Positions 1-64,000 of a DNA stretch of 64,000 nt are shown here, piece after piece. The translations under genes were made by a program, and so were the position numbers. Source of the stretch: Caulobacter sp. FWC2 (GTDB lineage: Bacteria; Pseudomonadota; Alphaproteobacteria; Caulobacterales; Caulobacteraceae); NCBI RefSeq assembly GCF_002742625.1, contig NZ_PEBF01000001.1:1178001-1242000 (forward strand). Direction: 5' to 3'. The notes beneath the pieces were generated by a model, which did not search any database, was not told the origin of the DNA, and saw only the letters and a program-made list of their open reading frames with translations. Position 1 is the stretch's first letter; each line of letters begins with the position of its first letter.

Positions 1-891
1 GATCCGCTCCAGGGCCAGGATCGCCTCGGCGGCGGCTGGACCGGGATCCTTGCGCAGGTTCATCGGCGTGGTGCCGGCGTGGCCGGCGGTCCCCTCGATG
101 CGGACCATAAGCCGCTTCTGCGCGGCGATGGCGGTGACGACGCCCAAGGCTAGGCCCTCGGCTTCCAGCACGGGGCCCTGCTCGATGTGGACTTCGAGGA
201 AGGCCAGCACCTGCTCTGGCTTGCGCGCCGCGCTAGCGATACCCGCCGGATCGCCGCCGAACGCGGTCAAGGCCTCGGCCACCGACACGCCGTCGGCGTC
301 CTTCATCTCCAGAGCGCTGGCGTCCAGCGTCCCGGCGATCGCCCGGCTGCAGCTCATCGAGGCGGGAAAGCGCGAGCCTTCCTCGTCGCCGAAGGCTGTG
401 ACCTCGATCGCGAACGGCAGGCGGCGCCCGGCGCGGGCCAGCGCCTCGACCACGTCGATGCCCAGCATGATCCCCAGCGGTCCGTCATAGCGGCCGCCGT
501 TGCGGACGCTGTCGATGTGCGAGCCGATGATCAGGGCCTTCGCGCCGGTGCGCTCGCCCTCGTAGCGGCCGATCAGATTGGCGGCGGCGTCGCGGCGCAT
601 GCTCATGCCGGCGTCCAGCATCCAGCCGCTGACGGCGCTCAGGGCGGCCTCGTGCGCCGGGGTCAGGAACCGTCGCGTCAGCTGGCCCTCGACCTCGCTG
701 TAGGGCGGCGCGCCCAGCAGGTCGCAACGCGCCTTGGCTCTCGCGCCAATGTCGATTGCTTCCGCCACGCCCGATTCGACCCCGCTCTGCTCGCCGTCGA
801 GACGCCAGCGATAGCAGGAGAGACCCTCGAAGCCTCGTTCCGCAACCGTCCCCGCGTGCTCATCACGCGCGGGCGCCTCGACACGCGCCAT
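1..891 (-). CDS. M20-family Zn-dependent amidohydrolase (allantoate/N-carbamoyl-amino-acid type), 3' end outside window
   Basis: Hydrolyses a ureido or carbamoyl amide bond, as in allantoate amidohydrolase, N-carbamoyl-L-amino-acid hydrolase or beta-ureidopropionase; which substrate cannot be read from the sequence. Visible metal-site motifs in order are GSHIDSVRNGG (about residue 121), DEEGSRF (about 162), HIEQGP (about 232) and the dimerisation-domain motif GTAGHAGTTPM (about 265). About 297 residues are inside the window and roughly 110-140 C-terminal residues run off the left edge. The ATG at 891 is the longest plausible start and lies just downstream of the palindrome at 917-932. Homologues usually begin nearer the GTG at 768, so the first 41 residues may be spurious. 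Confidence 0.8.
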   Translation of the reverse strand, partial: MARVEAPARDEHAGTVAERGFEGLSCYRWRLDGEQSGVESGVAEAIDIGARAKARCDLLGAPPYSEVEGQLTRRFLTPAHEAALSAVSGWMLDAGMSMRRDAAANLIGRYEGERTGAKALIIGSHIDSVRNGGRYDGPLGIMLGIDVVEALARAGRRLPFAIEVTAFGDEEGSRFPASMSCSRAIAGTLDASALEMKDADGVSVAEALTAFGGDPAGIASAARKPEQVLAFLEVHIEQGPVLEAEGLALGVVTAIAAQKRLMVRIEGTAGHAGTTPMNLRKDPGPAAAEAILALERI

Positions 892-916
892 CCGTCGAGG
901 GGCGGCGCCTGTTGCT

Positions 917-932
917 AAGTCATAAATGACTT
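917..932. promoter_or_regulatory. 16-bp perfect palindrome, probable operator of the amidohydrolase gene
   Basis: AAGTCATAAATGACTT is a perfect inverted repeat with 7-bp arms and a 2-bp centre, extended imperfectly on both sides (GCTAAG and CTTAGC). It sits between the amidohydrolase start and the convergent-side end of the anti-sigma gene, about 26 bp upstream of the ATG at 891. The half-site GTCAT spacing is like operators of GntR/FadR-type regulators, which often control purine or ureide catabolism. That link is inference; no regulator gene is adjacent in the window. Confidence 0.5.
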
Positions 933-953
933 ACTTAGCGACGGCGAGAGTGG

Positions 954-1688
954 CTATTCCGTCTGGGCCACGAACTTACCCGCCGCGCGGACCTGGCCGG
1001 TGGCGACACCGGTGGGCGCGCCGCCCGGCGGTTCGTCGGTGATGGCCAACAGGGCGGTGTAGGTCCCCGCGCCGGTCAGACCGGCGGGCAACGGGATGGC
1101 CTTGGGCGCGTCGCTGGGGAGGACGCCGAGGGAGACGGCCTTCTGGCCTTCGGGGATGATCCACAGCTCGGGTTCGCGGCCGGCCGGCATCTTCATCGCG
1201 ACGGGCGTCAGGATCAGCTTGCCGGCGGCGTGGTCGAGGGTCGCGACCAGGGCGGGCTGCTTGGTGGTCGGATCGGCGATCAGCGCCACCTCGGCGGCGG
1301 GCGGCGGCTTGGCTGGAGCGACGACGGGCGGCTGGGCCGGGCGCGGCGTCACGACCAGGGCGACGACGCTGGCCGCAGCAAGCGCCAGGGCGCCAGCGGA
1401 CGCGCCACGCCACAGGCGGACATTGTTCCAGGCCGAGGGCTTCTGCGTCGCGGCGGCGCCAACCAGGTTGGCGATACGCGGCCACACCGTAGCCGGCGGC
1501 TCGACGGGCGGAATGTGTTCGGCCAGATGCGCCAGGCGGCCTTCCCACCATTCGACGGCGCGGGCGAAGGCCGGTTCGGCGGCGATGCGGCGTTGGGCGT
1601 CGGCGCGCTCGTCGGCGTCGAGAACGCCCAGGGCGTACTCGCCGGCCAGAGGACGGTCTTCACCTTCGGGAGGCAGGGCGTCGGTCAT
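954..1688 (-). CDS. Anti-sigma factor, RskA-like
   Basis: Membrane-bound anti-sigma factor predicted to hold the ECF sigma factor encoded just upstream. The 244-residue protein has an N-terminal cytoplasmic helical part (EYALGVLDADERADAQRR near residue 15), one membrane segment around residues 90-115 and a periplasmic C-terminal RskA domain with the WIIPEG and GTYTALLAI type motifs. It contains no cysteine, so it is not a zinc-binding ChrR/ZAS anti-sigma factor. The ATG at 1688 overlaps the sigma TGA as ATGA, which indicates translational coupling; a longer reading from 1700 has no advantage. Confidence 0.85.
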   Translation of the reverse strand: MTDALPPEGEDRPLAGEYALGVLDADERADAQRRIAAEPAFARAVEWWEGRLAHLAEHIPPVEPPATVWPRIANLVGAAATQKPSAWNNVRLWRGASAGALALAAASVVALVVTPRPAQPPVVAPAKPPPAAEVALIADPTTKQPALVATLDHAAGKLILTPVAMKMPAGREPELWIIPEGQKAVSLGVLPSDAPKAIPLPAGLTGAGTYTALLAITDEPPGGAPTGVATGQVRAAGKFVAQTE

Positions 1689-2239
1689 GCTTCGAGGCAC
1701 GCGCGCAGGCTGATCAGGCTGCGCCGGATCCAGCTCTTCATGGTGCCCAAGGGCATGCCCAGCATCTTGGCCAGCGCCTCGTAGGTGACGCCCTCGAAGA
1801 AGGCCGTGCGCACTGCGCTGGCGTGCTTGGGATCCAGCTGGTTCAGGCAGCCTTCGAGGCGGCGGCGGTCGTCTTCGTCCTCGACGAGGGTCGAGGCCAG
1901 CGGCGCGCGGTCGGGCAGGGCCTCGGCTTCCTCGACGCCGGCGGTTACGCGGCCGCCTCTGGCGCGAATACGGTCGATCGAGCGGTTGCGGGCCAGGCTG
2001 ACCAGCCAGGTGATCGGGCTGGCGCGCTCCGGATCGAACCGGTCGGCCTTGTTCCAGACGGTGAGGTACACATCCTGAAGCACGTCTTCCGCCTCCTCGC
2101 GGTCGTTCAAGATACGGAGGCAGACGCCAAACAGTTTCGCGGAGGTATGGCGATAGACGTATTTCAGCGCGTCGGAATCGCGGTTGGCCACCCGCGCCAT
2201 GGCGCGCGACAGCAAGGCCCGGCTGGTGTCGGCGTCCAT
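1685..2239 (-). CDS. ECF (group 4) RNA polymerase sigma factor
   Basis: Alternative sigma factor of about 184 residues, the usual size. Region 2 is seen in LKYVYRHTSAKLFGVCLRIL, EEAEDVLQDVYLTVW and FDPERASPITWLVSLARNR; region 4 HTH is GVTYEALAKMLGMPLGTMKSWIRR. It is co-transcribed with its RskA-like anti-sigma factor and follows the methyltransferase and DUF2177 genes, so the operon probably includes its own targets. The ATG at 2239 has GGGGAC upstream; a TTG at 2299 would add 20 residues. Confidence 0.88.
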   Translation of the reverse strand: MDADTSRALLSRAMARVANRDSDALKYVYRHTSAKLFGVCLRILNDREEAEDVLQDVYLTVWNKADRFDPERASPITWLVSLARNRSIDRIRARGGRVTAGVEEAEALPDRAPLASTLVEDEDDRRRLEGCLNQLDPKHASAVRTAFFEGVTYEALAKMLGMPLGTMKSWIRRSLISLRACLEA

Positions 2240-2304
2240 CAAGCGTCCCCGCGAGACCCCAAGGGGCGGGGCGCTCGTATGGTCAATTCCGGCTGACAAC
2301 GGGA

Positions 2305-2709
2305 CTATTTCCCCATCCAGCGCATCACCGCGTAACCGGCCGAGGCGGCGGCGGTGGTGACCAGGGTTCCCCAGACCATGTCGACGACGGTGATGGTCGT
2401 CGACCAGGTCTTCAGCGTCGCCTGATTGGTCAGGTCGTAGGTCGCGTAGGCGACGAGGCCGAAGACGACCGCATGGATCAGCAGGCGTCGCCAGCCGCCC
2501 TCACGCAGGGCCGGCTGGACGGCCAGCACGACAATGGCGGTGACGTACAGAAAGTAGAAGACGACGGCCGGCGCCAGCGACGGCTTGTCGGCCAGCAGCT
2601 CGCCGATGCGTGGCTTGTAGAGGCGGGGCGTGGCCAGGGTCAGCCAGAAACCGTCGAGGACCAGCATGGTCAGGGCGGCGGACGCGTAGCCGGCGGCGAG
2701 GCGGATCAT
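2305..2709 (-). CDS. DUF2177 family membrane protein
   Basis: 134-residue integral membrane protein with about four hydrophobic segments and the family motifs DGFWLTLATPRLYK and VAYATYDLTNQATLK. The family has no established activity. Its ATG overlaps the methyltransferase TGA (ATGA at 2706-2709), so the two are translationally coupled. In many proteobacteria DUF2177 genes travel with DUF1365, FAD amine-oxidase-like and CFA-type genes, as here, which suggests a membrane-lipid role. Confidence 0.82.
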   Translation of the reverse strand: MIRLAAGYASAALTMLVLDGFWLTLATPRLYKPRIGELLADKPSLAPAVVFYFLYVTAIVVLAVQPALREGGWRRLLIHAVVFGLVAYATYDLTNQATLKTWSTTITVVDMVWGTLVTTAAASAGYAVMRWMGK

Positions 2710-3746
2710 CGGACGGTCTCCTGGACAGGACGCATGCGGTAGTGGCTGACGCCCCATTCCTCGCCGCCCCGATGGCCAAACAGGCCTGCCGTGGCCAGGA
2801 AGAACAGTCGCCAGCGGCGCCGCCAGACGGCGGCGTCCTTGCCGTAGACCTCGGCCAGCACCGGATCGAGCTTGGCGCGGTTGGCGTCCATATTGGCCAG
2901 CCACTGGCGGGCGGTGCGGGCGTAGTGATCGCCACTCCAGCGCCAGTCGGCCTCGACGGTGAACAGGTCGGGGAACTGCCGCGCCAGGTCGTGACTGGGC
3001 ATAACGCCGCCAGCGAAGAAGTATTGGGCGATCCAGTCGGCGGAGTCGTTGGTATCGAACCGGTAGGGCGTCGTGCGGTGGGTGAAGACGTGCAGGAACA
3101 GCAGGCCGTCGGGCTTGAGCCAGCCGCGCACCCGTCCCAGCAGGGCGCGCCAGTTGGACATGTGCTCGAACATCTCGACCGAGACCACGCGGTCGAAGCG
3201 GCGGTCGGTGCTGAAGTCGTTCATGTCGGCGGTGACGACGGTCAGGTTGGCGAGGCCGCGTTCGGCCGCCCGGCCCTCGATGAAGGCGCGCTGGGAGGCC
3301 GAGTTGGAGACGCTGACGATCCGCGAGTTCGGATAGCGCTGGGCCATCCACAGCGACAGCGAGCCCCAGCCGCAGCCCAGCTCCAGCACGTCCTGGCCGT
3401 CGTGAAGGTCGGCGTGGGCGGCGGTCTCGCGGAGGGCCTCGGCCTCGGCGTGCTCCAGCTTGGTCGCGCCCGGCGGATAGAGGCCGCTGGAATACTTCAG
3501 GTTCGGGCCCAGCACGGTTTCGAAGAAGGCGGCCGGCAGTTCGTAGTGCTGGGCATTGGCGTCTTCGGTGTGGGTGGCGATCGGATGGTGGTCCATGTCG
3601 CGGGCGAAGAGAGCGGTGGCGTCGGCCGGGGCGTAGGCCAGACGGCGGCGTACGTCGCCCACCAGCATGTCGATCGCCGTGCGCGACACCAGGTCAGGCA
3701 CCGGCGCGTCCTCGAAAGCGTGGATCGCCGCCTTCATCAAGCTCAT
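2706..3746 (-). CDS. Cyclopropane-fatty-acyl-phospholipid synthase family SAM methyltransferase
   Basis: Class I methyltransferase of the CFA synthase/mycolic acid methyltransferase family, predicted to methylate or cyclopropanate unsaturated acyl chains of membrane phospholipids. Seen are YSSGLYPPGATKLEHAE, the SAM motif VLELGCGWGSLSLWMA, VSNSASQR, and the family motif VSVEMFEHM. Length 346 fits the short form that lacks the E. coli N-terminal domain. The ATG at 3746 has AGAGGA upstream. First gene of the operon with DUF2177, sigma factor and anti-sigma factor. Rhodobacter UfaM-like furan-fatty-acid methyltransferases belong to the same family, so that is an alternative role. Confidence 0.85.
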   Translation of the reverse strand: MSLMKAAIHAFEDAPVPDLVSRTAIDMLVGDVRRRLAYAPADATALFARDMDHHPIATHTEDANAQHYELPAAFFETVLGPNLKYSSGLYPPGATKLEHAEAEALRETAAHADLHDGQDVLELGCGWGSLSLWMAQRYPNSRIVSVSNSASQRAFIEGRAAERGLANLTVVTADMNDFSTDRRFDRVVSVEMFEHMSNWRALLGRVRGWLKPDGLLFLHVFTHRTTPYRFDTNDSADWIAQYFFAGGVMPSHDLARQFPDLFTVEADWRWSGDHYARTARQWLANMDANRAKLDPVLAEVYGKDAAVWRRRWRLFFLATAGLFGHRGGEEWGVSHYRMRPVQETVR

Positions 3747-3870
3747 GGGCCGTCCTCTTGCCTGTTCCCGGGGATAGTTACGCGCAGAGGGGCGGATCGG
3801 ATGCGTCCGTTTGTCTCGATGACCCGTAGCTGTTCCCGAGGCGTCGCTCCGGCGCTGTTGGGAGACCGCC

Positions 3871-5190
3871 TTGGCCACCGTCGCACCTCGCCTGTCTGTC
3901 GCCGTGATCGGCGCCGGGATTTCGGGACTTTCCGCCGCCTGGCTTCTGTCGCGCGGCCACGACGTGACGCTGTATGAAGCCGACAACCGGCTCGGCGGTC
4001 ACGCCCACACGGTGCGCGTGGACGGGACGGCGATCGACACCGGCTTCATCGTCTATAACGAGCCGAACTATCCGAACCTGACGGCGCTGTTTCAGCACCT
4101 GGGCGTCGAGACGGCGGCGACCGACATGTCCTTCGGCGTGTCGCTGGACAACGGCGCGCTGGAATATTCCAGCACCAACATCCTGGCCCAGAAGCGCAAC
4201 GCCCTGAACCCGCGTTTCCTGAAGATGCTGCTGGACGTCATGCGGTTCTATCGCGAGGGCCGCCGGATCCCGCCGGATCTGGAGAGCGGCGGTCTGTGCC
4301 GGCTCGACGAATATCTGCGCCAGCAGGGTTTCGGGCGAGCGTTCCAGGAAGATCATCTGCTGCCCCAGGCGGCGGCGATCTGGTCGACCTCGATGAGCGA
4401 TATCCGCGAGTTTCCGGCCGCCGCCCTGCTGCGGTTCTTCGACAATCACGGGCTGATGCTGCCGGTCGACAAGCGGCCGATCTGGCGCACCGTGGCCGGC
4501 GGCAGCGCCCGCTATGTCGAGAAGCTGGCCGCCGGGATCTCGGGCGACATCCTCCCGGGCCGGCCGGTGAAGGCGATCCATCGTCAGCCGGACAGGGTCT
4601 CGATCGAGGATGCGGCCGGCCAGACCCGGACCTACGACCAGGTGGTCATCGCCTCCCACGCCGACCAGGCGCTGCGGATGCTGGCGTCCCCCACGGCCGA
4701 GGAGCGCGAGCTGCTGGGCGCCTTCCGCTACAGCCGCAACCGCGCGGTGCTTCACACCGACGTCGCCCAGATGCCGCGCCGCCGTTCCGCCTGGGCAAGC
4801 TGGAACCACGTCGGCCGGCGCGGCGAGGATGGCGGGGTGACCTACTGGATGAACCGCCTGCAGCCGATCGGCGAGGCGCCGATCTTCCTGTCGCTGAATC
4901 CTGAAGAGACGCCGGGCGGGCTGCTGCACGATCAGGTCTACGAACATCCGCTGTTCGACAGTCCCGCCATGCTGGCCCAGCGTCGGCTGTGGTCGCTGCA
5001 AGGTCGCCGTCGGACGTGGTTCTGCGGCGCCTATTTCGGCTCGGGCTTCCATGAGGACGGCCTGCAGGCGGGCCTCGCCGTCGCCGAGCAGCTGGGCGGC
5101 GTGGATCGTCCCTGGCAGACGCCGGATCCGTCGGGCCGCATCTTCCTGAAGTCGCCGGCGATCGAGGCGGAGCGGGAGCTGGTTGCATGA
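3871..5190 (+). CDS. FAD-dependent amine-oxidase-like oxidoreductase
   Basis: Flavoprotein with an N-terminal Rossmann motif VIGAGISGLSAAWLLS (residues 12-27), the ADNRLGGHAHTV FAD loop and C-terminal WFCGAYFGSGFHEDGLQAG, typical of the amine oxidase/desaturase-like superfamily. It starts at a TTG with GGAG six bases upstream (3861-3864). It overlaps the DUF1365 gene by ATGA and is divergent from the CFA-type methyltransferase operon. The pairing with DUF1365 and a CFA-type enzyme suggests oxidation or desaturation of acyl lipids, as known for the Rhodobacter furan-fatty-acid desaturase UfaD; the substrate here is inferred. Confidence 0.82.
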   Translation: MATVAPRLSVAVIGAGISGLSAAWLLSRGHDVTLYEADNRLGGHAHTVRVDGTAIDTGFIVYNEPNYPNLTALFQHLGVETAATDMSFGVSLDNGALEYSSTNILAQKRNALNPRFLKMLLDVMRFYREGRRIPPDLESGGLCRLDEYLRQQGFGRAFQEDHLLPQAAAIWSTSMSDIREFPAAALLRFFDNHGLMLPVDKRPIWRTVAGGSARYVEKLAAGISGDILPGRPVKAIHRQPDRVSIEDAAGQTRTYDQVVIASHADQALRMLASPTAEERELLGAFRYSRNRAVLHTDVAQMPRRRSAWASWNHVGRRGEDGGVTYWMNRLQPIGEAPIFLSLNPEETPGGLLHDQVYEHPLFDSPAMLAQRRLWSLQGRRRTWFCGAYFGSGFHEDGLQAGLAVAEQLGGVDRPWQTPDPSGRIFLKSPAIEAERELVA

Positions 5191-6032
5191 CCGTCCGCTC
5201 GGCGCTTTACAGCGGCCATGTCCTGCATGAGCGCATGCGGCCCAAGCGCCATCGGCTGCAATATCGGGTGTTCATGCTGCTGCTGGATCTCGACGAGATC
5301 GACGCGCTGGACCGGTCGCTGAAGCGGTTCTCGCGCGGGCGCTGGAACCTGATCGGCTTCCACGATCGCGACCACCTCGACGAGTCCGAGACGTCGCTGA
5401 AGGACACCGTGCTGGCCAAGCTGGCGGCGCGGGGCCTGGCGCCGGAGGGCGCGCGGATCAGCGTGCTGGCCATGCCGCGCATCCTGGGCAAGGGCTTCAA
5501 TCCGCTGACCGTTTTCTTTTGCCACGATGCGGAGGGCAAGCCGGTCGCCACGGTCCACGCCGTGCGCAACACCTTCGGCCAGCGCCACGACTATGTGCTG
5601 CCGGCCCGCCGGACGGTGGGTGGCTGGATCGAGCAGGACGCCCGCAAGGCGTTCTATGTCTCGCCCTTCCTGCCGATGGACCTGCGCTACGGTTTCGAGA
5701 TCGCGCCGCCCGGCAAGACCGTCCACGTCGGCGTCGACGTGCTGGACGAGGAAGGCCTGGTGCTGGCCGCGACCTTCTCGGGCGAGCGACGCGACCTGAC
5801 CGACGACGCGATCCTGAAGGCGCTCGCCAGCCATCCCTGGCAGGTCGCCGGGATCCTGGCGGCGATCCATTGGGAAGCGGTGAAGCTGGTTCTGAAGGGC
5901 TTCAGGATCTTCCCGCGGGATCGCGCTACGCGCGGCCTCAGGCGACCGGCTTCGACGCCTCCGACCACGCGTCCAGATCCTTCAGCGCCCGCAGGCTCAT
6001 CAGCCGCTTCTTGGCCCGGCCGCGCTCCTTGA
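5187..6032 (+). CDS. DUF1365 domain protein
   Basis: Family of unknown activity regularly linked to FAD amine-oxidase-like and CFA-type genes. The 281-residue reading begins [20 protein letters not shown] and has [28 protein letters not shown] and [17 protein letters not shown], all typical. The conserved part ends near residue 249. The last ~32 residues (Pro/Ser rich) are read from DNA that is also the 3' end of trmFO on the other strand, giving a tail-to-tail coding overlap of 95 bp. The start overlaps the upstream gene by ATGA. Confidence 0.82.
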
Positions 6033-7365
6033 GCGGGATCTTCTTGCCGTCCTCATCGACCTTCGGAGCTTCGAGCGGCGGCAGCAGGCCGTAGTTGATG
6101 TTCATCGGCTGGAAGCTGCCGGGGCCATTGCCGGCCTCCAGGTGGCCGCCGGTGATGTGCTCGACCAGAGCGCCCAAAGCCGTCGTCGGCGGCGGGGCGT
6201 CGATCGGCGCGCCCTTGCGGTCGGCGGCGGCGAAGCGGCCGGTCAGCAGGCCCATGGCGGCGCTCTCGACATAACCCTCCACGCCCGTGACCTGGCCGGC
6301 GAAGCGCAGGCGCGGCTGGACCTTCAGGCGCAGCGACTTGTCCAGCAGCTTGGGCGAATTGATGAAGGTGTTGCGGTGCAGGCCGCCCAGGCGGGCGAAC
6401 TGGGCGTTCTCCAGGCCCGGGATCATCCGGAAGGTCTCGGCCTGAACGCCGTGCTTCAGCTTGGTCTGGAAGCCCACCATGTTCCACAGCGTGCCCAGGG
6501 CGTTGTCCTGGCGCAGCTGGACGATGGCGTAGGACTTGACCGTCGGGTCGCGAGGATTGGTCAGGCCGACGGGTTTCATCGGGCCGTGGCGCAAGGTCTC
6601 GCGGCCCCGTTCGGCCATCACCTCGATCGGCAGGCAGCCGTCGAAATAGGGGACGTTCTCCCACTCCTTGAACTCGGACTTCGGACCGGCCAGCAGGGCG
6701 TCGATGAAGGCCTCGTACTGCTCCTTGTTCATGGGCAGGTTGATGTAGGCGGTCGCGTCGCCGCCCGGGCCTTCCTTGTCGTAACGGGACTGGCGCCAGG
6801 CGACGTCCATGTTGATGGACTCGAAGTGGATGATCGGCGCGATGGCGTCGAAGAAGCTCAGCTGGCCTTCGCCCGACAGCTCCAGGATAGCCTCGGCCAG
6901 CGCCTGCGAGGTCAGCGGGCCGGTGGCGATGATGACATTGTCCCACTCTTCGGGCGGCAGGCCGGCGATCTCTTCACGGACGATGGTGACGAGCGGGTGG
7001 GCCTCCAGGCGGCGGGTGACCTCGGCCGAGAAATTGTCGCGGTCGACGGCCAGGGCGCCGCCGGCCGGCACCTGGTGCTGATCGGCGCAGGACATGATCA
7101 GGCTGTCCAGCTTGCGCATCTCGGCGTGCAGCAGGCCCACGGCGTTGAACTGCCAGTCGTCCGAGCGGAACGAGTTGGAGCAGACCATCTCGGCCAGGCC
7201 GTCGGTGTTGTGGGCGTCGGTGATGACTTTGCCTGTGGCGTCATCCTTGCGCATCTCATGCAGGACAACGGGAACGCCGCTCTGGGCGATCTGCCAGGCG
7301 GCTTCGGAGCCGGCGAGGCCGCCGCCGATGACGTGGACGGGCTGATGAGGAGAATTCGTGGTCAT
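5938..7365 (-). CDS. trmFO: Methylenetetrahydrofolate--tRNA-(uracil-54-C5)-methyltransferase
   Basis: Folate- and FAD-dependent enzyme that makes ribothymidine at position 54 of tRNA. FAD-binding motif [18 protein letters not shown] is at residues 10-27. The two catalytic cysteines are seen as C62 in [11 protein letters not shown] and C244 in [15 protein letters not shown]. Other signatures are [41 protein letters not shown] and [12 protein letters not shown]. At 475 residues it is full length. It stands alone, converging on the DUF1365 gene with a 95-bp overlap, and its 5' side is bordered by the palindromic repeats at 7411-7524. Confidence 0.96.
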
Positions 7366-7410
7366 GGGGCGGGCCTATACCCCCGGCTGTCGCTCGGCGA
7401 AACCTGCTGT

Positions 7411-7462
7411 TAGAGCCTGTCCGTTTCTGATGGAAACATCAGAAGCGGATAAGCAGGCTCTA
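7411..7462. repeat. Palindromic intergenic repeat, TAGAGC...GCTCTA type
   Basis: 52-bp imperfect hairpin with outer arms TAGAGCCTG and CAGGCTCTA and inner arms TTCTGATG and CATCAGAA around a GAAA loop. Same design and the same GATGGAAACATC core as the element at 53341-53392. It sits upstream of trmFO next to a second hairpin. Confidence 0.8.
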
Positions 7463-7474
7463 TCTCAAGCATTT

Positions 7475-7524
7475 AGGGCGTGGCAGGCGCCGAAACCGCT
7501 CACACTTTTGGCTGCCACGCTCTA
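7475..7524. repeat. Second palindromic repeat of the pair
   Basis: Arms GCGTGGCAG (7478-7486) and CTGCCACGC (7512-7520), flanked by AGGG and TCTAGG, enclose CCGAAACCG and CACTTTTGG. The inner part resembles the CCGAAAA/TTTTCGG hairpin at 12016-12039. It lies between the first hairpin and the membrane protein gene at 7577. Confidence 0.7.
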
Positions 7525-7576
7525 GGGTCGCGTGACTGGGCGGGGCCCTTCGCGCCTGGCGAGCATGGGTGGGAAC

Positions 7577-8524
7577 ATGGCGAGCTTTTCCGTGGGCGAG
7601 GCCGCGACGGCCGGCTTCGGCGTGATCGGGCGCAAGCCCTTGGCGGTGCTGGCCTGGGGGCTGGCCATGGCCGTGGCGCTGGCCGCGCCGGTCTACCTGC
7701 TAACCTGGGTGATGGCGCCTGACCTGGCCAGCATGATGGCGATGGGCGAACGGGGCGGCGAGCCCAGCGATCCCCAGTTCTTCGCTCAGGTCATGCGGAT
7801 CCAGTCCAGCATGATGCTGTTCCAGCTACTGATCTGGCTGTGGTCGACAGCGTTGCGGGCGGTGTTCTGCTCGGCGGTATTCCGAGTGGTGCTGGAGCCT
7901 AAGGAGTCGCGCTGGGCCTATCTGCGCCTTGGTCCGCAAGAGGGCTGGCTGACTCTGCTGTTCCTGGTCGAATACGTGCTGGCCTACATCGCGTGTTTCG
8001 TCATCGTGCTGCTGGGGGTCATTGTGGTGGCGATCGTTTCGGTCGGCGCCGGCGGACAGGCGACGCCGACCACGGTCGGGACCGCCATCGTCGTCGGCTT
8101 GGCGGCGCTGGTTCTGATCCTGTGGGTGGCGATCAAGCTTTCGATGGCCGCGCCCATGACCTTCGCCCATCGACAGTTCCGACTGTTCGAGTCGTGGAAC
8201 TTCACGCGGGGCCATGTCGGCAAGCTGGTGGGTGTGGGCCTGCTGCTGGTGATCTTCCTGATCGGCATCGAGGTGTTGTTCGGCGCCTTGGCGCTCGGCG
8301 GAGTGTTCGCGCTGGGCGGCTCGATGAGCTGGCTGTTCCAGCCGGGCGCTCTCCAAGACCTGGTGCGCGAACCGCCGATGGAGATCGTCCGCAAACTGGG
8401 ACCGGCCATCACCGTCGTGGGCACGCTGATGATCGTCTTCTCGACGATCGTCACCACGGTGTTCTGCGCGCCATGGGCCGTGGCGTACAAGGGCCTGCGC
8501 GGGGAGGCCGAGGCGCTGGCGTAG
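7577..8524 (+). CDS. Multi-pass membrane protein, paralogue 1 of 4
   Basis: Function unknown. A 315-residue integral membrane protein with about six hydrophobic segments. It begins MASFSVGEAATAGFGVIGRKPLAVLAW, close to the starts of the proteins at 9407 and 11048, and carries the shared motif WAYLRLGPQEGWL after the second membrane segment. A second shared motif, KLSMAAPMTFAHRQFRLFESW, matches RLSLLGPHAFSHH and RLSFASSVTFD in the paralogues. The ATG at 7577 (GGTGGGA upstream) fits the paralogue alignment better than the upstream ATG at 7565 or 7532. Confidence 0.75.
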   Translation: MASFSVGEAATAGFGVIGRKPLAVLAWGLAMAVALAAPVYLLTWVMAPDLASMMAMGERGGEPSDPQFFAQVMRIQSSMMLFQLLIWLWSTALRAVFCSAVFRVVLEPKESRWAYLRLGPQEGWLTLLFLVEYVLAYIACFVIVLLGVIVVAIVSVGAGGQATPTTVGTAIVVGLAALVLILWVAIKLSMAAPMTFAHRQFRLFESWNFTRGHVGKLVGVGLLLVIFLIGIEVLFGALALGGVFALGGSMSWLFQPGALQDLVREPPMEIVRKLGPAITVVGTLMIVFSTIVTTVFCAPWAVAYKGLRGEAEALA

Positions 8525-8644
8525 CGGCGACGCTACGGCTCCCAGAAATCCGCTCAAGGCCGCGCGGCGCCATCGCCAGAACCGTGACGAGGCCATAGAT
8601 TGCGCGGATCACGGCGACTCGCCGCGCGAGAGGGACTTGATCGG

Positions 8645-9406
8645 ATGACGGACGGATCGGCGGCGATCGGCGCGACCTTGCGCGCGGGGCTTTCCGATGT
8701 GACCAGCGCCGTGCGCGACTGCTGGGCGGCCCTGGCCGTCGCTGCGGTGGTCAGTATCGCAGCCGATTTCCTGCCGCCGGGCCTGAAGATCATCGGCGCC
8801 CTGTTGCCCATCGTCATCGCCCAGGGCGCGCTGTTCCGGCGCGCGTTCGGCCGCGAGGCGGGCCTGAAAGGCCTGCGCTGGGGTCGCGACGAGTGGCGGT
8901 TGCTGGCCGCTCAGCTGATGATCCTGGCCCTGCTGTGCCTGATCGGCGCGATCCTGATGATCATCGTCGGCAGCGTCGCCATGGGCGTGGCCCGCACCGC
9001 GGCGCCGAACTTCGATCCCGGCACGATCGCGGGCTGGCAAGGCGCCTTCGCCACCGCCGGCCCGGCCGGCTTCATCCTCATCTTGGCCCCGCTGGGTAGC
9101 CTTGCGATTCTGATCTGGCTGAGCCTGCGCTTGTCGCTCTCTGCGCCGGCCACGGTTCAGCAGTCGGGCGTGCGGGTGTTGAGCGCGTTTCCGCTGACCA
9201 AGGGTCGCGTGCCGCTGCTGTTCGTCGTCGGCCTGGCGATCGCCATCCCGCTGTTCGTACTCGCCGCGCTGCTCAAGCTCGCGCCTGGCCAGGGCCTGAT
9301 CGTGGCTGTGATCTCTGCAGCGGCTTCCTATTTCTACGCCATGCCGGCCTGGGTCGGTTCGCTGGCCCATTTCTACCGCGCGAGCGCGGTCACGCAGGAC
9401 GCCTAG
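8645..9406 (+). CDS. Multi-pass membrane protein, paralogue 2 of 4
   Basis: 253 residues, function unknown. It has the same overall plan as its neighbours: N-terminal amphipathic start, paired membrane segments, the divergent motif LRWGRDEWRLLAAQ in place of AYLRLG-E, and LRLSLSAPATVQQSGVRVLSAFPLT matching the later shared motif. The ATG at 8645 is preceded by AGAGGGA with about nine bases spacing. The stop codon is directly followed by the ATG of the next paralogue (zero gap), so the two are certainly co-translated. Confidence 0.75.
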   Translation: MTDGSAAIGATLRAGLSDVTSAVRDCWAALAVAAVVSIAADFLPPGLKIIGALLPIVIAQGALFRRAFGREAGLKGLRWGRDEWRLLAAQLMILALLCLIGAILMIIVGSVAMGVARTAAPNFDPGTIAGWQGAFATAGPAGFILILAPLGSLAILIWLSLRLSLSAPATVQQSGVRVLSAFPLTKGRVPLLFVVGLAIAIPLFVLAALLKLAPGQGLIVAVISAAASYFYAMPAWVGSLAHFYRASAVTQDA

Positions 9407-10294
9407 ATGTCTGTTCGCCCCGTCGACGCCGCGCTTGAAGGCCTCCAGACCATGCGGCGCAAGCCGCTGGCGGTGCTGGCCTGGGCGACCTTCTCCCTGG
9501 TCATGCTGCCGATCCTGGGGCTGTTCGCCAAGATCGTGCTGGGCGAGGAAGGCCGCGCGGCCCTGGCCGGGCGCGCCGGCTCCGCCGACCCGCGCGAGAT
9601 CCTGGACCTGGTCACCCACCTGGGCGGCGTGATGGTGATCCTGATCGCCGTGGCCCTGTTCCTGGCCTCGGTGCTGCAGGCGGCGATCATCCGCTCGGTG
9701 GTCGACCCCAGGAACGATCGCTTCGCCTATCTGCGCCTGGGCAAGGAAGAGCTGCAGTTGCTCGTCGTCTCGCTGATCACCTGGGCCGCGGCGCTGGGTG
9801 TGACGGTGATCCCGTCGGGCGCGGTGGTGCTGGGGGCTTCGCTGCTGTCGGGCGCGGCGGCGGGCTGGTTCGCTACCCTGGGCGCCCTGGCGGTGATCGG
9901 CCTGTCGCTATGGGTGGCCGTGCGCCTGTCGCTGCTGGGGCCGCACGCCTTCTCGCATCACCACATCGACATCCGCGAAGCCTGGGTCCAGACCCACGGT
10001 CAGTTCCTCCGCCTGCTGGGCATGTACGTTCTGGCCATCCTCCTGTCGGCCTTGGTCTCGATCATCGGGGCGACGATCTCCAGCATCATTGGCAATGTCG
10101 TCGGCGGCGGCGTGGATCCCTTGAGCGGCGGCGACGTGGTGGCCAGCCATCCGCGCCTGATCCTGGTGCTGCTGGCCAACCTGCTGCTGGCGCCGGTCTT
10201 CCTGACCCTGCAGACCGTGATCCTGGTCGCTGCGCCGGCCCGCGCCTTCGCCCAGCTGAACCAGGACGAGATCGACGCGGGCCTGCACGACTAA
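9407..10294 (+). CDS. Multi-pass membrane protein, paralogue 3 of 4
   Basis: 295 residues, function unknown. The motif FAYLRLGKEELQLL is nearly the same as in paralogues 1 and 4, as are the RKPLAVLAWATF start segment and VRLSLLGPHAFSHHHIDIREAW. Hydrophobic segments lie near residues 20-45, 75-100, 125-145, 150-180, 205-230 and 250-275. It is fused to paralogue 2 with no intergenic base, and its TAA overlaps by 3 bp the stop of the convergent glutathione S-transferase gene. Confidence 0.75.
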   Translation: MSVRPVDAALEGLQTMRRKPLAVLAWATFSLVMLPILGLFAKIVLGEEGRAALAGRAGSADPREILDLVTHLGGVMVILIAVALFLASVLQAAIIRSVVDPRNDRFAYLRLGKEELQLLVVSLITWAAALGVTVIPSGAVVLGASLLSGAAAGWFATLGALAVIGLSLWVAVRLSLLGPHAFSHHHIDIREAWVQTHGQFLRLLGMYVLAILLSALVSIIGATISSIIGNVVGGGVDPLSGGDVVASHPRLILVLLANLLLAPVFLTLQTVILVAAPARAFAQLNQDEIDAGLHD

Positions 10295-10905
10295 GCGCCC
10301 GCGCTGGGCCTCGCCGCCATCCGCTCGCGCCAGGCGATCACGTGCTTGGCCTCGGCCGGGGTGTGCAGCCCGGTGAAGTCCGCGAAGTCCAGCGTCGTCT
10401 GCCCCGCGATGTCGGCGATCGTATAGGTGTCCCCGGCCAGGTATGGACGACCGTCGGCCAGCTCGCGGTCCACCCACAGCTGGGCCTTTTCAACGACCTC
10501 GCGGTTCGACTCGCCGAACTCGACGTTCTGCTTCAGCAGCCGCGCCGTCAGCGGATGGGCGTGGCGCCAGAACAGGCCGACGGGCACCATGACGCGAAAC
10601 TCGATCCGCCGCGTCCACATCTCGACCATCGCCTGTTCCAGGGCCGAGGCCCCGAACAGCGGCGGCTCTGGATGCAGCACCTCGAAATAGCGGCAGATGG
10701 CGACGGTCTCGCTGATCGTGGTCCCGTCGTCGAGCTCCAGCACCGGCACCTGGCCCAGGCTGTTGCGCGCCAGATGTTCCGGCGATCGGTGGCCGCCCTG
10801 GCGCATGCCGATCTGGATTTCCGGAACCTCGACGCCCTTCTCGGCCAGGAAGATCCGCACGCGGCGCGGATTGGGCGCGGGCATGGCTTCGCCATAGAGC
10901 TTCAT
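10291..10905 (-). CDS. Glutathione S-transferase family protein
   Basis: Cytosolic GST fold of 204 residues: thioredoxin-like N-terminal domain (MKLYGEAMPAPNPRRVRIFLAEKG, with cis-Pro motif GQVPVLELDDGTTISETVAI around residue 50) and a helical C-terminal domain ending with the N-capping motif YTIADIAGQTTLDF. The subclass and substrate cannot be named. It interrupts the series of membrane paralogues on the opposite strand. A TetR-operator-like inverted repeat lies 17-32 bp upstream of its start (10922-10937). Confidence 0.88.
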   Translation of the reverse strand: MKLYGEAMPAPNPRRVRIFLAEKGVEVPEIQIGMRQGGHRSPEHLARNSLGQVPVLELDDGTTISETVAICRYFEVLHPEPPLFGASALEQAMVEMWTRRIEFRVMVPVGLFWRHAHPLTARLLKQNVEFGESNREVVEKAQLWVDRELADGRPYLAGDTYTIADIAGQTTLDFADFTGLHTPAEAKHVIAWRERMAARPSAGA

Positions 10906-10921
10906 GATGTTCTCCCCCTAT

Positions 10922-10937
10922 TCAAACGAATGTTTGA
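10922..10937. promoter_or_regulatory. Inverted repeat TCAAAC-N4-GTTTGA, probable repressor operator
   Basis: Perfect 6-bp arms around GAAT, 17 bp upstream of the GST start codon on the minus strand. Operators of this form (around CAAACG/CGTTTG) are common for TetR/AcrR-type repressors of electrophile-responsive genes. No such regulator is encoded next to it, so the assignment is inference. Confidence 0.45.
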
Positions 10938-11047
10938 CGCGTCCGGCGTCGCGCCGCAAGGGCGCGCGAATTAAAGCCGGTCTCGGCCCTGTCGAAGCGG
11001 CGCGAACCTGTTTAGCCTTAGGGCGTCCATTCTTCGAAGAGCACGAC

Positions 11048-11956
11048 ATGTCCAAGTTCTCCGCCTCCGACGCGGCCTTCTCCGGTTTTCGGCTCGTGCG
11101 GGAGAACCTGAAGACCGTCGCCATCTGGACGCTGGGCATGACGGTGCTGTCTCTGATCTCCAACGTGCTGGCGATCCGCTTCTTCGGCGTGCAGATGCAG
11201 GCCTTCGCGGATTACCTGGCCGACACCAGCACGCCGGACCCGGAAACCTTCGCCCGCCACTTGGCGAGCTTGGCGCCGCTGACGCTTTGGTCGCTGCCTT
11301 ACAGCCTGATCCTGAACGGGGTGGTCTTCGCGGCCTTGAACCGTCTGGTGCTGCGTCACAACGACAGCGGGACGGCCTATGTTCGCCTGGGCGCACAGGA
11401 ACTGCGGCAGGGCGCGGTGTGGCTGCTGCTGAGCCTGGTTATTATGGGCGTGATGTTCTTCGGCTCGCTGCTCGCCGGCTTCCTCGGCGCGATGGGCGGC
11501 CCCACGGGCGCGTTCCTGGGCCTGCTGACCTTCGTCGGTGCTTTCTGCGCCATGGTCTATCTCGCGGTGCGCCTGTCGTTTGCCTCATCGGTCACCTTCG
11601 ACACCGGCAAGATCACCCTGTTCCAGTCGCTGCCGGAGACCAAGGGTCTCTTCTGGCAGCTGCTGGGCGCCTATCTGCTGGCGGCGGTGATGAGCGTGAT
11701 CGTGGTGCTGCTGATCTGGACCATCGTCTCGGCTGTCGGCCTGATCGCCTCGGGTGACCTGGCCGCCACCGGCAAGATGCTGCGCGCCGACACGACCTCG
11801 CTGAAGGCCTACTTCACCCCAGCAGGGATCGTCCAGACGCTGTTCGCAGGTCTGATCACCGTCCTGACGACCCTGATCGTGTTCGGTCCCGCGCCGAGCG
11901 TCTATCGCGAACTCAAGGATCGCCGGAACGGCGCAGACGCCAACGGCGGCTGGTAA
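11048..11956 (+). CDS. Multi-pass membrane protein, paralogue 4 of 4
   Basis: 302 residues, function unknown. Starts MSKFSASDAAFSGFRLVRENLKTVAIWTLG, matching the N terminus of paralogue 1, and has TAYVRLGAQELRQGAVWLL and YLAVRLSFASSVTFDTGKITLFQSL at the shared motif positions. ATG at 11048 with GAAG upstream. It is separated from the other three by the GST gene and ends in a strong Rho-independent terminator. Confidence 0.75.
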   Translation: MSKFSASDAAFSGFRLVRENLKTVAIWTLGMTVLSLISNVLAIRFFGVQMQAFADYLADTSTPDPETFARHLASLAPLTLWSLPYSLILNGVVFAALNRLVLRHNDSGTAYVRLGAQELRQGAVWLLLSLVIMGVMFFGSLLAGFLGAMGGPTGAFLGLLTFVGAFCAMVYLAVRLSFASSVTFDTGKITLFQSLPETKGLFWQLLGAYLLAAVMSVIVVLLIWTIVSAVGLIASGDLAATGKMLRADTTSLKAYFTPAGIVQTLFAGLITVLTTLIVFGPAPSVYRELKDRRNGADANGGW

Positions 11957-11960
11957 GATA

Positions 11961-11998
11961 AAGGCCCCGGAGATCGCTCTCCGGGGCCTTCGTCTTTC
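11961..11998 (+). terminator. Rho-independent terminator
   Basis: Arms AAGGCCCCGGAGA and TCTCCGGGGCCTT (13 bp, perfect) with a CGC-type loop, followed by CGTCTTTCTT. It begins 4 bp after the stop of the fourth membrane paralogue. Confidence 0.9.
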
Positions 11999-12015
11999 TT
12001 GGGCATCGGCTCTAT

Positions 12016-12153
12016 CCGAAAACCGGTCCCACTTTTCGGGCCGCTGCGCCGTCTAGAGCATTTTCCGATCCAATTGGATCGATGAAATGCTCTAGGTTCT
12101 TGTTTTGACGCATTTTCTGACGACGAACCGGTATCCACTTCGTCGGAAAATGC
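12016..12153. repeat. Cluster of three palindromic repeats at the uvrA 3' end
   Basis: Three adjacent hairpins. The first has CCGAAAA (12016-12022) with TTTTCGG (12033-12039). The second has perfect 11-bp arms CTAGAGCATTT (12053-12063) and AAATGCTCTAG (12085-12095) enclosing the palindrome CGATCCAATTGGATCG (12066-12081). The third has 14-bp arms at 12110-12123 (GCATTTTCTGACGA) and 12140-12153, one mismatch. The last hairpin ends 1 bp before the uvrA stop codon and may act as its transcript end or stabiliser. Confidence 0.85.
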
Positions 12154-12154
12154 T

Positions 12155-15064
<2,910 letters not shown>

Positions 15065-15142
15065 GTTTCCCGGAACGTTGGGCCGCGACATTGGTCGCAG
15101 CGCAGCGGCTATATGTAGGGCTCGACGCGCGAATTAACACAA

Positions 15143-15157
15143 GAACAACATGCGAAC
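15143..15157 (-). promoter_or_regulatory. LexA-binding SOS box of uvrA
   Basis: Reads GTTC-GCATGTT-GTTC on the minus strand, an exact match to the alphaproteobacterial LexA consensus GTTC-N7-GTTC. It lies 79 bp upstream of the uvrA start and points to DNA-damage induction of uvrA. Confidence 0.85.
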
Positions 15158-15184
15158 AAATGTCGCGCACGCGAGGCGGCGCTC

Positions 15185-15207
15185 CTGCTGACAGAGGATG
15201 TCAGCAG
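15185..15207. repeat. Perfect 9-bp inverted repeat
   Basis: CTGCTGACA and TGTCAGCAG separated by GAGGA, extended by GCTC/GAGC with a one-base bulge. It lies between the uvrA promoter and the 53-residue protein gene (127 bp before its start). It could be a repressor site or a transcript hairpin; no U-tract follows. Confidence 0.5.
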
Positions 15208-15333
15208 TGAGCGGCGGGAGAGGCGCTGAAGCCGCAACCTCTCCTCAACCCTGTTTGGAAGCGGGTTCTTCAGTTCACGCATGATCTAAAGCCCAGGTTC
15301 GGGCTGAAGCTCGACCTTACGAAGGAACGAGCC

Positions 15334-15495
15334 ATGGCCAAGAAAGAGGCCGGGAACGCCAAACAGGACGCCAAGCAGGAGGCGTTCGACGCGCTGAAGG
15401 CGCCCAAGCCCCGCTCGATCATCATCGACATGATGGTCTTCTGCGGCGGGATCGGCTCGCTCATCTGGGTTCTGCGCGAGATGGCGCCAACCTAG
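15334..15495 (+). CDS. 53-residue single-span membrane protein
   Basis: Starts MAKKEAGNAKQDAKQEAFDA with AAGGA seven to eight bases before the ATG. A charged, Lys-rich N-terminal half is followed by one hydrophobic segment (IIIDMMVFCGGIGSLIWVL, residues 29-47) and a short tail. It may therefore be a membrane-anchored cytoplasmic peptide. Function unknown. It stands alone between uvrA and the ABC-F gene. Confidence 0.6.
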   Translation: MAKKEAGNAKQDAKQEAFDALKAPKPRSIIIDMMVFCGGIGSLIWVLREMAPT

Positions 15496-15624
15496 ACACC
15501 CCGCTCACGCTTGCCGCCCTGGGCGCGCACGCGTAGTAACTCGGCTCCCAATCGATGGAGGCTCCCATGATCAGCAAGACGGAAGACCGCTTCGTCCTTC
15601 CCGTTTCCCTGACCGTGGGTTCGC

Positions 15625-17214
15625 ATGTCCTTCGTCACTCTGGATGCCGTCTCCGCCGCCACGCCTGACGGCCGGCGCCTCTTCGAAAATCTGAATCTCG
15701 CGATCGGGGCCGAGCGTATCGGCCTCGTGGGACGCAACGGCGTGGGCAAGAGCACCTTGCTTGCGTTGATCGGCGGATCCCGTTCGCCGTTGGCTGGAAC
15801 GGTCACGCGGGCGGGAACCGTCGCGACTCTGGATCAGACGCCGGACGTTTTGGAAGGCGCCCGGCTGGCCGACCTCTTGGGTGTCGGCGCGGCCTGGGAC
15901 CGCCTGGCGCGCATCGAGCGCGGGGAAGGCGACGCGCTCGACCTGTCCGAAGCCGACTGGGACCTGCCGGCGCGGCTGGATCAGGCGCTGGCTGATGTCG
16001 GCCTGACTGGCTTCGATCCAGAGCGGCCGGCGGCGGCGCTGTCGGGCGGTCAGGCGACGCGCGCCGGCCTCGCGCGGCTGTTGATCGCCCGGCCCGACGT
16101 CCTGCTGCTGGACGAGCCGACCAACAATCTCGACGCCGAGGCCAGGGGGATCGTCGGCAAGGTGCTGGCCCGCTGGCGCGGCGGGGCGGTGGTGGTCAGC
16201 CACGACCGGAGCCTCTTGCGCGGCATGGACCGTATCGTCGAGCTGTCGTCGCTGGGCGCGCGATCCTACGGCGGTGGTTGGGACCTCTATGTCGAGCGCA
16301 AGGCCGGCGAGGTCGACGCCGCCCAGCGCGACCTCGACCACGCCGAGAAGGAGGTCCGCCGCGTCGCCCGCGAGGCCCAGGTCGCCCGCGAGCGCAAGGA
16401 GCGCCGCGACGCCGCCGGCCGCAGGTTCGCCGACCGGGGCGGGACACCGAAAATCGTCCTGGGCATGATGGCCGAGCGGGCCGAGGTGAGCGGCGCGCGC
16501 GAGGGTAAGCTCGCCGACAAGCTGGCGGCCGAGGCGGCCCAGGCCAAGGTCTCGGCCGTGGCCCGCGTCGAGCGCGCCCGGACTCTGGGCTCCGACCTGC
16601 CGTCGTCGGGCCTGCCGGAAGGACGTGGCGTGCTGGCCTTCGAGGACGTGACCTTCGCCTGGCCGGACGGCCCGCCGGTGATCGAGGGCCTGTCGTTCCG
16701 CATCGCCGGGCCCGAGCGGGTGGCGATCTCCGGACCGAACGGGACCGGCAAGACGACTCTGATCCGCCTGGCCACCGGCGCCTTGGCGCCGACAGTGGGT
16801 GAGGTGAAGCTGTCCGTCCCCTTCGCCCTGCTCGATCAGCGGGCGGCGCTGCTGGCCGACGACGAGACTATCCTGGAGAACTTCCGCCGCCTGAACTCGG
16901 CCGCCAGCCAGAACGACGCCCACGCGGCGCTGGCGCGGTTCCTGTTCCGCAACACCGCCGCCCACCAGGTCGCGGGGACCTTGAGCGGCGGCGAGCGCCT
17001 GCGGGCGGCCCTGGCCTGCGTTTTGAGCGCGGCCGCGCCGCCACAACTGCTGATCCTGGACGAGCCGACCAACCACCTCGACCTGGCCTCGATCGAAGCC
17101 GTCGAGGCGGCGCTGTCGGGCTATGACGGGGCGCTGCTGGTGGTCAGCCACGACGCCGATTTCCTGGATGCGATCGGCGTCGAGAGAACGATAAGCTTGG
17201 GCGGCAAGCCATGA
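15625..17214 (+). CDS. ABC-F family ATP-binding protein
   Basis: Soluble duplicated ATPase of the ABC-F class, which acts on ribosomes rather than in transport. Two nucleotide-binding domains: Walker A GLVGRNGVGKSTLLALIGG and ISGPNGTGKTTLIRLA; signatures LSGGQATRAGLARLL and LSGGERLRAALACVL; Walker B VLLLDEPTNNLD and LLILDEPTNHLD. A charged linker of about 80 residues (VERKAGEVDAAQRDLDHAEK onward) joins them. 529 residues. No membrane segment is present. Which ABC-F subgroup (Uup, EttA or other) cannot be settled. The start MSFVTLDAVSAAT has a weak Shine-Dalgarno. The methyltransferase gene overlaps by ATGA. Confidence 0.88.
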   Translation: MSFVTLDAVSAATPDGRRLFENLNLAIGAERIGLVGRNGVGKSTLLALIGGSRSPLAGTVTRAGTVATLDQTPDVLEGARLADLLGVGAAWDRLARIERGEGDALDLSEADWDLPARLDQALADVGLTGFDPERPAAALSGGQATRAGLARLLIARPDVLLLDEPTNNLDAEARGIVGKVLARWRGGAVVVSHDRSLLRGMDRIVELSSLGARSYGGGWDLYVERKAGEVDAAQRDLDHAEKEVRRVAREAQVARERKERRDAAGRRFADRGGTPKIVLGMMAERAEVSGAREGKLADKLAAEAAQAKVSAVARVERARTLGSDLPSSGLPEGRGVLAFEDVTFAWPDGPPVIEGLSFRIAGPERVAISGPNGTGKTTLIRLATGALAPTVGEVKLSVPFALLDQRAALLADDETILENFRRLNSAASQNDAHAALARFLFRNTAAHQVAGTLSGGERLRAALACVLSAAAPPQLLILDEPTNHLDLASIEAVEAALSGYDGALLVVSHDADFLDAIGVERTISLGGKP

Positions 17215-17846
17215 CTACCGATCTCGAAGTCTTCATCCTGGACCGTCTGCCGCTGGAAGCCGTCCCCGGCGTCCCGGAAATCCGCCTGCATCGCGCCGGA
17301 CCCCGCAGCGGCCTTATGCGCCTGGCCGAGGCCGATCCGGACTTCGGCTCGCCCTACTGGGCGCGGCCGTGGGGCGGCGGCCTGGCCCTGGCCCGGCACG
17401 TCCTAGACCATCCGGAGATCGTCGTCGGCAAGCGCGTGCTGGACCTCGGCGCGGGCTCGGGCCTGGTGGCTATCGCCGCCGCCCTGGCGGGCGCGGGCGC
17501 GGTGAGGGCGGTCGACATCGATCCCTACGCCGCGACCGCCACGCGCCTGAACGCCGTCGCCAACGGCGTGGTGGTCGAGGTCATGCAGTCCGACCTCACC
17601 GGTGGCGATCCGCCGGAGGTCGACCTGATGCTGGTGGGAGACCTGTTCTACGACCCTGACCTGGCCGAGCGGGTCGAGGGCTTCCTGCGGCGCTGCCTGG
17701 CGGCGGGGATCGTGGTGCTGATCGGCGACCCGTTCCGGGCCTTCCTGCCGACCGAGCGCTTGCGCGTCGTGGCCGAGTATCCGGTCGCCGACTATGGCGA
17801 CCCGGATGGCGCCGCCCGGGCCGCGGCGGTGTTCGAGTTCTCTTAG
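17211..17846 (+). CDS. Class I SAM-dependent methyltransferase (METTL/ETFB-lysine methyltransferase-like)
   Basis: 211 residues with SAM motif I KRVLDLGAGSGLVAIAAALA near residue 77, motif II AVDIDPYAATATRLNA and post-II LMLVGDLFYDPDLAERV. The pre-motif GSPYWARPWGGGLALARHVLDHP is typical of the METTL20/ETFB lysine methyltransferase group, so a protein-lysine target such as electron transfer flavoprotein beta is possible. Translationally coupled to the ABC-F gene (ATGA). Its stop overlaps the end of convergent flbY by 4 bp. Confidence 0.75.
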   Translation: MTTDLEVFILDRLPLEAVPGVPEIRLHRAGPRSGLMRLAEADPDFGSPYWARPWGGGLALARHVLDHPEIVVGKRVLDLGAGSGLVAIAAALAGAGAVRAVDIDPYAATATRLNAVANGVVVEVMQSDLTGGDPPEVDLMLVGDLFYDPDLAERVEGFLRRCLAAGIVVLIGDPFRAFLPTERLRVVAEYPVADYGDPDGAARAAAVFEFS

Positions 17847-18292
17847 GCCTTGCGGTTCAACGTGATCGCCGCGCCGTGCTGCGGGCGATCGGTGACCATG
17901 CCGCCGGCGCCGTAGGTGGCGGGGGCGGCGGCGCGCTGGCTGGCGATTTCCTGGGCCACGGCGTGAACCAGGCCCTCGGTGACGGTCTTGGCGGCGTTCA
18001 CGGCGCGCGCCTGGCGGGCCAGGACGGCGTCGAAGGCTTCGGTGGCGCGGATCAGGCGCTGGCGCAGCTCTGGGCGGGCGCTTTCGAGCAGGGCGGGGTT
18101 GTGGCGCACCCGCATCGATTCGTGCCGGTAGACATTGGCCAGCTTGGCCGTCTCTTCGACGTACTGCGCCGCCTCGTGCGGGCGGTGGCTTTCGAATGCC
18201 GAGGCCTCCCGTGCGATTAAGTCGGTCAGGCGTTCGGTCAGCAGGGTCAGCTGATGGACGCGATCGTCGGCGTCGACGGCGGCGATGGCCAT
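17843..18292 (-). CDS. flbY: Flagellar protein FlbY (FlgN-like)
   Basis: 149-residue helical protein, third gene of the flgI-cheL-flbY operon known from Caulobacter crescentus. Most of the protein is predicted long helices (QLTLLTERLTDLIAREASAF and LIRATEAFDAVLARQARAVN), resembling FlgN-type export chaperones. The gene name rests on synteny and general resemblance. It follows cheL by 4 bp. Confidence 0.75.
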   Translation of the reverse strand: MAIAAVDADDRVHQLTLLTERLTDLIAREASAFESHRPHEAAQYVEETAKLANVYRHESMRVRHNPALLESARPELRQRLIRATEAFDAVLARQARAVNAAKTVTEGLVHAVAQEIASQRAAAPATYGAGGMVTDRPQHGAAITLNRKA

Positions 18293-18296
18293 GGGG

Positions 18297-18686
18297 TTAC
18301 TCCTTCAGACCTTGCATCTTCAGCATTTCGCGCTGGATCGTGGACGCCAGGCCGATGCCGCCGGCCTTGGTCACTTCCTTGGACATCGCGTCGGTCAGGA
18401 CCGACTTGAACATCGCCTCGCCGTTGCCGCCGCCAAACGGTTCGGAGGTTTTCACGCCCTCGAACATCTGCTGCATCATCACGGACATGAACGAGGACTC
18501 GAAGGTCTTGGCCGTGTCGGCGATCCTGGCGCGCTGCTTGGCTTCCTTGGCCGCGCTGGCGGTGTCCTCGACGGCGCCCTGAACGGTGGTCGCGGCGGAC
18601 TTCACCGCCTGGGCGGCCGTCTTGATCGTGGCGGCGGTCGCGCCGAACGACGGGACATAGGTCGAGATGGTCGAGAGGGCGCTCAT
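18297..18686 (-). CDS. cheL: CheL, rod-binding protein (FlgJ N-terminal domain type)
   Basis: 129-residue protein with the rod-binding domain seen in Flg[23 protein letters not shown], then [26 protein letters not shown]. It lacks the muramidase domain of enterobacterial FlgJ, as usual in alphaproteobacteria. In Caulobacter it is called CheL. The ATG at 18686 shares its A with the flgI TGA; a GTG directly before it (18689) is an alternative. Confidence 0.88.
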
Positions 18687-19798
18687 CACATCACCTCGAT
18701 GTCGGCTTGCAGGGCGCCTGCGGCCTTCACGGCCTGCAGGATCGAGATCATGTCGCGGGGCGTGACGCCCAGGGCGTTGAGGCCGCCGACCAGGCTCTTG
18801 AGCGACGGCGAGCCGCCCAGGGTCAGCAGTTGCTTGCCCTTCTCCTCATCGACGCTGACGGTCGACTGCGGCACGACCTTGGTCTGGCCCTGGCTGAAGG
18901 GCGCCGGTTGGCTGACGGCGGGGTTTTCCTGGACGGAGATGGTCAGGTTGCCCTGGGCGATGGCCACCTTGCTGATGCGGACGTCGTCGCCCATCACGAT
19001 GACGCCGGCGACTTCGTCGATCACCACCTTGGCAGGGCCGTCGGGCTCGACCATCAGGTTTTCGATGTTGGTCATGAAGCTGATCATGTCCATGCCGGCC
19101 GGGGCGCGGGTGGCGATCACCGTGGGGTTCTGGGCCTGGGCGCAGCCGGGGAACTTGGCGTTGATGGCGTCCGCGACGCGGCGAGCGGTGGTGAAGTCCG
19201 GATTGCGCAGCGTCAGGCGCATGATGTCCATATTGACCATCTGGAAGCCGGTCTCACGCTCGATGATGCCGCCGCTGGCGATGCGGCCGGCGGTCGGAAC
19301 GCCCTTGGTGACCGAACTGCCCGAGGCGCCGCCGGCCGAGACCGAGCCGGTCTGCACGGTGCCCTGCGCCACGGCATAGGTCTGGCCGTCCGCGCCTTGC
19401 AGGCTGGTGACCAGCAGGGTGCCGCCCAGCAGGCTCTTGGCGTCGCCCAGGGTCGAGACGGTGACGTCGACCTTCGAGCCGGCGGCCGAGAAGGGGGGCA
19501 GGGCGGCCGTGACCATGACGGCGGCGGTGTTCTTGGTGTTGAGATTGCCGTCGCGAACGTTGACGCCCTGGCGCTCCAGCATCGCCTCGAGGCTCTGCTT
19601 GGTCATCGGCGCGTTACGCAGGCTGTCGCCGGTGCCGTTCAGGCCGACGACGATGCCGTAGCCGATCAGCTGGTTCTCGCGAACGCCTTCGAAGGCGACG
19701 ATGTCCTTGATCCGCGACTTGGCGAACGCCGGCGCGGAGACCAGCGCCGAAGCGGCGACCACGGCGGTCAGCAGGATGCGAAAGAATGAACGCGGCAT
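18686..19798 (-). CDS. flgI: Flagellar P-ring protein FlgI
   Basis: Periplasmic protein forming the P ring around the flagellar rod. 370 residues with a Sec signal peptide ([20 protein letters not shown] up to AFA-KSRIKD). Family motifs: [29 protein letters not shown] start, [36 protein letters not shown], and the C-terminal [20 protein letters not shown]. The ATG at 19798 is preceded by a sigma-54 promoter at 19839-19853. First gene of the flgI-cheL-flbY operon and divergent from fliX, as in C. crescentus. Confidence 0.96.
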
Positions 19799-19838
19799 GG
19801 CAATCTCGTCGTGGGGAACCGTCCCCGCGCCGCTCCAT

Positions 19839-19853
19839 GCCAGAAGCGGGCCA
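19839..19853 (-). promoter_or_regulatory. Sigma-54 promoter of flgI operon
   Basis: On the minus strand it reads TGGCCCG-CTTC-TGGC, close to the -24/-12 consensus TGGCACG-N4-TTGC, with GG-N10-GC spacing intact. The -12 element lies about 41 bp before the flgI ATG. Rod and ring operons in Caulobacter are sigma-54 dependent, which agrees. Confidence 0.7.
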
Positions 19854-19944
19854 GTTTTCTGATGGTGCTCAAGGCCTTGTGGCTCAAGGGATTCTGGATT
19901 TGGCGGCCGTCCGCCAGGCGCCTCGCGGCAGAATCTGCCCGGCA

Positions 19945-19959
19945 TTAACCATACTTCAA
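19945..19959 (+). promoter_or_regulatory. CtrA box of fliX promoter
   Basis: TTAA-CCATACT-TCAA followed by G, one mismatch from TTAA-N7-TTAA. It lies 70-84 bp upstream of the fliX start, where a CtrA-activated class II flagellar promoter is expected. Confidence 0.6.
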
Positions 19960-20028
19960 GCGCGCCGATGGATATTGAAGACGCTGCGGGATAAGTGACT
20001 CGCGCGCACAGGCTTTTGGAGCTGTCGG

Positions 20029-20460
20029 ATGAAGGTTTCCAGCACGGGGGGCGTGGGGTCGACTGGCGCGTCGCGGGCCAGGCCGTCCGGCGGGTCGACG
20101 GGCTTTTCGCTGCCGTCCGTGAACGCCGCCAGCGGCGCGGCGAGCACCGCGTCGGTCGGCGGTCTGTCCGGCGTAGGCTCGGTCGACGCCCTGCTGGCTC
20201 TGCAGGCGATGGGCGAAGTCGGCAATCCGCTGGAGCGCAAACGTCGCGCCGTGCGTCGCGGCGAGCAGATCCTGGACTTGCTGGGCGATGTCCGAATCGG
20301 GCTGATCGACGGGGACATCTCGTCCGACACCCTGGACCGCCTGACCCGGGCCATCCGCGAGCAGCGGGAAAATACCGACGATCCCAACCTCGAGGGGATC
20401 CTCAACGAGATCGAGACGCGCGCCGCCGTCGAGCTGGCCAAGCTTCAGGCGCCTAGCTGA
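20029..20460 (+). CDS. fliX: Flagellar assembly regulator FliX
   Basis: 143-residue regulator that couples completion of the class II flagellar structure to FlbD/sigma-54 transcription in Caulobacter. It has a Ser/Gly/Thr-rich N-terminal third and a conserved C-terminal helical part (RRAVRRGEQILDLLGDVRIG, RLTRAIREQ, LNEIETRAAVELAKL). Identity is supported by the divergent arrangement with flgI and the upstream CtrA box. Confidence 0.92.
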   Translation: MKVSSTGGVGSTGASRARPSGGSTGFSLPSVNAASGAASTASVGGLSGVGSVDALLALQAMGEVGNPLERKRRAVRRGEQILDLLGDVRIGLIDGDISSDTLDRLTRAIREQRENTDDPNLEGILNEIETRAAVELAKLQAPS

Positions 20461-20600
20461 CATGGCCAGGGCGGGGATCGAAAACTCGGCTTTTCCCTGC
20501 CACGCTTGTCTTTCTCGCGCGTTTTGTATCTGTCGTCGCCGTGTTCACGGCCCTTTTGCGGGAGGCGCGCGACCTGAACGCGCCGCTCACGCGAGGTTCA

Positions 20601-20628
20601 TTGAACCCGGCTCACCTTTTGCTATAAG
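20601..20628 (+). promoter_or_regulatory. Probable sigma-70 type promoter of dksA
   Basis: TTGAAC (20601-20606), 16-bp spacer and TATAAG (20623-20628), followed by the perfect palindrome AGCCCTTAAGGGCT at 20634-20647 around the expected transcription start. The dksA ATG is at 20673. No protein gene lies in 20461-20672. Confidence 0.5.
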
Positions 20629-20633
20629 CACGC

Positions 20634-20647
20634 AGCCCTTAAGGGCT
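20634..20647. repeat. 14-bp perfect palindrome at the dksA transcription start region
   Basis: AGCCCTTAAGGGCT is self-complementary over 14 bases and sits 6 bp after the -10 element. It could be a repressor site or form a hairpin at the transcript 5' end. Confidence 0.5.
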
Positions 20648-20672
20648 GAGTTCATTGGGGCGTGAGGCGTTG

Positions 20673-21101
20673 ATGCAAACGGCCACTGTTCTTGTAGAGA
20701 AGTCTGGCTATCGTCCTTCCGACGACGAGCCTTTCATGAATGAACGGCAGCTTGAGTATTTCAAGGACAAGCTGCTGGCCTGGAAAGAGGAGATCCTTCG
20801 CGAATCTCGCGAAACGGTCGCCCATCTCCAGAAAGAAACCGAGAATCACGCCGATCTGGCTGATCGCGCGTCCTCGGAAACCGACCGGGCTCTCGAGCTC
20901 CGTACCCGCGATCGTCAACGGAAGCTGATCTCCAAGATCGACCAGGCCCTGCGCCGCGTCGAGGATGGCTCCTACGGCTATTGCGAGGAGACGGGCGAGC
21001 CCATCGGCCTGGCTCGACTGGATGCTCGCCCCACGGCGACCATGAGCGTCGAGGCCCAGGAACGCCACGAGCGCCGCGAACGCGTCCACCGCGACGACTA
21101 A
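20673..21101 (+). CDS. dksA: RNA polymerase-binding transcription factor DksA
   Basis: 142-residue secondary-channel protein that acts with ppGpp on RNA polymerase. The coiled-coil tip motif DxxDxA is intact (DLADRAS, residues 61-67). The zinc-finger region YGYCEETGEPIGLARLDARP keeps only the first cysteine (C104); the other three positions are T107, S125 and A128, so zinc binding is unlikely in the usual form. The ATG at 20673 has GAGG 6 bp upstream; a TTG at 20655 would add six residues. Followed by a terminator at 21145-21180. Confidence 0.93.
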   Translation: MQTATVLVEKSGYRPSDDEPFMNERQLEYFKDKLLAWKEEILRESRETVAHLQKETENHADLADRASSETDRALELRTRDRQRKLISKIDQALRRVEDGSYGYCEETGEPIGLARLDARPTATMSVEAQERHERRERVHRDD

Positions 21102-21144
21102 GCGCTGCTCGCCAAGGAAACTTGGGGCGACTGATGTGTTTCAA

Positions 21145-21180
21145 GCGGCCTTGGGTGGGGAGCCCAGGGCCGCTTTTGTT
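21145..21180 (+). terminator. Rho-independent terminator after dksA
   Basis: GCGGCCTTGGGT pairs with GCCCAGGGCCGC (one mismatch and one wobble) and is followed by TTTTGTTTG. It overlaps the leader of the antiporter gene. Confidence 0.8.
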
Positions 21181-21242
21181 TGGGCCGCTTTCGTTTTGGG
21201 ACCGGGCGCGTAAGGTCGTGCGCCGCCCCGGAGACACCGCGC

Positions 21243-22781
21243 TTGAGCTTTTTCGAGAGCCTGCTCGTCCTGCTGGCCGCCGCCGTCCTGCTGCTGCAGG
21301 TCTCGCGCCGGTTGAAGGCGCCGTATCCGGCCCTGCTGGCCGCTGCCGGCGTGTGCTTCGCCCTCGTCCCGGGTCTGCCGAAGATATCCATGGAGCCGCA
21401 CACGGCCCTGGCCCTGTTCCTCGCCCCGGTGCTGGTCGACGCGGCCTTCGACTTCCCGGTCGCCGATGTGCGCAAGATGTGGCGGCCGTTGTTCGCCCTG
21501 GCCATCGTGGCGGTGATCCTGAGCGCCGCCGCCGTGGCTTGGCTGGGCGTGGCCATGGTCGGCCTTCCCATCGCCGCCGCCTTGGCCCTGGGCGCGATCG
21601 TCGCCCCGCCCGACGCCGCCGCAGCCACCGCCATCCTCACCAGCGTGCGTTTGCCGCGCGGTTCGGTCGCCGTGCTGAAGGGCGAGAGCCTGCTGAACGA
21701 CGCCTCGGCACTGCTGCTGTTTTCGGCGGCCCTGGCTTTTCAGGCTCGCGGCGGCATCGACGCCGCCCTGGCCGTTAAGCTGACCCTGGCCGCCCCCGGC
21801 GGGGTGATCCTGGGGATCGTCCTGGCCCGGGTGCTGCGCTTCGTGAACCCGTTCGTGACTGGCACGCTGGGCGGCAACATGGCCGAGTTCGTCGCGTGCT
21901 TCGGGGCCTGGATCATCGCCGAGCGCCTCGGCCTGTCGGCGGTGCTGTGCCTGGTGGCGTTCGCCATGACGATCGCCCGCACGGCCGGTCTGCGCACGCC
22001 GCCCCGGATGCGCATCCACAGTTTCGCCGTCTGGACCTCGTCGGTGTTCCTGCTGAACGTCCTGGCCTTCCTGCTGATGGGTTTGCAGGCGCGGACGATC
22101 GTGGCGGACATGCCGCGCGACCGGCTGATGGAGGCGGCGGTCTTCGCCGCGGCGGTGGTTGGCTGCCTGGTCGTGGTGCGGATGGTCTGGGTGCTGACCT
22201 ATATCCGGCTGTCCCAGATCTTCCCGCGCTTGCGGGGCGACGCCTATCCGACGCCTAGCCTGCGCCACGGCGTGCTGGTCGGCTGGTGCGGCATGCGCGG
22301 CCTCGTCACCTTGGCGACCGCCTTCGCCCTGCCGGCCGACTTCCCGCAGCGCGACCTGATCGTGCTGACCGCCTTCGCCGTCGTTCTGGCCACGCTGGTG
22401 CTGCAGGGCCTGACCCTGTCACCACTGGTCCATCTGCTGGGCCTGGACGGCGAGAACGGCCTCGACGAGGAACTGGCCCGCACACGCGCCGACATGGCCG
22501 GCGCCGCCCTCAAGGCGCTGGAGGGCAAGACGGGCGCGGCCGCCGACCACTGGCGCTACCGCTTCGCTGCCGTCCCGACCACGATCCCGACGAGGGCCGG
22601 CGAACTGGAAGCGCGGCGAACCCTGGGCCTGAAGGCCCTCCGCCGCCAGCGTGAGCGGCTGGAAGAACTGCGCGACAGCCAGGCCGTCGGCGCCGACGCC
22701 TTTCTGGTCCTGCAGGAGGAGCTGGATTTCGAGGAGGTCTCGATAAGCCGCGAGGACGAACGGCAGATCGAGGAAAACTGA
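21243..22781 (+). CDS. Na+/H+ antiporter, CPA1 family
   Basis: 512-residue cation/proton antiporter with about 12 membrane segments and a cytoplasmic C-terminal tail from about residue 400. Family motifs are ALGAIVAPPDAAAATAIL (essential Asp), LKGESLLNDASALLLF and GWCGMRGLVTLATAFALP. The TTG at 21243 (MSFFESLLVLLAAAV) has GGAG nine bases upstream. Ion specificity cannot be read. It converges on the PPOX gene with a 3-bp gap. Confidence 0.88.
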   Translation: MSFFESLLVLLAAAVLLLQVSRRLKAPYPALLAAAGVCFALVPGLPKISMEPHTALALFLAPVLVDAAFDFPVADVRKMWRPLFALAIVAVILSAAAVAWLGVAMVGLPIAAALALGAIVAPPDAAAATAILTSVRLPRGSVAVLKGESLLNDASALLLFSAALAFQARGGIDAALAVKLTLAAPGGVILGIVLARVLRFVNPFVTGTLGGNMAEFVACFGAWIIAERLGLSAVLCLVAFAMTIARTAGLRTPPRMRIHSFAVWTSSVFLLNVLAFLLMGLQARTIVADMPRDRLMEAAVFAAAVVGCLVVVRMVWVLTYIRLSQIFPRLRGDAYPTPSLRHGVLVGWCGMRGLVTLATAFALPADFPQRDLIVLTAFAVVLATLVLQGLTLSPLVHLLGLDGENGLDEELARTRADMAGAALKALEGKTGAAADHWRYRFAAVPTTIPTRAGELEARRTLGLKALRRQRERLEELRDSQAVGADAFLVLQEELDFEEVSISREDERQIEEN

Positions 22782-22784
22782 GCG

Positions 22785-23399
22785 TCACCACATCGTCTTC
22801 GCGGCGCGATCCGGCCATTCACGGTCGTAGGTCTCGCCCCCGACCTCGCCGGCCGTGACCGCCGCCAGCATGGCGCCGGGCGTGGGCAGGGACCTCGGGT
22901 CGACCTGGCTTTCCGGCTTCCAGAGGCCCGAGCGGACGATGGCGCGGGCGCACTGGAAATAGGCTTCCACGACCGTGACCACCATGACCGTGCGCGGCGC
23001 CTTGCCGTCGACGGCGAAGCTTTCCAGCAGATCGGGATCGACGCTCAGCACCGCCCGGCCATTGACGCGGAAGGTCGTGCCCGAGCCCGGGATCAGGAAC
23101 AGCAGCGCCACGCGCGGATCGCGCACGACGTTGCGCAAGGAATCGATGCGGTTGTTGCCGCGCCGGTCGGGCAGCATCAGCGTCCTGGGATCGGCGATGC
23201 GGACGAAGCCGGGCAGGTCGCCGCGCGGGCTGCAGTCCAGGCCTTCGGGCCCGACGGTGGCCAGGGCCACGAATGGCGAGGCCTGGATCAAGGCCGCGTA
23301 GTGCGGGGTGATGTGGTCGGTGACCTTGACGGTCGAGGCGGGCGCGGGCTGTGGCTGATACAGCGTCTCAAGCGCCTCAACGGTAGTGATCTCGTACAT
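22785..23399 (-). CDS. Pyridoxamine 5'-phosphate oxidase-like flavoprotein
   Basis: 204-residue split-barrel protein predicted to bind FMN or F420 (MSMEG_1061-like group). Visible: PFVALATVGPEGLDCSPRGD, LMLPDRRGNNRIDSLRNVV, DPRVALLFLIPGSGTTFRVNG and CARAIVRSGLW. It is probably a reductase or oxidase of small molecules; it is not the vitamin B6 enzyme PdxH because the substrate residues are absent. Single gene. Confidence 0.82.
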   Translation of the reverse strand: MYEITTVEALETLYQPQPAPASTVKVTDHITPHYAALIQASPFVALATVGPEGLDCSPRGDLPGFVRIADPRTLMLPDRRGNNRIDSLRNVVRDPRVALLFLIPGSGTTFRVNGRAVLSVDPDLLESFAVDGKAPRTVMVVTVVEAYFQCARAIVRSGLWKPESQVDPRSLPTPGAMLAAVTAGEVGGETYDREWPDRAAKTMW

Positions 23400-23449
23400 C
23401 GCGTCCTCCCGTCACCAGAGCCTAGGGCCTTGGCGGACGGCGGACAATC

Positions 23450-23812
23450 TCAGGATAGGGCGGCGCGGGCGCAGGCCTCGCGCAGGCGGCGGGCCGAGAT
23501 CGGCTTGTCGACGATGGGGGTGAGGCGACCCTGCAACTGGTCGGCGTTGCCGGTGACATAGACGACGGGGATCCGGCCCAGCTGGCGTTGGATCGCCTCG
23601 ACGGCCTCCTCGCCGGTGCCGCCGACGATACGATAGTCGGCCGTTATCAGATCTGGCGGATTGGCCATGGCCAAGGCCAAGGCGTCCGACAGGCTGTCGG
23701 CAATATCGAAACTCGTGAAGCCCTGCTCCGCCAGGAGGGCTTCGACCTCGAACGCGACGAGGATTTCATCCTCGATAATCAACACGTGTCGGGCCTTCCC
23801 ACGCTCGGTCAT
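23450..23812 (-). CDS. Single-domain response regulator
   Basis: 120-residue CheY-like receiver with no output domain. Acidic pocket IIEDE (residues 12-16), phospho-acceptor D59 in ITADYRI and the conserved lysine in VDKPIS. The sequence RIVGGTGEEAVEAI after D59 resembles receivers that work with HWE/HisKA_2 kinases. ATG at 23812 chosen because the domain begins RHVLIIED; a start at 23869 would add an unconserved basic stretch. No kinase is adjacent; an HWE kinase lies 20 kb away at 44057. Confidence 0.85.
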   Translation of the reverse strand: MTERGKARHVLIIEDEILVAFEVEALLAEQGFTSFDIADSLSDALALAMANPPDLITADYRIVGGTGEEAVEAIQRQLGRIPVVYVTGNADQLQGRLTPIVDKPISARRLREACARAALS

Positions 23813-23986
23813 TCGCCGCAGCCTTCGTGATCGTCCCTGTCTCCAGTCAATGTCGCCACGCGTCGCCACGCCAGTCGCGTTTTCGTGATCTCCCTGAACG
23901 CAAAGGTTGTATTGGCCTGTTCGGCTGCGCTGCGTGGGAAAGCAGGCTATGGAAGGAAAAAATCAGAATTCGCAGGAGCGCCACCC

Positions 23987-24784
23987 TTGTCCCTGATCCT
24001 TACCGAGAAGCGCGGCCACGTCGCCATCCTCACCCTGAACCGCCCTGAGGCGATGAACGCCCTGGGCGCGCCGGGCGACGGCGACCAGGTGGCCGCCGCG
24101 TGCGAGGCGATCAATGACGACCAGGACATCCGCTGCGTGATCCTGACGGGCGCGGGCAAGGCCTTCTCGGCCGGCGGCGACGTCAAGGCGATGAAGGCGC
24201 GCGAGGGCGCGTTCGGCGGCAACGGCGTGGCCGTGCGCGACGGCTATCGCAAGAACATCCACCGCGTCGTGCGGGCCATCTATGGCCTGGAGGTTCCGTC
24301 TATCGCGGCGGTGAACGGCGCGGCGATCGGCCTGGGCTGCGACGTGGCCTGCATGACCGACATCCGCATCGCCGCCGACACCGCCAAGTTCGGCGTGACC
24401 TTCCTCAAGCTTGGCTTGATCCCCGGCGACGGCGGCGCCTGGCTGATGCCGCGCACCATCGGCATGAGCCGCGCGGCGGAACTGCTGTTCACCGGCGACG
24501 TCATCGACGCGGCCAAGGCCGCCGACTGGGGCCTGATCAGCAAGGCCGTGCCGGCCGACCAACTGATGGACGAGGCCCTGACGCTGGCCAATCGCATCGC
24601 CCAGCAGCCGCCGCACGCCCTGCGCATGGCCAAGAGCCTGCTCAAGCACGGCCAGACGGCCAGCTACGACACCCTGATGGAGATGAGCGCGGCCGCCCAA
24701 GCCATCGCCCACCACACCGAGGACCACATGGAAGGCGTCGACGCGATCCTCGAAAAGCGCGCGCCCGTGTTCAAGGGCGCTTGA
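23987..24784 (+). CDS. Crotonase (enoyl-CoA hydratase/isomerase) family protein
   Basis: 265-residue crotonase-fold enzyme acting on acyl-CoA. Oxyanion-hole motifs GAGKAFSAGGDVKAM and AAVNGAAIGLGCDVACMTDI are present, and FGVTFLKLGLIPGDGGAWLM follows. Both classical hydratase glutamates are replaced (Asp in GLGCD and Phe in GVTF), so straightforward hydratase activity is doubtful. The start is a TTG at 23987 with AGGAG eight bases upstream; the reading from 23885 adds 34 unconserved residues. Confidence 0.85.
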   Translation: MSLILTEKRGHVAILTLNRPEAMNALGAPGDGDQVAAACEAINDDQDIRCVILTGAGKAFSAGGDVKAMKAREGAFGGNGVAVRDGYRKNIHRVVRAIYGLEVPSIAAVNGAAIGLGCDVACMTDIRIAADTAKFGVTFLKLGLIPGDGGAWLMPRTIGMSRAAELLFTGDVIDAAKAADWGLISKAVPADQLMDEALTLANRIAQQPPHALRMAKSLLKHGQTASYDTLMEMSAAAQAIAHHTEDHMEGVDAILEKRAPVFKGA

Positions 24785-24788
24785 GGTC

Positions 24789-25391
24789 ATGGGTAAGGAA
24801 GCGAGCGGCGTCTGGGGTCAGCTGTCGGACGGCGACAGCGAGGGCAAGCTGCTGTGGGAGCCGCCGAAGCTGATCTTCCGCGGGGCCTATCGCGGGATCT
24901 ATCAGGGCCACGCCCTGAAGAACCTGCGAACGGAAGGCGATGACCTGGTGCTCAGCGACGGCACGCGCTTCACGCTGGCGCCCGGCCAGGCCGACAAGTG
25001 GCTGCACGCCATCCAGAACCCGCCCTCGCGCCTGGACAAGCTGGGCGTCAAACCGGGCATGACCGTGGTGGTCGACGGCGTCGAGGACGAGGACTTCCTG
25101 GCCGAGCTGTCCACCCGCGTCGAGCCCGTCGACGCCGACGAGGCCGATGGCGTCGACATCCTGTTCCTGGCGGCCGACGACCTGGCCGATCTCGATCGGC
25201 TGGAGGACCTGATGTGGACCCTGGGCGAGAAGGGCGCGATCTGGATCGTCTCCCAGAAGGGCAAGGGCGCGCCGCTCAAGGATACCGACGTGCTGACTGC
25301 CGCGCGCGGCTTTGGCCTGTCCGACACCAAGGTCTGCGCCTTCTCCAAAAGCCACACGGCGCTGCGCTTCGTCAGGCGCAAGAGCGCCTAG
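24789..25391 (+). CDS. Conserved protein, DUF3052-like
   Basis: 200 residues. The C-terminal part (DKLGVKPGMTVVVDG, then FLAELSTRVEP, DILFLAADDLADLDRLEDL and a strand-rich end GAIWIVSQKGKG) resembles the DUF3052 family of small Rossmann-like proteins without known function. The N-terminal 75 residues (GKLLWEPPKLIFRGAYRGIY) look like a separate beta-rich piece. It starts 4 bp after the crotonase gene, so it is likely co-transcribed with it. Confidence 0.6.
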   Translation: MGKEASGVWGQLSDGDSEGKLLWEPPKLIFRGAYRGIYQGHALKNLRTEGDDLVLSDGTRFTLAPGQADKWLHAIQNPPSRLDKLGVKPGMTVVVDGVEDEDFLAELSTRVEPVDADEADGVDILFLAADDLADLDRLEDLMWTLGEKGAIWIVSQKGKGAPLKDTDVLTAARGFGLSDTKVCAFSKSHTALRFVRRKSA

Positions 25392-25405
25392 AGCGGAGCG
25401 GGGCG

Positions 25406-26257
25406 ATGTTCGAGGTCCGCAGCCTTCGTCCATCGCCCCGTCTTTCGGCCTATGTCCGGGCATTCGAAGCCAGGACTCAACGCCTGGACGCCCAGGTCGT
25501 CCTGCGGCCCCTGCCGGCGCGGCCCGAACAGTTTCTCGAATTCTATCTGGCCGACCGCTATCGCGTCCGTGACGCAGCCACGGGCGCGGTCGATACGACT
25601 CCGGCGGCGGTGCTGGTCGGACCGCAGACCTTCCGGCGGGTCGACGTGCTGCTGGCCGGCGACCTTGATCTGTTCACGATCCAATTCACCCCGACGGGTT
25701 TCCACGCCCTGTTCGGCCATCCCGCGACCCTGCTCACCGATCAGGCCCACGCCGCCGACGCCGTGCTGGGGCGAGAGATCGCCGAGATTGGAGAGCGTCT
25801 GCAGGAAGCGGGAAGTCTCTCGCGCCGCGCCCTGATCGCCGAGGCCTGGCTCAACCGACGTCTCGACACGTGCGCGCCGGACCCGATCGCCTGGGCGGCC
25901 CGGCGGATGGAGGCCTTTCATGGCGGGGTTCGGGTCGCGGATCTGGCAGCCGCCGCGGACTTGGGCGAGCGGCAGTTCGAGCGGCGGTTCACCACCGCCG
26001 TCGGTGTCTCGCCCAAGCGCTATGCGCGCATCCTGCGGTTCCGCTCGGCCTTGCGGCTCAAGGGCGAGGAGGCCGAGAGCGGGTGGGCCGCCATCGCCCA
26101 GGCCGCCGGCTATGTCGACCAGGCTCACATGATCCACGAGTTCCGGGCCCTGTCCGGCGAGACGCCACAGCAGCTCATGCGCGCACTGGCCCCGGCGCGG
26201 GAGCGTCATTCGCCGGAGGTCGGAAATCTACAATCGACCGGTTCACCCGTCGCCTAG
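25406..26257 (+). CDS. AraC family transcriptional regulator
   Basis: 283 residues with a C-terminal double HTH: VADLAAAADLGERQFERRF and WAAIAQAAGYVDQAHMIHEF, ending SGETPQQLMRAL. The N-terminal domain (RPLPARPEQFLEFYLADRY, GPQTFRRVDVLLAGDLDLFT) is the type often found in AraC regulators of unknown ligand. ATG at 25406 with GGAG upstream. The exported SnoaL-like protein gene follows 27 bp later and may be co-expressed. Confidence 0.85.
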   Translation: MFEVRSLRPSPRLSAYVRAFEARTQRLDAQVVLRPLPARPEQFLEFYLADRYRVRDAATGAVDTTPAAVLVGPQTFRRVDVLLAGDLDLFTIQFTPTGFHALFGHPATLLTDQAHAADAVLGREIAEIGERLQEAGSLSRRALIAEAWLNRRLDTCAPDPIAWAARRMEAFHGGVRVADLAAAADLGERQFERRFTTAVGVSPKRYARILRFRSALRLKGEEAESGWAAIAQAAGYVDQAHMIHEFRALSGETPQQLMRALAPARERHSPEVGNLQSTGSPVA

Positions 26258-26284
26258 CGTCAATCGGCGGCGCGGGAGGCGGGC

Positions 26285-26800
26285 ATGATGGACAGGCGGA
26301 CGATCCTGGCGATGGGAGGCTTGACGATGGCGGCGGAGATCTTGGGGATGACGACGAGCGCGGCTGCGGGGACGCCGGAGATCGAGGGCCTGATCAAGGC
26401 CTATTTCGACGCCTGGAACGCCAACGCGCCCGAGCGGTTCGCGGACATCTTCTGGCCCGATGGTTCGTGGGTCAATGTCGTGGGCATGCACTGGCGGGGG
26501 CGCGACCAGGTCGTGTTCGCGCACGTCGCCTTCCTCAAGACCATCTTCAAGGACTGCAAGCAGACCCTGGTTTCGACCGAGTCGCGCCTGGTGGCGCCGG
26601 GCGTGGCCCTGGCGGTGGTCACCCTGATCCAGGACGCCTATGTCACGCCCGATGGCCATTCGATGCCGCGCGCCCACGACCGCCTGACGCTGATGGCGGT
26701 GGAGCGCGAAGGGGCCTGGCGGTTCATCCATGGCCACAACACGATCGTCAACGATCAGGCCGCCAACAACGACCCCGTCTTGCGGATGAAGGTGGGCTAG
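26285..26800 (+). CDS. SnoaL/DUF4440-like protein with N-terminal signal
   Basis: 171 residues. The first 28 (DRRTILAMGGLTMAAEILG...AAA) look like a signal peptide, possibly Tat-type with a DRR start. The rest is a NTF2-like fold of the SgcJ/EcaC type: IEGLIKAYFDAWNANAPERFADIFWPDGS, GRDQV and the C-terminal EREGAWRFIHGHNTIV. The family includes polyketide cyclases and ketosteroid-isomerase-like enzymes; a specific activity cannot be assigned. Start at 26285 or the adjacent ATG at 26288. Confidence 0.72.
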   Translation: MMDRRTILAMGGLTMAAEILGMTTSAAAGTPEIEGLIKAYFDAWNANAPERFADIFWPDGSWVNVVGMHWRGRDQVVFAHVAFLKTIFKDCKQTLVSTESRLVAPGVALAVVTLIQDAYVTPDGHSMPRAHDRLTLMAVEREGAWRFIHGHNTIVNDQAANNDPVLRMKVG

Positions 26801-26804
26801 CGGA

Positions 26805-28295
26805 TCAGGCCGGTTCCATCGCCTTCACAGGCTTGGCTTTCGCCTCGGCCTTACGGCCGAACTGCATGACCCCGTCCTCGACCTTGCCCAGGCGCAGCGC
26901 GGCCAAGTCCAGGGCGTAGTTCTGGTGGACCTTCCACGGCTTGCGCAGCCCCTGCTTGGGGAACTGGCCGATGGAGCGGGTGACGTAGCCTGACGAGAAG
27001 TCGAGCCACGGCGCAACCTCCATCTCGCCGTCGACGCGGGGCACGCAGAAGTCGGTGCGCGTGCGGGTCATGTGGTTCAGCAGGCGGCAGACATATTCGC
27101 TGGTCAGGTCGGCCTTCAGCGTCCAGCTGGCGTTTGTGTAGCCGAACGCCGAGGCCAGGTTCGGCACGTCGCTGAACATCATGCCCTTGTAGCTCATCGA
27201 CTGGGACAGATCGGCGACCTTGCCGTCGACCACGACCTCCATGCCGCTCAGTAGCTGCATCTGCAGGCCCGTGGCCGTGACGATGACGTCGGCGTCGAGG
27301 GTCTTGCCGGACCTCAGCTGGATCCCGGTTTCAGTGAAGGTCTCGATGTGGTCGGTGACGACAGAGCTGGCGCCCGACTTGATCGAGTCGAACAGGTCGG
27401 CGTCCGGCACCAGGCACAGGCGCTGGTCCCATGGATTATAGCGCGGCGTGAAGTGCGTGCCGATGTCGTAGTCGGGCCCCAGGTGGTCGCGGACCATGCC
27501 CAGCAGCCGTTCCTTGACCTTTTCCGGCTTCTTGCGGGCCATGTTGAAGAACAGCATCTGGAAGAGGACGTTCTTCCAGCGGGTGAGGCCGTAGGCGGTC
27601 ATGGCCGGCAGCTTGGAGCGCAGCCAGTTGGCGACGCCGTCCTCGGCCGGACGCGAGACCACATAGGTCGGCGAGCGCTGCAGCATAACGACGTGGCTGG
27701 CCGTCTTGGCCATCTCGGGCACCAGGGTCACGGCGGTGGCGCCGCTGCCGATCACCACGACCTTCTTGCCGGCGTAGTCCAGGCCTTCCGGCCAGAGCTG
27801 CGGGTGGACGATCTTTCCCTGGAAGCGATCCACGCCCGGGAAGTCGGGCGTATAGCCGGACGAATAGCGGTAGTAGCCAGAGCACATGTAGAGGAAGCCG
27901 CACGTGAACTGGACGATCTGACCGTCGTGCTCGGCCTCTACGGTCCAGGTCGCGGTCTGCGTCGACCAGCTGGCCCGCTTGACCATGTGCTTGAAGTGGA
28001 TATGGCGGTCGACGTCGTGCTCGCGGGCGGTTTCGCGCACGTAGCCCAGAATTGACGGCCCGTCGGCGATGGCCTTGGCGGCCTTCCACGGCTTGAAGCT
28101 GTAGCCCAGGGTGTACATGTCGCTGTCGGAGCGGATGCCGGGATAGCGGAACAGGTCCCAGGTGCCGCCGATCGCCTCGCGTCCTTCCAGGATCGCATAG
28201 GTCTTGCCGGGGCAGTGCTTCTTCAGGTGATAGGCCGCGCCGATCCCTGAAAGCCCCGCGCCCACGATCAGGACGTCGACATGTTCGATGGTCAT
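26805..28295 (-). CDS. Flavin-containing monooxygenase (Baeyer-Villiger/FMO class B type)
   Basis: 496-residue NADPH- and FAD-dependent monooxygenase. First Rossmann motif VLIVGAGLSGIGAAYHL (residues 8-24), the class B fingerprint FxGxxxHxxxW as FQGKIVHPQLW (about residue 155), and the second Rossmann motif KVVVIGSGATAVTLVPEM. The FRYPGIRSDSDMYTLGYSF stretch is typical of the FMO-like group that includes ketone monooxygenases. It is divergent from an EamA transporter gene, with a perfect operator-like palindrome between them. Confidence 0.9.
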   Translation of the reverse strand: MTIEHVDVLIVGAGLSGIGAAYHLKKHCPGKTYAILEGREAIGGTWDLFRYPGIRSDSDMYTLGYSFKPWKAAKAIADGPSILGYVRETAREHDVDRHIHFKHMVKRASWSTQTATWTVEAEHDGQIVQFTCGFLYMCSGYYRYSSGYTPDFPGVDRFQGKIVHPQLWPEGLDYAGKKVVVIGSGATAVTLVPEMAKTASHVVMLQRSPTYVVSRPAEDGVANWLRSKLPAMTAYGLTRWKNVLFQMLFFNMARKKPEKVKERLLGMVRDHLGPDYDIGTHFTPRYNPWDQRLCLVPDADLFDSIKSGASSVVTDHIETFTETGIQLRSGKTLDADVIVTATGLQMQLLSGMEVVVDGKVADLSQSMSYKGMMFSDVPNLASAFGYTNASWTLKADLTSEYVCRLLNHMTRTRTDFCVPRVDGEMEVAPWLDFSSGYVTRSIGQFPKQGLRKPWKVHQNYALDLAALRLGKVEDGVMQFGRKAEAKAKPVKAMEPA

Positions 28296-28345
28296 CCGCT
28301 TCCGCCCATTTGCTCCGCCCGCCGGTTGACCCGGCGTGGTCGTAT

Positions 28346-28360
28346 GTGAACAGTGTTCAC
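28346..28360. promoter_or_regulatory. 15-bp perfect palindrome in the monooxygenase/transporter divergent promoter
   Basis: GTGAACAGTGTTCAC: 7-bp arms around a central G. It sits 51 bp from the monooxygenase start and 52 bp from the transporter start, so one repressor (TetR-like by operator form) could control both. No regulator gene is adjacent. Confidence 0.6.
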
Positions 28361-28411
28361 CAACAAACGACCGTTTTGACCGAACGTCAACCGCGGCCTA
28401 TCGGATAGTTC

Positions 28412-29305
28412 ATGTCTCTTCGCGACTTCGGCCTGCTGGTCCTGATCTGCCTGGTCTGGGCCAGCAACAACATCATCTCCAAGATCGTGGTCGCCCACTG
28501 GGGCGTGCCGCCGCTGTTCTATGCGGCCGTGCGCTTCTCCCTGGTGGCGCTGGCGACCTTGCCCTGGCTGCTGCCCGCGCCGAAGCCGACCTGGCGGATC
28601 GTGGTGGTGGCGCTGCTGATGGGGGCGGGGAACTTCGCCCTGCTGTTCATGGGCTTCAAGACCGCCTCGCCCTCGGCCGCCTCGGTGGTGATCCAGCTGG
28701 GCGTGCCGTTCACAACCCTGCTGTCGATGCTGATGCTGGGCGAGACCATCCGCTGGCGGCGCGGTCTCGGCATCGCCCTGACCCTGGCCGGCGCGGTGAC
28801 GGTGATGTGGAGCCCGCACGGCTTCGTGCTGTCGCCCGGTCTCTGGCTGATCGTCGCGGCGGCCTTCGCCGGTTCGCTGGGCGCGGTGATGATGAAGCAG
28901 GTCGAGGGCGTGCGACCCCTGCAGTTCCAGGCCTGGGTTGGCTTCTCGTCGATCTGGCCGCTGGCGGCGATGAGCGCGGCGATCGAGCCCGGGCAGGTCG
29001 CGGCGGGGATCGCGGCCGGCTGGCCGTTCGTGGCGGCGGTGGTGTTCTCGGCCCTGGTTGTTTCGGTCGTGGCCCATACGGCCTATTACGGGCTGATCCA
29101 GCGCTACGAGGCCAATCTCATCGCTCCGCTCACCCTGCTGACGCCGCTCTTCACCATCCTGCTGGGCGTGCTGGTCACCCACGATCACTTCGACCTGCGG
29201 ATGGGCGTGGGAGCGGGCCTGGCCCTGACCGGCGTCTTGATCATCGCGCTTCGGCGGAATCAGGTCATGCCGTTGCTGATGTCGATCCGGAACCGCGCCC
29301 AATGA
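28412..29305 (+). CDS. EamA/DMT family transporter
   Basis: 297-residue drug/metabolite transporter with ten hydrophobic segments arranged as two EamA repeats (LVWASNNIISKIVVAHWGV near residue 13; LWLIVAAAFAGSLGAVMMKQ near residue 148). Motif PSAASVVIQLGVPFTTLLSMLMLGE is typical. The substrate is unknown, commonly amino acids or small metabolites. Its stop overlaps the amidase start (ATGA). Confidence 0.87.
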   Translation: MSLRDFGLLVLICLVWASNNIISKIVVAHWGVPPLFYAAVRFSLVALATLPWLLPAPKPTWRIVVVALLMGAGNFALLFMGFKTASPSAASVVIQLGVPFTTLLSMLMLGETIRWRRGLGIALTLAGAVTVMWSPHGFVLSPGLWLIVAAAFAGSLGAVMMKQVEGVRPLQFQAWVGFSSIWPLAAMSAAIEPGQVAAGIAAGWPFVAAVVFSALVVSVVAHTAYYGLIQRYEANLIAPLTLLTPLFTILLGVLVTHDHFDLRMGVGAGLALTGVLIIALRRNQVMPLLMSIRNRAQ

Positions 29306-30030
29306 GTCTGAGCCTTATCGAGGCCCCGTCGCCGAACTTCGACGCCCGCAAGGCGGCGCCCGATACGATCGTCCTGCACTATACGGGCATGGAGACCGGC
29401 GAGGCGGCGGTCGAGCGCTTGCGCGACCCCGAGGCCAAGGTCTCGGCCCACTATTGCGTCGAGGAAGACGGCCGCATCTACCGTTTGGTGCCGGAGGAGC
29501 GCCGCGCCTGGCACGCCGGGGCCGCCTTTTGGAAGGGCGTCAAGGACATCAACTCGGCCTCGATCGGCATCGAGATCGTCAATCCCGGCCACGAGTTCGG
29601 CTATCGCCCGTTCCCCGAGGCCCAGATCGCTTCGGTGATCAACCTGCTGGCCGACGTGCGCTCGCGCTGGATGATTTCCGACAGCCGGATCCTCGGCCAC
29701 TCCGACATCGCCCCGGCCCGCAAGATCGATCCCGGCGAACTCTTCCCGTGGAAGCGCCTGGCCGAGAGCGGCCACGGTCTCTGGATCGAACCACCCCCAT
29801 CGCCCGGCGCGCCGCTGGGGCCGGGCGAGGAGGGGACCGGCGTGTTCGCGCTGCAGGCGGGCCTGACCCGCCTGGGCTTCGACTGCGCTCCGACCGGCAA
29901 GTACGACGATTGGACCATGACGGTGATCTCGGCCTTCCAGCGTCACTGGCTGCAGAGTCGCTTCGACGGTATCGCCGACGGCGAGACCCGGGCGCGTCTG
30001 GTGGGGCTGCTGCGCGCGGCGGCCGACTGA
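29302..30030 (+). CDS. N-acetylmuramoyl-L-alanine amidase, AmiD type (amidase_2 + PG-binding)
   Basis: 242 residues. The amidase_2 domain (residues 1-165) shows the zinc ligands in TIVLHYTGMETGEAA and ILGHSDIAPARKIDPG plus VSAHYCVEEDGRIYRLVPE and SIGIEIVNPGHEFGYRPFPE. A C-terminal peptidoglycan-binding domain follows (VFALQAGLTRLGFDCAPTG). No signal peptide is seen, so it probably recycles cell-wall fragments in the cytoplasm as anhydro-muropeptide amidase (AmpD-like), unless exported otherwise. Coupled by ATGA to the transporter and by TGATG to the PaiB-like gene. Confidence 0.88.
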   Translation: MSLSLIEAPSPNFDARKAAPDTIVLHYTGMETGEAAVERLRDPEAKVSAHYCVEEDGRIYRLVPEERRAWHAGAAFWKGVKDINSASIGIEIVNPGHEFGYRPFPEAQIASVINLLADVRSRWMISDSRILGHSDIAPARKIDPGELFPWKRLAESGHGLWIEPPPSPGAPLGPGEEGTGVFALQAGLTRLGFDCAPTGKYDDWTMTVISAFQRHWLQSRFDGIADGETRARLVGLLRAAAD

Positions 30031-30629
30031 TGCACCCGGACGGCCGCTTTCGCGTCGAGGATCGCGCGGTCCTGCTCGACTTCATCGCCGCGCATCCGTT
30101 CGTGACGATCGCCGCCGCGGTCGGCGGTCGGCCGTTCGTGGCCCAGTCGCCAGTGGTGATCCGGGACCTGGACGGTGAGATCGCCCTCGACTTCCACCTG
30201 TCGCGCGGCAACGTCCTGACGCCGCACTTGACCCAGGGTTTCCGGGCGGTGGTGCTGGCCACGGGGCTGGACGCCTATATCAGCCCCGACTGGTATGAGA
30301 GCGCCGACCAGGTTCCGACCTGGAACTACCAGTCCGTCGAGGCCGAGGGCTCGGTTGCGCCGCTGAATGAGGCCGAGCTGATCGCGCTGCTCGACGACCT
30401 TTCGGCCCAGGAAGAGGCGCGGCTGCTGCCCAAGAAACCTTGGACCCGCGACAAGATGAAGCCCGGCAAGTTCGAGTCCCTGCTGCGCGGCATCCAAGGC
30501 GGACGCCTGTTCGTCGAGCGGCTGGACGGGACGTTCAAGCTCTCGCAGAACAAGGGCGACACTGATCGGCTAGGCGCGGCCAAGGGGCTGGGCGAGCATC
30601 CGATCGCTGAGCTGATGCGAGACGTCTGA
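30030..30629 (+). CDS. PaiB family FMN-binding protein
   Basis: 199 residues of the PaiB/FMN-binding split-barrel family: FIAAHPFVTIAAAVGGRPFV, LDFHLSRGN, DAYISPDWYESADQVPTWNY and the C-terminal EARLLPKKPWTRDKMKPGKFESLLRGI. In Bacillus PaiB is a regulator; here a flavin-dependent or regulatory role is open. Last gene of a three-gene overlap set ending just before rnpB. Confidence 0.85.
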   Translation: MHPDGRFRVEDRAVLLDFIAAHPFVTIAAAVGGRPFVAQSPVVIRDLDGEIALDFHLSRGNVLTPHLTQGFRAVVLATGLDAYISPDWYESADQVPTWNYQSVEAEGSVAPLNEAELIALLDDLSAQEEARLLPKKPWTRDKMKPGKFESLLRGIQGGRLFVERLDGTFKLSQNKGDTDRLGAAKGLGEHPIAELMRDV

Positions 30630-30639
30630 CGCTCAAGCG

Positions 30640-30668
30640 TTGACGTTTGGGCTCCGCACCGTCAAACA
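30640..30668 (+). promoter_or_regulatory. Candidate rnpB promoter
   Basis: TTGACG at 30640-30645 and, after 17 bp, a weak -10 (CAAACA, 30663-30668), ending 8 bp before the inferred first base of RNase P RNA. Confidence 0.45.
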
Positions 30669-30676
30669 CCGTCCCG

Positions 30677-31060
30677 GACCAGATGATCGGGCGGTCGCGT
30701 CGTCTTCGGACGCCGAGGAAAGTCCGGGCTCCACGGTGACAAGGCGGTGGGTAACGCCCACCGGGAGCGATCCCAGGGATAGCGCCACAGAAAGCAAACC
30801 TCCTCCCTACGGGGCGGGAAGGGTGAAAGGGTGGGGTAAGAGCCCACCGCGGACCTGGCGACAGGGACGGCATGGCAAGCCCCGCCTGGAGCAAGACCGA
30901 ATAGGGACCCCGCGCCGACCTCGCGTCGGATAGGCCGTCACTGGCTGAGAGGGTCCGGGTAGGTCGCGAGAGCCGTCCAGCAATGGCCGGCCTAGAGGAA
31001 TGATCGTCGCCGTCGCTTTCGAGCGGCGGAACAGAACCCGGCTTACAGATCATCTGGTCC
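30677..31060 (+). ncRNA. rnpB: RNase P RNA (bacterial type A)
   Basis: Catalytic RNA that cuts the 5' leader from pre-tRNAs. Conserved parts read in order: GAGGAAAGTCCGGGCTCC (P3-P4 side, about 30714), the ACAGAAAGC stretch near 30787, GGGTAAGAGCCCACCGCG (P15 region, about 30834), AGAGGAATGATCG (about 30994) and ACAGAACCCGGCTTAC (about 31031). The 5' end GACCAGATGATC (30677-30688) is fully complementary to the 3' end GATCATCTGGTC (31048-31059), which forms P1 and sets both ends. Length about 384 nt, normal for alphaproteobacteria. Confidence 0.97.
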
Positions 31061-31064
31061 GCAA

Positions 31065-31086
31065 CCTCCCCGTTTTGGCGGGGAGG
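31065..31086 (+). terminator. Hairpin after rnpB, possible terminator
   Basis: CCTCCCC (31065-31071) and GGGGAGG (31080-31086) with loop GTTTTGGC, 5 bp after the P1 helix. No U-tract follows, so termination is plausible but not certain. Confidence 0.45.
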
Positions 31087-31303
31087 CGACAGAGAGCGTT
31101 CCTCCGAAGCGCTCCGGAGTCTTCCGCCAGCTTGGGGAAGGCGACAGAACTCGAAATTCACATCCGATGGGACGAACTGGGGCGGGCCAAGGCGTTGCTC
31201 TATCTAGTTCTGTGTATGTTCTGTGGATTAACTTCCGCGCCCAGTGAAGAAGGGGTGCGACACCTTTGAATTGTCGATGAAATGGCAGTCGGTGTCATTG
31301 TTT

Positions 31304-31327
31304 CCCAGTTCATCCCATGTTAACCCA
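31304..31327 (-). promoter_or_regulatory. MraZ operator, three TGGG repeats with 10-bp period
   Basis: On the minus strand TGGG occurs three times exactly 10 bp apart (CCCA on the plus strand at 31304, 31314 and 31324). MraZ binds TGGGN repeats separated by 5 nt upstream of its own gene in E. coli. The site is 65-88 bp before the mraZ start. The 330-bp interval 31061-31391 otherwise holds only the hairpin after rnpB and TTAAC-type half-sites. Confidence 0.7.
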
Positions 31328-31391
31328 ATTTGCGTCGGGGCGAGGTGTTGCAGCTCGCCGACCGGCTTGGGCTTGGGCGGGGTTGGCTTCA

Positions 31392-31859
31392 GTGTTTCTC
31401 TCGACGTTCGAGAAACAGCTCGACAGCAAGCGGCGCATCGTTGTGCCGCAGGAATTCCGCGCGGCCGTCTCCGGCATGTTCGACGGCATCTTCTGCTTCC
31501 CCTCGATCGAGGCCGATTGCCTGGAAGCTGGCGGAAAAGCCTTGTTCGATCGTTACTTGGCGGTGATCGAGGAGATGCCGTTCGGCGATCCGACCCGGAC
31601 GGCGCTGGAAACCAGCGTCCTGGGCGGCATGGCCAAGCTTTCCTTTGATACAGCTGGTCGCATTACGCTCCCCGATCACCTGTGCGACATGTGCGGCCTC
31701 ACGGATTGGGTCGCTGTCGTCGGTATGGGTGAGCGTTTTCAGATCTGGTCTCGCGAGGCCTTCCAGGCTCATCGCGCGGCGCAGCGTGACTTGGCGCGCG
31801 AAGGCCTGGCGGCCCTGCGCGCCCAGCAGCGCGTGGCCAAGTTCGGGGCCGCGTCGTGA
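31392..31859 (+). CDS. mraZ: Transcriptional regulator MraZ
   Basis: First gene of the dcw cluster; DNA-binding protein of the AbrB-like fold that represses its own operon. 155 residues with two MraZ repeats: [20 protein letters not shown] at the N terminus and [20 protein letters not shown] in the second half. A GTG at 31392 gives the canonical start before [10 protein letters not shown]; a reading from 31317 would add 25 unconserved residues. It overlaps rsmH by GTGA. Confidence 0.93.
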
Positions 31860-32791
31860 GCGAAGCTCCGCACATCTCCGTCCTGTTGAACGAGGTGGTC
31901 GAGGCCCTGGGCGCCCAGCCCGGCGAGACCGTAATCGACGGCACCTTCGGGGCGGGCGGCTATACCCGCGCGATCCTGGCCACCGGCGCGACCGTCGTCG
32001 GTTTCGACCGCGACCCGACCGTCCAGAAGTTCACCGAAGGCCTGCCGGCGGACCGCTTCCGCCTGATCCAGGACCGCTTCTCGCAGATGGCCGAGCATTT
32101 CGAGCCGCAGTCGGTCGACGGCGTGGTGCTGGATATCGGCGTGTCGTCCATGCAGCTGGACGAGGCCGAGCGCGGCTTTTCGTTCATGCGCGACGGTCCG
32201 CTGGACATGCGGATGAGCGACACGGGGCCGACCGCCGCCGACCTCGTCAATGAGCTGGACCACACCGAGCTGGCCCGCATCCTCTATGTCTATGGCGAGG
32301 AGCACGCCTCGCGCCGCATCGCCAGCTTCATCGTCAAGCGCCGTGAGGAGCGTCCGTTCGAGCGAACCCTGGATCTGGCGCACGTGATCGAGCGCGCCCT
32401 GGGTGGCCGCAAGGGCGCCAAGGTGCACCCGGCCACGCGCTCGTTCCAAGGCCTGCGCATCGCGGTGAACGAAGAGCTGGCCGAGCTTGAAGCCGGCCTT
32501 GTCGCCGCCGAGCGGATCCTGAAGCCGGGCGGTCGGCTGGCGGTGGTGACGTTCCACTCGCTGGAAGACCGTATCGTCAAGAATTACCTGGCCGAGCGGG
32601 CCGGGCGCACGCCGGGCGGCTCGCGCCACCTGCCGCAGGCGCCGACTGGCGCGCCGGCCAGCTTCCAGCTGATCGCCAACAAGGCCATCGCGCCGGGCGA
32701 GGCCGAGCTCGCCGTCAATCCGCGCGCGCGCTCGTCCAAGCTGCGCGCCGCCGTGCGCACGACGGCGCCCGTGTGGGAGGCCGGCGCATGA
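31856..32791 (+). CDS. rsmH: 16S rRNA (cytosine(1402)-N4)-methyltransferase
   Basis: Methylates N4 of C1402 in the ribosomal P site. 311 residues, full length. [13 protein letters not shown] at the start, SAM motif [16 protein letters not shown] (about residues 25-40), [27 protein letters not shown] and the C-terminal [20 protein letters not shown] are all present. Starts with GTG inside the mraZ stop (GTGA) and overlaps ftsL by ATGA. Confidence 0.97.
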
Positions 32792-33228
32792 CCAGCGTCG
32801 GCCTGTTCGATCGTCGCATCCGGGGCTTCCGCATCGTCGAGGTCGCGGGGATGGGCGTGCTGCTGACCCTGGTGACCAGCGTCTATCTGGCCAAGACCTT
32901 CGCGGGTCGCGAGCGCCAGGAGATCAGCCGCATCGAACAGGAGATCGGCGACGAGGGCGTCCGCAAGCGCCTGCTGGAAGCCGAGGTCGCCCACCTGGAG
33001 CAGCCGCGTCGCATCGAGCAGCTGGCGCAGATGATGCAGCTGAAGCCGATCGCGCCGGACCACGAAATCTCCGAGGACGCCTTGATCGACGTCGCGCGCC
33101 GTCGCGAGCTGCCGCGCGCGCCGATCTCGGCGGCGCCGGTCGCGCCCGAGGCCCTGGCCGCCGATGCGCCGGAAGCCGTGCCCGACGACCTCCCGCCGCC
33201 GCCGCAAGCCGAAGGGGCTCAGCGATGA
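32788..33228 (+). CDS. ftsL: Cell division protein FtsL
   Basis: Bitopic division protein of the FtsQLB complex. 146 residues: short cytoplasmic start, one membrane segment ([20 protein letters not shown], residues 18-37), a periplasmic coiled coil ([20 protein letters not shown] onward) and a Pro/Ala-rich tail (residues 110-146) that is longer than in gammaproteobacteria. Identity is fixed by position between rsmH and ftsI as well as by the fold plan. Confidence 0.9.
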
Positions 33229-34994
33229 GCCTCTCGAATCTTGGTCCCGGCGGCTTCCAGTCGCCGCTGTGGCGGTGGCTGATCGAGCGGGTCTGGCGGC
33301 TGGAGCACGCCTTCGAGCGGTCGCGCGCTGCAGCCAAGCCCGAAGACGACACGCGTATCCGCATCTTCCTGGTCATGGGCTTCTTCAGCCTGTGCTTCGT
33401 CGGTGTCGGCCTGGGCGCTGGCTGGGCGGCGCTGTTCTCGGACGCCGGGCGTGGCAACGGCTACGCCCAGGGTGCGGAAGGCGCGCGCGGCGATGTGGTC
33501 GACCGCAATGGCAAGCTGCTTGCCGTCGACCTGGCCCACTACGCGCTCTATGTCGACCCGCGCGAGGTCTGGGACGCCCGGGAAGTGCGCCGCGCCCTGG
33601 GCAAGGCCCTGCCGCAGGTTCCGGCCAAGCGCCTGGACAAGGCCGTGTTCGGCGATCACCGCGCCTTCGTCCTGGGCGGCCTGACGCCCGACGAAAAGGA
33701 CGCCATCTTCAATCTGGGCCTGCCCGGCATCTCGTTCGAGGAGCAGGAGCGTCGGATGTACCCCATGGGCCCGACGGCCGCGCACCTCGTCGGCTTCGTC
33801 GACAGCGGCGGCAGGGGGCTGGCCGGCGCCGAGCGCGCCCTGGACGATCCGATCCGCAAGGCCGCGAGCGGCGAGGGCGGCCCGACTCAGCTGTCGATCG
33901 ACGTGCGCGTGCAGGCGGCCCTGGAGGACGAACTGCGCAAGAGCGTCGCCGAGTTCACGCCGAAGGGCGCGGTGGGCCTAGTCACCAATGTCCACACCGG
34001 CGAGATCCTGGGTCTGGCCAGCTGGCCCGACTACGACGCCAACAAGGCCGGCGACGCCACCGACGAGCAGAAGCTGAACCGCGCCGCCGCCTCGGTCTAC
34101 GAGATGGGCTCGACCTTCAAGGCCTTCACGGTGGCGATCGGTCTGGACACCGGGGTGGCAACCCCGTCCTCGACGTTCGACGCGCGCGAGCCCTTCAAGC
34201 TGGGCTATCGCACGATCCACGACTATCACGCCGCAAAGGCCATCCTGACCCTGGTCGAGGTGTTCAAGCACTCGTCGAACATCGGCACCGCCATGCTGGC
34301 GGAGCGGATCGGCGGCGAACGGCTGAGCCAGTACTTCTCCAATCTGGGCCTGACCAAGCCGGCCAAGGTCGAACTGCCGGAATCGGCGCGTCCCCTGACC
34401 CCGCGCAAATGGGACATGGATGCGGTGGCCTCCACCTCGTTCGGCCACGGCATGAACGTCAGCCCCCTGGCCCTGGCCCAGGCGATGAACACCCTGGTGA
34501 ACGGCGGGGTCTTCCGGCCCCTGACCATCCGCAAGCTGCCTGACGGCGTGCGCCCCGAAGGCCGCCGCGTGATCTCGGAAAGCACCTCGGCCGAAATGCT
34601 GAAGATCATGCGGGCCAACGTCATCCCGGGCGAGGGCGGCAGCGGCGGCAAGGCCGACGTGCCGGGCCTGTCCGTCGGCGGCAAGACCGGCACCGGCGAG
34701 AAGTACGACCCCTCGATCCGCGGCTACAACCACCAGCGCCAGGTCTCGTCGTTCGCGGCGGTGTTCCCGACCGATGGCCCGCTGGAAGCGGACCGCTACT
34801 TCGTGCTGATCCTGATGGACGAGCCGCACGGCACCGCCAAGTCGTTCGGCTTTTCGACCGGCGGCTGGGTCGGGGCGCCGCCCGCTGGCAAGGTGATCGA
34901 GCGCATCGCGCCGTTCCTGGGCGTGAAACGCAAGACCGAGCTGGTAACTATCGCCAGTCAACCCAAGAGCGCCGTACCGGGGGCAGGGCTATGA
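33225..34994 (+). CDS. ftsI: Septal peptidoglycan transpeptidase FtsI (PBP3)
   Basis: Class B penicillin-binding protein that crosslinks septal peptidoglycan together with FtsW. 589 residues: cytoplasmic tail of about 45 residues, one membrane anchor (IFLVMGFFSLCFVGVGLGAG), pedestal domain, and transpeptidase with SxxK in MGSTFKAF (about residue 296), SxN in HSSNIGT (about 349) and KTGT in GGKTGTGEKYD (about 486). Overlaps ftsL and murE by ATGA. Confidence 0.97.
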   Translation: MSLSNLGPGGFQSPLWRWLIERVWRLEHAFERSRAAAKPEDDTRIRIFLVMGFFSLCFVGVGLGAGWAALFSDAGRGNGYAQGAEGARGDVVDRNGKLLAVDLAHYALYVDPREVWDAREVRRALGKALPQVPAKRLDKAVFGDHRAFVLGGLTPDEKDAIFNLGLPGISFEEQERRMYPMGPTAAHLVGFVDSGGRGLAGAERALDDPIRKAASGEGGPTQLSIDVRVQAALEDELRKSVAEFTPKGAVGLVTNVHTGEILGLASWPDYDANKAGDATDEQKLNRAAASVYEMGSTFKAFTVAIGLDTGVATPSSTFDAREPFKLGYRTIHDYHAAKAILTLVEVFKHSSNIGTAMLAERIGGERLSQYFSNLGLTKPAKVELPESARPLTPRKWDMDAVASTSFGHGMNVSPLALAQAMNTLVNGGVFRPLTIRKLPDGVRPEGRRVISESTSAEMLKIMRANVIPGEGGSGGKADVPGLSVGGKTGTGEKYDPSIRGYNHQRQVSSFAAVFPTDGPLEADRYFVLILMDEPHGTAKSFGFSTGGWVGAPPAGKVIERIAPFLGVKRKTELVTIASQPKSAVPGAGL

Positions 34995-36451
34995 CAAGAC
35001 ATCTGTCGGAACTGTTCAACCGCCCCTTCGCCAACGATCCGGTGATCGCCGGCGTCACCGCCGACAGCCGCAAGGTCACGGCCGGCTGGCTGTTCGCCGC
35101 CCTGCCAGGAACCAAGGTCGACGGCCGCGACTTCGCGCCGGGCGCGGTGTCCAAGGGCGCCGCGGCGATCCTGGCGCCCGAGGGCGGGCTGGAGGGCCTG
35201 GGCGTTCCGGTGGTCCGCTCCGAGGACGCGCGCCGCGCCTACGCCCTGGCCTCGTCCGCCTTCTGGGCCAAGCAACCGGCCATGTGCGTGGCCGTCACCG
35301 GCACCAACGGCAAGACCTCGGTCGCCGGCTTCTGCCGCCAGATCTTCGCCAAGCTGGGCCACAAGGCCGCCAGCATGGGCACCCTGGGCGTGGTGGTGAG
35401 CGAAGCTGGCCAACCGGATCAGCAACTGACCCCGCCGGGCCTGACCACGCCGGACGCCGGCGACGTCGCCGAAATGGTCGCGCGCCTGGCCGAGATGGGC
35501 GTCACCCACCTGGCCCTGGAGGCCAGCTCGCACGGCGTCGACCAGCGCCGCGTCGACGGCGTCAAGCTGCGCGCCGCCGGCTTCACCAACTTTACCCAGG
35601 ACCACCTCGACTATCACGGCTCGATGGAGGCCTATCGCGCCGCCAAGCTGCGCCTGTTCGACACGCTGACCCCCGGCGGGGCCATGGCGGTGCTGAACGC
35701 CGACAGCGAGGCCTTCCCGAACTTCGCCGCCGCCGCCATCACCTCGGGCCAGAGCGTGTTCTCGGTGGGCGAGGACGGCCAGGGCCTGCGCCTGATCTCG
35801 CGCACCCCGACCCCGGCCGGTCAGGACCTGGTCATCGAGGCCGACGACGTCGTCCACCACATCAAGCTGCCGCTGGCCGGCGCCTTCCAGGCTTCGAACG
35901 TGCTGGTCGCGGCCGGCCTGTGCGTCGCCGCGGGCGAGGACGTCGCCAAGGTGCTGAAGGCGCTGGAGAGCCTGGAAGGCGCCGCCGGGCGCCTGCAGCG
36001 CGTCGGTCGCGGCCCCAAGGGTGGCGAGGCCTATGTCGACTACGCCCACACGCCGGACGGTCTGCAGACCGTGCTCGAAGCTCTCCGTCCGCACACGCGC
36101 GGCAAGCTGATCGCCGTGTTCGGGGCCGGCGGCGATCGCGATCGCGGCAAGCGTCCGCTGATGGGCGCGATCGGCGCCACGCTGGCCGACATCGCCATCG
36201 TCACCGACGACAATCCGCGCTCGGAAGACCCGGCCTCGATCCGCGCCGCCATCCTGGAAGCCGCACCGGGCGCCCGCGAGATCGGCGACCGCCGCGCCGC
36301 AATCCGCGCCGCCGTCGACCTGATGGGCGATGGCGACGTGCTGGTCATCGCCGGCAAGGGCCACGAGCAGGGCCAGATCGTCGCCGGCGTCGTCCACCCG
36401 TTCGACGACGTGGCCGAAGCCCTGGAAGCGCTGGAGGGCGTGGATGCCTGA
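34991..36451 (+). CDS. murE: UDP-MurNAc-tripeptide synthetase (meso-diaminopimelate adding)
   Basis: Adds meso-diaminopimelate to UDP-MurNAc-L-Ala-D-Glu. 486 residues. N-terminal domain DSRKVTAGWLFAALPG; ATP loop VTGTNGKTSVAGF (about residue 99); LEASSHGVDQRR; carbamylated Lys region; and the DNPR motif in VTDDNPRSEDPASIR (about 405), which marks DAP rather than lysine specificity. The last 8 bp overlap the start of murF. Confidence 0.97.
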   Translation: MTRHLSELFNRPFANDPVIAGVTADSRKVTAGWLFAALPGTKVDGRDFAPGAVSKGAAAILAPEGGLEGLGVPVVRSEDARRAYALASSAFWAKQPAMCVAVTGTNGKTSVAGFCRQIFAKLGHKAASMGTLGVVVSEAGQPDQQLTPPGLTTPDAGDVAEMVARLAEMGVTHLALEASSHGVDQRRVDGVKLRAAGFTNFTQDHLDYHGSMEAYRAAKLRLFDTLTPGGAMAVLNADSEAFPNFAAAAITSGQSVFSVGEDGQGLRLISRTPTPAGQDLVIEADDVVHHIKLPLAGAFQASNVLVAAGLCVAAGEDVAKVLKALESLEGAAGRLQRVGRGPKGGEAYVDYAHTPDGLQTVLEALRPHTRGKLIAVFGAGGDRDRGKRPLMGAIGATLADIAIVTDDNPRSEDPASIRAAILEAAPGAREIGDRRAAIRAAVDLMGDGDVLVIAGKGHEQGQIVAGVVHPFDDVAEALEALEGVDA

Positions 36452-37832
36452 AGCACTTTGGACCGCTGACGAGATCGCCAAAGCCGTCGGCGGCAAGGTC
36501 GTCGGCGACTTCGCCGTGACCGGCGTTTCGATCGACACCCGAACCGTTGAGGCTGGCGACCTGTTCGTGCCGCTGGTCGGCGTGCGCGACGGTCATGACT
36601 TCGTCCCGCAAGCGGTCGCCAATGGCGCGACCGGCGTCTTGGCCGCCAAGGCGGTCGACGCTCCGGCGGTGATGGTCGAGGACACCTTCAAGGCGCTGGA
36701 ACGCTTGGGCGTCGCCGCTCGTGAGCGCGCGCCGCAATGCAAGCGCGGGGCGGTGACCGGATCGGTCGGCAAGACCAGCGTCACCCGCGCCGTCGAGGCC
36801 GGCCTGCGCCTGGCGGGCAAGGCCCACGCCTCGGTGAAGAGCTACAACAATCACATCGGCGTGCCGCTGACCCTGGCCCGGATGCCGCGCGACACCGAGC
36901 GCGCCGTGTTCGAGATCGGCATGAACCACGCCGACGAGATCACGCCGCTGTCGGGCTTCGTCCAGCCGCACGCGGTGGCGATCACCACTGTGGGTCCGGT
37001 CCACCTGGAGAACTTCCCCGACGGCGAGCAGGGCGTGGCCCGCGCCAAGGCCGAGATCTTCGCCGGCCTGCGGCCTGGCGGCATCGCCGTGCTGAACGCC
37101 GACAACCGCTGGTTCGAGTTCCTCAAGGCCGAGGCCGAGAAGGCCGGCGCCACCGTCTGGAGCTTCGGCGAGGCCCCGGGCGCGACCGCGCGTCTGACCG
37201 GTTTCTCGGTCGAAGGTGAGGGCGCCACGGTCTCGATCGATCTGCGTGGCGAGGCCTTGAGCTTTCCGATCCGTCAGACCGGCGTCCACTGGGGTCCCAA
37301 CAGCCTGTGCGTCCTGCTGATGCTGGAGGCTCTGGACGTGCCGCGCGAGACGGCGCTGGCCGCCCTTGCCGCTTTCGCTCCGATCGAAGGGCGCGGCGCC
37401 GAGAAGACCGTCCGTATCGACGGCGGGGCCTTCACGCTGGTGGACGAGAGCTACAACGCCAATCCGGTCTCGATGCAGGCCGCCCTGAAGACCCTGGGCG
37501 CGCGCAAGGTCGCCGGTCGCCGGGTCGTGGCCCTGACCGACATGCTCGAACTGGGCGAGGACAGCGACCGGTTTCACGCCGAGCTTGCAGGCCCGATCGA
37601 CCATGCAAACGTTGACGTCGTTTTTGTCGCAGGCGTCCACATGAAATCGCTGTGGGAGGCGCTTCCGCCGACTCGGCGAGGCGGCTACGCGGAAGTTACT
37701 GAAAAGTTAACGGCGCAGCTGGCGGGGGCTATCCGGCCTGGCGACGTGGTGATGGTGAAGGGGTCGAACGGCTCCAAGGCCGGGGTTCTCGCCCGGGCCC
37801 TGGCGGCGCTCGACCTTGGGGAACAGGGCTGA
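36444..37832 (+). CDS. murF: UDP-MurNAc-tripeptide--D-alanyl-D-alanine ligase
   Basis: Adds D-Ala-D-Ala to complete UDP-MurNAc-pentapeptide. 462 residues. N-terminal domain [21 protein letters not shown]-loop [13 protein letters not shown] (about residue 105; one residue differs from the usual GSxGKTT); [26 protein letters not shown]; and [15 protein letters not shown]. The ATG at 36444 lies inside murE (8-bp overlap) and the stop overlaps mraY as TGATG. Confidence 0.96.
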
Positions 37833-38944
37833 TGCTGTACTTCCTGTACGAATGGCTGGCGCGCTCGCAAGAGCATGTTCCGGCGCTGAACCTGTTGAAA
37901 TACCTGACCTTCCGGTCCGGCATGGCGATGCTGACCGCCTATATCGTCGCCGTGGCCATGGGCTCGCGCTTCATTCGTTGGATGAAGGCCAAGCAGGGCA
38001 AAGGCCAGCCGATCCGCACCGACGGCATCGCCCGTCACGTCACCGAGAAGGCCGGCACGCCCACGATGGGCGGCTTCATGATCCTGGCCGGCCTGTTCGT
38101 CGGATCGCTGCTCTGGGCCGATCTGCGCAACATCCACGTCTGGGTCGTGCTGCTGATCACCGGCAGCTACGGCCTGCTGGGCTTCATGGATGACTACGCC
38201 AAGGTCACCAAGCAGACCACGGCCGGCCTTTCCAGCGTCCAGAAGCTGGTCGCCCAGTTCGCCGTGGCCATCGTCGCCGCCGTGATCCTGATCCTTTGGG
38301 CGCCCAAGTCGCCGATGACGCCGGGCATGGAGACCAGCGTGGTCTTCCCGATCTTCAAGGCGCTGGTGATCAATCTGGGCTGGTTCTACGTGGTGTTCGC
38401 CGCCGTGACGATCGCCGGCTTCTCCAACGCCGTGAACCTGACCGACGGCCTGGACGGCCTGGCCATCGTGCCGGTGATGTTCGCCGCCTCGACCTTCGGC
38501 CTGATCGCCTACCTGGTCGGCAACTACAAGTTCGCGGACTATCTGAACCTGCACTTCGCGCCGGGCGTCGGCGAGCTGGCGGTGCTGTGCGGCGCGATCA
38601 TCGGCGGCGGCATGGGCTTCCTCTGGTACAACGCCCCGCCGGCCAAGATCTTCATGGGCGACACCGGTTCGCTGGCCCTGGGCGGCGCGCTGGGCGCGAT
38701 CGCCGTCTGCGCCAAGCACGAGCTGGTCCTGGGCATCGTCGGCGGCCTGTTCGTGGCCGAGGCGCTGAGCGTCATGATCCAGGTCGCCTACTTCAAGAAG
38801 ACCGGCAAGCGGGTCTTCCTGATGGCGCCGATCCACCACCATTTCGAGAAGCTGGGCTGGGCTGAATCTACCGTCGTGATCCGGTTCTGGATCGTGGCGA
38901 TGATGCTGTCCTTCGTCGGCCTCGCCACGCTGAAGCTGCGTTAG
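37832..38944 (+). CDS. mraY: Phospho-N-acetylmuramoyl-pentapeptide transferase
   Basis: Inner-membrane enzyme that makes lipid I from UDP-MurNAc-pentapeptide and undecaprenyl phosphate. 370 residues, about ten membrane segments. Active-site parts: [20 protein letters not shown] (Asp pair), [26 protein letters not shown] and the histidine motif [11 protein letters not shown]. Full length. Confidence 0.98.
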
Positions 38945-38955
38945 GGAGCCCGAGT

Positions 38956-40371
38956 ATGATCCCCGTCCGCGGATTCGAGGACAAGACCGTCGCAGTGTTC
39001 GGCCTGGGCCGAACCGGGCTGACGGCCGCGCGCGCCTTGATCGCGGGTGGGGCGAAGGTCGCCCTCTGGGACGAGAAACCCGAGAGCCGCGAGGCCGCGG
39101 CTGCCGAGGGGTTCCCGGTCGTCGACCTTCAGGCCGCCGACTGGAGCCAGTTCGCCGCCCTGATGCTGTCGCCGGGCGTGCCGCTGACCCACCCCAAGCC
39201 GCACTGGACCGTCGGCAAGGCCAAGGCCGCCGGCGTCGAGATCCTGGGCGACGTCGAGCTGTTCGCCCGCACGGTCAACGCCGCGCCGGCGCACAAGCGC
39301 CCGAAGATCATCGCCATCACCGGCACCAACGGCAAGTCGACCACCACCGCCCTGATCGGCCACCTCTGCGCCTCGGCTGGCCGCGACACGCGGGTCGGCG
39401 GCAATATCGGCCTGGGCGTCCTTGGCCTGGAAGACATGCACGGCGGCGCGGTCTACGTGCTGGAGCTGTCGTCCTACCAGCTGGACCTGACCTCGAGCCT
39501 GAAGCCCGACGCGGTCGTGCTGCTGAACATCTCGCCCGACCACCTGGATCGGCACGGCGGCATGGACGGCTATATCGCCGCCAAGCGCCGGATCTTCCTG
39601 AACCAGGGCAAGGGCGACACCGCGATCATCGGCGTCGACGATCCCTGGTGCCAGCAGATCTGCACCGAGATCACGGCCGCCAACCGTCGCACCATCTGGC
39701 CGATCAGCGCGGGCAAGGCGATGGGCAGGGGCGTCTATGCCCTGCAGGGCGTGCTCTATGACGCCACGGGCGAGCGGGTGGTCGAGATGGCCGACCTGCT
39801 GCGCGCCCGCAGCTTGCCTGGCCGCCACAACTGGCAGAACGCCGCGGCCGCCTACGCCGCCGCCCGCGCCATCGGCATCCCCGCCCACGACGCGATCGAG
39901 GGTCTGATGACCTTCCCGGGCCTGGCGCACCGGATGGAAACCGTCGGCAAGATCGGCAGGGTCCGCTTCGTCAACGACAGCAAGGCCACCAACGCCGACG
40001 CCGCCCGCCAGGCGATGTCCAGCTATCCCAAGTTCTACTGGATCGCCGGCGGCGTCGCCAAGGCCGGCGGCATCGACGACCTGAAGGACCTCTTTCCGCG
40101 CATAGCCAAGGCCTATCTGATCGGTGAGGCGGCCAACGTCTTCGCCGTGACCCTGGCCGGCAAGGCCGACGCGAAGATGAGCGGCACGCTGGAAAAGGCC
40201 GTTCAGCAGGCCTATGCCGACGCCGCCGCCAGCGGCGAGGACGCCGTCGTCCTGCTCTCGCCCGCCTGCGCCTCGTTCGACCAGTTCAGCGACTTCGAGG
40301 CCCGGGGCGAAGCCTTCCGCGCCGCGGTCAACGGACTGACGGTCAGCGGCGGCAAGTCGGCCGTGGCCTGA
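38956..40371 (+). CDS. murD: UDP-N-acetylmuramoyl-L-alanine--D-glutamate ligase
   Basis: Adds D-Glu to UDP-MurNAc-L-Ala. 471 residues. VFGLGRTGLTAARAL at the N terminus, ATP loop ITGTNGKSTTTALIGHL (about residue 120), VLELSSYQLD, LNISPDHLDRHGGMDGY, FPGLAHRMETVG and FVNDSKATNADA all fit. It is the last gene of the first dcw block; 128 bp of non-coding DNA follows before the KaiC-like gene. Confidence 0.97.
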   Translation: MIPVRGFEDKTVAVFGLGRTGLTAARALIAGGAKVALWDEKPESREAAAAEGFPVVDLQAADWSQFAALMLSPGVPLTHPKPHWTVGKAKAAGVEILGDVELFARTVNAAPAHKRPKIIAITGTNGKSTTTALIGHLCASAGRDTRVGGNIGLGVLGLEDMHGGAVYVLELSSYQLDLTSSLKPDAVVLLNISPDHLDRHGGMDGYIAAKRRIFLNQGKGDTAIIGVDDPWCQQICTEITAANRRTIWPISAGKAMGRGVYALQGVLYDATGERVVEMADLLRARSLPGRHNWQNAAAAYAAARAIGIPAHDAIEGLMTFPGLAHRMETVGKIGRVRFVNDSKATNADAARQAMSSYPKFYWIAGGVAKAGGIDDLKDLFPRIAKAYLIGEAANVFAVTLAGKADAKMSGTLEKAVQQAYADAAASGEDAVVLLSPACASFDQFSDFEARGEAFRAAVNGLTVSGGKSAVA

Positions 40372-40499
40372 AGGCCGTATCACCCAAAGACTCCGCCGCC
40401 GTCCGCGTATCGGGCGCGGCGCGCTGAACTTAGCCTTGGCTTCGGCGTTCAACCGTCATGCGCCGCTGAGGGGGCTGGCGCGTCGTCCACGGAGCGAAC

Positions 40500-42011
40500 A
40501 TGTCTGAAGCCAGGGTCGAGACGGAAGGCGCCCGCGTCAGCACAGGGGTGCCAGGGCTTGACGACATCCTGGGCGGCGGCTTGACGCGCGACCGCATCTA
40601 CCTGGTCGAGGGTACGCCCGGTTCGGGCAAGACCACCCTGGCGCTGCAGTTCCTGCTGAAGGGGCGCGAGCTGGGGGAGAGCGGGCTCTACATCACGCTT
40701 TCCGAAACCGAGCATGAACTCAAGGCGGCCGCCGCCAGCCACGGCTGGTCGCTGGACGGTATCGACCTGTTCGAGCTGGTCAGCGAAGAGGGTCTGGACC
40801 CCGACAGCGAGCAGTCAGTGCTGCACCCGTCAGATGTCGAGCTGGGCGAGACCACGCGCGGCGTGATGAGACAGGTCGAGCAGACTAGGCCGCTCCGCGT
40901 GGTCTTCGACAGCCTCTCGGAGATGCGGCTGCTGGCCCAGAACCCGCTGCGCCACCGCCGCCAGATCCTCGCGTTGAAGCACTTCTTCGCCACCCGCCGG
41001 TGCACGGTACTGCTGCTGGACGACCAGACCGCCGAGGATGGCGACCTGCAGCTGCACAGTATCGCCCACGGGGTGATCAGCCTCCGACGGATGACCCAGG
41101 AATATGGCGCGCAGCGCCGCCAGCTGGAGGTCGTCAAGATGCGGGGGATCAAGTTCCGCGGCGGCTTCCACGACTTCTCGCTCGACACCGGCGGCATTCA
41201 GGTCTTCGAGCGTCTGGTGGCGGCCGACCATCCGGCCACCTTCGTTCAGGAGAGGGTGTCCACGGGCTCGCCGGGCCTTGACTCGCTCATGGGCGGCGGG
41301 CTGACGCGCGGCACCAACACCTTGATCAGCGGCCCTTCGGGTGTTGGCAAGACCACCACGTCGGTGCGCTGCGCCCTGACCGCCCTCGAGCGCGGCGAGA
41401 CGGTGGCCTACTACCTGTTCGACGAGGGCCTGACGACCTTGCTGGCGCGCTCCAAGGCGCTGAGCATGGACCTGAAACCCTATATCGACAGCGGCCAACT
41501 GGCGGTCCGCGCCATCGACCCGGCCGAGCTGTCGCCGGGCGAGTTCGCCTTCCTCGTCCGCGACGCGGTGGAGAGGCTGGGCGCGCGGACGGTCGTCATC
41601 GACAGTCTCAACGCCTACCTCCAGGCCATGCCGGGGCAGAAGTTCCTGCTGCTGCAGATGCACGAGCTGCTGACCTATCTCAACCAGCAGGGCGTGGTGA
41701 CCCTTCTGATCCTGGGCCAGCACGGGTTCATCGGCGAGGTCCGCAGCGATATCGACCTCAGCTATCTCAGCGACGGCATCCTGCTGTTCCGGTTCTTCGA
41801 AGCCGCCGGTTCGGTGCTGACGGCGGTTTCGGCGGTCAAGAGCCGCACGGCCGAGCACGAAAAGACCATCCGCGAAATCCGCCTGACGGAAAACGGCATC
41901 CAAGTTGGCGAGGCGCTGACCGACTTCCAGGGCGTGATGTCCGGCCTGCCGTCGTACCAGGGCAATATCGTCATGCTGGGCGGGGAGAAAAGTCGGCCGG
42001 CGGATGCCTAA
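40500..42011 (+). CDS. KaiC-like double-domain RecA/RAD55 ATPase
   Basis: 503 residues made of two KaiC domains. P-loops GTPGSGKTT (residues 38-46) and GPSGVGKTT (278-286); domain start motifs STGVPGLDDILGGGLTRD and STGSPGLDSLMGGGLTRG; Walker B RVVFDSLSEM and TVVIDSLNAY. The catalytic Glu pair of cyanobacterial KaiC is SE in domain 1 and DE in domain 2. At the autophosphorylation pair it has S421-Y422 (DLSYLSDG) instead of Ser-Thr. No kaiA or kaiB is nearby. It overlaps the hybrid kinase gene by 8 bp, which suggests a working partnership rather than a full Kai clock. GGAG precedes the ATG. Confidence 0.88.
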   Translation: MSEARVETEGARVSTGVPGLDDILGGGLTRDRIYLVEGTPGSGKTTLALQFLLKGRELGESGLYITLSETEHELKAAAASHGWSLDGIDLFELVSEEGLDPDSEQSVLHPSDVELGETTRGVMRQVEQTRPLRVVFDSLSEMRLLAQNPLRHRRQILALKHFFATRRCTVLLLDDQTAEDGDLQLHSIAHGVISLRRMTQEYGAQRRQLEVVKMRGIKFRGGFHDFSLDTGGIQVFERLVAADHPATFVQERVSTGSPGLDSLMGGGLTRGTNTLISGPSGVGKTTTSVRCALTALERGETVAYYLFDEGLTTLLARSKALSMDLKPYIDSGQLAVRAIDPAELSPGEFAFLVRDAVERLGARTVVIDSLNAYLQAMPGQKFLLLQMHELLTYLNQQGVVTLLILGQHGFIGEVRSDIDLSYLSDGILLFRFFEAAGSVLTAVSAVKSRTAEHEKTIREIRLTENGIQVGEALTDFQGVMSGLPSYQGNIVMLGGEKSRPADA

Positions 42012-44043
42012 GCCCATCCTCATCCTGGCGCCGCGAGGGCGCGATGCGGCGGTCATCGCCGAGACCCTGGCCCATGTCGGTCACGCCTGTCAGATCTGCG
42101 CCGACCTTGAGACGCTCACTCGGGCGCTGGGCGACGAGGCTGGCGCGGCGATCCTGACGGAGGAGGCGCTGGCCCAGGGCGCGACCAACGCCCTGACGGA
42201 CTGGCTGGACCATCAGCCCAGTTGGTCGGACTTTCCGTTCATCGTGCTGGTCACCAAACAGGCCGGCAAGCGGGCCCAGGCTGACGCCGAACGTCTCAAA
42301 GGCATCGGCAACATCGTGCTGCTGGAGCGGCCGATCAACGCCGAGACCCTGGTCAGCGCGGCCCATTCGGCGATCCGCGCCCGTCATCGCCAGTACCTCG
42401 CCCGTGACCATCTGCACGCCCAGACCAAGGCCGAGGAGCAACTGCGCTTCGCTCTGGAAGCCGGCAAGCTCGGCGCCTGGGACCTGGATCTCGACAGCGG
42501 GGCCCTGACCACCTCGGCGGCGACGCGCGCGCACTTCGGCCACGCGGCCGAGCAACCGCTGACGCTGGCCGCCATCGAGGCGGCCGTTCATCCGGAGGAC
42601 GAGGCGTTGCGCGCCACCGCGCTGGCCGCCTCGATCACACGGGCCGAGGACTACGACGTCGAGTACCGGATTTTCTGGCCGGACGGTTCTCTGCACTGGG
42701 TGCAGGTGCGGGGACGCCTCAACCTGACCCTGCCTGGCGAGCCGCGGCGGATGTCGGGAATCAGCCTCGACATCACCGCCCGCAAGACGGCCGAGGCGGA
42801 GCTGCGGCTGCTCAACGAGACGCTCGAACAGCGCATCGCCGACAGCATCGGCGAACTGCGGCGCGCCAACGAACGCCTGCTGGCCGAGATCAGCGAGCGC
42901 GAGCAGGCCCAGGCCGCCCTGGTTCAGGCCCAGAAGATGGACGCCATCGGCCAGCTGACCGGCGGTATCGCCCACGACTTCAACAACCTGCTGACCGCCA
43001 TCGTCGGCAATATCGACATGATCGAGCGGCGCAGCGACGACGAGCGCGTCAAGCGCATGGCCGCCAACGCCCGCGAAGGCGTCGAGCGCGCCACCAAGCT
43101 GACCGCGCAGCTCCTGGCCTTCTCGCGCAGCCAGCAACTGGACCTGCAACCCGTGGAGGTCGACGCGCTGATCGCCGGCATGGACGACCTGCTGACCCGG
43201 ACCCTGGGGCACACGGTCGAGGTCCGCATGGCGCTGGCGGCCGGACCGGCGCGGGCCAATGCGGACGCCAACCAACTGGAGCTGGCGGTACTGAACCTGG
43301 CCATCAACGCCCGCGACGCCATGGGCGAGGGCGGAACGGTGACCATCTCCAGCCGGATCTCCGACGAGTGGCACGAGGGCCTGCAGCCTGTCGGCCACGT
43401 CGTGATCGCGGTCGGCGACACCGGCCACGGCATCCCCGAGGCGCTGCTGCAAAAGGTGTTCGATCCCTTCTTCACGACCAAGAGCGTGGGCAAGGGGACC
43501 GGGCTTGGCCTCAGCCAGGTCTATGGCATCGCCACCCAGTCGGGCGGCACGGTGCGGATCGACAGCACCGTCGGGGTCGGCACGACGATCGAGATCTGGC
43601 TGCCGGTCACCGAGGCCGGTGATCGCGTCCGGCCCAGCGACATTCCGCCGAACGAGACCCCGCTCAGCGAGGGCGAGCGCGTCCTGGTGATCGACGACGA
43701 CCCCAGCGTCCGCCGGTTTCTGGTCCAGTGCCTGCGCTCCCTGGGCTACCGCGTCACCGAGGCTGCGGGCGGGCAGGAAGGGCTGGCGCGGCTGGTGGAG
43801 GACCGGCCGGACCTGATGGTCGTCGACTTCGCCATGCCGGGCATGGACGGCGCCCAGGTGGCCAAGCGCGCGCGGCAGGTCATTCCCAAGCTCGGGATGC
43901 TGCTGATCACCGGCTACGCGGACGCCGGCGCCATCCGGGAGCTGGTCAATTCCGAAGCGGTCCTGCGCAAGCCGTTCAAGGTCAGCGATCTGGCTGTCGC
44001 TGTCCGCAAGGCGTTGGGCGAGCGCGCCGCGGTGGTCAGCTAG
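42004..44043 (+). CDS. Hybrid sensor histidine kinase (pseudo-receiver, PAS, HK, receiver)
   Basis: 679 residues, soluble. Residues 1-125 form a receiver-like domain without the phospho-aspartate (AAILTEEALAQG). PAS/PAC domain at about 145-265 (LRFALEAGKLGAWDLDLDSG, EYRIFWPDGSLHWVQVRG). A coiled coil leads to HisKA with H324 in TGGIAHDFNNLLTAIVGN, followed by HATPase motifs LNLAINARDAM, VGDTGHGIP and GTGLGLSQVYGI. The C-terminal receiver has VIDDDPSVRR and D608 in LMVVDFAMPGMDG. No membrane segment, so it senses a cytoplasmic cue. Start codon lies inside the KaiC-like gene. Confidence 0.92.
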   Translation: MPKPILILAPRGRDAAVIAETLAHVGHACQICADLETLTRALGDEAGAAILTEEALAQGATNALTDWLDHQPSWSDFPFIVLVTKQAGKRAQADAERLKGIGNIVLLERPINAETLVSAAHSAIRARHRQYLARDHLHAQTKAEEQLRFALEAGKLGAWDLDLDSGALTTSAATRAHFGHAAEQPLTLAAIEAAVHPEDEALRATALAASITRAEDYDVEYRIFWPDGSLHWVQVRGRLNLTLPGEPRRMSGISLDITARKTAEAELRLLNETLEQRIADSIGELRRANERLLAEISEREQAQAALVQAQKMDAIGQLTGGIAHDFNNLLTAIVGNIDMIERRSDDERVKRMAANAREGVERATKLTAQLLAFSRSQQLDLQPVEVDALIAGMDDLLTRTLGHTVEVRMALAAGPARANADANQLELAVLNLAINARDAMGEGGTVTISSRISDEWHEGLQPVGHVVIAVGDTGHGIPEALLQKVFDPFFTTKSVGKGTGLGLSQVYGIATQSGGTVRIDSTVGVGTTIEIWLPVTEAGDRVRPSDIPPNETPLSEGERVLVIDDDPSVRRFLVQCLRSLGYRVTEAAGGQEGLARLVEDRPDLMVVDFAMPGMDGAQVAKRARQVIPKLGMLLITGYADAGAIRELVNSEAVLRKPFKVSDLAVAVRKALGERAAVVS

Positions 44044-44056
44044 GTCGCGAAAGCCG

Positions 44057-45073
44057 TCAGCCCAGCGGCATGAACGCGTCGACCTTATCCAGCGCTGCCA
44101 GCGGCGAGCGGATCGAGCACCTCAAGCCCTCCGAGCGGTAGTCCACCGCCACCGCGCCGCCCAACTCGTTAGGAAGGGCGGTCTGGACGATGCGCGTGCC
44201 AAACCCACGCCGCTCGGGCGGGCGCACGGTTGGCCCGCCCCGTTCAGCCCATTCAATGACCAACTGGTCGTCGGGATCGATCGACCAGTGGACGTCCACA
44301 TGGCCGTCGGGGGCTGAGAGGGCGCCATACTTCAGGGCGTTGATCGCCAGTTCGTGGAAGGCCAGGGCCATGACCACGGCGGGCTTGGGCGAGACCTGCA
44401 GGTCCTTGCCGGTGATGGTCAGCTGGCGGGGGTGGGTGCTGTAGGGCGCGACCGAACCGTCGACGATCTGGCGCAGGCTGGCCGCAGACCAGTTCTGGTC
44501 GGTCAGCACGTTGTGGGTGGCGGCGATGGCCATCAGCCGGCCTTCCAGGGCGTCGCGCACCGACGGTTCCACCCCGGCGTTGCGCAGCGATTGGTTGGCG
44601 ATCGACTGGATGGTCGCCAAGGTGTTCTTGACCCGGTGATTGAGCTCGTTGACCAGCAGCTGCCGGTGCGCCTCGGCTGTGCGCTCGCCGGAGACGTCGC
44701 GCGAGGTGGCCAGCACCCGGATCACACGGCCGTTCTCCAGAATCGGCGAGACGGTGGTCTCCCACCAGCGCGGCGCGCCACGCGCCGTGGGGCAGAAGGC
44801 GCGGAACGCGACGGCGTTGCCGCTGAGCGCGGCGCGCAGAGCCTGCTCGACGGTTTCGCGGCTCTCGGACGGCCACATATCGGGCCAGTAGCGCAGGCGG
44901 TTACGGCCGTCGAAGTCGTCGATCTCGAGCAGCGACTGGCCCTGGGCGTTGATGTACTCGACGTGGCCGGCGGCGCTGATCACGCGGATGCAGTCCTGGC
45001 TGGCCTCGACGATGCTGAGGAAATAAGCCCCCGCACCCTCCAGAACGGCCTTGTCTGATCCTTCGTCGGCCAC
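44057..45073 (-). CDS. HWE-family sensor histidine kinase with PAS domain
   Basis: 338-residue soluble kinase. PAS domain at about 15-125 (FLSIVEASQDCIRVISAAGH, VIRVLATSRDVSGER). HWE signature: phospho-histidine H146 in VNELNHRVKNTLATIQSIA, N-box HELAINALKYGALSAPDG and the W-x-E in LVIEWAERGGP; G-box RRGFGTRIVQ. HWE kinases commonly act in general stress or light signalling. It converges on the hybrid kinase with a 13-bp gap. Start: GTG at 45073 with AGGGG six bases upstream; a GTG at 45091 would add six residues. Confidence 0.88.
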   Translation of the reverse strand: MADEGSDKAVLEGAGAYFLSIVEASQDCIRVISAAGHVEYINAQGQSLLEIDDFDGRNRLRYWPDMWPSESRETVEQALRAALSGNAVAFRAFCPTARGAPRWWETTVSPILENGRVIRVLATSRDVSGERTAEAHRQLLVNELNHRVKNTLATIQSIANQSLRNAGVEPSVRDALEGRLMAIAATHNVLTDQNWSAASLRQIVDGSVAPYSTHPRQLTITGKDLQVSPKPAVVMALAFHELAINALKYGALSAPDGHVDVHWSIDPDDQLVIEWAERGGPTVRPPERRGFGTRIVQTALPNELGGAVAVDYRSEGLRCSIRSPLAALDKVDAFMPLG

Positions 45074-45262
45074 ACCGCGCCCCTGCCACACAGCCCATGA
45101 TCACCGGCTGGCGCGGGAATTCAAGCAAAGCCTGTGCGACATGGGGCGCCTTCGCGCGTCTTGCGCTGGTCCGGGCGTCAAACCATCTGAATTCGCTTGG
45201 CGCCTTGGTGGAACGGCGCGCTTTCGCGGCTGTTTCGCAAGTCAGGGCTTGAAGGAGTTTCG

Positions 45263-45694
45263 ATGTCCCAGGTCGTCTGTGTCGCCTGCGGGGCGGGCAA
45301 TCGCCTGCCGGAGGATCGCGATCCGCTGTCGGCCAAGTGCGGCCGTTGCAAGTCGCTGCTGTTCACCGGCGGACCGACGGCCGTGACCGGCGCGGACCTT
45401 GACCGTCACCGTCGCCTGACAAAGGGAACGGCGCTGCTGCTGGATGTCTGGGCGCCGTGGTGCGGGCCCTGCGTGAGTATGGCGCCGGCCTTCGCGGCGG
45501 CCGCCCGTCAGCTGGAGCCGACGATGCGCTTGTTGAAGCTTGATTCTGAGGCCGAGCCGGCCGCGGCGGGCGCGCTGAACGTCAGCAGCATCCCGACCTT
45601 GGTGCTCTATCGCGATGGCCAGATCGTCGCGCGCCAGACCGGGGCCATGACCGCGCCGCAGATCGTCGACTGGGCGCGGCGCGCTCTCGTTTAG
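45263..45694 (+). CDS. trxC: Thioredoxin 2 (TrxC)
   Basis: 143-residue zinc-containing thioredoxin. N-terminal zinc ribbon CVACGAGNRLPEDRD with AKCGRCKSLLF, then the thioredoxin fold with active site VWAPWCGPCVSMAP and cis-Pro SIPTLVLYRDG. It reduces disulfides under oxidative stress. AAGGAG lies six bases before the ATG. Its stop codon overlaps that of the convergent 42-residue protein (shared TTAG). Confidence 0.95.
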   Translation: MSQVVCVACGAGNRLPEDRDPLSAKCGRCKSLLFTGGPTAVTGADLDRHRRLTKGTALLLDVWAPWCGPCVSMAPAFAAAARQLEPTMRLLKLDSEAEPAAAGALNVSSIPTLVLYRDGQIVARQTGAMTAPQIVDWARRALV

Positions 45695-45819
45695 CCGTCG
45701 TTCGACGGAGACGGGTCATCCGAAGCGGGACGCTTGGCGGCGGCTTTCTCGGCGGCCTTGGCCGCCTTCTGGCGCTCGCGTTCCTTGCGCTCGAAATCGT
45801 AGTTAGGTTTGCGAGCCAC
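45691..45819 (-). CDS. 42-residue basic protein
   Basis: Starts at a GTG (VARKPNYDFERKERERQKAA), 4 bp after the DUF6481 stop. Rich in Lys, Arg, Glu and Ala with a predicted helix over residues 9-32. Similar short MARKPNY-FER proteins are common in alphaproteobacteria but have no known function. A longer in-frame reading to 45912 lies inside the DUF6481 gene and is unlikely. Probably co-transcribed with the gene above it. Confidence 0.6.
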   Translation of the reverse strand: MARKPNYDFERKERERQKAAKAAEKAAAKRPASDDPSPSNDG

Positions 45820-45823
45820 CGGT

Positions 45824-46180
45824 CTAGTTCCGGGCCTTGCGGGCGGCGTATTTGGCGTCGCGCTTGGCTTTGGCTTCAGAGGCTGAGAGCGCCTTGCGTT
45901 CCTTACGCTCACCGCGCTTGGCGGACAGGGCGTCGGCGTCCAGAGCGGCTTGCGCCTCGATCTGTGCGGCTTCGGCGTCGGCGGCGGCCTGCTTGATGGC
46001 GGCCTTGGCGTCGGCGCGGACCTTGCGGACCTCGACCAGCTCCTGGGCGCGCAGCGAGGCGCGCTCGGCGAAGAGCGGATCGATGCTGGCGACGCGCGGC
46101 TTGAACTTGGCCAGCAGGGCGGCCTTGGCGTCAGCGGCGGTCTTCAGGCGGTCCGAATGGCGGATGTCTAGTGGGTTCAT
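45824..46180 (-). CDS. DUF6481-like Ala/Lys-rich protein
   Basis: 118 residues, almost entirely alpha-helical and charged (AADAKAALLAKFKPR, VEVRKVRADAKAAIKQAAAD, KRGERKERKALSASEAKAK). Families of this composition are found widely in alphaproteobacteria without a function. It lies downstream of the cold-shock gene but is separated from it by a terminator hairpin. Confidence 0.65.
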   Translation of the reverse strand: MNPLDIRHSDRLKTAADAKAALLAKFKPRVASIDPLFAERASLRAQELVEVRKVRADAKAAIKQAAADAEAAQIEAQAALDADALSAKRGERKERKALSASEAKAKRDAKYAARKARN

Positions 46181-46234
46181 GGTCGCTTTCGTATCCGGAC
46201 GCGAGATCGCGGACCGGCGGGAAGGTAAACGAAC

Positions 46235-46265
46235 GCCCGGCCCGGATGATCCATCCGGGCCGGGC
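46235..46265 (-). terminator. Terminator hairpin after the cold-shock gene
   Basis: Perfect 14-bp stem: GCCCGGCCCGGATG (46235-46248), ATC loop, CATCCGGGCCGGGC (46252-46265). It starts 7 bp after the csp stop on the minus strand and is followed by a T-containing run (GTTCGTTT). Confidence 0.75.
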
Positions 46266-46271
46266 TAATTC

Positions 46272-46481
46272 CTAGGCGGCGGTCAGCTGACCGGCCGACA
46301 TCTTGCCGCTGCGCTGGTCGCGTTCGAGTTCGAAGTTGATCTTCTGGCCTTCATCGAGCGAGCCGAGGCCCGAACGTTCAACGGCCGTGATGTGCACGAA
46401 CACGTCGGCGCCGCCGTCGTTGGGTTGAATGAAGCCAAAGCCCTTGGTGGAGTTGAACCACTTCACGGTGCCGGTAGCCAT
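46272..46481 (-). CDS. Cold-shock protein, CspA family
   Basis: 69-residue nucleic-acid chaperone. RNP1 KGFGFIQP and RNP2 DVFVHITAV motifs are present after the start [20 protein letters not shown] precedes the ATG. The 259 bp up to the next divergent gene is relatively AT-rich and probably carries the long csp leader typical of this family; no other gene was seen in it. Confidence 0.95.
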
Positions 46482-46740
46482 GGATGTATTCCTTGCATGA
46501 CATGAAACGCGCGGCCCGAATACGAGCCGCGTGATCAAATTTTCGGAGAGGATTTGGAGAGGCTCGGGGCTCGATCCGAAGAGCAAGCGTGGAGAGCGGC
46601 CGAACCAGTTCGATATTCGATGAAATATACCATGCGCCGGAAGATGGAAATCCGCAAGCAATTTCTGAAGATTATTCTACATGCGGCGATTTGGTTCTGT
46701 AATAATGCGGCATGCTTTTCAATTTCGTGTCTCGTATTCG

Positions 46741-47016
46741 ATGCCAGTAGCCAAGGTTCAGAAGCTTCCCCGCACCGGAGACGGCGTGCTGACGGTCGCC
46801 CGCCAGGATAGCGCCGTGGCCTTCTCCCTGCTCCTCGCCAGCGGCCCCGCAGGGCGCAAGAGCGGCAAGGGCAGCGTCACGGGCGACCCTGACATCCTGC
46901 GGCAGGCCTTCCGGGCCGGCGAGTGCCGGCTGACGCTGGATGACAGCGAGGCGATCAACATCGCCGTGGTCGCCCATACCGAGGGCGGAGAGGTGGCCTA
47001 TTTCGAATTGCGCTGA
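46741..47016 (+). CDS. Small conserved protein of unknown function
   Basis: 91 residues (MPVAKVQKLPRTGDGVLTVA start), no signal peptide or membrane segment; compact alpha/beta composition with SGKGSVTGDPDILRQAFRAG in the middle. It lies 93 bp before ftsW. An upstream in-frame ATG at 46681 would add 20 residues from AT-rich leader DNA and is less likely. Confidence 0.5.
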   Translation: MPVAKVQKLPRTGDGVLTVARQDSAVAFSLLLASGPAGRKSGKGSVTGDPDILRQAFRAGECRLTLDDSEAINIAVVAHTEGGEVAYFELR

Positions 47017-47109
47017 TCGCGGCGGCTTGCCCGCGCTTTTTGACGCATGTCCACTGACGTAGAACGGCGCGGCAAGATTTGATTAACCCTGCGGTCCGAC
47101 TCTCCGGCC

Positions 47110-48282
47110 ATGGCCTCTAACGCGACACACGCCTTCGCCCGCACCGACCGCACCGCGCTCGGCATCTGGTGGTGGACGACCGACAGATGGCTGCTGGGCG
47201 CGACGGCCCTGCTGGCCACGCTGGGCATGTTGCTGTCGTTCGCGTCCAGCCCGGCCGCGGCGCAGCGGATCGGCATTGACGACCAGTTCCATTTCGCGAT
47301 CCGCATGTGCTTCTTCGCCAGCGCCTCGTCGGTGCTGATGCTGATCGTGTCGATGCTGTCGCCCAAGGGGATCCGCCGCACGGCCTTCTTCATCTATATC
47401 GGGGCGATCGCGATCATGATCGCCTTGCCGTTCATCGGCCACAACGCCAAGGGCGCGACCCGCTGGCTGCAGTTCGGCGGCTTCACCCTGCAACCCTCCG
47501 AGTTCATGAAGCCGGCCCTGATCGTGCTGGTCTCGTGGATGTTCGCCGAGGGCCAGAAGGGCGAGGGGGTGCCGGGCGTCTCGATCGCCTTCCTGCTCTA
47601 TTTTATCGCCGTCGCCCTGCTGCTGATCCAGCCGGACGTGGGCCAGACCGTGCTGATCACCATCGCCTTCGGGGCGGCCTTCTGGATGGCCGGGGTGCCG
47701 ATCTCTTGGATCATGGGCCTGGGCGCGGTGGCGCTGGCGGGCCTGGCCTCGACCTACTTCCTGTTCGACCACGTGCACGCCCGGGTGCAGAAGTTCCTCA
47801 GCCCCGACCAGGCCGACACCCACCAGATCACCCGCGCCGCCGAGGCCATTCGCGCCGGCGGCTTCTTCGGTCGCGGTCCGGGCGAGGGCGTCATGAAGCG
47901 CCACGTGCCCGACCTGCACACCGATTTCATCTATTCGGTGGCGGCCGAGGAATACGGCCTGATCTTCTCGTGGGCCCTGATCGCCATCTTCGCCTTCCTG
48001 GTGGTGCGCGGGCTGTACAAGGCCATGAAGCTGAACGACCCGTTCGAGCAGGTCGCGGCCGCCGGTTTGTTCGTGCTGGTGGGGCAACAGGCCATCATCA
48101 ATATCGCCGTGAACTTGAACATGATCCCGACCAAGGGCATGACGCTTCCGTTCATCAGTTACGGGGGCTCCTCGATGCTCGCGATGGGTTTGACTTTGGG
48201 CATGGCCCTGGCCTTGGTGCGCAAGCGCCCCGGCGCCTATGGGGCGAGCGGCGAGTTCGGCCACGACGGCGCTTTCGCCTGA
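47110..48282 (+). CDS. ftsW: Septal peptidoglycan polymerase FtsW
   Basis: SEDS-family glycosyltransferase that polymerises lipid II at the septum with FtsI. 390 residues, about ten membrane segments. Motifs: HNAKGATRWLQFGGFTLQPS, LLIQPDVGQTVLIT (essential Asp), HTDFIYSVAAEEYGLI and NLNMIPTKGMTLPFISYGGS. Starts the second dcw block. TTAACC at 47083-47088, a CtrA half-site, lies about 25 bp upstream. murG follows after 1 bp. Confidence 0.97.
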   Translation: MASNATHAFARTDRTALGIWWWTTDRWLLGATALLATLGMLLSFASSPAAAQRIGIDDQFHFAIRMCFFASASSVLMLIVSMLSPKGIRRTAFFIYIGAIAIMIALPFIGHNAKGATRWLQFGGFTLQPSEFMKPALIVLVSWMFAEGQKGEGVPGVSIAFLLYFIAVALLLIQPDVGQTVLITIAFGAAFWMAGVPISWIMGLGAVALAGLASTYFLFDHVHARVQKFLSPDQADTHQITRAAEAIRAGGFFGRGPGEGVMKRHVPDLHTDFIYSVAAEEYGLIFSWALIAIFAFLVVRGLYKAMKLNDPFEQVAAAGLFVLVGQQAIINIAVNLNMIPTKGMTLPFISYGGSSMLAMGLTLGMALALVRKRPGAYGASGEFGHDGAFA

Positions 48283-48283
48283 G

Positions 48284-49369
48284 ATGAGCAAGCTGGCTGT
48301 CGTCGCCGCCGGAGGAACCGGCGGCCACATGTTCCCCGCCCAGGCGCTCTCTGAAGCCCTGTCGGCGCGCGGCTGGCGTATCGTGCTGGCCACGGACGAT
48401 CGCGGCGCGCTGTACGCCGACAAGTTCCCCGCCGAAGAGCGGCTGGCGCTGTCGGCCGCCACGGCCAAGTCCAACGATCCGCTGGGTATGATCCGGGCCG
48501 GCTTCACGGTCATGCAGGGCGTGCTGGAGGCCCGCGCGGCCTTCAAGCGCCTGGACCCGGCCGTCGTCGTCGGCTTCGGGGGCTATCCCGCCCTGCCGGC
48601 CTTGCTGGGCGCGCTGAGCCAGAAGCGCCCGACGGTGATCCACGAGCAGAACGCGGTCCTGGGTCGCGTGAACCGCTTCCTGGCCCCGCGTGTCGACGAG
48701 GTCGCCTGCGCCTTTCCGACGCTGCAGATGGCCAAGCCGGCCGTTAACGCACGCGCCCACGTCGTCGGCAATCCTGTGCGCCCGCCGGTGCGCGCGCTCT
48801 ACGATGTGCCCTATATCGCGCCGGAAGTGCAGCTGCGGATCCTCGTCACCGGCGGCAGCCAGGGGGCGCGCCTGCTGTCCGAACTGATCCCCGAGGCGGT
48901 GGCCAAGCTGCCCGAGGATATCCGTGGCCGCCTCAAGGTCTTCCAGCAGGCCCGCGCCGAGAGCATGGAAAGCGCCCGCAAGATCTATCGCAACGCCATG
49001 GTCGACTGCGAGGTCGCGCCGTTCTTCCGCGATATGGCGGGCTATCTGCGCCAGGCGCACCTGGTCGTCGGCCGCTCGGGCGCCTCGACCTGCACCGAGC
49101 TGGCCGTCGCCGGCCGGCCGTCGATCCTGGTGCCGCTGAAGATCGCCGCCGACGACCACCAGCGCTTCAACGCGCTGCTCTTGGAAGAGGCCGGAGGCGC
49201 TGCCGTCTGTCTCGAGGACGAGCTGACCGTCGACGCCATGGCCGGGGCCCTGAACGCCCTGCTCAAGAACCCCGAACGCCTGGCCAAGATGGCGGCCGGC
49301 GCCCGCTCGGTGGCCACGCCGAACGCGGCGGAGGAACTGGCGGATCTGGTGGAGCGGACAGCGCGCTAA
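48284..49369 (+). CDS. murG: UDP-GlcNAc:lipid I N-acetylglucosaminyltransferase
   Basis: Peripheral membrane GT-B enzyme that makes lipid II from lipid I. 361 residues. G-loops AAGGTGGHMFPAQAL (residues 7-21) and VTGGSQGARLLSELI; VVGFGGYPALPALL; HEQNAVLGRVNR; and VVGRSGASTCTELAVAGRPS near the UDP-GlcNAc site. A hairpin follows the stop. Confidence 0.97.
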   Translation: MSKLAVVAAGGTGGHMFPAQALSEALSARGWRIVLATDDRGALYADKFPAEERLALSAATAKSNDPLGMIRAGFTVMQGVLEARAAFKRLDPAVVVGFGGYPALPALLGALSQKRPTVIHEQNAVLGRVNRFLAPRVDEVACAFPTLQMAKPAVNARAHVVGNPVRPPVRALYDVPYIAPEVQLRILVTGGSQGARLLSELIPEAVAKLPEDIRGRLKVFQQARAESMESARKIYRNAMVDCEVAPFFRDMAGYLRQAHLVVGRSGASTCTELAVAGRPSILVPLKIAADDHQRFNALLLEEAGGAAVCLEDELTVDAMAGALNALLKNPERLAKMAAGARSVATPNAAEELADLVERTAR

Positions 49370-49396
49370 GCGCGGGCGCCGCAAGCACGCCCGCGC
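49370..49396 (+). terminator. Hairpin after murG
   Basis: GCGCGGGCG and CGCCCGCGC, perfect 9-bp arms with a 9-base loop, starting at the base after the murG stop. No U-tract. It separates murG from the convergent exported protein gene. Confidence 0.5.
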
Positions 49397-49408
49397 CGCG
49401 CTAGAGTG

Positions 49409-49690
49409 CTACTGGCGCGAGAAGGCCAGCATGTCCTCGGGCTTGATGGCCGTCGGGGCCTTCTTGCCGCTCAGGCCTTCCCACCAGGGGCAGCCGAGGG
49501 TCGAGTAGTAGTCGAAGCACTCGCCCCATTCCGGCGTGTTGCGCGGGAACTCCGGGTCACAGTTGTGCCAGGCCCATTCCACGCAGATCGGCGGCCGGGC
49601 GGCGGCCGGCGTGACCAGGATCACGCCGTTGGCCAGGGCGGCCGAGGCGACCGCGGCGCAGATGGATTTCCAACGAAGGCTAGACTTCAT
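49409..49690 (-). CDS. Small exported Cys/Trp-rich protein
   Basis: 93 residues with a clear Sec signal peptide (MKSSLRWKSICAAVASAALA to PAAA-RPP). The mature part is about 60 residues with four cysteines (PICVEWAWHNCD, WGECFDYYSTLGCPWW) and many aromatics, fitting a small disulfide-bonded periplasmic protein. Function unknown. One of three exported proteins inserted between murG and murC. Confidence 0.6.
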   Translation of the reverse strand: MKSSLRWKSICAAVASAALANGVILVTPAAARPPICVEWAWHNCDPEFPRNTPEWGECFDYYSTLGCPWWEGLSGKKAPTAIKPEDMLAFSRQ

Positions 49691-49788
49691 CTGATGTCCT
49701 CCTTCCTCACCATGAGGATGGCGGGAGCATCCGCCCGCGTCGCGTGGCGATTCAATCTCAAGATGTGAAATGGATATTTCTATCCAAG

Positions 49789-49800
49789 GTTAAGCTTAAC
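49789..49800. repeat. 12-bp palindrome in an AT-rich divergent intergenic region
   Basis: GTTAAGCTTAAC, self-complementary, preceded by GGATA-TTTC-TATCC (49772-49785). It lies between the divergent exported protein genes at 49690 and 49929 in a clearly AT-rich stretch and contains two TTAA half-sites. Confidence 0.45.
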
Positions 49801-49928
49801 ATCGCTTCGGCGTTAAGGTGAATCCTGAAATTGTAATGCGTAAAATGCCCTCAAAGATTGATTTGAGCGGCGATGTGGCGGACGGTCGGACCGCGCGCTT
49901 TTCGCGCGCTCAAGATGGGAGAGTTTCG

Positions 49929-50207
49929 ATGACCATCCGCATTCGAGCTGTTCTGGCCGGCGCCGCCGCCTTCATCGCCCTGGGCGCTCCGGTCGCCATG
50001 GCCGAGGATCCGCTGACCGCCTACACCTACACCTACTACGCCGACGCGGAGAAAACGGTGTACCTGGGAGAGGTCAGCGACCGGGGCTGCGGCCAATCGG
50101 GCAGCTACATCTATGTCCTCCGCGCCCAGGTGCCGTCGCCGTATTACGACGCGACGCCGATCTATGTCTGCACGGGCGGTGGCCCTTACCTTCCGCCGGA
50201 GTGGTAG
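49929..50207 (+). CDS. Small exported protein
   Basis: 92 residues with a signal peptide (MTIRIRAVLAGAAAFIALGA to AMA-EDP). Mature part about 66 residues, rich in Tyr and Thr (TAYTYTYYADAEKTVYLGEV) with two cysteines (GCGQSG, YVCTGGG). Similar Tyr-rich short DUF6289-type proteins occur in many bacteria; function unknown. GGGAGAG precedes the ATG at 49929; the longer reading from 49818 is AT-rich leader. Confidence 0.6.
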   Translation: MTIRIRAVLAGAAAFIALGAPVAMAEDPLTAYTYTYYADAEKTVYLGEVSDRGCGQSGSYIYVLRAQVPSPYYDATPIYVCTGGGPYLPPEW

Positions 50208-50231
50208 GTTCAAAAGGGTCCGGCGCGGAAC

Positions 50232-50741
50232 TCAGGGCTCCGCGCCGGTCTCGATCAGCGGGCGCGCGAGCTTGACGGCCTCCTCGACGCTGCTCGCCAC
50301 GGGAACCTTCGCGAAGGGCTTCCAGCCGTCGCAGACGACCTTCAGCACGGCCTCGTCGGTTCCCCCGCTGGCGGGGACCCCAGCCGGGCGGCGGTCGCCC
50401 ATCACCGGACCCTCGCGGCCGGTGGCGCGCAGGCTGGAAAAGCCGGCGTGAGCCAGGGTGCGGGCCGGGCAGTCGATGACCTCGTTACGCCAGCCGCCCC
50501 AATAGGCCTCGCCGGCCACTTGGAAGTCGGCCTCGGCCACCTGCAGCACACGGACGTGTACGGCCGAGCCTTCAGGCTGGCGGCTGGTCATGTCCACGAA
50601 GCTGGCGAAACGGCCAACATCGGCCAGGCGCAGCTCAAGCGGGGCGGGAGAGGGCGCCTGGGCCAGAACGGGCGCTGTCCACACCATGAGGGCCAGGAGG
50701 GCGTTTCCCACCGCGCGGAATTGGTCTAATCGGCTTTTCAT
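50232..50741 (-). CDS. Exported protein of unknown function
   Basis: 169 residues with a signal peptide ([20 protein letters not shown] to LAQ-APS). Mature region [40 protein letters not shown] and [14 protein letters not shown], with two cysteines. No family recognised. Its ATG overlaps the murC ATG on the opposite strand in the palindrome CATG, so its leader lies inside murC coding DNA. No convincing Shine-Dalgarno. Confidence 0.6.
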
Positions 50742-52158
50742 GATCCAGCGTCGACGCCCCGTCCCCTTCGAACTCGGCCCCGTGCACTTCATCGGCATCG
50801 GCGGCATTGGCATGTCCGGCATCGCCGAGATCATGCTGCGTATCGGCTACACCGTTCAGGGCAGCGACGCCAAGGCCAGCGCCAACACGGAGCGGCTGGA
50901 AAAGCTGGGCGCGCGCATTTTCGTCGGCCATGACGCGGCCCACGTCGAGGGCGCCTCGGCCATCGTCTATTCCACGGCGGTCAAGGCGGATAATCCCGAG
51001 ATGGTCGCCGGCCGCGACAAGCGCCTGCCGCTGGTCCGTCGCGCCGAGATGCTGGCCGAGCTGATGCGCCTGCAGTTCTCGGTCGCCGTCGGCGGCACGC
51101 ACGGCAAGACGACGACGACCTCGATGGTCGCGGCGCTGCTGGACGCCGGCGGCCTTGATCCCACCGTGGTCAACGGCGGCATCATCAACGCCTACGGCAC
51201 CAACGCCAAGGTCGGCGAGGGCGACTGGATCGTCGTCGAGGCCGACGAGAGCGACGGCTCGTTCCTGCGCCTGAAGTCGACGGTGGCCATCGTCACCAAT
51301 ATCGACGCCGAGCACCTGGACCACTGGGGCGACTTCGACGCAGTCAAGAAGGGCTTCCAGGACTTCATCCAGAACATCCCGTTCTACGGCTTCGCGGCGG
51401 TCTGCATCGACCACCCGGAAGTCCAGGCCCTGACCTCGCGGATCGAGAACCGCCGCCTTGTCACCTACGGGACCAATCCGCAGGCCGAGGTGCGGGTCTC
51501 CAACATCGAGATGGGTCCGGAAGGCAGCAAGTTCGACATCCTGATCTCGCCTCTGTCGGGTGACCTGGTCCTCTACGAGGGCCTGAAAATGCCGATGGCC
51601 GGCCACCACAACGTGCTGAACGCCACCGCAGCCGTAGCTGTGGCCCGCGAACTCAGCGTGGACGCGGAGTCGATCCGCAAGGGTCTGGCGGGCTTCGGCG
51701 GGGTCAAGCGCCGCTTCACCACCACGGGCGTGGCCAACGGCATCCGCGTTGTGGACGACTACGGCCACCACCCGGTCGAGATCGCCGCCGTGCTGAAGGC
51801 CGCCCGCGCGGTCTCGACGGGCAAGGTCATCGCCGTGGTCCAACCGCACCGCTACACCCGCCTGCGTGACCTGATGACCGAGTTCAGCAGCTGCTTCAAC
51901 GACGCCGATACGGTGATCGTCGCCGATGTCTACACGGCCGGCGAGCAGCCGATCGAGGGCGTCGACCGCGACCATCTGGTCGAGGGCCTCAAGAAGTTCG
52001 GCCACCGGCGCGCCCTGCCGCTGGAGAGCCCGGCGGCCCTGCCGGCCTTGATCGCGGCCGAGGCGACCAGCGGCGATCTCGTCGTCCTGCTCGGTGCGGG
52101 CGACATCACTTCGTGGTCCTACGCCCTGCCGGGGCAGCTGGAAGCGCTGGCCAAGTGA
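50740..52158 (+). CDS. murC: UDP-N-acetylmuramate--L-alanine ligase
   Basis: First amino-acid ligase of peptidoglycan precursor synthesis. 472 residues. [19 protein letters not shown] at the N terminus, ATP loop [15 protein letters not shown] (about residue 117), [25 protein letters not shown] and [15 protein letters not shown] (about 337). The ATG at 50740 has no Shine-Dalgarno and is shared with the divergent gene. Its promoter must lie within the 50232-50741 gene. GTGA overlap with the 91-residue membrane protein. Confidence 0.96.
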
Positions 52159-52430
52159 GGATCAACCGCTGGATCGCGACCAAGGCCGCGATTGTCGTCG
52201 CGGTGATCGCTTACCTGGCCGGAAGCTGGTGGTTCACCAAGCTGCTGACGACGGAGCGCCCCAAGGCGCCCGACGGTCCGTTCGTCGTGGCGCTGAAGCA
52301 GCCCGGCGGCGTCACCTATGTCACGCCCTTCGAGCACGGGGCGCACGTCGGCCTGATCGTCGTCGGCATCCTGCTGGTCTTGGCCTGGTGGATGGTCGAG
52401 CACTTTGAGAAACGGTCCAGGACGCGCTAG
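52155..52430 (+). CDS. 91-residue membrane protein between murC and murB
   Basis: Begins at a GTG inside the murC stop (GTGAGGATC). Two hydrophobic segments: [20 protein letters not shown] (residues 11-30) and [20 protein letters not shown] (64-83), with a short periplasmic loop. Function unknown. Translational coupling with murC and closeness to murB suggest co-expression with precursor synthesis. Confidence 0.7.
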
Positions 52431-52440
52431 AGGCTCTCGC

Positions 52441-53343
52441 ATGAGCTGGAAAACCAATCTCCCGACCGTCCGCGGCAAGCTGCTGATCAATGAGCCCCTG
52501 GCGCCGTTCACCTGGTTCCGCGTGGGCGGCCCGGCTGACGTGGTGTTCCTGCCGGCCGACGAGCAGGATCTGTCGGACTTCCTGAAGGCCCTGGACCCGG
52601 CCGTACCGGTCTTGGCCATCGGCGTGGGCTCGAACCTGTTGGTCCGCGACGGCGGTGTCGAGGGTGTGATCATCCGGCTGGGCAAGGGCTTCAACGGCGT
52701 CGAGCCGTTGGGCGACAATCGCATCAAGGCCGGCTCGGCCGTGCCGGACGCCATCCTGGCCCGCAAGGCGGCCGAGGCGGGCATAGCGGGGCTGGAGTTC
52801 TACGCCGGAATCCCCGGCACGATTGGCGGCGCGGTGATCATGAACGCCGGCTGCTACGGCTCCGAGACCGTCAATGTCATCAAGTCCGCGCGGGTGATAA
52901 ACCGCCAGGGCGAGGTCAGCGAAATCTCAGGTGAGGGCTTCGGCTATACCTATCGCCACAGCGACCTGATGGGGGCGGACCTGATCGTGCTGGACGCGAT
53001 CTACGAAGGGACCGCCGACGAGCCAGAGGCGATCAAGGCCCGCATGGCCGAGATCACCAGCCGCCGCGAGACCACCCAGCCGATCCGCGAGAAGACCGGC
53101 GGCTCGACCTTCAAGAACCCGCCGGGCCACTCGTCCTGGAAGCTGGTCGACGAGGCCGGTTGGCGCGGTAAGCCCTTTGGTGGCGCGATGTTCTCGCCGC
53201 TGCACAGCAACTTCCTGATCAACACCGGCGAGGCGACCGCCGCCGACCTGGAAGGCCTGGGCGAGGCCGTTCGCGCCGACGTCAAGGAGAAGACCGGCGT
53301 GCAGCTGGACTGGGAGATCAAGCGGATCGGGCGCCCGTCCTAG
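52441..53343 (+). CDS. murB: UDP-N-acetylenolpyruvoylglucosamine reductase
   Basis: FAD enzyme reducing UDP-GlcNAc-enolpyruvate to UDP-MurNAc. 300 residues. [46 protein letters not shown], and [20 protein letters not shown] with the proton-donor serine of GSTFKNP. The arrangement with a YRHS motif (YTYRHSDL) fits the common bacterial type. ATG at 52441, 10 bp after the previous stop. Confidence 0.97.
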
Positions 53344-53392
53344 AACCCTTTAGCTTTAGATGGAAACATCTAAAGCGTTCAGAAGGGCTCTA
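53341..53392. repeat. Palindromic repeat, first of a pair after murB
   Basis: Outer arms TAGAACCCTT and AAGGGCTCTA (one mismatch), inner arms CTTTAGATG and CATCTAAAG around GAAA. The core GATGGAAACATC is identical to that at 7411-7462. It begins within the murB stop codon. Confidence 0.8.
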
Positions 53393-53403
53393 AATGTTTG
53401 AAT

Positions 53404-53457
53404 CTAGAGCCTGTTTATCCGGTTTAGATGGTCCCATCTAAACCGGACAGGCTCTAG
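53404..53457. repeat. Palindromic repeat, second of a pair after murB
   Basis: Outer arms CTAGAGCCTGT and ACAGGCTCTAG, inner arms CCGGTTTAGATGG and CCATCTAAACCGG, a nearly perfect hairpin. Lies 11 bp after the first element. Confidence 0.85.
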
Positions 53458-53555
53458 CGGCGCCCCTCGCCTGTATGACAGTTCGGCGCAATGCTGACTC
53501 CCCCTGGCGTGGAGCGGTGCTATGACTCCCGCGCCATTGGGGAGAATCCTTGCTC

Positions 53556-55007
53556 ATGTACCGTCGCTTACTGGCCGCCACCGCAGCGCTCGCCCTGCTT
53601 TCGGGCGCCGCCCACGCTGAATCTTCCAAGTCGGCCAAGGCTGCGACCGTCGCGCCGAAGCCCGTCGATCCCGTCGCCACGGCCGAGGCCCTGCGCGACA
53701 AGGCCCTGCTGGACCGCACCGCCTGGGACGTCACCGAAGACCTGACCACCACTATCGGTCCGCGCCTCGTCGGCTCGCCAGCCATGGAGCGCGCCAAGGA
53801 CTGGGGCGTGGCCAAGCTGAAGGCCCTGGGCTTCACCGACGTGAAGGTCGAGCAGTTCGCCAAGTCGTCGTGGACGCGCGGTGAAGAAAGCGCCGAGCTG
53901 GTCGGCCCGTATCCGATGAAGCTGTCGATCGTCGGCCTGGGCCGCACGGTCCCGACCCCGCCCGAGGGCATCGAGGCCGACGTCGCCCTGTTCCGCACCT
54001 TCGCCGAGCTGATGGCCGCGCCGGAAAGCGCCGTGAAGGGCAAGATCGTCGTCATCACTCAGCCGATGGTCCGCACGCAGGACGCCTCGGGTTACGGCGT
54101 GGCCGGCATTTCGCGCCGCGCCGGCCCGACCGAAGCCGCCAAGCGCGGCGCCGTGGCCGTGCTGATCCGCTCGATCTCGACCTCGGACTCGACCGTGCCG
54201 CACACCGGCGTCACCGCGTTCGGCGACGGCGTCTCTACCGTGCCGTCCGCCGCCCTGGGCGTGCCGGAGGCCGAGCAGCTGGAGCGCCTGGCCAAGAAAG
54301 GCCCGCTGCGCATCAAGCTTAAGCTGGCCTCGACCGTCGATCCTAACGACGTCGCCTGGAACATCTCGGGCGAGATCAAGGGCTCGGAGAAGCCGGACGA
54401 AGTCATCGTCATCGGCGGCCACCTGGACAGCTGGGACGTCGGCACGGGCGCTCTGGACGACGCCACGGGCATCGGCATCACCACGGCCGTCGGCAAGCTG
54501 ATCGGCGACCTGCCCAAGCATCCCAAGCGCACCATCCGCGTCGTGATGTGGGGCTCGGAAGAGAGCGGCGGTTCGTCGGAAGCCTATCTGGCCGCGCATA
54601 AGGACGAGGTCGCCAAGATCGTCCTGGCCGGCGAGAGCGACGAGGGCGCGGACAATATCTTCTCGCTGAAGCTGCCGGCCGGCGCTCAGGGCACGCCGTT
54701 CGCGACCACGGTCGCCAACGTGCTGATGCCGCTGAAGATCATTGTGGCGCGCGAAGCGGCCCGTGGCGGCGGCGCCGACATCTCGGGCCTGGAGGCCGCC
54801 GGCGTGCCGTCGGTCGAGATGCGCCAGGACGCCAACCGCTACTTCGACTACCACCACACCATGGACGACACCCTCAACAAGGTGCGTCCGAACGAGCTGG
54901 CGCAGAACGTCGCCGCCTGGGTCAGCCTGATCTACCTGGTGGCCGAGACGGACGTGGACTTCCGCGCCCTGAAGGCCGCTGCGCCTGCCGCGCCGGCGGG
55001 GCGGTAA
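53556..55007 (+). CDS. M28 family Zn metallopeptidase, exported
   Basis: 483 residues with a signal peptide (YRRLLAATAALALLSGAAHA-ES). A PA-like domain (about 130-240) precedes the M28 peptidase: zinc-site motifs IGGHLDSWDVGTGALDDATG, MWGSEESGGSSEAYL, ESDEGADN and the last histidine in YFDYHHTMDDTLN. Glutamate carboxypeptidase or aminopeptidase activity on peptides is likely. GGGGAG at 53539-53544 fits either the ATG at 53556 or a TTG at 53550. It is inserted between murB and ddl and flanked by repeats on both sides. Confidence 0.88.
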   Translation: MYRRLLAATAALALLSGAAHAESSKSAKAATVAPKPVDPVATAEALRDKALLDRTAWDVTEDLTTTIGPRLVGSPAMERAKDWGVAKLKALGFTDVKVEQFAKSSWTRGEESAELVGPYPMKLSIVGLGRTVPTPPEGIEADVALFRTFAELMAAPESAVKGKIVVITQPMVRTQDASGYGVAGISRRAGPTEAAKRGAVAVLIRSISTSDSTVPHTGVTAFGDGVSTVPSAALGVPEAEQLERLAKKGPLRIKLKLASTVDPNDVAWNISGEIKGSEKPDEVIVIGGHLDSWDVGTGALDDATGIGITTAVGKLIGDLPKHPKRTIRVVMWGSEESGGSSEAYLAAHKDEVAKIVLAGESDEGADNIFSLKLPAGAQGTPFATTVANVLMPLKIIVAREAARGGGADISGLEAAGVPSVEMRQDANRYFDYHHTMDDTLNKVRPNELAQNVAAWVSLIYLVAETDVDFRALKAAAPAAPAGR

Positions 55008-55025
55008 GCGACTGACTCCGCTCTT

Positions 55026-55157
55026 CCTTCCCCCTTGATGGGGGAAGGGTAGGGATGGGGGTGTTGGCAGGGCCTTTCCGCCTCTCTAGGAAGGGCTTCC
55101 AAGGCGTCCGACGCGGCGCCGCACCCCCACCCAACCCTCCCCCATCGAGGGGGAGGG
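55026..55157. repeat. MITE-like inverted repeat element between the peptidase and ddl
   Basis: About 132 bp. Terminal arms of about 36-38 bp (55026-55063 and 55122-55157) are near complements: CTTGATGGGGGAAGGGTAGG on the left, CTCCCCCATCGAGGGGGAGG on the right. An inner hairpin GGGCCTTTCC/GGAAGGGCTTCC lies at about 55070-55100. No coding capacity. Such elements are typical of Caulobacter intergenic DNA. Confidence 0.8.
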
Positions 55158-55173
55158 CTCATCGAGCGCCTCC

Positions 55174-56145
55174 ATGACCCAGCCGACTTCCAACGCCCCT
55201 TTGGCCGGCCGCCATATCGCCGTCCTGCTCGGCGGCCCTTCTTCGGAACGGCAGGTCAGCCTGGTGTCGGGCCGCGAATGCGCCGATGCGCTGGAGCGGC
55301 TGGGCGCCAAGGTCTCGCGGATCGACCCGGGCGCCGACGTCGCCCAGGTGCTGACCGCCACAAAGCCCGACATGGTCTTCAACGCCCTGCATGGCGAATG
55401 GGGCGAGGACGGCTGCGTCCAGGGCGTGCTGGAAACCCTGAAGCTGCCCTACACCCACTCGGGCGTGCTGGCCTCCGCTCTGGCGATGGACAAGGCCAAG
55501 GCCAAGGCTGTGCTGGCGGCCGCCGGGGTGATCGTTCCGGGTGGCGGCCTCTACAACCGACACGATGTCGCGCGCGACCATGTGTTGCAGCCCCCCTATG
55601 TCGTGAAGCCCAATGCCGAGGGTTCGTCGGTCGGCGTCTTCCTGGTGTTCGAGGGCGCGAACCGTCCGCCGGTAGAACTTTCCGCGCCGACCTGGAGTTT
55701 CGGCGAGGAAGTGATGGTCGAACCGTACATCCGGGGATTGGAATTGGCCGTCGCGGTGTTGGGCGAGTCAAAAGGTCCCAGGGCGCTGGCGGTAACAGAT
55801 ATCCGTGCATCCACAGGTTTCTACGACTACGAAGCCAAGTACTCCGAGGGCGGTTCAATCCACGTTCTACCGGCCCCAATCCCTGATGGCGTAAGGGATC
55901 GCGCCATGCGGATGGCCGAGCTGGCCCATACCGCTCTTGGTTGCCAAGGGGTGACTCGGTCGGACTTCCGTTATGACGACATTAACGACCTTCTGGTCCT
56001 TCTAGAGGTCAACACGCAGCCCGGCATGACGCCGACCTCGCTCGCTCCCGAGCAGGCCGCCCACGTCGGGATCCCGTTTGACCAGTTAGTTCTATGGATC
56101 GTGGAGGACGCTTATGCCCGCTGTAGTGCGGGGGGGACCGCCTAA
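55174..56145 (+). CDS. ddlB: D-alanine--D-alanine ligase
   Basis: ATP-grasp enzyme making D-Ala-D-Ala for MurF. 323 residues. [54 protein letters not shown] and the metal-site [14 protein letters not shown] are present. From about 55680 to the end, codon choice is visibly less GC-biased (AAA, AGG, GTA, TCA, CCA codons) than in neighbours. This stretch also holds a CtrA box (55971-55986) and a GANTC site. The last 32 bp overlap ftsQ. Confidence 0.95.
55953..55986 (+). promoter_or_regulatory. CtrA box and GANTC site inside ddlB, ftsQA promoter
   Basis: GACTC (55953-55957) is a CcrM site; TTAT-GACGACA-TTAAC (55971-55986) is one mismatch from the CtrA box TTAA-N7-TTAAC. They lie about 130-160 bp before the ftsQ start. 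In C. crescentus a CtrA-activated ftsQA promoter is known in this position. Confidence 0.65.
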
Positions 56146-57022
56146 GCCTAGGCGACCCCGGGCCGAAGCGCCCGCAAGTCCGAGCAAAGGCAAGCCGGCG
56201 CCCCGGGGGGCGCAGCCGGCCGCGAAGTTGCATGCCGCAAAGGGCGTGGGTTTGTCGCCCACGGTGGCCCTGAGCGTGGCGGGCGCGGCCTTGGGTCTCG
56301 GTCTTGTAATCATGCTGGCGACCGGCCATCGGGCCGAGCGCATCGGCGTGTCCATGGTTCATGGCGTCGACAACAGCTTCGCCTCGGCGGGCTTCAAGCT
56401 GAAGACGGTTCACATCCGCGGCGCCTCGGCGACCGCGCAAGGCGATATTCTGGCGGCCTCTGGCCTCTACCTGAACCAGCCGACGCTGGGCATGGACCTG
56501 AACGATGTCCGCGCGCGGGTGCAGGGCGTCGGTTGGGTCAAGGACGCCAAGGTCGTGCGCATGCTGCCCGACACCGTGCTGATCGCGGTGGAAGAGCGGC
56601 CGGCGCTCGCCGTCTGGCAGAACCAGGGCCGGATGAAGGTGATCGACGGCGAAGGCCGGGTAATCAGCGAGGCTGATCCGGCCCGCTTCCCCGGCTTGCC
56701 GCTGGTGGTGGGGCAGGGCGCTGACCAGGCGGCCGGCCTGATCCTGCCGGCCGTGGCCTCGCGGCCGCGCCTGCGGGATCGTCTCGAAGCGCTCGTGCGC
56801 GTCGACGATCGCCGCTGGGACTTGAGACTGAAGGACGGTTCGCTAATCCAGCTGCCGGCCATTGACGAAGAATCCGCGCTGATTCAATTGGATCAGCTCG
56901 ACCAACGACAGCGAATCCTCGACATGGGTTTTGCGCGGATCGATCTGCGCGACCCCGAAATGGTGGCTGTGAGACCTCGCGACGCGGCGCTGCCTGGGCA
57001 GCCCGTGGCCGGCGGGGCATAA
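56114..57022 (+). CDS. ftsQ: Cell division protein FtsQ
   Basis: Bitopic division protein. 302 residues: basic, Pro-rich cytoplasmic tail (1-50), membrane segment [20 protein letters not shown] (about 51-70), POTRA domain ([40 protein letters not shown]) and beta domain with the [20 protein letters not shown] end. Overlaps ddlB by 32 bp in another frame. ftsA follows after 27 bp. Confidence 0.95.
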
Positions 57023-57049
57023 CGAGTTTTGACTGAGGTGACGATAGCG

Positions 57050-58375
57050 ATGTCGCGATTGGAGGAACGGAAGCAAGCTCGCGAGGGCCTGAAGGCCACG
57101 CTCGTGCGCCAGCCCGCCATCGCGGCCGTCGACCTGGGCGCGTCCAAGGTCACGTGCTTCATCATGAAGGCCGACGGCGTTCACCGCGACAACCGCACCC
57201 TGACGACCGCCGGTGTCGGCTACGTCCAGTCGCGCGGCGTGCGCGGCGGTGCGATCGTCAATCTGGACGAGGCCGCCCAGGCCATCGCCCAGGCCGTCGA
57301 GCGTGCGGAGACGGTGGCCGGCGTCAACGTCCAGGGCGTGTCGGTCTGCACAGCCGGCGGCCAGCTGGCGTCCAACCGCGTCCACACCCAGGTTTCGCTG
57401 GGCGCCCGTCCGATCGGCGACGGCGACCTGTCGCGCGCCATTTCCGCGGCCCTGGCCCAGGTCCGAATTCCGGGTCGCAAGCCGATCCACCTGCTGCCGA
57501 TCGCCTGGTCGGTCGACGGTCAACGCGGCATCCGCGATCCGCGCGCCATGTTCGGCCGCTCGCTGGGCCTGGAGCTGCTAGTGGTCTCGGTCAACGAGAA
57601 CATCTTCCACACCCTGGCCCACTGCGTCGAACGCGCTCACCTGTCCTTCGAAGGCGTGGTCGCCGCGCCGTTCGCCTCGGCCCTGGCGGCCCTGGAAGAG
57701 GACGAGATGGATCTGGGCGCGGTCTGCATCGACATGGGCGGCGGCTCGACCTCGGTCGCCGTGTTCAACAATGGCGCGCTCTGCCACGTCGACAGCCTGG
57801 CTGTCGGCGGCGCGCACGTCACCCAGGACATCGCGCGCGGCCTGCAGACCTCGGTGGTCGGCGCCGAGCGCATCAAGACCCTGCACGGATCGGCGATCGC
57901 CTCGGCCAACGAAGACCGCGAGATGATCGAGGCCCCGCCGCGCGGCGACGATCCGGGCGCCGGTCCGGTGATCGCGCCGCGTTCGCTGCTCAAGGGCATC
58001 ATCCAGCCGCGCGTCGAAGAGACGCTGGAACTGCTGCGCGAGCGCTTGAAGGCCTCGGGCGCGCCGGTCGAGCCGGGCGCGGGCATCGTCCTGACGGGCG
58101 GCGCCAGCCAACTGGCCGGCGTCCGCGAAGTCGCCGTGCGCGTGTTCGATCGTCCGGTTCGCCTGGGCCGCCCGCGCCGGGTGCCGCACCTGGCCGACGC
58201 CGCCTCGGGCCCCGCCTTCTGCGCCGCCGCCGGCACCTTGCACCGCACCGCCTTCGGCCCGCGCGAAGCGGTTTCTAGCAAGGCCTTGGCCGGCAACGTG
58301 TCGCGCAAGCGTCCTCTGGATCCGAACGCCAGCCCGATGGCCAAGGCCGCCGCCTGGCTGAGGGACAACCTCTAA
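57050..58375 (+). CDS. ftsA: Cell division protein FtsA
   Basis: Actin-like ATPase that tethers FtsZ to the membrane. 441 residues. AIAAVDLGASKVTCFIMK (phosphate 1), VCIDMGGGSTSVAVF (phosphate 2), GIVLTGGASQLAGVREV (adenosine) and a C-terminal amphipathic helix MAKAAAWLRDNL. ATG at 57050 has GAGGTG nine bases upstream; a TTG at 57029 would add seven residues. Confidence 0.96.
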   Translation: MSRLEERKQAREGLKATLVRQPAIAAVDLGASKVTCFIMKADGVHRDNRTLTTAGVGYVQSRGVRGGAIVNLDEAAQAIAQAVERAETVAGVNVQGVSVCTAGGQLASNRVHTQVSLGARPIGDGDLSRAISAALAQVRIPGRKPIHLLPIAWSVDGQRGIRDPRAMFGRSLGLELLVVSVNENIFHTLAHCVERAHLSFEGVVAAPFASALAALEEDEMDLGAVCIDMGGGSTSVAVFNNGALCHVDSLAVGGAHVTQDIARGLQTSVVGAERIKTLHGSAIASANEDREMIEAPPRGDDPGAGPVIAPRSLLKGIIQPRVEETLELLRERLKASGAPVEPGAGIVLTGGASQLAGVREVAVRVFDRPVRLGRPRRVPHLADAASGPAFCAAAGTLHRTAFGPREAVSSKALAGNVSRKRPLDPNASPMAKAAAWLRDNL

Positions 58376-58435
58376 AACGCCGCCCGTTCGGCGCTCGAAG
58401 TTAAAGCGTGAGTAACTCTACAGTTTAACACCTTG

Positions 58436-58466
58436 GGCCCGGTCGATTGTCTCGACCGGGCCTTTT
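58436..58466 (+). terminator. Rho-independent terminator after ftsA
   Basis: GGCCCGGTCGA (58436-58446), loop TTGTC, TCGACCGGGCC (58452-58462) and TTTT. Perfect 11-bp stem, 60 bp after the ftsA stop; it shows that ftsZ is transcribed mainly from its own promoter. Confidence 0.9.
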
Positions 58467-58473
58467 GCTGCCC

Positions 58474-58668
58474 GAGTCAGCCTATAGTCACCGGAATTGG
58501 CGTTCAGCGGCGTTCGGTCGCACGCGCCTGTGGATCCCCAGCGGAACCCTTGGTTCGCCAGGAGATTCTGTTGATAGACCACAATTTATCCCACGGTCGC
58601 GCTCGACCAGATCACGACTCAGATTATGCAGTTAACTGCCGATTAACGATGGTGGTTGTTCTGTTAAC
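58474..58668 (+). promoter_or_regulatory. ftsZ regulatory region: CtrA box, GANTC sites, DnaA-like box
   Basis: A perfect CtrA box TTAA-CTGCCGA-TTAAC lies at 58632-58647 with another TTAAC at 58664-58668. GANTC sites (CcrM methylation) are at 58474-58478 and 58616-58620. TGTGGATCC at 58529-58537 matches seven of nine bases of a DnaA box. The whole 375-bp gap 58376-58750 is non-coding and also contains the ftsA terminator and a one-mismatch CtrA-like site TTAA-N7-GTAAC at 58401-58416. Confidence 0.8.
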
Positions 58669-58750
58669 ACGATCGTCGAGGCAATCCTGGGCGATCGGGT
58701 GTCGCCGAGGTCTAGTTCGACGATTTCGGCGTTAAGGACGCGAGGGTCCC

Positions 58751-60283
58751 ATGGCTATTTCTCTTTCCGCGCCGCGTACGACTGAGCTGAAGCCACGTAT
58801 CGTGGTGTTCGGCGTCGGCGGCGCTGGCGGCAACGCTGTGAACAACATGATCGAGGCTGGCCTCGAAGGTGTTGAATTCGTGGTGGCCAACACCGACGCG
58901 CAGCAGCTGCAGTTCGCCAAAACGGACCGCCGCATCCAGCTGGGCGTGCAGATCACGCAGGGCCTTGGCGCTGGCGCACATCCTGAAGTCGGCATGAGCG
59001 CCGCTGAAGAGAGCTTCCCGGAAATCGGCGAGCACCTCGACGGCGCCCACATGGTCTTCATCACTGCCGGCATGGGCGGCGGCACCGGCACCGGCGCGGC
59101 CCCGATCATCGCCAAGTGCGCCCGTGAGCGCGGCATCCTGACCGTTGGCGTCGTGACCAAGCCCTTCCACTTCGAAGGTCGTCACCGCATGCGCCTGGCC
59201 GACAGCGGCATCCAGGAGCTGCAGCGCTACGTCGATACCCTGATCGTCATTCCGAACCAGAACCTGTTCCGCGTCGCCAACGAGCGCACGACCTTCGCCG
59301 AAGCCTTCGGCATGGCCGACCAGGTTCTGCACTCCGGCGTCCGCTCGATCACCGACCTGATGGTGCTGCCGGGCCTGATCAACCTCGACTTCGCCGACGT
59401 CCGCACGGTCATGACCGAGATGGGCAAGGCGATGATGGGCACCGGCGAGGGCGCCGGCGAAGACCGCGCCCTGATGGCCGCTCAGAACGCCATCGCCAAC
59501 CCGCTGCTGGACGAAGTCTCGCTGAAGGGCGCCAAGGCCGTGCTGGTCAACGTGACCGGCGGCATGGACATGACTCTGCTGGAAGTCGATGAGGCCGCCA
59601 ACGCGATCTCGGACCAGGTCGATCCGGAAGCCAACATCATCTTCGGCGCGGCCTTCGATCCGTCGCTGGAAGGCGTGATCCGCGTGTCGGTGGTCGCCAC
59701 CGGCATGGACGGCGCCTCGATCGCCCAGATTGAGCCCAAGCCCGTCACCCGCAACACCACGACCCAGCCGCTGATCGCCGACACTGCGCGCGCCCCGGCG
59801 CCGCAACCGGAACCGGCCCGTCCGACCGCCCGCTACGAAGCTGCTCGCCCGGTCGAGCGCCCATCGTCTGCCTTCGCGCCCGAGCCCGCCCAGGAGCCCG
59901 AGGTCGTCATGTCCGCGCCTCAGGAAGCGGAAGCCGAGCTCTATTACGACGAACCCCGTGTAGCTGAAGAACCGCGTATTTCCGCGCCTGCGGCCCGGGT
60001 GACCCGCATCGTTGACCCGATGGTCGATGAGGTCGCCGAAGAGCCGCTGTTCCCGGAGAGCAACTACTACGAAGAACGTCGCCCCCAGAAGCAGGGCGGC
60101 GGGTTCTTCTCGATGTTCGGCGGTGGCCGTCAGCGCTACGAGCAGCAGGCTTCGTCGGCTCCGCAGCCGCAGGCCCGCTCGGCCCAGAGCGCCCGTCCGC
60201 AGCTGCAGCCGATCGAGGCCCCGCAGACCGACGACGGCGAGGATCTGGAAATTCCGTCGTTCCTGCGTCGCCTGGCCAACTGA
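58751..60283 (+). CDS. ftsZ: Cell division protein FtsZ
   Basis: Tubulin-like GTPase forming the Z ring. 510 residues. GTP signature [14 protein letters not shown] (about residue 107), [15 protein letters not shown] at the start and the T7 loop [11 protein letters not shown]. The core ends near residue 320 and is followed by a disordered linker of about 170 residues rich in Pro, Glu, Ala and Arg, then the C-terminal peptide [14 protein letters not shown] that binds FtsA and other partners. The long linker is typical of Caulobacter. Confidence 0.98.
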
Positions 60284-60341
60284 AAGGAAGACCCCAAGCG
60301 GGATCCTTCCAAACGGCCCAAGTGACCTGAAACGCACTCGA

Positions 60342-60375
60342 AACGCCCTGGGAGAAATCCCGGGGCGTTTTGCTT
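60342..60375 (+). terminator. Rho-independent terminator after ftsZ
   Basis: AACGCCCTGGGA and TCCCGGGGCGTT (one mismatch) with a GAAA loop, followed by TTGCTTT. End of the dcw cluster. Confidence 0.88.
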
Positions 60376-60454
60376 TGCGGGCTTGCTTGCGACTCCAGGT
60401 CCGCTTGGCCAGAGTGCCGCCTTCGATCGCGACGTTCGCGACGGGGGAGAGCGC

Positions 60455-62323
60455 ATGCGGAAGTTCCTTTACGGCCTGTCGGGCCTGGCGTTGTTGGCGG
60501 CCTCGGCTTCGGCCGCTCCGGCGGCGGACAAGGATCCGGGCGCCAATGCGCCGGTGCAGTACGAGGTCTCGTTCGAGAACGCCCGCCACCACGAGGCCCA
60601 GGTCGTCGCCACCTTCCGCAACGTGCCCAAAGGCCCGCTGAAAGTGCGCATGTCGCGCTCGTCGCCGGGCCGCTACGCTATCCACGAGTTCGCCAAGAAC
60701 GTCTACCAGGTCAGCGCCGTCGACGGCGCGGGCAAGCCGCTGAAGCTTGAACGCAGCGAGCCCTACGGCTGGACCGTGGCCGGTCACGACGGCACGGTTA
60801 AGGTGACCTATACGCTCTATGCTGACCGCGGCGACGGCACCTATTCACAGGTCGACACGACCCATGCGCACCTGAACATGCCCGCCACCTTCCTGTGGGC
60901 CCAGGGCTATGACGACAAGGCGATCCGCGTGCGTTTCAAGCGCGCCGATCCTAACTGGAAGATCGCCACCCAGCTGCCCGCCGTCGCCGGTGAAGCTGAT
61001 GCGTTCTGGGCCCCGAGCCTGCAGTACTTCATGGACAGCCCGACCGAGATCAGCGCCCTGACGGTGCGCGAGTGGCAGGTGACCGACAGCGGCCGCACCT
61101 ACACCTTCCGCCTGGCGCTGCATAATCCGGGCACGGACGAGGACGCCGACAAGTTCGTCGAGAAGCTGAGGGCCATCGTGCCCCAGCACATCAAGGTGTT
61201 CGGCGAACTGCCGAAATTCGACCACGGCGAGTACACCTTCATCGCCGACTACATGCCGCAGATCACTGGCGACGGCATGGAGCACCGCAACTCGACCTTC
61301 ATCAGCCAGCCGCGCTCGCTGTTCCGGGGCAATTTCAGCCAACTGGGCACGGCCAGCCACGAGTTCTTCCACGCCTGGAATGTTGAGCGCATCCGCCCGG
61401 CCGAGCTGGAGCCGTTCGACTTCACCAGGGCCAACCCGACCCCGTCGCTGTGGCTGGCCGAGGGCTTCACCCAGTACTACGGCCCGCTGCTGATCCGCCG
61501 CGCCGGCCAGTCGACGGTGGACGAGTTCCTCACCGGCCTGTCGGGCACGTTGAATGGCGTGGTTACGGGTCCGGGACGCCTCTACGGTTCGCCGCAGGAG
61601 ATGAGCCTGCGCGCGCCGTTCGTCGACGCCGCCGCCGCGCTGGACCCGACCAACCCGAACATCTTCACCTCGTACTATCCGTACGGGGCGGTGATCGGCC
61701 TGGCGCTTGATCTGCAACTGCGCGGGCGCGAAAAGCCACTCAGCCTGGACGACTTCATGAAGCAGATGTGGCGCACGCACGGCGTCACCGAGAAGGCCTA
61801 CAAGCCCGCCGACGCCCGCGCGGCCCTGGCCAGGACGACCGGCGACGAGGCCTTCGCCGACGGGTTCTTCAAGGCCAGCATCGAGGGCTCGGCCCTGCCG
61901 GATTTCGCCCCATTGCTGGATCAAGCCGGCCTGAAACTTCGCCCGAAATCGCCGAAGAAGGCCTGGCTGGGCGCGTCGCGCGTCAAGGTCAGCGGGAGCG
62001 ACGTGATCCTCGACGCCCCGCCGGCGCCGAACAGCCCGCTCTACGCCGCCGGCGTCGAGGTCGGCGATCGGATCGTCAGCATTGGCCGCTTCGAGTTCGC
62101 CAATGAAGGCGACTGGACCGACGCCCTGGACCGCCTGAAGCCCGACGAGGCTGCCACGGTGAAGTTCATTCAGCGCGGCCAGACCCGTGAGGCCTCGCTC
62201 AAGGTCGCCGCTGACCCGACCCTGGAAGTCGTCCGCTACGAAAAGGCCGACCTGAAGCCGACAGAGGCGCAGCTGGCCTTCCGCAAGGCGTGGCTGGGCG
62301 AGGATACGCCCAGCGCCAAATAG
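60455..62323 (+). CDS. M61 family peptidase with PDZ domain, exported
   Basis: 622 residues with a signal peptide (MRKFLYGLSGLALLAASASA-AP). N-terminal beta domain, then zinc-peptidase motif HEFFHAWNVERIRP with the distal glutamate in WLAEGFTQYYG, and a C-terminal PDZ domain (AWLGASRVKVSG, SPLYAAGVEVGDRIVSIGRF) at about residues 505-595. This is the glycyl aminopeptidase (M61) architecture. GGGGGAGA precedes the ATG at 60455. Confidence 0.92.
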   Translation: MRKFLYGLSGLALLAASASAAPAADKDPGANAPVQYEVSFENARHHEAQVVATFRNVPKGPLKVRMSRSSPGRYAIHEFAKNVYQVSAVDGAGKPLKLERSEPYGWTVAGHDGTVKVTYTLYADRGDGTYSQVDTTHAHLNMPATFLWAQGYDDKAIRVRFKRADPNWKIATQLPAVAGEADAFWAPSLQYFMDSPTEISALTVREWQVTDSGRTYTFRLALHNPGTDEDADKFVEKLRAIVPQHIKVFGELPKFDHGEYTFIADYMPQITGDGMEHRNSTFISQPRSLFRGNFSQLGTASHEFFHAWNVERIRPAELEPFDFTRANPTPSLWLAEGFTQYYGPLLIRRAGQSTVDEFLTGLSGTLNGVVTGPGRLYGSPQEMSLRAPFVDAAAALDPTNPNIFTSYYPYGAVIGLALDLQLRGREKPLSLDDFMKQMWRTHGVTEKAYKPADARAALARTTGDEAFADGFFKASIEGSALPDFAPLLDQAGLKLRPKSPKKAWLGASRVKVSGSDVILDAPPAPNSPLYAAGVEVGDRIVSIGRFEFANEGDWTDALDRLKPDEAATVKFIQRGQTREASLKVAADPTLEVVRYEKADLKPTEAQLAFRKAWLGEDTPSAK

Positions 62324-62377
62324 GAACCAAAGCCTAAGCTCACACGCTCGCCTCCAGGAACAATCCTGGAGGCGGCC

Positions 62378-62716
62378 ATGAGCTTTGTGATGCGTGCGAC
62401 AACGGTCCTGATGCTGACTGTCGCGGTCAGCGGCTGCGCGATGGGCGGCCGGATGGCCAGCGGCGGACCCAGCAGCGACGAGCGGATGTTCGCCACCACC
62501 TTCGCCTCGTGCCGCGATCAGGTGCGGGCCGGCAAGACCGACAACTTCAAGATCTCGTCGGCTTCGCCCGCCGCCCAGGCCACGCCCGGCGGCGACACTG
62601 GCCTTCGCTTGAAGGCGCCCTATGACCGCGCCAAGGGCAAATATCGCCACGGCCGAAACGCCGCGATCGAGGCGGCGACCGACCGCTGCCTGGCGGCGAA
62701 TGGCTACAAAATCTAG
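62378..62716 (+). CDS. Small lipoprotein of unknown function
   Basis: 112 residues. Lipobox VAVSGC with C20 after a hydrophobic stretch (TTVLMLTVAVSG). The mature part is basic with two further cysteines (FASCRDQV, TDRCLAANGYKI). GGAGG lies five bases before the ATG. Tail-to-tail overlap of 4 bp with the SPFH gene. No family recognised. Confidence 0.65.
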   Translation: MSFVMRATTVLMLTVAVSGCAMGGRMASGGPSSDERMFATTFASCRDQVRAGKTDNFKISSASPAAQATPGGDTGLRLKAPYDRAKGKYRHGRNAAIEAATDRCLAANGYKI

Positions 62717-63609
62717 TCGATCTTCACGAACGGCGTCGAGCCGCCGGTGACCTTCGGCAGCTCGCCGTTCCACTTCTCGATGGCCAGCTGCTGCAGGACC
62801 TGCGGGTTGGCGCGCAGGGCTTCGCCCTTGATACGGATCGACTCGGCCTCGCCGCGCGCGCGGGCGATGGCGGCGTTGGCCAGGGCGGTTTCCTTGGCTT
62901 CCAGCGCCTTGGCGGCCAAGGCTTCCTGCTCCAGCTGGGTCTTGGCCTGCATCTGCTGGATGATGGCGGCCGGGTAGCGGATGGAGCCGATCCAGTCGAG
63001 CTGCGAGACCGTCACGCCATGCCGCGCCCACTTGGTGGCCACGCGGGCATAGGCGCGCTGGATCACCTGTTGGCGACCGCCGCTGTACAGCGTCTCGACC
63101 CCGACCTTCTCGGCCTCGGCGGCGACGGCCGAGCGGACATCATTGCGGATCGGCCCATCCAGCAACTGGTCGAACGACAGGCGGTAGGTCTGATAGAGGT
63201 TCGGGGCCGAGGCAGGATTGACCTGCAAGGTCACCGAGATGTCGGCCGTCATCGGCAGGCCGGTATTGTCCGAGAAGGTGATCTCCTCGTTCTCGTTGCC
63301 GCGCTCGTCCTTCTCGCGGGTGTAGCTGTAGGTGCGCTGGATCACCGGGTACTGGATGATCCGCTCGCCGATCCCGCGGAAATACCAGCGGGCGGGCAGG
63401 GGCTCGGGCGCGACGCCAGCCGACGAGCCCAGGGTGCGGATCTTCACCCCGACATTGCCCGGCTCGACCGTCGTGCTGTGCGACAGCACGCTGCACGAGC
63501 CCAGCAGCAGGATCAGCACCGCGACGACGCCAAGCAGGATCATCTGACCCTGCTTTTGGAACGGCGCCTTCAGCTTGCGCGAGGGCGAGGCGAACGGACT
63601 GTCGGTCAT
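62713..63609 (-). CDS. SPFH/band 7 (prohibitin-like) membrane protein
   Basis: 298 residues: cytoplasmic start, one membrane segment MILLGVVAVLILLLGSCSVL (residues 23-42) that contains a lipobox-like LGSC, SPFH domain (TTVEPGNVGVKIRTLGSSAG to VTVSQLDWIGSIRYPAAI), and a C-terminal coiled coil (AKTQLEQEALAAKALEAKET, ARARGEAESIRIKGEAL). Expected to form large membrane rings or microdomains; partner proteases are not in the window. Coupled by ATGA with the upstream small membrane protein. Confidence 0.87.
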   Translation of the reverse strand: MTDSPFASPSRKLKAPFQKQGQMILLGVVAVLILLLGSCSVLSHSTTVEPGNVGVKIRTLGSSAGVAPEPLPARWYFRGIGERIIQYPVIQRTYSYTREKDERGNENEEITFSDNTGLPMTADISVTLQVNPASAPNLYQTYRLSFDQLLDGPIRNDVRSAVAAEAEKVGVETLYSGGRQQVIQRAYARVATKWARHGVTVSQLDWIGSIRYPAAIIQQMQAKTQLEQEALAAKALEAKETALANAAIARARGEAESIRIKGEALRANPQVLQQLAIEKWNGELPKVTGGSTPFVKID

Positions 63610-63866
63610 TCGGGATCCTTGGGCGATGTCGTCATGGTCTTGGAAAGGTCGCGGAGCAGAAGCCGGGCCAGCCAGCCCAGCGCCAGGACGCCCATGGCGA
63701 AGGCGGCTGGCGCGGCGATCAGACCAAGGTCCGTGCCGGAGCCCCACAGCGGTCCGACGACCACCCGCATCAGCACGATGGCCAGGAACATCCAGCCGAC
63801 CAGATAGGCGGCGGCCTTGGCGTAGATCACGGCGGCCCTCCCTCGGCGATCTTCGTCTCGCCCCAT
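63606..63866 (-). CDS. Small two-span membrane protein upstream of the SPFH gene
   Basis: 86 residues with two hydrophobic segments, YLVGWMFLAIVLMRVVVGPL and LIAAPAAFAMGVLALGWLAR. Its TGA overlaps the SPFH ATG (ATGA), so the two are co-translated and may act together. Function unknown. Confidence 0.65.
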   Translation of the reverse strand: MGRDEDRRGRAAVIYAKAAAYLVGWMFLAIVLMRVVVGPLWGSGTDLGLIAAPAAFAMGVLALGWLARLLLRDLSKTMTTSPKDPE

Positions 63867-63969
63867 GGTAGAGCCTCAACCGGCGCCGCTGGCAAGGCTC
63901 GTCTCCTCTCGGACCGGAAAGCGCGCTAGACTGTCACGATCTGCCAACGCCTAGCCTGAACCGGTCACG

Positions 63970-64000
63970 ATGAAGCTCACCCGCGCCGATCGGAAGATTC
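63970..64000 (+). CDS. Possible start of a gene cut by the right window edge
   Basis: An ATG at 63970 opens a frame MKLTRADRKI that runs off the window after ten codons. It is divergent from the SPFH operon with about 100 bp between, a normal spacing for a gene start, but no Shine-Dalgarno is obvious and nothing can be said about function. Confidence 0.35.
   Translation, partial: MKLTRADRKI

Follow-up and report, generated by a model that had tools for sequence, protein, structure and literature searches.

KaiC relatives are widespread outside cyanobacteria. The KaiC proteins of the clock carry Ser or Thr at the T432 site as well as the Glu pairs E77/E78 and E318/E319 – T426, S431 and T432 being the cyanobacterial phosphosite positions. 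In cyanobacteria, this double RecA-like ATPase is coupled to the kinases SasA and CikA through non-catalytic adaptor domains: SasA docks through a KaiB-like domain (PMC5520375), while the adaptor of CikA is a pseudo-receiver that binds KaiB (PMC12632262). A 2017 survey judged KaiC stimulation of SasA homologues outside cyanobacteria to be very unlikely, because the kinases concerned lack a KaiB-like docking domain (PMC5520375). Operons encoding KaiC, KaiB and a kinase are described for Rhodobacter (PMC5520375) and Bradyrhizobium (PMC3899966), and KaiC–REC fusions for six genera of Methanosarcinaceae, in a source that classes them with response regulators bearing enzymatic output domains (PMC5847659).

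The closest described system, however, is the ‘dark-blue’ kaiC/Nt_HK family, described in 2011 by De Luca et al. (PMC3164672) and including Ramlibacter Rta_04330/Rta_04340. According to that account, the gene after kaiC encodes a specific histidine kinase whose N-terminal domain is conserved, the phosphosite pairs are SY, TY or SF, and there is no kaiB; the Ramlibacter genes are co-transcribed, and an interaction of the kinase with KaiC was proposed. The N-terminal domain was compared with SasA (16%), KaiB (10%) and a receiver (19%). The locus presented here shares the gene order, a phosphosite pair of the same kind and the absence of kaiB from its genome, and its kinase begins with a domain that our model assigns to the receiver fold. 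This domain would correspond to the RtaNt domain of De Luca et al., matched by description and not by consensus; a search of our loci with their forward primer gave an uninformative match at a single locus (L143). Because the pairing has been known since 2011, our claim on the locus itself is modest, although the reciprocity counts, the exchange with HWE kinases and the co-divergence described below are absent from the account of the family in section 17 of PMC3164672; the literature surveyed for novelty comprised open-licence PMC papers.

The window, a stretch of 64,000 nucleotides from Caulobacter sp. FWC2, encodes a KaiC-like double-domain ATPase (40500..42011, + strand; 503 residues; PF06745 in two stretches, E 2.6e-71), directly followed by a hybrid histidine kinase (42004..44043, + strand; 679 residues) with a pseudo-receiver, PAS_3, HisKA, HATPase_c and a receiver. 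The 8-bp overlap of the two genes suggests that they are co-transcribed. On the opposite strand, across a gap of 13 bp, lies a PAS_4/HWE kinase (45073-44057, − strand; 338 residues; PF07536, E 3.1e-27). These reading frames and domains, the recomputed overlap and gap, and the places of murD, ftsW and murG all agree with an earlier, sequence-only reading of this DNA. Its description of the kinases as soluble holds as well: no 19-residue window reaches a mean hydropathy of 1.6 in KaiC, the hybrid kinase or the HWE kinase, compared with 55 such windows in FtsW, used as a control. Repeats within the kaiC and kinase genes showed nothing striking.

The best relative of the KaiC-like protein in the PDB is a KaiC (8zn5, E 1.5e-51). 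All four of the nucleotide-binding motifs ascribed to it are in place, with Walker A motifs that begin at residues 38 and 278, and Walker B motifs at 134 and 365, so that the protein has the two RecA-like domains, each with both motifs, of the KaiC superfamily (PF06745). Alignment with cyanobacterial KaiC sets S416, S421 and Y422 (41745..41765, + strand) opposite T426, S431 and T432, which confirms the altered Ser421–Tyr422 phosphosite of the sequence-only reading. Across 112 KaiC sequences, the active-site residues are conserved; position 421 holds S in 58 and T in 54, and position 422 holds Y in 108 and F in 4, the T432 site thus being Tyr or Phe throughout, while the E77 site of CI is Ser or Ala in all 112 (S68-E69 in the window) and the E318 site of CII is Asp in 110 (D308-E309). 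The window protein therefore lacks the feature set of the clock proteins, in which the T432 site is Ser or Thr and both Glu pairs are present, and it also scores below the circadian KaiC cut-offs of TIGR02655 (145.6 versus 546.25 bits) and PRK09302 (238.8 versus 408).

Besides the Tyr at the T432 site and the altered catalytic Glu pairs, the locus differs from the cyanobacterial system in having no KaiB match in its genome. The absence of kaiB noted from the surroundings extends to the whole genome, since PF07689 found no match there, nor in any of 40 relatives (0/41). Among 51 genomes bearing the pair, 45 have no KaiB match, and in the remaining six KaiB is encoded on a different contig or no closer than 290 kb to the pair, so the absence of kaiB is not an absolute rule. 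The Rhodobacter and Bradyrhizobium operons likewise place KaiC beside a kinase but, unlike our locus, carry kaiB; in two sampled genomes in which KaiC adjoins KaiB (G680 and G695), it is 28–31% identical to the window KaiC. The archaeal systems, too, bring together KaiC-type ATPases and receiver domains; there, however, these are fusions in a few genera (PMC5847659), whereas here they are two genes, one of them a kinase, and none of 119 pairs is a natural fusion of KaiC and pseudo-receiver.

The N-terminal domain of the hybrid kinase (residues 1–139; 42004..42420, + strand), recognised by an alignment (A1), an AlphaFold2 model and its co-occurrence with KaiC, is modelled with a pLDDT of 89.6 and a pTM of 0.86, and structure comparison with Foldseek and VIA-align gives a receiver fold. 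Positions 9 and 10, where the acid pair would lie, are acidic in none of 109 sequences; position 52 holds T, A, V or S and position 53 mostly E (78) or D (11), the strand ends of the model being the guide to which of the two is equivalent to the phospho-acceptor. As modelled, then, the domain is a pseudo-receiver, a receiver fold devoid of the catalytic acid pair and phospho-acceptor, in line with the degenerate receiver recognised earlier from the sequence and, as an adaptor, akin to that of CikA. D14, W74, R109, P110, R127 and Q130 are invariant in 109/109. A KaiB-like fold was considered and rejected because of the positive receiver match; neither KaiB nor SasA is among the 50 Foldseek and 50 VIA-align matches listed, and the kinase lacks the KaiB-like (thioredoxin-like) N-terminus of SasA. 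Phages yielded no match to the domain.

Three genome samples yielded 113 distinct KaiC hits of at least 41% identity, of which 111 have the pseudo-receiver directly downstream; reciprocally, pseudo-receivers of at least 80 bits have such a KaiC directly upstream in 111 of 113, counts for which only the top candidates of each genome were scored (11–20 for the domain, 4–7 for KaiC), so that weak copies of either may be missed. Two hits were taken as adjacent when they shared contig and strand and lay −60 to 400 bases apart; class and phylum rows counted in an earlier sample were omitted. The two KaiC genes without the domain have a reading frame broken at its end (G078) or lie at a contig edge (G294), and the two domains without KaiC are one whose start has decayed and whose 3 kb of upstream sequence gave no match to KaiC (G220) and a weak copy of 86 bits in an orphan kinase with no KaiC match within 9 kb (G823:C21, L172). 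KaiC types below 41% identity are followed by the pseudo-receiver in 0 of 50 cases, and none of the six weak domain matches (below 80 bits) adjoins KaiC. Outside Caulobacteraceae, the source, as far as records tell, of all but two rows of the domain alignment, co-occurrence amounts to 46/47. The sequence-only reading had joined the ATPase and the hybrid kinase into a unit, naming conserved adjacency as its check and adjacency confined to this strain as a refutation; the adjacency indeed recurs far beyond this strain, across Pseudomonadota, and the part that is kept is the degenerate receiver. Judged by gene order, the real unit is one of two genes. A survey of neighbours with a custom gene caller, in which many loci span only 1.5 kb upstream of KaiC, found no conserved third gene (the largest related group reaches 3/100 downstream and 5/103 upstream) and no conserved response regulator next to the pair.

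What lies behind the pseudo-receiver is far less constant. Typing by H-box pattern gave 106 HisKA, 12 HWE and 3 unclassed kinases (n = 121, duplicates included). Pfam found HWE_HK in all five of the 12 pattern-typed HWE kinases that were submitted, and it assigned the L144 kinase to HWE after the pattern typing; the L101 kinase is cut by a contig edge and that of L136 holds a stretch of X. On the KaiC tree, four changes between HisKA and HWE are forced behind the retained domain, or three once two long-branch rows are removed (3–4 in the bootstrap); read from this tree, the kinase core is swapped at least three times while the pseudo-receiver stayed. A PAS-sized insert is missing – fewer than 100 residues separate residue 139 from the H-box – in 71/109 kinases, where the pseudo-receiver is thus the only evident input domain; in the other 38, the main input could reside in the insert, which parsimony has gained or lost 14 times, nine of them forced.

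Across 96 HisKA pairs, evolutionary distances of KaiC correlate with those of the pseudo-receiver at 0.854 (partial 0.775) and with those of the kinase core at 0.572 (partial −0.071), although the domain lies closer to kaiC than the core does, and its higher correlation could stem from linkage alone. By these distances, the divergence of the pseudo-receiver tracks KaiC, whereas that of the kinase core ceases to do so after correction for the domain. The KaiC-residue, tree, correlation and insert counts omit the duplicates L064 and L106; L059, L060, L065 and L066 were also left out, having been taken for duplicates although their presumed counterparts are absent from the set, so that four Caulobacter loci are missing from the n = 112 and n = 109 counts, and the tree, correlation and insert counts also exclude L101, L130 and L136.

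Co-occurrence, kinase exchange and co-divergence together point to the pseudo-receiver as the docking or reading module for KaiC. In our main reading, to which we give a probability of about 0.6, the two genes form a signalling unit in which the pseudo-receiver of the kinase docks on KaiC, reads its state and shifts kinase output. The KaiC-like protein, hexameric by analogy, would change state via its ATPases and possibly also through phosphorylation at S421; the pseudo-receiver would dock on it and read that state, as its evolution suggests; and, since the last pseudo-receiver helix continues towards the kinase core, docking would shift the kinase/phosphatase balance. The signal would leave through the His, then, in HisKA types, through the C-terminal receiver and on to a further partner. 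Precedents from elsewhere are the KaiB-binding pseudo-receiver of CikA (PMC12632262) and the KaiC–REC fusions of Methanosarcinaceae (PMC5847659). The bolder proposal that the pseudo-receiver is a portable KaiC-reading plug, unlike the SasA domain in fold and fronting two kinase types, seems to us evenly poised; if true, it would give KaiC an output route outside cyanobacteria that needs neither KaiB nor the SasA domain. A different candidate docking domain can now be named in this kaiC/kinase family. Together with the invariant W74, R109, R127 and Q130 as targets for mutation and the natural kinase exchanges as controls, it makes KaiC signalling in other bacteria directly testable.

Signals might instead run in the reverse direction, from PAS and kinase to KaiC as the effector, with the pseudo-receiver as the contact. 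The classing of the Methanosarcinaceae fusions as response regulators with enzymatic output (PMC5847659), the receiver gene that often follows KaiC genes of the third group in the 2011 paper (PMC3164672) and the lack of a response regulator conserved beside the pair would all suit this view, which we nevertheless hold to be unlikely: the 71 kinases without a PAS-sized insert would then be left with no input domain that is evident, and the parts exchanged are the catalytic half and the output receiver. That the two proteins are operon partners without contact, the pseudo-receiver binding a small molecule or its own core and KaiC acting elsewhere in the response, has a precedent in Caulobacter ShkA, whose pseudo-receiver binds c-di-GMP as well as the HisKA domain of the same protein (PMC12632262); retention of the domain while the core was swapped between two kinase types, and its divergence in step with KaiC rather than with the core, make such an arrangement distinctly improbable. 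Very little probability attaches to a rudimentary hourglass timer, as De Luca et al. proposed for Ramlibacter (PMC3164672), in which KaiC phosphorylation would build up or decay over hours and be read by the kinase. The S/T at position 421 (112/112) and the Y at 422 (108/112) accord with their reasoning, yet the T432, E77 and E318 sites all depart from clock KaiC, KaiB is unmatched or distant in the genomes bearing the pair, and Pseudomonas KaiC – not necessarily of the same type – is credited with stress and biofilm roles and no circadian evidence in work cited in PMC11832031. A unit that senses energy or stress state seems more likely than a clock.

The sequence-only reading had also drawn in the HWE kinase and, from the position between murD and ftsW, a link to division. 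Gene order does agree with a three-gene unit of this kind in the window and at the locus of Caulobacter sp. 602-1 (L021/L064); among 53 loci, though, these are the only ones where this HWE kinase adjoins KaiC, and three relatives (L176, L177 and L178) have its orthologue at the murD–ftsW junction with no KaiC there. At L022 and L024 (duplicates L065 and L059), a different HWE kinase, with 31% identity across 235 residues, is found two genes downstream. The pair itself occupies the murD–ftsW junction in just 2/16 Caulobacter genomes examined, and thus lacks the conserved place of a dcw member; the junction is variable, with other genes present there, and a second copy of the pair is located elsewhere. 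Gene order in relatives thus weighs against both suggestions, leaving the three-gene division unit with a scarcely appreciable chance: neither the HWE gene nor the division cluster appears to belong to the unit, whose placement among cell-division genes looks accidental.

The second copy, an intact kaiC/kinase pair in the same genome, shares with the first a block of homology that starts at 40424, 76 bp before kaiC. Scans upstream of kaiC found no sigma-70-like promoter and no terminator; the shared 76-bp leader (40424..40499, + strand) could possibly carry the unit’s own expression signals. Between the two copies, dN/dS is 0.07–0.16, a range indicating that both are under purifying selection.

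The KaiC-like ATPase gene (40500–42011, plus strand; two PF06745 stretches, E 2.6e-71) overlaps by 8 bp the gene that follows it, a hybrid histidine kinase (42004–44043, plus strand) with PAS_3, HisKA and HATPase_c domains, a C-terminal receiver and – at residues 1–139 – an extra, degenerate receiver, here called the pseudo-receiver or front domain. An HWE kinase gene (44057–45073) lies on the minus strand, 13 bp past the hybrid kinase. The sequence-only reading had placed all three genes, the overlap and the gap correctly; it was also right about the two Walker A and two Walker B motifs of the ATPase and about the degenerate N-terminal receiver, which takes up the first 139 residues. Its description of the two kinases as soluble agrees with the hydrophobicity of the three proteins (ATPase included), which reveals no membrane-type hydrophobic stretch. 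The surrounding genome measures 5.51 Mb, and its closest named relative by KaiC (95%) is Caulobacter sp. 602-1, on the strength of which we assign it to Caulobacter.

The locus is a member of an already described kaiC–kinase group. In the accessible portion of De Luca et al. 2011 (PMC3164672), this group is defined by kaiC genes with SY, TY or SF sites, by the lack of kaiB and by a systematic downstream kinase whose N-terminal domain is conserved; in Ramlibacter, kaiC and the kinase are co-transcribed, the kinase was proposed to interact with KaiC, and the system was put forward as a possible hourglass. Our front domain is matched to this group by description, not by sequence. Of the later literature, again in the excerpts available, Schmelling et al. 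2017 (PMC5520375) consider it very unlikely that KaiC stimulates SasA homologues in organisms other than cyanobacteria, and a Pseudomonas study (Terrettaz 2023, as cited in PMC11832031 and PMC11372060) is credited with roles in stress and biofilm, without circadian evidence. The present analysis adds counts of how reciprocally KaiC and the front domain occur, the exchange of kinase type, the co-divergence and the receiver fold of the domain, for none of which did we find an earlier report in the literature covered, namely open-licence PMC papers and mostly passages of these.

Searches with KaiC and with an alignment of residues 1–139 over 33 partner kinases (15 columns invariant) covered 199 genomes from the family, 337 from the class and 359 from the phylum – partly overlapping samples, across which distinct hits were counted. 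The KaiC–kinase adjacency from which a signalling unit had been proposed proved to be conserved in all three: KaiC proteins at least 41% identical to the window's (KaiC of our type) were followed by the front domain in 65/66 cases in the family, 19/20 in the class and 27/27 in the phylum (111/113), and those below 41% in 0/50. Conversely, front domains of at least 80 bits were preceded by such a KaiC in 65/66, 19/19 and 27/28 cases (111/113), and matches below 80 bits stood beside KaiC in 0/6. As the alignment was drawn mostly from the family, the class and phylum counts are the independent ones, and there the domain stands beside KaiC in 46 of 47 cases; only a few top candidates were scored per genome, so these counts may miss weak copies. 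Four cases fall outside the pattern: one KaiC whose frame is broken at the end, one KaiC at a contig edge, one kinase that has decayed, and an orphan kinase of 86 bits. The orphan (L172:1830–3893, on G823:C21), a hybrid kinase with a weak pseudo-receiver copy, lacks any KaiC match over the 9 kb examined; it could read KaiC in trans, a full pair being present on contig C12 of the same genome. The kinase with a front domain decayed at its start (L173, on G220:C10), likewise without a KaiC match over the 7 kb examined, is perhaps a unit being lost. At two further loci (L095, L097), KaiC of another type (28–32% identical) precedes a gene with weak similarity to the HWE kinase, in which no pseudo-receiver match was found.

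Behind the front domain, the kinase type has been exchanged. By H-box pattern, the 121 domain-bearing loci, duplicates counted, comprise 106 HisKA, 12 HWE and 3 untyped kinases; Pfam assigned HWE_HK to six of ten proteins submitted, five of them already HWE by pattern (L078, L080, L134, L157, L171) and one untyped until then (L144), with a PAS match absent in four of the six. On the KaiC tree (109 rows) the HWE/HisKA label changes four times, each time forced by well supported branches, or three times (bootstrap range 3 to 4) once two long-branch rows are left out; the front-domain tree, which is short and poorly resolved, gives five changes, two of them forced. A PAS-sized insert, absent in 71 of the 109 kinases, changes 14 times (9 forced). 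Through all these changes the front domain is retained. Across 96 HisKA pairs, the pairwise divergence of KaiC correlates with that of the domain at 0.854 and with that of the kinase core at 0.572, the partial correlations being 0.775 and −0.071. Linkage could yield part of the KaiC–domain correlation, because the domain adjoins kaiC; against linkage alone, no intact kinase lacking the domain was seen behind any of the 113 KaiC genes of our type, the two unpaired cases being the broken frame and the contig edge. Judged by sequence comparison, it is the front domain of the kinase that is conserved.

The KaiC-like ATPase scores too low for the curated thresholds that define clock KaiC families. 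Its S416, S421 and Y422 align with the cyanobacterial sites that we take to be T426, S431 and T432, which bears out the changed phosphosite (S421/Y422) noted earlier. The 112 aligned KaiC sequences do not vary at the P-loop lysines, at the Walker B aspartates or at K213/R215; K447/R449 are present in 111, the remaining one having a gap. Residue 421 is Ser in 58 and Thr in 54, and residue 422 Tyr in 108 and Phe in 4, so that a hydroxyl is strictly kept at the S431 site and the T432 site is aromatic; at residue 416 the counts are Ser 40, Thr 38, Ala 28 and 6 others, at the CI E77 site Ser 105 and Ala 7, and at the CII E318 site Asp 110 and Glu 2. A full two-site clock would fit this pattern less well than an ATPase that has perhaps a single regulatory Ser/Thr site. 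No KaiB match turned up in our genome or 40 relatives (0/41), in agreement with the reported absence of kaiB nearby; there is none in 45 of 51 pair-bearing genomes either, and in the other six it lies on a separate contig or at least 290 kb from the pair. Two of these six (G680:C2:463215–465501 and G695:C1:14524–16231) carry both systems, KaiB adjoining KaiC of another type (28–31% identical to ours) and the pseudo-receiver kinase adjoining KaiC of our type.

Signalling probably runs from KaiC through the pseudo-receiver – the sole evident input domain in 71 of 109 relatives – to the kinase. KaiC, presumably a hexamer, would change with ATP turnover and perhaps with phosphorylation; the pseudo-receiver would dock on one KaiC state, and its long last helix would relay the change to the kinase helices. 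The strongest rival is the reverse direction, in which the kinase controls KaiC: in the accessible part of PMC5847659, archaeal KaiC–REC fusions appear among regulators with enzymatic output.

The unit consists of two genes. Among 53 loci read, a same-strand histidine kinase follows KaiC of our type in nearly all, and the surrounding genes vary; among the genes called beside the pair there is no conserved third, the largest related group reaching 3/100 downstream and 5/103 upstream. Our genome holds a second intact copy (G000:C1:2923835–2925334; loci L058, L187) with a 94% identical KaiC; DNA homology between the copies spans window positions 40424 to 44027, starting 76 bp ahead of kaiC and stopping just short of the 3′ end of the kinase gene. 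The low dN/dS between them (0.07 for KaiC, 0.16 for the pseudo-receiver, 0.10 for the remainder of the kinase) speaks for purifying selection. A phage-integrase-family fragment (PF00589) lies upstream of this copy, and a PF00144 beta-lactamase-family gene on its other side. Plasmids carry the pair too. KaiC matches occur in 249 plasmid records at E 1e-40 (other KaiC types included) and pseudo-receiver matches in 146 at E 1e-8; among the 40 listed for each, 19 records are shared, and in these the two matches are side by side (counted by eye). Named examples include plasmids from Loktanella salsilacus, from Sphingomonas melonis TY and from Pacificitalea manganoxidans. On the Loktanella plasmid plas2 (L188), a PAS protein gene, kaiC, an HWE kinase gene and a response regulator gene stand in a row, the last being a candidate output partner.

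The place of the pair in the division cluster looks incidental. Across 16 Caulobacter genomes, murD and ftsW hits lie between about 30 bp and 6.8 kb apart, and the KaiC pair stands between them only in the window and in 602-1; none of the other 14 has it there (11 were read, L176–L186, and three have gaps below 0.5 kb), which leaves a division link by position unsupported. Depending on the genome, the junction (window 40372–47109; L176–L186) is occupied by the KaiC pair, by a ClC-type channel gene, by a DDE transposase gene or by unnamed genes. After murD, a ClC-type chloride channel gene (Pfam) takes the place of kaiC in L176 and L177, and a gene of similar size stands there in L178. With spacing and contents differing between genomes, the junction is variable, and we infer that the pair is a later arrival. 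The HWE orthologue is found at the junction without kaiC in the same three loci; the HWE gene thus occurs there on its own, and its proposed membership of the unit is not supported. In Caulobacter zeae and C. radicis (L022 and L024, with their duplicates L065 and L059), the opposite strand carries, two genes downstream of the pair, an HWE kinase that is 31% identical to the window's and by identity no orthologue.
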